Shown here: in pieces, positions 1-20,025 of the stretch | Layout: each line of letters starts with the position of its first letter | How positions within the stretch are numbered: the stretch's first letter is position 1 | IMG/VR virus record: IMGVR_UViG_3300008448_000888 | Span: 1 to 20,025 of that record | Reading direction: 5' to 3' (one strand) | DNA length: 20,025 bases | DNA from: a virus | Position numbers and translations under genes: made by a program | Notes under the pieces: generated by a model | What the model was told of the DNA's origin: nothing | The model's input: only the letters and a program-made list of their open reading frames with translations | Databases searched by the model: none

Positions 1-1103
1 TTGGTTGCACGACCCAATGCTAAAACCCAATCAGCATCATAAGCAATTTGTCTTGACCATGCTGTTTGTGCAAGTGTTGGAACTGTAGATAAATCTTTTA
101 CATCGTCTGGTGTAGCAGATGAGATAGCAATAATAGGAACTTCTTCACTAATAGCCATTAGTTTAAGTTCACGAGAAAGATTCTTCATCTTTACCGTTTC
201 ATTATCAGCCTTTTGGTTTGGACTCATCAATTGCAAATAATCAACTACAACAAAGTCTGGCTTATACTGATCAATCTTTCCACGAATAACTGATGGATTT
301 ACTTCACCGCCAGAATCATTAGAAATAATATGAAACTGTGGACGACCATCAATTCTATCGGTATGCCACTTCTTCATCATATCAAGTTCAACTTCACCAT
401 TTGATAGTTTACGGTGTGACCAAAGACCTTCACCCATAATTGTAAATACACGATTACGAACTTCTGTCTCACTCATCTCAAGAGAAATAATTAGAGGTGT
501 CTTACCTTGTTTCCAAGCCTGTACAGCAAAGTATAAAGCCATCCATGACTTTCCAATACCTGGATATGCAAGGAAGACTCCAAGTTGTCCTGGCATAATT
601 CCAGAAGGAAGATAATTGTCAAAACCTGGCAAGCCTGTTTTAATTCCTCTATTGCCTAATGCTTGCTGCTCTTTTACTTGCTCAAAGTATGCAATAGCAG
701 AATCAATATCTGTTGCATCAATATCACGAATTGCAGAAGTATTCTTTTTTAGTTGTGATGTTTTTGTAATTAGTTCTTCTAGTGCTGTTGTACCTTGACC
801 ATTTTGAACTTCACCTGCTGCTGATCTAAGTATATCTTTTAGGCTGTCATTAAGATACTCTGTCTGTAGTTCTTCAAGATGATGCTTTGTTGCACCAATT
901 CCTTGTACTGGCTGAAAGTCTCTAAACTTTTCTACAACCAATGATGTTGGAGGAACTGTCCCATTGTTTTCTGCATAAAGTCTAATAAAATTCCACACAT
1001 CATTATGTGTACGAAGTAATGTTTCTACATTTGCCTGAAGCAAAACATGAAGTTGTTTGTCTGCTAGGACTGCGGAGATTACTTTTGCTTCTGTATTATT
1101 CAC
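1..1103 (-). CDS. dnaB: DnaB-type replicative DNA helicase, C-terminal end missing
   Basis: The reading frame is open for 367 codons from a GTG at 1103 to the left edge, where the gene is cut; its stop lies outside the window. It encodes a RecA-fold SF4 hexameric helicase that would unwind the phage replication fork. Visible motifs are Walker A AYPGIGKSW (about residues 179-187), the SLEMSE motif that follows it in DnaB proteins (207-212), and Walker B FVVVDYLQL (284-292). The part before about residue 130 is helical and matches the usual N-terminal collar region. After Walker B the segment reads AISSATPDD and later AWSRQIAYDADWVLALGR, which departs from the classical SQLxR and SGxIEQDAD motifs. 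The GTG start is supported by AAAGGAG seven bases upstream and overlaps the previous gene by 8 bases. The family call is firm; the subclass is inference. Confidence 0.93.
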   Translation of the reverse strand, partial: MNNTEAKVISAVLADKQLHVLLQANVETLLRTHNDVWNFIRLYAENNGTVPPTSLVVEKFRDFQPVQGIGATKHHLEELQTEYLNDSLKDILRSAAGEVQNGQGTTALEELITKTSQLKKNTSAIRDIDATDIDSAIAYFEQVKEQQALGNRGIKTGLPGFDNYLPSGIMPGQLGVFLAYPGIGKSWMALYFAVQAWKQGKTPLIISLEMSETEVRNRVFTIMGEGLWSHRKLSNGEVELDMMKKWHTDRIDGRPQFHIISNDSGGEVNPSVIRGKIDQYKPDFVVVDYLQLMSPNQKADNETVKMKNLSRELKLMAISEEVPIIAISSATPDDVKDLSTVPTLAQTAWSRQIAYDADWVLALGRAT

Positions 1104-1404
1104 TCAGCCACTCCTTTGCTTTCCTTCTTAGTTCTGCTCTTTGTTTAATATCTTCTTCTACTTCTAGTTTACCATTAAGAATTTTTTCTGCATTGTAAGC
1201 AAAATAATTCCACGAAGGTTCTTGGGCAATAGAAAAATAATATTCTAAAAGATCATAGCATTGAGAAATTCCATAAGACTCAACCAATGCATCTGCAGCC
1301 CATTGTTCAACGTTTAGGTTAATGTTAGACTTACGCTCATACCGTTGCGTATAAAACTTATTGTAGCGACTGAGCAAAGCCATTCTGTCTTTGCGCTCAG
1401 CCAT
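1096..1404 (-). CDS. Small helical protein preceding the helicase, unknown function
   Basis: This 102-residue protein is highly charged and predicted mostly helical. It has an aromatic stretch near residues 63-72 (PSWNYFAYNA) and a charged C-terminal helix ending KAKEWLSE. I recognise no catalytic motif. It starts at an ATG that overlaps the stop of the 68-residue gene as TAATG, and its end overlaps the helicase start by 8 bases, so the two are probably translationally coupled. Phage helicase loaders are often small helical proteins encoded beside the helicase, so a loader or helicase-modulating role is possible. That rests on position and general composition only; I see no diagnostic residues. 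Confidence 0.8.
   Translation of the reverse strand: MAERKDRMALLSRYNKFYTQRYERKSNINLNVEQWAADALVESYGISQCYDLLEYYFSIAQEPSWNYFAYNAEKILNGKLEVEEDIKQRAELRRKAKEWLSE
1111..1117 (-). promoter_or_regulatory. Ribosome binding site fixing the GTG start of the helicase
   Basis: On the minus strand AAAGGAG lies seven bases before GTG 1103-1101, inside the end of the upstream gene. No ATG nearby has a comparable site, so this favours the GTG start. Confidence 0.7.
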
Positions 1405-1610
1405 TACTCTTCTAGTTCTACCTTAGCCTCATTAATTTTTTCGGTTAGTTTATCTTCAACAAACTTGTAGACTCTTTCAAAAGCCTCATTTGTTGTTTCA
1501 CCATCACGCTTACTATCAACTACGCCAAGATCAAGTCTAAGCGATTGAAAGTTACCTAGATTAAGTGTATAGCCTAGTGTTACGTTTACTTTTGTTGAAT
1601 CGTTTTCCAT
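1404..1610 (-). CDS. Small conserved-looking phage protein, unknown function
   Basis: This 68-residue protein has an N-terminal half that looks like two or three beta strands (KVNVTLGYTLNLGNFQSLRL). An acidic turn with RDGETT follows, then a C-terminal amphipathic helix (EAFERVYKFVEDKLTEKINE). The start ATG has AGGTGGG four bases upstream. The stop overlaps the next ATG in a TAATG junction. The compact strand-then-helix layout and clean translation signals indicate a real gene. I do not recognise the family. Its position among the replication-side genes hints at a DNA-metabolism or regulatory role, but nothing in the sequence shows it. Confidence 0.78.
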   Translation of the reverse strand: MENDSTKVNVTLGYTLNLGNFQSLRLDLGVVDSKRDGETTNEAFERVYKFVEDKLTEKINEAKVELEE

Positions 1611-1629
1611 TACCCACCTATTTTCATTG

Positions 1630-2172
1630 TTAAATACTTTCCGACCATACTGGAATAAATCTGCCGTCTTCTGTCTTTGTATATGTAAGTATACCGTCTC
1701 CCATGCGTCTTGTCAACTCTTGTGTTGTAGGAGTCATATTATTTGTTATCAATCCATCTTTTCTTGGTTGTCCAATATGTATACTTGCAAGTATAGCACG
1801 GATCTCTTTTACTTGAGATTCAGAGTAATATGCTCTTACTTGCCAACCAGTTTTACCGCCAACTCTTGATCCAGTTGGAGGAGGTATTGTTCCTGATTTA
1901 ATTAATCTTGGTAAATATTTTCTATGCCTATTGACAAGAATAGCAGTTTCTGATATAGTATACGCTCTTTCTCTATTTCTTCTAAAGTCAGTACGCAAAC
2001 AAGTTTCAATTCTATCTTTTGTAATATTGTAAAAAGAAACCATTCCAGTTGATCTAGAACTATGATGAATTCTAACTAAGTCATTATTCAAAAACCAAAT
2101 TTTTTGGTTTCCCTTGATTACAGTGGACTTATTGTACTCTTCGCTCTGTATTTTTCGTTTAGCAGTAGCCAT
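1630..2172 (-). CDS. Probable DNA-binding protein with MerR/Xis-like winged helix
   Basis: This 180-residue basic protein is of likely regulatory type. Residues about 70-130 (AYTISETAILVNRHRKYL, then IKSGTIPPPTG, then YYSESQVKEIRAIL) follow the MerR/excisionase winged-helix layout: a sensing helix, a recognition helix rich in Arg and Lys, a proline-containing wing, and a closing helix. The N-terminal 65 residues (WFLNNDLVRIHHSS region) look like a small beta domain I cannot name. The C-terminal 40 residues contain no recognised motif. The ATG at 2172 has a very strong AAGGAGG four bases upstream and lies inside the zinc-ribbon gene, with a 55-base overlap. Position between tail and replication genes suggests a transcriptional regulator; its target is unknown. 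Confidence 0.85.
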   Translation of the reverse strand: MATAKRKIQSEEYNKSTVIKGNQKIWFLNNDLVRIHHSSRSTGMVSFYNITKDRIETCLRTDFRRNRERAYTISETAILVNRHRKYLPRLIKSGTIPPPTGSRVGGKTGWQVRAYYSESQVKEIRAILASIHIGQPRKDGLITNNMTPTTQELTRRMGDGILTYTKTEDGRFIPVWSESI

Positions 2173-2309
2173 CTGCCCTCCTTGCTGTCCTGTGGGGGAT
2201 GATAAAACTTTCTTTCACCACAGCGAACACAATAAGTTTCAACATGCATTTGAGAAGTATACTGTCTATCAATAAAAGTTCTTCCATTGCATTTTTTGCA
2301 AAAAATCAT
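2118..2309 (-). CDS. Small zinc-ribbon protein
   Basis: This 63-residue protein has two CxxC pairs, Cys4/Cys7 and Cys27/Cys30, 19 residues apart, the standard spacing for a single zinc ribbon. Basic and aromatic residues surround the pairs. After the ribbon the chain is short and basic (RWLLLNEKYRAKS). The start ATG has a weak AAAGGG site about six bases upstream. The last 55 bases overlap the winged-helix gene in another frame, so the two are probably co-translated. Small zinc ribbons of this kind usually bind nucleic acid or a protein partner. No specific function can be read from the sequence. Confidence 0.8.
   Translation of the reverse strand: MIFCKKCNGRTFIDRQYTSQMHVETYCVRCGERKFYHPPQDSKEGRWLLLNEKYRAKSTISPL
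2177..2183 (-). promoter_or_regulatory. Strong ribosome binding site for the winged-helix gene
   Basis: The minus strand reads AAGGAGG followed by GCAG and ATG. It is the clearest Shine-Dalgarno site in this part of the window and lies inside the coding sequence of the zinc-ribbon gene. It shows that the 55-base gene overlap is real rather than a wrong start. Confidence 0.75.
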
Positions 2310-2327
2310 CTCTACCCTTTGTTTTTC

Positions 2328-2768
2328 TTAGTTTGGTATACCAATAATAATTAGGTGAACTGCCAAAGATAAATCTCCAGAAGCACCAAATCTAACAACA
2401 CCCTCAACCTTGCTTGTTGTAATTGTTTTTAAAATTACGGAAACATTTTGACCAGCAGGTGTATTTCCAATGTTGTATGGTGTTGCTGACACAATTGGAG
2501 AATATTTAAAATCATCAAAAGTATAAGAAAAAGAAACTTCAGATGCCGCTGTTACTGTAGCATTATTTGCAACCTGAACATATCCACCAATCATTTTTGT
2601 TTCTGAAGTTTTAATGCTTTGTGCTCCAGAAACTCCATTGTTTATTGTTGTATAGTTATAGGTTGCTGAAGAAACTTGCGTTGCAAGTTCATTTACTGTT
2701 TCAGCAAGTTGATAGATGTATGTTACATCTAGTGGTTGCCCTCTTTCGGGTAGCGGTACTTTAGCCAT
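2328..2768 (-). CDS. Probable tail fibre or tip protein with lectin-like beta domain
   Basis: This 146-residue protein has residues about 15-35 (VTYIYQLAETVNELATQVSS) forming a short heptad-like helix that could trimerise. The rest is beta-rich: residues about 55-146 include the pattern FSYTFDDFKYSPIVSATPYN and finish with a hydrophobic strand LAVHLIIIGIPN. Paired strands with a central F..F..P.V element resemble H-type-lectin-like domains of phage fibres, so receptor or decoration function is plausible. The start ATG has GGAG five bases upstream, and an extended -10 promoter motif lies in the 18-base gap before it. It is the last structural-looking gene before the regulatory and replication genes. 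The assignment rests on composition and context. Confidence 0.75.
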   Translation of the reverse strand: MAKVPLPERGQPLDVTYIYQLAETVNELATQVSSATYNYTTINNGVSGAQSIKTSETKMIGGYVQVANNATVTAASEVSFSYTFDDFKYSPIVSATPYNIGNTPAGQNVSVILKTITTSKVEGVVRFGASGDLSLAVHLIIIGIPN

Positions 2769-2777
2769 TATCTCTCC

Positions 2778-2786
2778 ATTATATCA
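2778..2786 (-). promoter_or_regulatory. Extended -10 promoter motif (TGATATAAT)
   Basis: On the minus strand TGA-TATAAT fills most of the 18-base gap between the TAG stop of the upstream gene and the ATG at 2768. The hexamer ends 9 bases before the ATG, so a transcript would begin about 3 bases before it, inside or just after the GGAG site. No -35 consensus is visible. It may drive an internal transcript for the fibre, regulator and helicase genes. Confidence is moderate because AT-rich DNA gives occasional chance matches. Confidence 0.5.
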
Positions 2787-3287
2787 CTAAATCGTGTGTG
2801 GTCCATCTTCATAAACCAGCAATGTATCAAAATCTCTTGTTATTTTATTTCCTTTTAAGTATACTTCTAGTGACACCTTATTAGGTTGGCTTGGTTGTTC
2901 AATTCCGTTAATTGAATAGGTTGATGGAATTGGAAAAGATATGCCTGTTCCATCTATTCTTTGCTTATATATCCAGTCCCCTCCATCACCTCTGTCCCAT
3001 TTTACCCAAACATCATATTCATGGGCTTGTCTTATATATTTAGAATTTTTATTAATTGTCACAACGTCCCATGAAAATACTGCAATTGATCCATTCTTAT
3101 TAAAACTAATTAACCCTGGCTCATAAGTAAACCCAGAATCTACAACGAAAGATGGTGACCAATGAGATGCTCTGTTTTTATCTTCAGAAACAACCCTATA
3201 TCTTACCTCATATCCATTAGTTTCTGGATTAATTGCTGGCAATTCATTGTTTAAAATAATTGCTTTTTTAATACCAGAGTCTGCCAT
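2787..3287 (-). CDS. Fibronectin-III-like minor tail protein
   Basis: This 166-residue protein is predicted all-beta. The layout is a strand pair with YEVRYRVVSEDKNRASHWSP (about 26-45), then AVFSWDVV (69-76), then HEYDVWVKWDRGDGGDWIYK (88-107). This is typical of fibronectin type III or related immunoglobulin-like folds: a W-containing B strand and a Y.VWV core strand. Such domains are common in phage tail-tip and fibre proteins, where they mediate assembly or weak carbohydrate contact. It starts at an ATG overlapping the previous stop (TAATG), with a weak AGGTG site. No enzymatic motif is present. The fold is inferred by eye. Confidence 0.75.
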   Translation of the reverse strand: MADSGIKKAIILNNELPAINPETNGYEVRYRVVSEDKNRASHWSPSFVVDSGFTYEPGLISFNKNGSIAVFSWDVVTINKNSKYIRQAHEYDVWVKWDRGDGGDWIYKQRIDGTGISFPIPSTYSINGIEQPSQPNKVSLEVYLKGNKITRDFDTLLVYEDGPHTI

Positions 3288-4627
3288 TATGAAACACCTA
3301 TTGAAAATCTAAACTCAACAAAACTTGTTGTGTTTGGTGACTTTATAATGGTTGTTGAGTCTGTATTTTTTATCACTGAATACCCTGTTAGTCCATATAA
3401 AGGATTAGTTGTAGCAACATTTTCTAATCTCATGGCATCAAGTGCAATATAAAAATCATCTGAAATAGTATTGCTAACAAAAGTAGAAGCATAAACCTTA
3501 ATTACAGAAACAGAGTTCCAAGTAAAGTTGGGGCTTGTGTATAATTCTTGTAATTGTTTTGTAACTAAACAATAACGATTATTATTTAAGTCATACTGCC
3601 CTTCTCCAGTTCCCTTTACTATGTCTGCTTCAAACCTAGCATACTCACCATCTACCTGGTCTGAAGATGCAAACTCAACAAGAACTCTTGCATTATCTGG
3701 AGATGCACTAGAAGTACCATCTTTATTGATAATAGAAAATACTAACTTTAATTCATCAATTGGAGAGTTTTTATCAAAATCAAGTAATGTGCCAGCGAGG
3801 TGAATATGGTTTGATCCATTTTCAATATAAAAATGTTTAACTGTGGTTGATCCACCAGAAACATAACTTCCTATTTGGTCGCTTAAAAGAGTAAAAGTTG
3901 TTGGTGACGGAACAGTTGAAACAGAACCAGATATATTATAGTTTACTGGATTTACTCCAGTTACTGTTACAGTATCCCCAACTGAAAGATTGTGATCTTT
4001 TGATGTTGTATAAGTAATTAATGTTCCATTGCCAGAAACATTTGTTAGTGAAACGCTTTTTGTTAGGTTTGCATCTGAGCCATTAATGAGAATAATATTA
4101 TTTAAAAATCTACATCTTTCATATCTTTCAGCACGAGTGGTTTTATAAAAAATACTATTGTCTGCATTGGTTTGAAAAACAATATTTTCTGTTGCAATAA
4201 TGTTGTCATCATTTGGTGAGTCTAATGCTTCAGTTATCGTATCTATAGCGGTTGTTGCTAAATTTGTATGATGTTGCCAATTCTCTGTCTGTGTAAAGGC
4301 AAGGACTGTCTTGCTATCATATGCGCCTGCTGCCGAATTTGATCCCGCAGAAAAAATACCAATCTCCGAAATCTCATATCTTTCTTCGCTTGGAAGTTCT
4401 GCTGTTAAAACTAACTTTGAAACCCCATCCTCATTAACAAACCCTCTAGAAGAAATTGGCACTCTTAACATCTCAAAATCCAGGCTTGTTTTGTTTGAGT
4501 AGTCTCCATATGGGTTACCAGTTAAAAGTGGCTTAGAACCGCATCCAAGGGCTATATAGGACGCAAAAGCGGGTGCCTGTCCAAGCAAATATTTTCCTAT
4601 AATATTTTTACCAGTATTAGTTATCAT
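3287..4627 (-). CDS. Tail fibre/baseplate protein with tail-collar-like N-terminus
   Basis: This 446-residue protein begins with NTGKNIIGKYLLGQAPAF and IALGCG, and has YEISEIGIFSA near residues 84-94. Both elements resemble the N-terminal module of phage tail-collar fibre proteins, where a start-of-fibre helix is followed by an xxEIGIF strand. From about residue 165 to the end it is beta-rich (jelly-roll-like, LVFSIINKD and FYIALDAMRLENV) and could bind carbohydrate. Residues about 191-265 form a separate small beta domain (DHNLSVGDTVTVTGVNP, then TTFTLLSD) that interrupts the surrounding domain. The ATG at 4627 has GGAG five bases upstream and overlaps the previous stop. Function in host contact is inference. 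Confidence 0.8.
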   Translation of the reverse strand: MITNTGKNIIGKYLLGQAPAFASYIALGCGSKPLLTGNPYGDYSNKTSLDFEMLRVPISSRGFVNEDGVSKLVLTAELPSEERYEISEIGIFSAGSNSAAGAYDSKTVLAFTQTENWQHHTNLATTAIDTITEALDSPNDDNIIATENIVFQTNADNSIFYKTTRAERYERCRFLNNIILINGSDANLTKSVSLTNVSGNGTLITYTTSKDHNLSVGDTVTVTGVNPVNYNISGSVSTVPSPTTFTLLSDQIGSYVSGGSTTVKHFYIENGSNHIHLAGTLLDFDKNSPIDELKLVFSIINKDGTSSASPDNARVLVEFASSDQVDGEYARFEADIVKGTGEGQYDLNNNRYCLVTKQLQELYTSPNFTWNSVSVIKVYASTFVSNTISDDFYIALDAMRLENVATTNPLYGLTGYSVIKNTDSTTIIKSPNTTSFVEFRFSIGVS

Positions 4628-5397
4628 TATATCTCCGTCTCATATATTGTACCACTTAACGCTATTTCAATTTCAATTTGTTCATCACTGTTTAAATTAA
4701 CACTTTCAATGACTAAATTTCCTTCAGGGCTAATATACACGGGATTGTTGTCGGAAGAAGTGCTTTCTGTTGGAGTTCTATTTTCAAGTTTAATTGCAAA
4801 GCCAGAAAAAAATTTATCGGATGTCTTTTGTAGCCCAACAATGTTATTTGGGTTATATTCTTGATTAATTGACACCAAGTTTTTAATTGGCTGGTATGAT
4901 ATTTTTTGTCCATTAATTGTATCTGTTCTTGCAATGCTAATTAATTCTTGTCCGCCAATATTTTCAAATATTAAATCTGCCATAATTTCTATTGGTATTG
5001 AGGAATCATCAAATAAAACAATATCTGGAGTTGCAGTTTTTATTGGGTTTGTTATTGTTTTTATAACAGAAGATGTAGCAGTTATCGTTGGGGTTGGAGG
5101 AGTTGCAGCAACTGGAGCAGGTGCTGGTTGATTTTGTGGAACAATATTTTGCACTGGTGCAGGAGACTCATAATAAGTGGGAGACTCAGAATAACTTTGT
5201 GGAATAACGGCTGAACTTGATCCCTGTGCTTGTTTAATTATTTCTAGTGCTTGCTCTACCCCAGTATCTGCTTGAACTGCAGCAAGAGCATTTCTAACAT
5301 CTTGTTCTTCTTTAGATATTAAACCAGCCCTTCTAAGCATTCTTGTATCAGATTCATCATATCCCCCGCCATCATGCATGGGTCCATAATATCTCAC
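4627..5397 (-). CDS. Minor tail protein with proline-rich linker, unknown
   Basis: The protein has about 256 residues from a GTG at 5397, which has GAGG six bases upstream and lies just after the hub gene's stop; the frame also opens at GTG 5409. The N-terminus contains a Gly/Asp/Tyr-rich stretch (YYGPMHDGGGYDESD), then a helix (SKEEQDVRNALAAVQ). A Pro/Ala/Thr/Ser-rich linker follows at about residues 60-115 (for example PAPAPVAATPPTPT). The C-terminal half is beta-rich and begins DIVLFDDSSIPIEIMADLIF. The layout suggests a short anchor, a flexible linker and a globular head, as in tail-tip attachment proteins. I recognise no family. Its place directly after the hub gene supports a structural role at the tip. 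Confidence 0.75.
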   Translation of the reverse strand: MRYYGPMHDGGGYDESDTRMLRRAGLISKEEQDVRNALAAVQADTGVEQALEIIKQAQGSSSAVIPQSYSESPTYYESPAPVQNIVPQNQPAPAPVAATPPTPTITATSSVIKTITNPIKTATPDIVLFDDSSIPIEIMADLIFENIGGQELISIARTDTINGQKISYQPIKNLVSINQEYNPNNIVGLQKTSDKFFSGFAIKLENRTPTESTSSDNNPVYISPEGNLVIESVNLNSDEQIEIEIALSGTIYETEI

Positions 5398-5398
5398 A

Positions 5399-8300
5399 TT
5401 ACACCTCACTCAAATACAAAGCCATAGAAGGACCTTCTGAACTTCTTGAATACTCAATATTATATATTATAAACCTTGAAGATGTTGAAGAAATCATATT
5501 TACATTATTATTATCTTTATAATCAACTGTAACAATATCTCCAAGTTGTAAAGTTGGATTTGCAAAAACATTTAATCCAATATTTTTTTTAGGAGTCATC
5601 AATTTTTCAGTGATCCAACCCATTAATGCGTTAGCATCATCTTCTGTTTGTATATACGGGGTATCAATGCTAAAATCATTTTTACCATAAGTAAGCCTGC
5701 TCAACTTAATATTGTCATATTTTTGTTGCTCAATTAATGGAGAATATACAACTGATGTTCCTTTTAGTTCTGGATCAGACAAGTTACTTCGTTTACTATA
5801 ATATTCGTCAACGCTTAATGTATGTGTAGTATCTTGAGTAAATGTAATGCCTTGAATTCTTAAATAGTTTCCACTTGTTTCATCAAGAACAAGTGATTTA
5901 TCAGTTGAATTAAATATTAAAAATTCTGCCCCATATGAATCTGCGTAAAAACCAGAAACAACGTAGCCCTTAATTCTGTTAAAAGTTGGAGAAAGTTTTG
6001 CATAAAGTGCTGGATATGCACGATCATATTTAATATTAAAGTATGAACACTCTCTCATGATTGATCCAAATTCTTCAAAGTACATATTATACTTTGGAGG
6101 TTGTTGGGCACTTATGCCAGATAAATAAGTGGATTGAACAACTCCACTCATTGCATATTTCCTAAATGACTCATTAAGGTTTATTTCGTTATCGCCAAAT
6201 AATCCAGTTTCTTTAACGTATGCAGAAGAATTTTCTGTTTGACCAAAAACTCTTTGTATTGCTGGAGATATGGTTGATATTGTATTTTGAGAATAATTTT
6301 TTGATATCGCATAAATATTTTCAAACATACATCTTGATGAACCACGAACAAATAAAGCCATGTTGTTGTATACTGGAAGTGGATCATTATCATCAACTAC
6401 CTTAATTAGTTTATTGTTAACATATAAATAAAATCTTCTTTTAGTTCCGATATTTTCATATTCTATTGATAGGTCATAAACTGTTGGATTCTCTTCGCCA
6501 GTCATTCTATACTGTCCAGTGAAGTTTCCATCATCTACTAAAATACTTGATAGGCCACCCCAAAGTTTAACTGGTATTGCCTTAGAACTTCCAGACTCTT
6601 TCTTAATCTTATAGAATATAATATTATGAATTTGTATTTCACTTTGTCCCTGAGAATTAATATTTAAATAAGATTCAACGTTATTTTCAGTTAATGCAAC
6701 TATTTCAAAATAATACCCGTTGTTTGTTTCTGGATTAATCATTACTGCTAATCCACCAGATCCGCCTCCAATTGTTACGCTTTGGCTTGGATTTGATCCA
6801 TTAACTTGATAGTATGAGGTTGAACCAAAAGGAGTTTGAAAACGTTGTAAATTATTTTCAACTTTTCCAACAATACGCATTCTTGTTCCAAAATGTCTAT
6901 AGGCATTATCAAGATTTTTGTAAACATAAGAAACATAATTTAATGGAACCTCTGTAGTTTTAAAAGAAGGGCCATTCATTACTAAAGCAGAAGACTGTAT
7001 TGTTCCAGACTGAGTTGACTGAAAGGAGTTAACGGTTGTTTCTGTTTTATTAGAAACTGCCATAAAATTTTTAATAACACCATTTCTGGTTGTTTGTTTT
7101 GATATAGTGTTATTTACTCCAGCAGATCCTACTTCTGTTGATGGTAAGGTTGGATCAATCTCTGTTGTAAATAAATAATTTGAACTCATTTCGCATGCTC
7201 TTACATAGTCATTATTTGACCAGTACGACGGTAATCCAGATGAATGATTACTTATTGTTGTTCCAAACTGTGCTCTTCCGTGGGATTCAACTTCACCATT
7301 TTTTAATCTTGTTGTCCCGTTTGCTGTTTCATAATAAGGCTTTGAATAAATTCTAACAAGTCCCGTAGGGTAGATCTTTCCATTAAATGCAAGTGAAGAA
7401 AAATATTTTTGATACTCTTGATTACTAGAGATCCAAACATTTCCTATACCAGTAATATTAAATTCTGCTGCATCATATTTAATTATTTCTCCGTTAGAAT
7501 AAAAATATCCTTGATATCTTGTAAGCCAATAAACGTTTTCTCCAAGATCTATAACGTTATTAGTTAAAATATTATTTACAACTGTTGGCGCTACATTTGG
7601 TATATCTGAATTAATTGGCATTGCGCCTAATACATAGTTACCCTGTCTAGACGCTAACTCATTAATAGTTTTAGTGTTTTCTGTTCCTGCAACTTCCCAC
7701 AAAAGAACTGGCTTATATATCCATGTTTTTTCTTTATCAATTAAACTAGATTGTCTTACTGAACCATATGATCTTTGAATATATCTTGTAGTATAGTTAA
7801 TTTTTCCATCATTATAGATTTTTTTATCCTTAGAAGAAATCTGTAAAATGTTTGGTAAATTTCCAGAGGATTGATTCTCAATGACTCCTTCATCAGACTG
7901 ATTATTATTACCAATTAAAACAAAGTCAGTACTTCTGTCTGTTTCTGAAGGCATTATATAATTTTTACTCATAACTATAAAATTATTATATTCGTCAAAA
8001 AACATTGCGCTTTGTGTTGATATTGCAAGTTGATTAAGAACTTCAGCAACATTTTGGTCTGGTGCTATAAAAAAATATGGAATTATTGGGTCATTATCTG
8101 ACTCTGTTCTTTTAAAAGAATAGTTAGTGAATCCAATAGAATCAAGCAAAACGCTTACTGCATAACTTAAAGATACATTGGTTAAAAGAATTCTTGGCGC
8201 TGTCATTGATTCAAAGTAAAAATAAAAATCACGTAAACTAAGATTTAAAGTTGATGCAGTTACATCTGCCTGTGGCATTCCATCAGAATACAAAGTCTTA

Positions 8301-9751
8301 ATTGGAACATAATAGTTAAAACCTTCAACATTTAGAATATTTTCATAAAAGTTAAACTTAATATTTTTTCTTATGTACTTATTGATAATGCTTGAAGTGT
8401 TTTCATAATTAAAGGATTGGTCTTCGTCAAAAATATTAACTTCGCCAGTTGATGCCAAAAGTTGTCCAACTGGTAAAGATGTATTTCCTATGTCAGATAA
8501 AACTTTTGTAATTCTATAGTCAATTACTTTATTTGATATATTTGCCACAAGTCTTGGGGACATCTCAATAAGATCAAAGGTGCAGTCAAACTTGTTCATT
8601 GTTTCAGCAACAATTCTTAATCCTTTTATATATATAAATTCTCTATAAAGGGTTGAATTATTTTCATAATCAACATAAGTTGATGGAGAAGTAAAGTCTG
8701 TTACAAAATCTGTATTATTGTTTATTGCTTCAGATCCAAGTTTCCATCCGTATACTACTGGAAAATTTTTATACTCAGAGCCGTTCCATATATAAAATGT
8801 TCCAGCATCTCCTTCATTTTCAATAACATGATAAGTATAGCCAATAATAGACTCTGATGGCAAAAGTGTAACACTTGAAATAGTTTGTGCATGAAAAAAT
8901 ATACCTTGGTATTCTTCTGGAATAATTGCGCCAAACTCTAATTCAATATATCCATCTGATTTAATTGCAGGTGTTCCATCATCTCTTAATGTATTTTGAT
9001 CAAAAGAATAAGCATCAACCCAGTTGTTGTTTTTTAAATATTGTATTTTCCATTTTACTGGTACTGTTTTGTTTTGATCTCCATACAGAGGATCATCAAT
9101 GCTTTCGGTTGATGTTTGAAATGGACCTAAATCAATATCACCAACATTTGTTTGCATTTTTACAACAATTCGGTTGGTTGGAACCTCTTCCTTATAAACA
9201 ACAAATGGTACAGCATCAGAAATATAATATTCGTCTTCTACTCTAGTATTTGATATTCCATATTCTTTATTTGATTCTGTTCTGTAAGAAGTCCAATACT
9301 TAAACTGATCATATCTAGACGGCATGTAGTATCTTGGTCTTTCTGCCATATTTGCTCCAGAGTTTGCCAAATACCTTCCAGAAAAATAAAGTGGTTTGTT
9401 AATTCCAGATCGTGGTCTAAATGGAGCCAGACAATCCTGTAACGAGTAAAAAAGTTTTTCTTTTTCTTTTACTGATAAAAACATTTGAGGAATATCTTCA
9501 TCTGTATATCCATTTTCAACTATAATGTTAGACTCAGTTGCTCCAGTATAATAGTTTCCAGAATCAGTTGCATCAAAACTTTGAATTAATGTAAAATATT
9601 CGCTACCTAATTCTTGTGGGCGATACCTATAATTACCAACCTTAAATATGTTATCTGGCATATTCATGTTCCACTCTACAAGAACAAGAGAGTTTAAACT
9701 TATTGTTGAAGAAGTTTCAAAATGATTTTTTAATGTTTCATCAACAAACAT
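5399..9751 (-). CDS. Large tail-tip hub (Tal-like) protein with lectin-like insert
   Basis: The protein has 1,450 residues. The C-terminal part carries TEDDANALMGWITEKL followed by NPTLQLGDIVTVDY (about residues 1365-1415), the signature of gp27/Tal-type tail hub domains in which chain ends pair to form the tip ring. Residues about 425-650 contain further hub-like elements. Residues about 930-1150 form a separate beta sandwich resembling a concanavalin/LamG lectin domain (GGLAVMINPETNNGYYFEI, then RRFYLYVNNKLIKVVDD, then MALFVRGSSRCMFENI). An N-terminal stretch includes LAPFRPRSGINKPLYFSGRY. The ATG at 9751 has AGAGG six bases upstream and sits one base beyond the stop of the Dit-like gene. 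The protein probably closes the tail tube and contacts the host surface. No peptidoglycan hydrolase motif was seen. Confidence 0.85.
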   Translation of the reverse strand: MFVDETLKNHFETSSTISLNSLVLVEWNMNMPDNIFKVGNYRYRPQELGSEYFTLIQSFDATDSGNYYTGATESNIIVENGYTDEDIPQMFLSVKEKEKLFYSLQDCLAPFRPRSGINKPLYFSGRYLANSGANMAERPRYYMPSRYDQFKYWTSYRTESNKEYGISNTRVEDEYYISDAVPFVVYKEEVPTNRIVVKMQTNVGDIDLGPFQTSTESIDDPLYGDQNKTVPVKWKIQYLKNNNWVDAYSFDQNTLRDDGTPAIKSDGYIELEFGAIIPEEYQGIFFHAQTISSVTLLPSESIIGYTYHVIENEGDAGTFYIWNGSEYKNFPVVYGWKLGSEAINNNTDFVTDFTSPSTYVDYENNSTLYREFIYIKGLRIVAETMNKFDCTFDLIEMSPRLVANISNKVIDYRITKVLSDIGNTSLPVGQLLASTGEVNIFDEDQSFNYENTSSIINKYIRKNIKFNFYENILNVEGFNYYVPIKTLYSDGMPQADVTASTLNLSLRDFYFYFESMTAPRILLTNVSLSYAVSVLLDSIGFTNYSFKRTESDNDPIIPYFFIAPDQNVAEVLNQLAISTQSAMFFDEYNNFIVMSKNYIMPSETDRSTDFVLIGNNNQSDEGVIENQSSGNLPNILQISSKDKKIYNDGKINYTTRYIQRSYGSVRQSSLIDKEKTWIYKPVLLWEVAGTENTKTINELASRQGNYVLGAMPINSDIPNVAPTVVNNILTNNVIDLGENVYWLTRYQGYFYSNGEIIKYDAAEFNITGIGNVWISSNQEYQKYFSSLAFNGKIYPTGLVRIYSKPYYETANGTTRLKNGEVESHGRAQFGTTISNHSSGLPSYWSNNDYVRACEMSSNYLFTTEIDPTLPSTEVGSAGVNNTISKQTTRNGVIKNFMAVSNKTETTVNSFQSTQSGTIQSSALVMNGPSFKTTEVPLNYVSYVYKNLDNAYRHFGTRMRIVGKVENNLQRFQTPFGSTSYYQVNGSNPSQSVTIGGGSGGLAVMINPETNNGYYFEIVALTENNVESYLNINSQGQSEIQIHNIIFYKIKKESGSSKAIPVKLWGGLSSILVDDGNFTGQYRMTGEENPTVYDLSIEYENIGTKRRFYLYVNNKLIKVVDDNDPLPVYNNMALFVRGSSRCMFENIYAISKNYSQNTISTISPAIQRVFGQTENSSAYVKETGLFGDNEINLNESFRKYAMSGVVQSTYLSGISAQQPPKYNMYFEEFGSIMRECSYFNIKYDRAYPALYAKLSPTFNRIKGYVVSGFYADSYGAEFLIFNSTDKSLVLDETSGNYLRIQGITFTQDTTHTLSVDEYYSKRSNLSDPELKGTSVVYSPLIEQQKYDNIKLSRLTYGKNDFSIDTPYIQTEDDANALMGWITEKLMTPKKNIGLNVFANPTLQLGDIVTVDYKDNNNVNMISSTSSRFIIYNIEYSRSSEGPSMALYLSEV

Positions 9752-9752
9752 T

Positions 9753-10379
9753 TTATGCCTCTTCTAAACTAAGTGTTACATTCCAAAGATCATGATTGCT
9801 TCCACCTCGGCGAACAACAGAGTAATTAAAACTTGAAAAATAAACTTCAATAACCTGGTTATATTGATTTAAATGTAAATATGGGTTATCAGTGTTTTCA
9901 AAATTTTTATATTTGTCATATGCTAAAAACATCCAAAATGATCCTTTGTGGTTTTCATACCAATCAAGAAGTTCTGATCCGCCTGCTCCTCCGTCAGCGG
10001 TATACGGGGCTGCATCAGTTATTGAATTTTGAAAAGAAAAATTAGGGTCAGAGTCATGTGATCTTGATGGCAAGTTAGTCCATGAAACAGACATTTGTAG
10101 TTTATCTGCAATGTGATATGATCTCATTCTTCCATTAATTGTTCTTTGACGTTGTTCAATTCTTTGTGAAGTAAAATCCATTTCATTACGATTATGGTCA
10201 GATAAAACTAAGAACTGATCAATTAGATTTGGGTTAGCATCTTCTGGGTAGTTTCCACCAACCTCATACCCAGTTGGAACATACAAACCGTCAACCAGTG
10301 TTCCAGGATTCTCAGACCACAAAATACCTTGAGGTCTTTGATATTTCCTTCTTTGAGTCATGTATGCTACTGTTGCCAT
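9753..10379 (-). CDS. Distal tail (Dit-like) protein
   Basis: The protein has 208 residues. The gene lies between tape measure and hub, the usual place of the distal tail protein that joins tube to tip. The sequence is mainly beta: VLSDHNRNEMDF (56-67), a basic segment RIEQRQRTINGRMRS, DKLQMSVSWTNLPSR (about 92-106), and a last strand WNVTLSLEEA typical of tube-like folds. A Gly-rich loop (TADGGAGGSE, about 127-136) precedes an aromatic helix (LLDWYENHKGSFWMFLAYD). It starts at an ATG that overlaps the tape measure stop (TAATG), so its translation is probably coupled to the tape measure gene. The Dit role is inferred from position and fold appearance; no single diagnostic motif exists. Confidence 0.75.
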   Translation of the reverse strand: MATVAYMTQRRKYQRPQGILWSENPGTLVDGLYVPTGYEVGGNYPEDANPNLIDQFLVLSDHNRNEMDFTSQRIEQRQRTINGRMRSYHIADKLQMSVSWTNLPSRSHDSDPNFSFQNSITDAAPYTADGGAGGSELLDWYENHKGSFWMFLAYDKYKNFENTDNPYLHLNQYNQVIEVYFSSFNYSVVRRGGSNHDLWNVTLSLEEA

Positions 10380-13300
10380 TACCTTTGTCCTCTAATTCTT
10401 TGGTTATCAATGTTTCTAATCTGAGTAATAACTGCCCTTGCAATATCATCTGTACTTGCATTAGTATTAGAAACGTTAACGTTTATACCATAATTATACA
10501 CTGAGTTGGAGTTGTTATTTACTGATGCCACTGTTGACTTTCCAGACTGATAGGTTCCATCATTAATTGCCCTGAGATTATCAACACCAAACTTCTTTAC
10601 GGCAAAGCGCTTGACAACAAATTCTCCTGGGGTAAGCATAGATGGCACTGTGTCAGTTCCACGAGAATATCCTCCGTTAGCAAAATACTTAGGTACCATT
10701 CCTCCAGATGCCAGGAATGCCATGCTGCTACTTCCGCCAGTTCTTCTATTATAATATGACTCAGTATTTGCTGCTTTTGCATATGCTGCTGCTCTTTCTG
10801 CTGCTGCTTTTTCTGCTGCAAATGCTATTGCCTGTCCAGTATATCGTGCAGATGATAAAACTCCTGCTGCTCCACCAAGGGCTTCTTTTGCTTCTGCATT
10901 ATTCAATAGTGCTTCTGCCATTTTATTTGCAATAACTCCAGCAGTAAGAATGCCAGGATCTGCTCCTGTTTTTATTGAATTTATTAATTTATCAGTATCT
11001 TCTGTTACAGTTTTACGTACATCGTCAATGTTTCCTGGATTTCCTCCAGTACTTTGATTTGAAGCATTATTAGTCGCCGTACCTTTATCAGATGTTTTGG
11101 ATTTTCCAGTTGCTGCACTTGCTGCTGCTGCAACTTTGACCCATGCTGCTTCAATTCCACCTACAGCAGAAATTATTTCATTAATGTCTAAAACTTGTTG
11201 GTCAAGTGCATTATTAACAGTATCAACAGCAGTTTTAATTGCTTCATATTCTGCCTGAGTATATCCATTAATCTCAAGCAATGCTTGTGCTTTTGCAATT
11301 TGTTGATCATGCGCTTCAACAATTTTATTTCTTGCATTAATTTCATCAGTCAATGCTTTTATTTGATTTTCTTCAATTGATGCAATTTTGTCAACTAGTT
11401 GCTGCCTTGTATATGTAATGCCGTTAATTGTAGTTGTAAGTGCTGCAATATCTTTAAGTTTTTGTTTTTCAAGAATATCTTTTCTTGTATTTAAAGCATC
11501 AATAGCCGATGATTCAGATGCTCTTGCTCTGTTTGAACGATACTGTTGTGCTGCCTGGGCTGCTGCTGCAATGTCTCCAGAGGTAATTGCTCCTGCCAAA
11601 TCAAGTTGATCTCTTTGCTGATTTGCAATTTCTTCATTGATTTGAGAAACCTTTTGTAATGCAGATATTTGCTCATCAATAAGAGTATTCTTTTGTGTAT
11701 AAGAATCATTGATTGAACTTTCAAGTTTGTCCAACACAGTAAATCCATTATTTAATACGTCAACCTGTTCTTGCAATGCCTGCTTTGCATTTTCTCTTTC
11801 TTGAGTAATAACTTGATATTGCTCAACCGACATTCCATTTGCTTTTCTAAAACTAGCCATTCCCTTAGCAATAATTTTTGCATTTTCAGCAGCAAACTTT
11901 TGTCCCATTTTATCTGATTCAGATTCTTGCAACTGCTGTAATTCAAATAGTAAGTCCTTATATTCTTTTGCAGACTTAATCATATTAGGGAATTCATCTT
12001 GTATCTTTCCAGTTGCGTCTAGTACATTTGCTGCCCAGTCTGACTTTCCAATAATCTGCAAAATTGTTTCAAATTCAATTCCAGAATCTTTTAACTTTTT
12101 AAATGCATCTATTTGCATTTTAATTTGAGAGTTTTCTTGGAATTGTTTTGCGGTAGTTTCTCTATTTAGTAAATCTCTTCTTTCTTTATTTATTGAAACA
12201 AGAGATTCAAGTTCTTCTTTTGAATAAATAACTCCATTAGCAATATCTCCTACTAAAGATTGATTCTTTAATAAATCAAGTGTTTCTGCTGCAGTAAACT
12301 TATACTGCTTAGCAACATCAGTTAATCTCCAATATGCATTAACACGATCTCTGATTTCATCATTTGATTTCTTTTCATCTTCAATATATTGTCCAATAGT
12401 ATTAGTTTTAAATGCACTATTGATATCAATAAAGTCTTGCTTTAGTCCAGTTATTCTTCCTTCTTTGCCAACCTTAAATAATGTTTTTGCCCAAATATTA
12501 AATTGTTCTGGGTCCATGTTCATCAAAATTTCACGGAAGTCATCAGATAAGCCACCAACATTGCCAGCAAGAGCAAGTTGATCAATTTGCTTAATTGCAC
12601 CTAGTTGTTTGTCAAGAGACTTATTGCTTTTTACGCTTCCCCCGCCTTGTCCAGAAATATCTCCGCTAAGGAATTTTTGGATTGACTTTAATGGATTTAA
12701 AGCATCTATTGATGAATCTTTTACAAGTTTAAGTTTTTGTGCAAGGTCAACTAGCCAGGAGTTATCTTTCTTGGTTCCTTCACCACCTGCTGCTCCCCCA
12801 CCTGACTTAGATGTGCTTGGTATAGAGGTTCCAAATATTTCAATCATTGCAATTTCTTCTGCTTTTGTTCTTATCTGTGGATTATTTTTTGCAAAAGAGT
12901 CAAGTGCAGACTTAGTAATTTTTCTTGCTTTTGGATTTGCTTTTCTATATGCAGCAAGAACTTCTCTATTTACGACAGTATCAAAAGAGTCTGACTTATT
13001 CAATGCTCCTAAAGTTATCATTGCTTGGAATTGTAACTCTTTAGGAAGTTTAGAAAGAGTTGTCCAACTTTCAATTGCTTTATCAAGAGTTAGATTATTT
13101 CCTGGTCCACCAGACTTTTGTTGTAAATCTACTAAAGCCTTAAGGTCAATTTTTCCATTAGGAAAAGCCTTCTTTAAAGAACCAACTTCTTTTCCAAGTC
13201 TCTTTAATGTAGGAATATCATCTTTCTGTGTTTCAAGATCTATTTCAATTCCTATGTAATCTGGAATCTTTATAAGTTCTTCAAGTCCAGAATATATATC

Positions 13301-16300
13301 GTTGGCAGATGCTTCATCTAAATTCTTAATTGCAAAAAGAATATTTTTTTGATTATTTACATTTGGAATAAATTCCAAAATAGTTGCAAGTCTTCCTAAG
13401 CCTTCTGTTCCTTGAACATTTAGTATTGTATTAATTGTTCTATCAATATTCTTTTCGCCTGTAGCAAGAAGTGTTGTTGTTAATGCTTTTGCCTGAGTCA
13501 CTGTCATTTGATCAGAATTAACTAAAGTCATTATTTCAATTTGTGCTTTTGCAGTTGTTCCTTCTAGTTGTTTTGTGAGTGATTCTGCTTGAGCCTTTTG
13601 GTATGGATCATCCTTAAACTTATTCAATAGTTGCTGCTTAAATGCTCCAGCATATTTATTTTTGCCTTCTTGTGTTCCTATTTGGTCAATATAGTCTGCA
13701 GCAGTTTTTGCTTGTGCTGCTTGGCTTGCTCTTAGTGTTGCAAGCGCTGAAGCCTTTTTGCCTTCAATTCTTGTAATTTCTACTTCAACTGCTGCTCTTT
13801 CTGCTTCTGTTTTTGCAAGTTTTTTCTTTACTTCAAGATTTGCAAGGGCAACATCATATTCTTTTGTTACTGCATCAATTCCTTGCTGTCCAGCCAATAT
13901 ATTTTGGGTTACTATTCCAGCAAGAGTTCCTGCATTCTTTGCAATAAACTTCTTTTCTTCTCCCTGTTGCCACTTTCTTAATAGCCACTCTGCTGTGCTT
14001 GTTATGGCAAGTGATCCTGCTGCTGCGATCAGTGCAGGTGATGCTGCTCCTGCTGTTCCTGCGGTTGCTGCTGCTGTTCCAGCAGTTGCTGCAGCAGTTG
14101 CTGCTCTTGCAGTTCTAACTGTATTTAAAATCTTTATAAAACTTGCACTTCCAACAGTTGCTGCCAAACCTTGCATTTGTGCAGTTTCGCTCCAGTTTAT
14201 TGGATTACCAAGTATTGCACCGCCTGGTTGTTCATTAGCACGATTTCCTCCAACACCCTTTAACGGATTCAGTTTAATGTCTGGGCCAATTCCCTTATTT
14301 ACATCTGTAATTGCTTTTTGATAATTTAAGAATATTGCTTCTTGTAAAGTTTTTCCTTCTGAAATAAGTTTTACCTGAACAGACAATGGATCTGTTACTA
14401 GGTTTTCTCCATTAGGTCCTAGAATTTCTGTTAATTTGCCACGCACATTCATCTCTAGTCTTGCATCTTTTAGATCTCTTGTTAGTTTAATTGCAATTGA
14501 TTGAGCCTGTTCTGGGGTTATTACACCCTGTTGTACTGCCGTTGCTAATTGTGAGGCTACTATGCTTGCTGCTTGAGCAGTTCCAGATTCTCCAAGAGTT
14601 TTTATTGTGCTATCAAAATTTGCCTTAAATTGTTTTCCTGCTTCAGAGTTTAAGAAATTAGTTCCATAGTCCATTGAGACTGGGGTAATTTCCTTTGTTC
14701 TTCCTTCTCTTTGTGCTGCTGCTACTTGTCCCACAGAAACCTTTTGAGTATATCGTCCTAAAGCCTCAAGATTTTCTGTAGTCATTACCATTGCTTTTGC
14801 TTGTTTTTCACCATCAACTAACGACTGTTTAATTTGACTTGATTGCATTTTAAATACTGCTGAAAGACCAATCAACGATGTTGCTAAAATTTTAATAGGG
14901 CTATTAATTAATGGAAGAAGCATAGGAAGCATAGAAAGCATCATTATCTTATCCATGTTTTGTGCAACACCACTATCTGGATTCTTTGCTGCATATGCTC
15001 CTGCTACCATAGGAACCATCATGGCTGCCATACCGACACCCATCATTCTTTGACTTCGCTCCATACGCATTGCCTGTCTTGCATTTGTTCTTTGTGCTGC
15101 AGTTAATCTGGCTCCAGTTTCATCTACTTGAGGTACCCTGGAATACCCAGTCATAAATCCTCTAAAACCTCTTGTCTTGTCAGTTCCAAAATCTTTTGTT
15201 GTTTGTGTTGCTGTTTGTCCAAGTTGAGCAACTTTTGGTGTTGTTTTGTTTAACTGTGAAGCAAATCTATCAATTCTATCCCCAAGTTTTTTAACTCTTG
15301 GTTTATCAAAGAATTTGTCAATTGCTCTTCCAACTCTATCATTTGAAGAAGATGTTGGGCTTATTGGGTCTCCCCAATCGTCAGTATATTTACCGCCTGG
15401 CCTTAATGATGCTGGAACACCAAACCCAGGACCATTTTCAAAACCAGGTATTTGGTTTGACATAATTCCAGATATAAGACCGCTATATTTTTTACTTTGC
15501 TTTGCAGGAATTACCGCTTCACCAGGAGCAAGCATTGCAGGCTGAATGTCTCCCGCTCCCTTTGGACCAGGAACTGACAAAATTCCATTAGAAAGCATAA
15601 GCAATTCATCTTGCCTTGTCTTATACTTTTCATAAAAACCATCTCTAATTCTTTTTTCTAAAGCAAGCATTCCATACTTATCAAAAGAATTTGGATTCTT
15701 TTTTGATCTTAATTCTTGAAGAAATGACTCTGCTTCTCTTCTAGTAGAGATGTGTGTTCTATTTCCATTATAAAGATACACAAGATTCATTTGGTTTGTA
15801 TCTTCAAAAAGATTAGATGCTACATCTTGATCTGCACTTCTTTTATTAGTTTTTGCTGCTTCTCCATGGCTTAGTGCTGGAGAAAGTCTAAACATTCCTC
15901 TATCTTGTTTTTCTGCAAGAATATCTTTAAGTCTTCTTCCTTCAATTTTTGCAGCAGGAGCAGTAAGTTTAACTAAATCATCCATAGTCATTGATGGATT
16001 ATTTCTAATATACTCTTCTTCTTCCTTAAAGTATTTCTGTAATGCTAAGAATTCTTTCTTTTGAATATATCGTGTTCTGCGTGATTTTGCTGCTGAAGAA
16101 ACAGCACTAGTTCTTTTTCCACCAAGAGTTGAACTAAAAATTTTACTTGCTGTTAGATCTTGTGCATTTTTTCTTGAAAGTAAGTCTGTTACATTTCTTA
16201 GCAAAATTTCATCACTATTATTTGTGTTCTTTGCTTTGAACTTACCATAGTTTTCATTATATTTTGCTTGGTCTTTTACAGAATTAAACTTTCTGGTAAA

Positions 16301-18724
16301 CAACAAATCTCCATTAAAGAAAACATCAGTTAACTTTGGATCTTTTGCATTTGGTCTAAAGAAAAACGGTGTCATTGACGAAACATTTGATCTTGGCATA
16401 ACCTGTGCAATATCTCCACCAGGAAGAGGTTTAAACCTAGTAACTCCTAATGCCCTAACAGAACCTGGAGAAGTTAAATCTATTTTTGGTTCAAAAACTT
16501 TTGCTGCAGGACCAAATATTGCAGAACCAGTTACCTTTGGTGGTGTCCAGAATCCTGGTCCACTTGCAAATCCTGGAACATTATCACTAATAATTTGAGA
16601 AATAAAACCACCATACTTAGCGGTTTGTTTTGCTGGAATGACTGATTCTCCAGGTGACAACATCGCTGGAACAATATCTCCTGCTCCTCTTGGTCCTGGA
16701 ACACTTTCTGTTCCTTTTGCAAATCGTTTTGGAGCAATTCCTCTTGGAACAAATAGCCCACTGTTGTTTGCTGCAAATGAACTCATTGATGTATTTGCTT
16801 GACGATATACTGACATCAATGCACCAAGTGACTGTGCCTCTAATCTATATGCTGCAGATAGTGCTTCATGCTTTGTATAAAGTGCATTGGTTATAGATGC
16901 ATTTTCTAGTTCTTCTTGTGATAAGTATTGTGTTTTTAGTGCAACATCCTGTGATCCATATGCAAGTTGCTGATAACCCTTACGCATTAAGTTAAACAGT
17001 TTTAGCATATTTGCAATACCGTTGGCAACAAGACCTACGGTCATCAAGAGAACTGGGCCAATGCCACCTATTGCAGTGATCATTAGCCCTGCAAACTTTT
17101 TAACACCTTCTGGCAAAGTAGAAAATCTATCAAGAATTTTTTGGAAAAACTCTGCAATAGGAATTACCATTTTTGCAAACATTTCTCCTATTGGAGCCAT
17201 GGCAACCTTAAGTCTTTCAGCAGCCTGTGCAAGTTTATTCATTGCAGAATCTGCTTGGGTTTTCTTTTCACGTTCTGTAAGTATTGCAAGTTCTTCTGCG
17301 CTGGCTGTTGTTAGTTGCAAAACTCTGGCTGCCTGAGATCCTTCTTTTGTAAGGTTATTAAGAAGTGTACTCATTCTTGCAAATTGATACTTACCAAAAA
17401 CCTTTTCAACTACTTGCGCTCTCTGCAAGTCTGTCAGTGGCTTTAATGCATTTGCAAAACCAACTACAGTATTTCTTAAGTTACCTTGATTTGCTTCAAC
17501 TATACCCTTAATACTTATTCCATATTGTCCTGCTGCTTTAGTCGCTGCTTTTGTTGGGTTAATTAAAGATGCAAGACCTGACTTAAGTGCGTTAGCACCT
17601 TGTTCTGCAGAAATTCCACCTTCTTTCATTGCAGTCATAAAATATGTTAAGTCTTTAACATCTCCACCAAGTGCTTTTACGATTGGAGCAACTCTTGGGA
17701 TTGCCTCTGAAACATCTTCCAAACTTAATACAGTTTGGTTTTCTGTAGCATTCAAGAAGTCAATTGTTTTTTTAAGTTCTGACCCTCTAATATCAAAAGC
17801 ATTTTGCAAAGATATTGTTGTATTAAGTGCTTGCTCTTGTGTAATACCACCAAGAACTGCTAGGTCTGTAGTCTGCCTTACAATGTTTTTAAGATTTTCT
17901 CCAGTGTTACCCATTGCTGCTGCATCAGCAGCCATTTTAATTGTATCTGAAACTTTAACTCCATAAGCAGTATATTCATTTGCAAGTGCACGAATGTCTT
18001 TTAGTGCTTTTGCAGACTCACCACTTTCTGTGTATATATCTCCATATACCTTTTTAAATCTAATAACCTGTGTTTCAAGTTCTTTAAATGTTTTTATTGC
18101 TGATCCAGCAAACATGGCTAATGGTATTGTAAAACCAACCATCAACTGACGACCAGCCCACTGGGTATTCTTACCAAAGTTTAATAGTTTTGTTGAACCA
18201 TCATCAATAAGTTTATTTAGTACTTGGTGACGTTGAGTAGCCAACATTAAACTAGTAGTTAAATCATTATAATTTAATGTTTTTGGCCTAAACCTCATTG
18301 AGTTCATTGCGCCCTGAGCGTCACGACCCAACTGAACATATTGCTGCTGAAGTGTTTTTACACGATTATCTATTAACTTACTTACAGTGCTAAATTCGCT
18401 ACCAAAAAACTTACCGAAAGTTTTTGTAGAAGCCATTCCATATCTGTAATATTCTTTAAGAGATAACTTTCCCTTATCAAGACTATTAGCAAACTGTTCT
18501 GTAGCACTGCTCATCTTCATTGTTGATGCAGTCCAGAGTCCAGTTGCATTAACGTTGTGCATTAATGACTGGGCATATCTGCCTTGCTCACGAGCAGCAG
18601 TTGAGGTGCCAGTAATCATGGCACGGTTAAGGGCAGTTAACTCTTTTTCTAAGGCACGAAGTTGTGCCATGGCTTGAGTTGTATCAATACCTATAAAAAT
18701 ATTGGTATTAGTATCTCCTGCCAT
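10379..18724 (-). CDS. Tape measure protein (very large, 2,781 aa)
   Basis: This protein sets tail length and forms the core of the tail tube. The N-terminal 160 residues are helical. Residues about 200-420 match the TP901-type tail tape measure core (FKELETQVIRFKKVYGD, DTIKMAADAAAMGNTGEN, MKEGGISAEQGANALKSGLA). Hydrophobic segments lie near 544-577 and 1225-1300, and an Ala/Thr-rich run near 1535-1575. Long coiled-coil helices fill about 2250-2535. A 58-residue block occurs twice (668-725 and 1044-1101) around a 318-residue insert, and a shorter relative (GTDTVPSMLTPGEFVVKR) lies near the C-terminus. A Gly-rich linker lies near 1978. AGGAGG is present ten bases before the ATG, a slightly long spacing. 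Most tape measure proteins are 600-2,000 residues. No peptidase or lysozyme motif was found. Confidence 0.95.
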   Translation of the reverse strand: MAGDTNTNIFIGIDTTQAMAQLRALEKELTALNRAMITGTSTAAREQGRYAQSLMHNVNATGLWTASTMKMSSATEQFANSLDKGKLSLKEYYRYGMASTKTFGKFFGSEFSTVSKLIDNRVKTLQQQYVQLGRDAQGAMNSMRFRPKTLNYNDLTTSLMLATQRHQVLNKLIDDGSTKLLNFGKNTQWAGRQLMVGFTIPLAMFAGSAIKTFKELETQVIRFKKVYGDIYTESGESAKALKDIRALANEYTAYGVKVSDTIKMAADAAAMGNTGENLKNIVRQTTDLAVLGGITQEQALNTTISLQNAFDIRGSELKKTIDFLNATENQTVLSLEDVSEAIPRVAPIVKALGGDVKDLTYFMTAMKEGGISAEQGANALKSGLASLINPTKAATKAAGQYGISIKGIVEANQGNLRNTVVGFANALKPLTDLQRAQVVEKVFGKYQFARMSTLLNNLTKEGSQAARVLQLTTASAEELAILTEREKKTQADSAMNKLAQAAERLKVAMAPIGEMFAKMVIPIAEFFQKILDRFSTLPEGVKKFAGLMITAIGGIGPVLLMTVGLVANGIANMLKLFNLMRKGYQQLAYGSQDVALKTQYLSQEELENASITNALYTKHEALSAAYRLEAQSLGALMSVYRQANTSMSSFAANNSGLFVPRGIAPKRFAKGTESVPGPRGAGDIVPAMLSPGESVIPAKQTAKYGGFISQIISDNVPGFASGPGFWTPPKVTGSAIFGPAAKVFEPKIDLTSPGSVRALGVTRFKPLPGGDIAQVMPRSNVSSMTPFFFRPNAKDPKLTDVFFNGDLLFTRKFNSVKDQAKYNENYGKFKAKNTNNSDEILLRNVTDLLSRKNAQDLTASKIFSSTLGGKRTSAVSSAAKSRRTRYIQKKEFLALQKYFKEEEEYIRNNPSMTMDDLVKLTAPAAKIEGRRLKDILAEKQDRGMFRLSPALSHGEAAKTNKRSADQDVASNLFEDTNQMNLVYLYNGNRTHISTRREAESFLQELRSKKNPNSFDKYGMLALEKRIRDGFYEKYKTRQDELLMLSNGILSVPGPKGAGDIQPAMLAPGEAVIPAKQSKKYSGLISGIMSNQIPGFENGPGFGVPASLRPGGKYTDDWGDPISPTSSSNDRVGRAIDKFFDKPRVKKLGDRIDRFASQLNKTTPKVAQLGQTATQTTKDFGTDKTRGFRGFMTGYSRVPQVDETGARLTAAQRTNARQAMRMERSQRMMGVGMAAMMVPMVAGAYAAKNPDSGVAQNMDKIMMLSMLPMLLPLINSPIKILATSLIGLSAVFKMQSSQIKQSLVDGEKQAKAMVMTTENLEALGRYTQKVSVGQVAAAQREGRTKEITPVSMDYGTNFLNSEAGKQFKANFDSTIKTLGESGTAQAASIVASQLATAVQQGVITPEQAQSIAIKLTRDLKDARLEMNVRGKLTEILGPNGENLVTDPLSVQVKLISEGKTLQEAIFLNYQKAITDVNKGIGPDIKLNPLKGVGGNRANEQPGGAILGNPINWSETAQMQGLAATVGSASFIKILNTVRTARAATAAATAGTAAATAGTAGAASPALIAAAGSLAITSTAEWLLRKWQQGEEKKFIAKNAGTLAGIVTQNILAGQQGIDAVTKEYDVALANLEVKKKLAKTEAERAAVEVEITRIEGKKASALATLRASQAAQAKTAADYIDQIGTQEGKNKYAGAFKQQLLNKFKDDPYQKAQAESLTKQLEGTTAKAQIEIMTLVNSDQMTVTQAKALTTTLLATGEKNIDRTINTILNVQGTEGLGRLATILEFIPNVNNQKNILFAIKNLDEASANDIYSGLEELIKIPDYIGIEIDLETQKDDIPTLKRLGKEVGSLKKAFPNGKIDLKALVDLQQKSGGPGNNLTLDKAIESWTTLSKLPKELQFQAMITLGALNKSDSFDTVVNREVLAAYRKANPKARKITKSALDSFAKNNPQIRTKAEEIAMIEIFGTSIPSTSKSGGGAAGGEGTKKDNSWLVDLAQKLKLVKDSSIDALNPLKSIQKFLSGDISGQGGGSVKSNKSLDKQLGAIKQIDQLALAGNVGGLSDDFREILMNMDPEQFNIWAKTLFKVGKEGRITGLKQDFIDINSAFKTNTIGQYIEDEKKSNDEIRDRVNAYWRLTDVAKQYKFTAAETLDLLKNQSLVGDIANGVIYSKEELESLVSINKERRDLLNRETTAKQFQENSQIKMQIDAFKKLKDSGIEFETILQIIGKSDWAANVLDATGKIQDEFPNMIKSAKEYKDLLFELQQLQESESDKMGQKFAAENAKIIAKGMASFRKANGMSVEQYQVITQERENAKQALQEQVDVLNNGFTVLDKLESSINDSYTQKNTLIDEQISALQKVSQINEEIANQQRDQLDLAGAITSGDIAAAAQAAQQYRSNRARASESSAIDALNTRKDILEKQKLKDIAALTTTINGITYTRQQLVDKIASIEENQIKALTDEINARNKIVEAHDQQIAKAQALLEINGYTQAEYEAIKTAVDTVNNALDQQVLDINEIISAVGGIEAAWVKVAAAASAATGKSKTSDKGTATNNASNQSTGGNPGNIDDVRKTVTEDTDKLINSIKTGADPGILTAGVIANKMAEALLNNAEAKEALGGAAGVLSSARYTGQAIAFAAEKAAAERAAAYAKAANTESYYNRRTGGSSSMAFLASGGMVPKYFANGGYSRGTDTVPSMLTPGEFVVKRFAVKKFGVDNLRAINDGTYQSGKSTVASVNNNSNSVYNYGINVNVSNTNASTDDIARAVITQIRNIDNQRIRGQR
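15422..15595 (-). repeat. Tape measure internal repeat, second copy (residues 1044-1101)
   Basis: This 58-residue block runs from LSNGILSVPGPKGAGDI to GFENGPGF. By eye about 38 of 58 residues match the first copy at 668-725, in register without gaps, including shared stretches AGDI, PAML, VIPAKQ and GPGF. Confidence 0.88.
16550..16723 (-). repeat. Tape measure internal repeat, first copy (residues 668-725)
   Basis: This 58-residue block runs from FAKGTESVPGPRGAGDI to GFASGPGF. It shares the motif GxGDxxPAMLxPGExVIPAKQ with the second copy and a shorter form near the C-terminus of the same protein. GTDTVPSML.PGEFV-type motifs are usual near the C-terminus of many tape measure proteins; internal copies are not. 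Confidence 0.88.
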
Positions 18725-18734
18725 TAACCGTAAG

Positions 18735-18740
18735 CCTCCT
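18735..18740 (-). promoter_or_regulatory. Ribosome binding site of the tape measure gene
   Basis: The minus strand reads AGGAGG, then ten bases, then ATG at 18724. The site is perfect but spaced wider than the usual five to nine bases, which could lower initiation. That would suit a protein needed in few copies per tail. Confidence 0.55.
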
Positions 18741-18746
18741 ATTTAA

Positions 18747-19079
18747 TTATTCGTTTTGCGCTGATGAAAGTGCAATTAGTGCAGACTCAGTTAGATTAAT
18801 TCCTGATGCTGCTTCAATGATTTGATATACGGTTGGAAGATCAATAATGTCCTCAAGTTTTGCAATGTCCCCCGCCACCTCTGGTGCATACTGCTTCATA
18901 GCAATTTGTACACACTCAATAAGAAGTGTCATTGACTTATCATTGTTATCTTGTACCTTTGCCAGACCTTCAAACTTCTTCATAAATTCACGAAGAAGAG
19001 AAATTTTTAGTGGTCTGATATTAACCTTAGTACCGTCAATCAAAACGATTGTTTTTTCTTCATTTACGGTAGTGCTCAT
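18747..19079 (-). CDS. Tail assembly chaperone, short G-like paralogue
   Basis: This 110-residue protein corresponds to the N-terminal G-type domain of tail assembly chaperones. It aligns along its length with the first 95 residues of the preceding gene's product, sharing LI.G, PLKI..LR.FM, ECV.IAM.QY.PE and DLPTVY. It has no T-like extension: the chain ends after SALIALSSAQNE, and the tape measure gene begins 22 bases later. The start ATG has AGGAGGGG eight bases upstream, and an extended -10 motif lies about 31 bases upstream. It likely coats the tape measure protein before tube polymerisation, with the long paralogue supplying tube-protein contact. The paralogy is visible; the division of labour is inference from lambda G and GT. 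Confidence 0.85.
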   Translation of the reverse strand: MSTTVNEEKTIVLIDGTKVNIRPLKISLLREFMKKFEGLAKVQDNNDKSMTLLIECVQIAMKQYAPEVAGDIAKLEDIIDLPTVYQIIEAASGINLTESALIALSSAQNE

Positions 19080-19109
19080 CTATTTTACCCCTCCTATAAG
19101 GTTAAGTTA

Positions 19110-19118
19110 ATTATAGCA
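19110..19118 (-). promoter_or_regulatory. Extended -10 promoter motif (TGCTATAAT) before short chaperone
   Basis: The motif overlaps the last codons and stop of the long chaperone gene. The predicted start, about seven bases downstream, gives a leader near 24 bases with a complete AGGAGGGG site before the ATG at 19079. No -35 consensus is apparent. A dedicated promoter would allow the short form to be made in excess of the long form, as lambda G exceeds GT. Confidence 0.5.
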
Positions 19119-19827
19119 TAACAGAAGGGTCTTTTAGGTCTTCATAATCTAAGCCTAAGCCAATACCAAATCCAGCCTTTTGTGCATTAACTCCCTGCAG
19201 TGCCAAAACATCATTGGAATCATCTGTAGCACCTTTAGAAAATACTCTTGCTTTTAGGTCATCCCATTCTTTTTGTCCCTTTGTTTCTCCAGCCTGGGAA
19301 TCAATATCTACTCCTTGAATTGCTGCCATAAACTTTTTTTCTTGATAACTTAATTCTCTAATTGCAGACATTGTTGCTACTAGTTCAGGCATTGATAAAT
19401 TTCTTTCTAATTGGTCATAATCTTTCCAAATTCCCAACGTAAAAATTTCAGACTCAAGTTTAGCAAGATCTAGGTCTTTCCATGATGTTTTTTCATCTGA
19501 CTTTATTGCCTGATCTTTTACATTTTCTTCTGAATTACTACTTACTTCTATTCCACCAGCAATATCTAAAACTTTATATACAGTTGGAAGGTCCATGTTG
19601 TCTTCAATAAGTTCTGTTGATGTTGATATTTCTGGGCAATACTGCTCCATTGCTATTCTTACGCATTCAACCAAAATAGATATGGCTTCATCTTCTGTAC
19701 TTGACTCATTAACTTTATGGAAACAATCCATAAAATCTCTTAGGTATTTTATTTTTAATGGACCAAGTTCAAGTTCTCTGCCATTAATTAACTTTATTTT
19801 TTGTACATTATATATTCTAGTAGCCAT
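19111..19827 (-). CDS. Tail assembly chaperone, long G-T-like form
   Basis: The protein has 238 residues from the ATG at 19827. Residues 1-95 are the G-like domain shared with the next gene (PLKIKYLRDFM, ECVRIAMEQYCPE, DLPTVYKV). A charged linker (96-115) follows, then a T-like domain (about 116-175; LAKLESEIFTLGIWKDYD, LSMPELVATMSAIRELSYQE, AAIQGVD) and an acidic tail. In many phages G and T are joined by programmed frameshifting; here the frame is continuous. The GTG at 19857 is less likely because it lies inside the terminator hairpin. There is no Shine-Dalgarno before ATG 19827, but an extended -10 sits exactly upstream, so the mRNA is probably leaderless. Its role is to hold the tape measure and recruit tube protein. 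Confidence 0.88.
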   Translation of the reverse strand: MATRIYNVQKIKLINGRELELGPLKIKYLRDFMDCFHKVNESSTEDEAISILVECVRIAMEQYCPEISTSTELIEDNMDLPTVYKVLDIAGGIEVSSNSEENVKDQAIKSDEKTSWKDLDLAKLESEIFTLGIWKDYDQLERNLSMPELVATMSAIRELSYQEKKFMAAIQGVDIDSQAGETKGQKEWDDLKARVFSKGATDDSNDVLALQGVNAQKAGFGIGLGLDYEDLKDPSVML

Positions 19828-19833
19828 TATTTC

Positions 19834-19842
19834 ATTATACCA
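19834..19842 (-). promoter_or_regulatory. Extended -10 promoter giving a leaderless chaperone mRNA
   Basis: The minus strand reads TGG-TATAAT, then GAAATA, then ATG. Counted from the A of ATG as +1, the hexamer is at -12 to -7 and TG at -15/-14, the exact textbook positions of an extended -10 element. No ribosome binding site precedes the ATG. Together these predict transcription starting at the first base of the start codon. No -35 match was seen. Confidence 0.7.
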
Positions 19843-19873
19843 AACAACAAAGCCCACCTCCGAAGAGATGGGC
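19843..19873 (-). terminator. Intrinsic terminator after the tail tube gene
   Basis: The minus strand arms GCCCATCTC and GAGGTGGGC form a 9-bp stem closed by a UUCG tetraloop and followed by TTTGTTGTTT. One pair is a U-G wobble, stable only in the minus-strand RNA; on the plus strand it becomes a C-A mismatch. This fixes the strand. It lies about 20 bases after the TAA of the tube gene. Confidence 0.88.
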
Positions 19874-19893
19874 CTGTCGTATAATCTATTAAA

Positions 19894-20025
19894 TTATGAA
19901 GCAGGTGTCCAGGTACGATCTACGATCTTACCATATGAACCTGATGTGTCTTCTGGAAGAAGACGGAATGAAACCTCAAACATAGATGCTTCGTCACGCT
20001 TTGCTGATACTGTAACATTTTCAAT
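19894..20025 (-). CDS. Tail tube (major tail) protein, C-terminal fragment
   Basis: The last 43 codons of a gene that enters from the right edge are visible. The frame ends SMFEVSFRLLPEDTSGSYG, then KIVDRTWTPAS and TAA. A strand with FEVSFRLLP and a short ordered tail is typical of siphovirus tube proteins. The position directly before the chaperone and tape measure genes is the standard place for the tube gene. A strong terminator follows, as expected for the most abundant tail protein. The start and most of the protein lie outside the window, so the call rests on a short fragment plus gene order. Confidence 0.78.
   Translation of the reverse strand: MENVTVSAKRDEASMFEVSFRLLPEDTSGSYGKIVDRTWTPAS

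Follow-up and report, generated by a model that had tools for sequence, protein, structure and literature searches.

How are the short and long forms of a tail assembly chaperone supplied in a phage in which the long form is encoded by one continuous ORF? According to PMC5009743, many copies of gpG and one of gpGT bind the tape measure protein, T binds the tail tube protein, and conservation of the G/GT frameshift is wide among long-tailed phages, T4 being the exception. The question is raised by the window, a stretch of 20,025 nt of viral DNA (positions 1 to 20,025 of the IMG/VR record IMGVR_UViG_3300008448_000888), in which an earlier note, made from the letters of the DNA, had described a long GT gene followed by a short G gene and had proposed that a gene duplication replaces the frameshift. 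The features concerned, all on the minus strand, are the following (for the identification of GT and G as chaperone genes, see below):

19894-20025, minus strand: major tail protein gene, of which only the 3' end, coding for the C-terminal 43 residues in frame from 20025, falls within the window
19843-19873, minus strand: putative intrinsic terminator, with a 9-bp stem (one G-U) and a TTCG loop at 19873-19852 and a T-rich tract at 19851-19843
19834-19842, minus strand: TGGTATAAT, the extended -10 motif of GT, at a distance of 6 nt from the start codon, so that a leaderless mRNA is predicted
19111-19827, minus strand: GT, putative fused long tail assembly chaperone gene, ATG start, 238 aa
19528-19827, minus strand: N (G-like) domain of GT, residues 1-100, which matches phrog_10504 and aligns with short G
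19114-19485, minus strand: T domain of GT, residues 115-238, which matches phrog_10474
19110-19118, minus strand: TGCTATAAT, the extended -10 motif of G, which overlaps the stop codon of GT
19088-19095, minus strand: Shine-Dalgarno (SD) sequence AGGAGGGG of short G, read from the sequence
18747-19079, minus strand: G, putative short tail assembly chaperone paralog gene, ATG start, 110 aa
10379-18724, minus strand: tape measure protein gene, which starts 22 nt past the G stop

The GT and G ORFs are both intact. The tandem paralogy noticed earlier is borne out by BLASTP, which aligns residues 1-99 of GT with G (40/102 identical, 39%, E 7e-25), a likeness that is, as judged from the two sequences, far beyond chance. 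Both proteins match phrog_10504 (E 3.8e-21 for GT and 2.4e-20 for G), and the BLASTP match and the common PHROG together reject the idea that the short protein belongs to an unrelated family. A separate family, phrog_10474, matches the C-terminal part of GT (residues 133-226, E 9e-14). The 238-aa ORF is, as had been noticed, one continuous gene with a G and a T domain. That the C-terminal part falls in a PHROG of its own is a sign that the N and T parts are separate ORFs elsewhere; the T domain of GT could be aligned with the T ORFs of Streptomyces and Rhodococcus phages. The window had no match in Rfam at gathering scores, its proteins had none in Pfam at the curated cutoff, and profiles compared with the sequences of solved structures gave nothing significant.

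Relatives of the locus were collected by four similarity scans of IMG/VR, to which six regions from named phages were added, and all counts given here are among the loci listed. A fused GT followed by G is present in 219 of the 294 classified loci and split G and T genes in 66 (57 + 7 + 2); the others are seven with GT only, one with G only, and one that is broken. These numbers are not population frequencies, and some loci share a contig or overlap on one. When loci are counted as distinct only if their GT+G (or G-T) DNA differs, at least 160 two-copy and at least 59 split loci remain, and an assembly artefact can be rejected given that the layout is common to so many. In the broken locus (L046:6337-6742), which was left out of both counts, a short tandem repeat interrupts the GT frame, and either a damaged phage or an assembly error could be responsible. 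The split loci, which include Streptomyces and Rhodococcus phages, with a joined CDS annotated in TunaTartare and Francesca, are the single-copy frameshifting relatives for which the earlier note had called: the T ORF is in the -1 frame in 59/59 distinct cases. When the complete records from which six of the loci come were searched, there were two copies in 4/4 two-copy records and one copy in 2/2 split records. A scan of bacterial and archaeal genomes with the T-domain alignment gave seven candidates, none of which was confirmed.

The slippery signal was counted as an in-frame heptamer X XXY YYZ in which YYY is AAA or TTT. A heptamer of the CCC/GGG-AAA type lies at the 3' end of G in 50 of the 59 distinct split loci listed (CCCAAAC in 34, CCCAAAT in 9, GGGAAAC in 5, and GGGAAAA in 2), and codon shuffling of the split loci gives a mean of 2.8/59 for any canonical heptamer. 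The heptamer is part of the same DP(N/E) tail motif in many of the split genes, both in metagenomic and in Streptomyces-type loci. The nine split loci that have no canonical heptamer are all Streptomyces-type, Coruscant, EGole, and Wofford among them, and have CCCGGAA at the same spot; in these loci (L132, L133, L137-L139, L141, and L221-L223), T is still at -1.

The two-copy loci listed are different. They have a CCC/GGG-AAA-type heptamer in 2/160 GT linkers and 0/160 short G genes, which agrees with the earlier proposal that the frameshift has been replaced. Any canonical heptamer is found in 13/160 GT linkers, against a codon-shuffle mean of 30.4, and at 12/160 short-G ends, against a shuffle mean of 6.9 and a maximum of 17. 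The shortage in the linkers is what selection against slippage in the fused gene might produce. In the window, G has no canonical in-frame heptamer, and the only one in GT, AAATTTA, is inside the T domain; the overlapping ORFs and slippery site of a frameshift-made G/GT pair are absent there, GT being one ORF. Moreover, the short G stops upstream of the next long ORF, at a median distance of 22 nt (range 10-41, n=151), and therefore has no T domain to read into.

We consider it probable that a duplication-derived G and a fused GT replace the frameshift in these phages, and that the G:GT ratio would be set by initiation at two start regions. In the ancestor, a single promoter would have served a single G gene, and ribosomes would have entered T by a -1 frameshift at CCCAAAC or GGGAAAC. 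This G would then have been duplicated and the upstream copy fused in frame to T, with the downstream copy keeping the promoter, the SD sequence, and the C-terminal tail type of G and losing the slippery site and T. The upstream GT would now be isolated by a terminator and transcribed from a -10 that is non-consensus in most loci and lies so near the ATG that the mRNA is predicted to be leaderless, and the downstream G has a consensus extended -10 (TGnTATAAT), a leader, and a strong SD sequence. The excess of G over GT, formerly set by the frameshift, would now be set by the strength of initiation at the two start regions. The roles proposed are those known from other G/GT systems: G and GT would bind the tape measure protein and T the tail tube protein.

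The upstream regions were compared by means of promoter and SD patterns that were drawn up from 87 loci viewed and then counted on all loci; two of the 160 two-copy loci lack 60 nt upstream of GT (hence n=158), and the single-copy promoter count concerns 58 of 59 loci, L189, with a short and probably damaged G, having been dropped. The -10 motif that had been noticed upstream of each copy, TGGTATAAT for GT and TGCTATAAT for G, is there in the window, where the minus strand has three TGnTATAAT-type sites compared with 0.78 expected. Upstream of GT, TGnTAnnnT is found in 154/158 loci, at 5-9 nt from the ATG in 146, with the hexamer TATAAT in only 24 and with an SD-like sequence in 0/158. Upstream of the short G, TGnTAnnnT is found in 160/160 loci at 23-38 nt from the start, with TATAAT in 153 and an SD-like sequence in 159/160. 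The single-copy G has the same two elements (TGnTAnnnT in 58/58, SD-like in 54). As controls, TGnTAnnnT is found in 5/151 tape-measure starts (SD-like in 24, the start codon being roughly chosen) and in 23/158 shuffled GT upstream regions. A terminator-like hairpin is present within 80 nt upstream of GT in 152/158 distinct loci, compared with 1/158 when shuffled, within 120 nt of the single-copy G in 48/59, and within 80 nt of the short G in 1/160. Three findings go beyond the earlier note: the terminator that precedes GT, the 6-nt spacing from which a leaderless GT mRNA is predicted, and the existence of single-copy relatives.

Another explanation would be that one late transcript covers GT and G and that ribosome binding alone, with an SD sequence on G only, sets the ratio, the -10-like motifs having no part in it. 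The tight GT-G spacing (27-80 nt in 125 loci), the near absolute difference in SD sequences, and the near absence of a hairpin before the short G would all be compatible with a single transcript. However, if the hairpin found before almost every GT works, GT needs its own promoter; moreover, extended -10 motifs present upstream of nearly all copies, at narrow distances, and rare at tape-measure starts, are not what a single transcript would lead one to expect. We therefore regard this explanation as unlikely, although it is the one that survives best beside initiation at two start regions.

For initiation of GT, a comparison is offered by Mycobacterium tuberculosis, in which, according to PMC3898074, the centre of TANNNT is found 7-12 bp ahead of the start site, promoters with TGN are the stronger ones, and leaderless genes are common. 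The GT transcript is predicted by analogy to begin at its ATG or a few bases from it, the spacing being that of M. tuberculosis and maybe not that of the host, which, to judge solely by the named relatives, would be an actinobacterium. The same paper reports higher RNA and protein levels for SD genes, with an mRNA:protein ratio that is the same for leaderless and SD genes; hence, leaderless need not mean weakly translated. Twelve GT regions are outside the 5-9 nt class. In four of them, a near variant of the motif stands at the normal distance; in three, the site that had been scored was spurious and the motif itself is at 6-7 nt; in the other five, the motif is 14-15 nt upstream of GT and goes with a G-rich leader, so that GT is not leaderless in every phage. 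Leaderless-type starts other than those of GT number 15 among 1549 coding-strand ORFs of at least 100 aa, chaperone ORFs included.

It could also be argued that the short G has some other job, as a tape-measure binder, a decoy, or a regulator, and that GT itself makes the short form by cryptic frameshifting, early termination, or proteolysis. Such a divergence of roles might be read into the identity of only 39% between the N domain and the short G in the window, and cryptic frameshifting into the canonical heptamers of the 13 GT linkers. Those heptamers, however, vary in type and position, their -1 tails end within 0-19 residues, and they are fewer than half as many as shuffling gives; the short G, for its part, resembles an ortholog of the single-copy G, among which it is nested in the tree and whose promoter and SD layout it has. 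The chances of this explanation appear slimmer than those of a single transcript, and a G that supplies the short form remains the reading that we prefer.

The history of this arrangement was approached through trees built from 48/160 two-copy and 28/59 split loci, or from subsets of these; with about 100 columns, and with bootstraps that did not settle in the G tree or the T tree, they do not allow the events to be put in order. Among the 124 G domains of one tree, the N domains of GT make up a clade (100/98), and so do the short G genes (100/96), whose clade is nested among the single-copy G of metagenomic loci. In the best G tree, the N clade is on a long branch outside the single-copy genes nearest to the short G, and in the best T trees some split T domains are among the fused ones. 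Under a simple history, these placements need loss, recombination, or long-branch error. They might be taken to mean that the two-copy state is the older and that some split phages are secondary losses back to frameshifting. Yet single origins are not rejected by AU tests (p 0.446 for the N domains and short G together, p 0.355 for one clade of fused T), and a regained heptamer would not easily fall in the same DP(N/E) tail motif in many split genes. An older two-copy state thus seems improbable, a shade more so than another job for G. The history can be read most simply as a single duplication in an ancestor that used the frameshift, after which the upstream copy would have fused with T and evolved faster.

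Both genes are under purifying selection, with median dN/dS values of 0.173 (383 pairs) and 0.177 (714 pairs). The mean identity is 0.67 for the short G compared with 0.49 for the N domain, the latter being the lower in 1095/1128 pairs. This better conservation of the short G is what would be expected of a more abundant form.

From their place and their relatives, we infer that GT is the long tail assembly chaperone (TAC-NC) of a long-tailed phage and G the short one (TAC-N), and that they would act as such. One locus (L001) has a GT that is 100% identical to that of the window; its ORF upstream of GT resembles the annotated major tail protein of Coruscant (41%, E 2.5e-49) and the ORF at the place of the tape measure resembles the annotated tape measure protein of Coruscant (30%, E 1.3e-62), so that, via these neighbours, the genes lie between those for the major tail and tape measure proteins. 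The N-terminal domain is common to the short and long forms, and both are homologous to annotated chaperones: in tblastn, GT matches chaperones of Coruscant at E 3e-33 and G that of Angela at E 1e-16 (the very best match of G, at 6e-17, is annotated as hypothetical). With GT as the query, there were matches in 132 phage records, 127 from Streptomyces phages and 5 from Rhodococcus phages; with G, there were matches in 127 Streptomyces records, with one place in each at E up to 0.1, which makes the Streptomyces phages look single-copy. Homologs are at the same position before the tape-measure gene in the Stanwilliamsviridae (Streptomyces phages) and in the Rhodococcus phages Trina and Francesca; of the phage records listed, many name them tail assembly chaperones and others call them hypothetical.

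In its AlphaFold model (mean pLDDT 76.6), G has a beta hairpin followed by helices. When this model was compared by Foldseek with 350,542 PDB chains, the HK97 tail assembly chaperone (PDB 2ob9) ranked first, at a non-significant E of 0.68 and a TM of 0.45; in BFVD, the first rank went to a protein named as a tail assembly chaperone (30% identity, E 4.2e-07), which is probably a sequence relative. For the GT model (mean pLDDT 78.2), the best 50 Foldseek matches were unspecific and did not include the HK97 chaperone; in a second look with VIA, the latter came first, tied with unrelated rows. The chain layout of the HK97 protein is similar to that of the window proteins (with VIA, G has a Z of 4.2 and GT one of 4.1), but there is no significant sequence match, and the fold score is too weak to prove kinship. 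That the two proteins are not tail assembly chaperones, as their falling below every Pfam cutoff and the non-significant match of G to a solved structure might suggest, is highly improbable given the annotated homologs before the tape-measure gene, the first rank of the HK97 chaperone for G, and the named BFVD match.

How does this arrangement compare with known systems? As in the lambda-type G/GT, which is made by a -1 frameshift, there is a short N form and a long N+T form, which would be tied to the tape measure and the tail tube; here, however, the long form is one continuous ORF, the short form is a separate paralog, and there is no slippery signal. The Stanwilliamsviridae (Coruscant, EGole, TunaTartare, and Wofford) and the Rhodococcus phages Trina and Francesca have homologous G and T in the same gene order, and the G genes of the Streptomyces phages also have an extended -10 upstream, but these phages are single-copy with T at -1, with a canonical heptamer in TunaTartare, Trina, and Francesca and CCCGGAA in Coruscant, EGole, and Wofford. 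The cluster O mycobacteriophages have predicted leaderless genes with a promoter that puts +1 on the first base of the start codon (PMC4351075); unlike here, these are other genes, and the chaperone genes there use a programmed frameshift. According to the PRFect report, chaperone frameshifting is not present in every SEA-PHAGES genome.

The closest precedent is T4, in which gp26 (116428-115802, 208 aa) and gp51 (116479-117228, 249 aa) are a shorter and a longer paralog made from separate genes (BLASTP E 2e-06, 20% identity), in principle the same layout. PF12322 covers about 200 residues of both, and phrog_634 is matched, at the C-terminus, by gp51 alone. However, the T4 genes are divergent and those of the window tandem, the long form of T4 is only about 40 residues longer than the short one, and the T4 record names both as baseplate hub proteins; moreover, single-copy frameshifting relatives survive here, and the control regions differ in a conserved way. 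PF12322 is matched by 2/70 members of the G family (best E 0.0012), and the window G does not match it at E 0.1. By its title, a 2022 paper by Vladimirov et al. concerns T4-like chaperones and suggests that something other than frameshifting is at work. The supply of chaperones by two genes may therefore not be new in principle, T4 having gp26 and gp51. In the parts covered of the tail chaperone literature, mostly open papers and hence weak evidence of absence, the GT-then-G arrangement was not found, nor was a description of an independent lineage that has sister forms which frameshift and in which an asymmetric layout of promoters and SD sequences is conserved.

In terms of what it means, the locus illustrates another way out of the G/GT frameshift, in which split relatives coexist with phages that have a fused gene plus a paralog. 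We lean, with less assurance than for the replacement itself, towards a broader reading in which a major lineage of uncultured phages, here at least 160 distinct loci, has escaped from programmed frameshifting, and in which duplication and a two-promoter device, with a leaderless GT set apart by a terminator and a G that is strongly initiated, would fix stoichiometry at transcription and at initiation. Part of this reading, to be held with the same reserve, is that the state before the escape would still be extant as the single-copy frameshifting relatives. Since split and two-copy phages stand side by side, it could be tested directly whether it is the frameshift itself or only its ratio that counts. 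There are also two warnings for annotation: joining G to T would be wrong in the two-copy lineage, and the lack of a slippery site need not mean the lack of a chaperone pair.

Two further observations concern starts of this type elsewhere. The third TGnTATAAT site of the window (2786-2778, minus strand) is 9 nt before the ATG of a gene at 2768-2328 (146 aa), with GGAGAG between, and this is perhaps another separately started gene. In several loci (L066:3842, L148:2137, L068:3814, L145:3245, L077:3803, L176:3210, and L063:3834), an ORF of 175-177 aa upstream of GT also has a leaderless-type start, in which TGGTAGAAT or a close variant is followed by 6 nt and the ATG.
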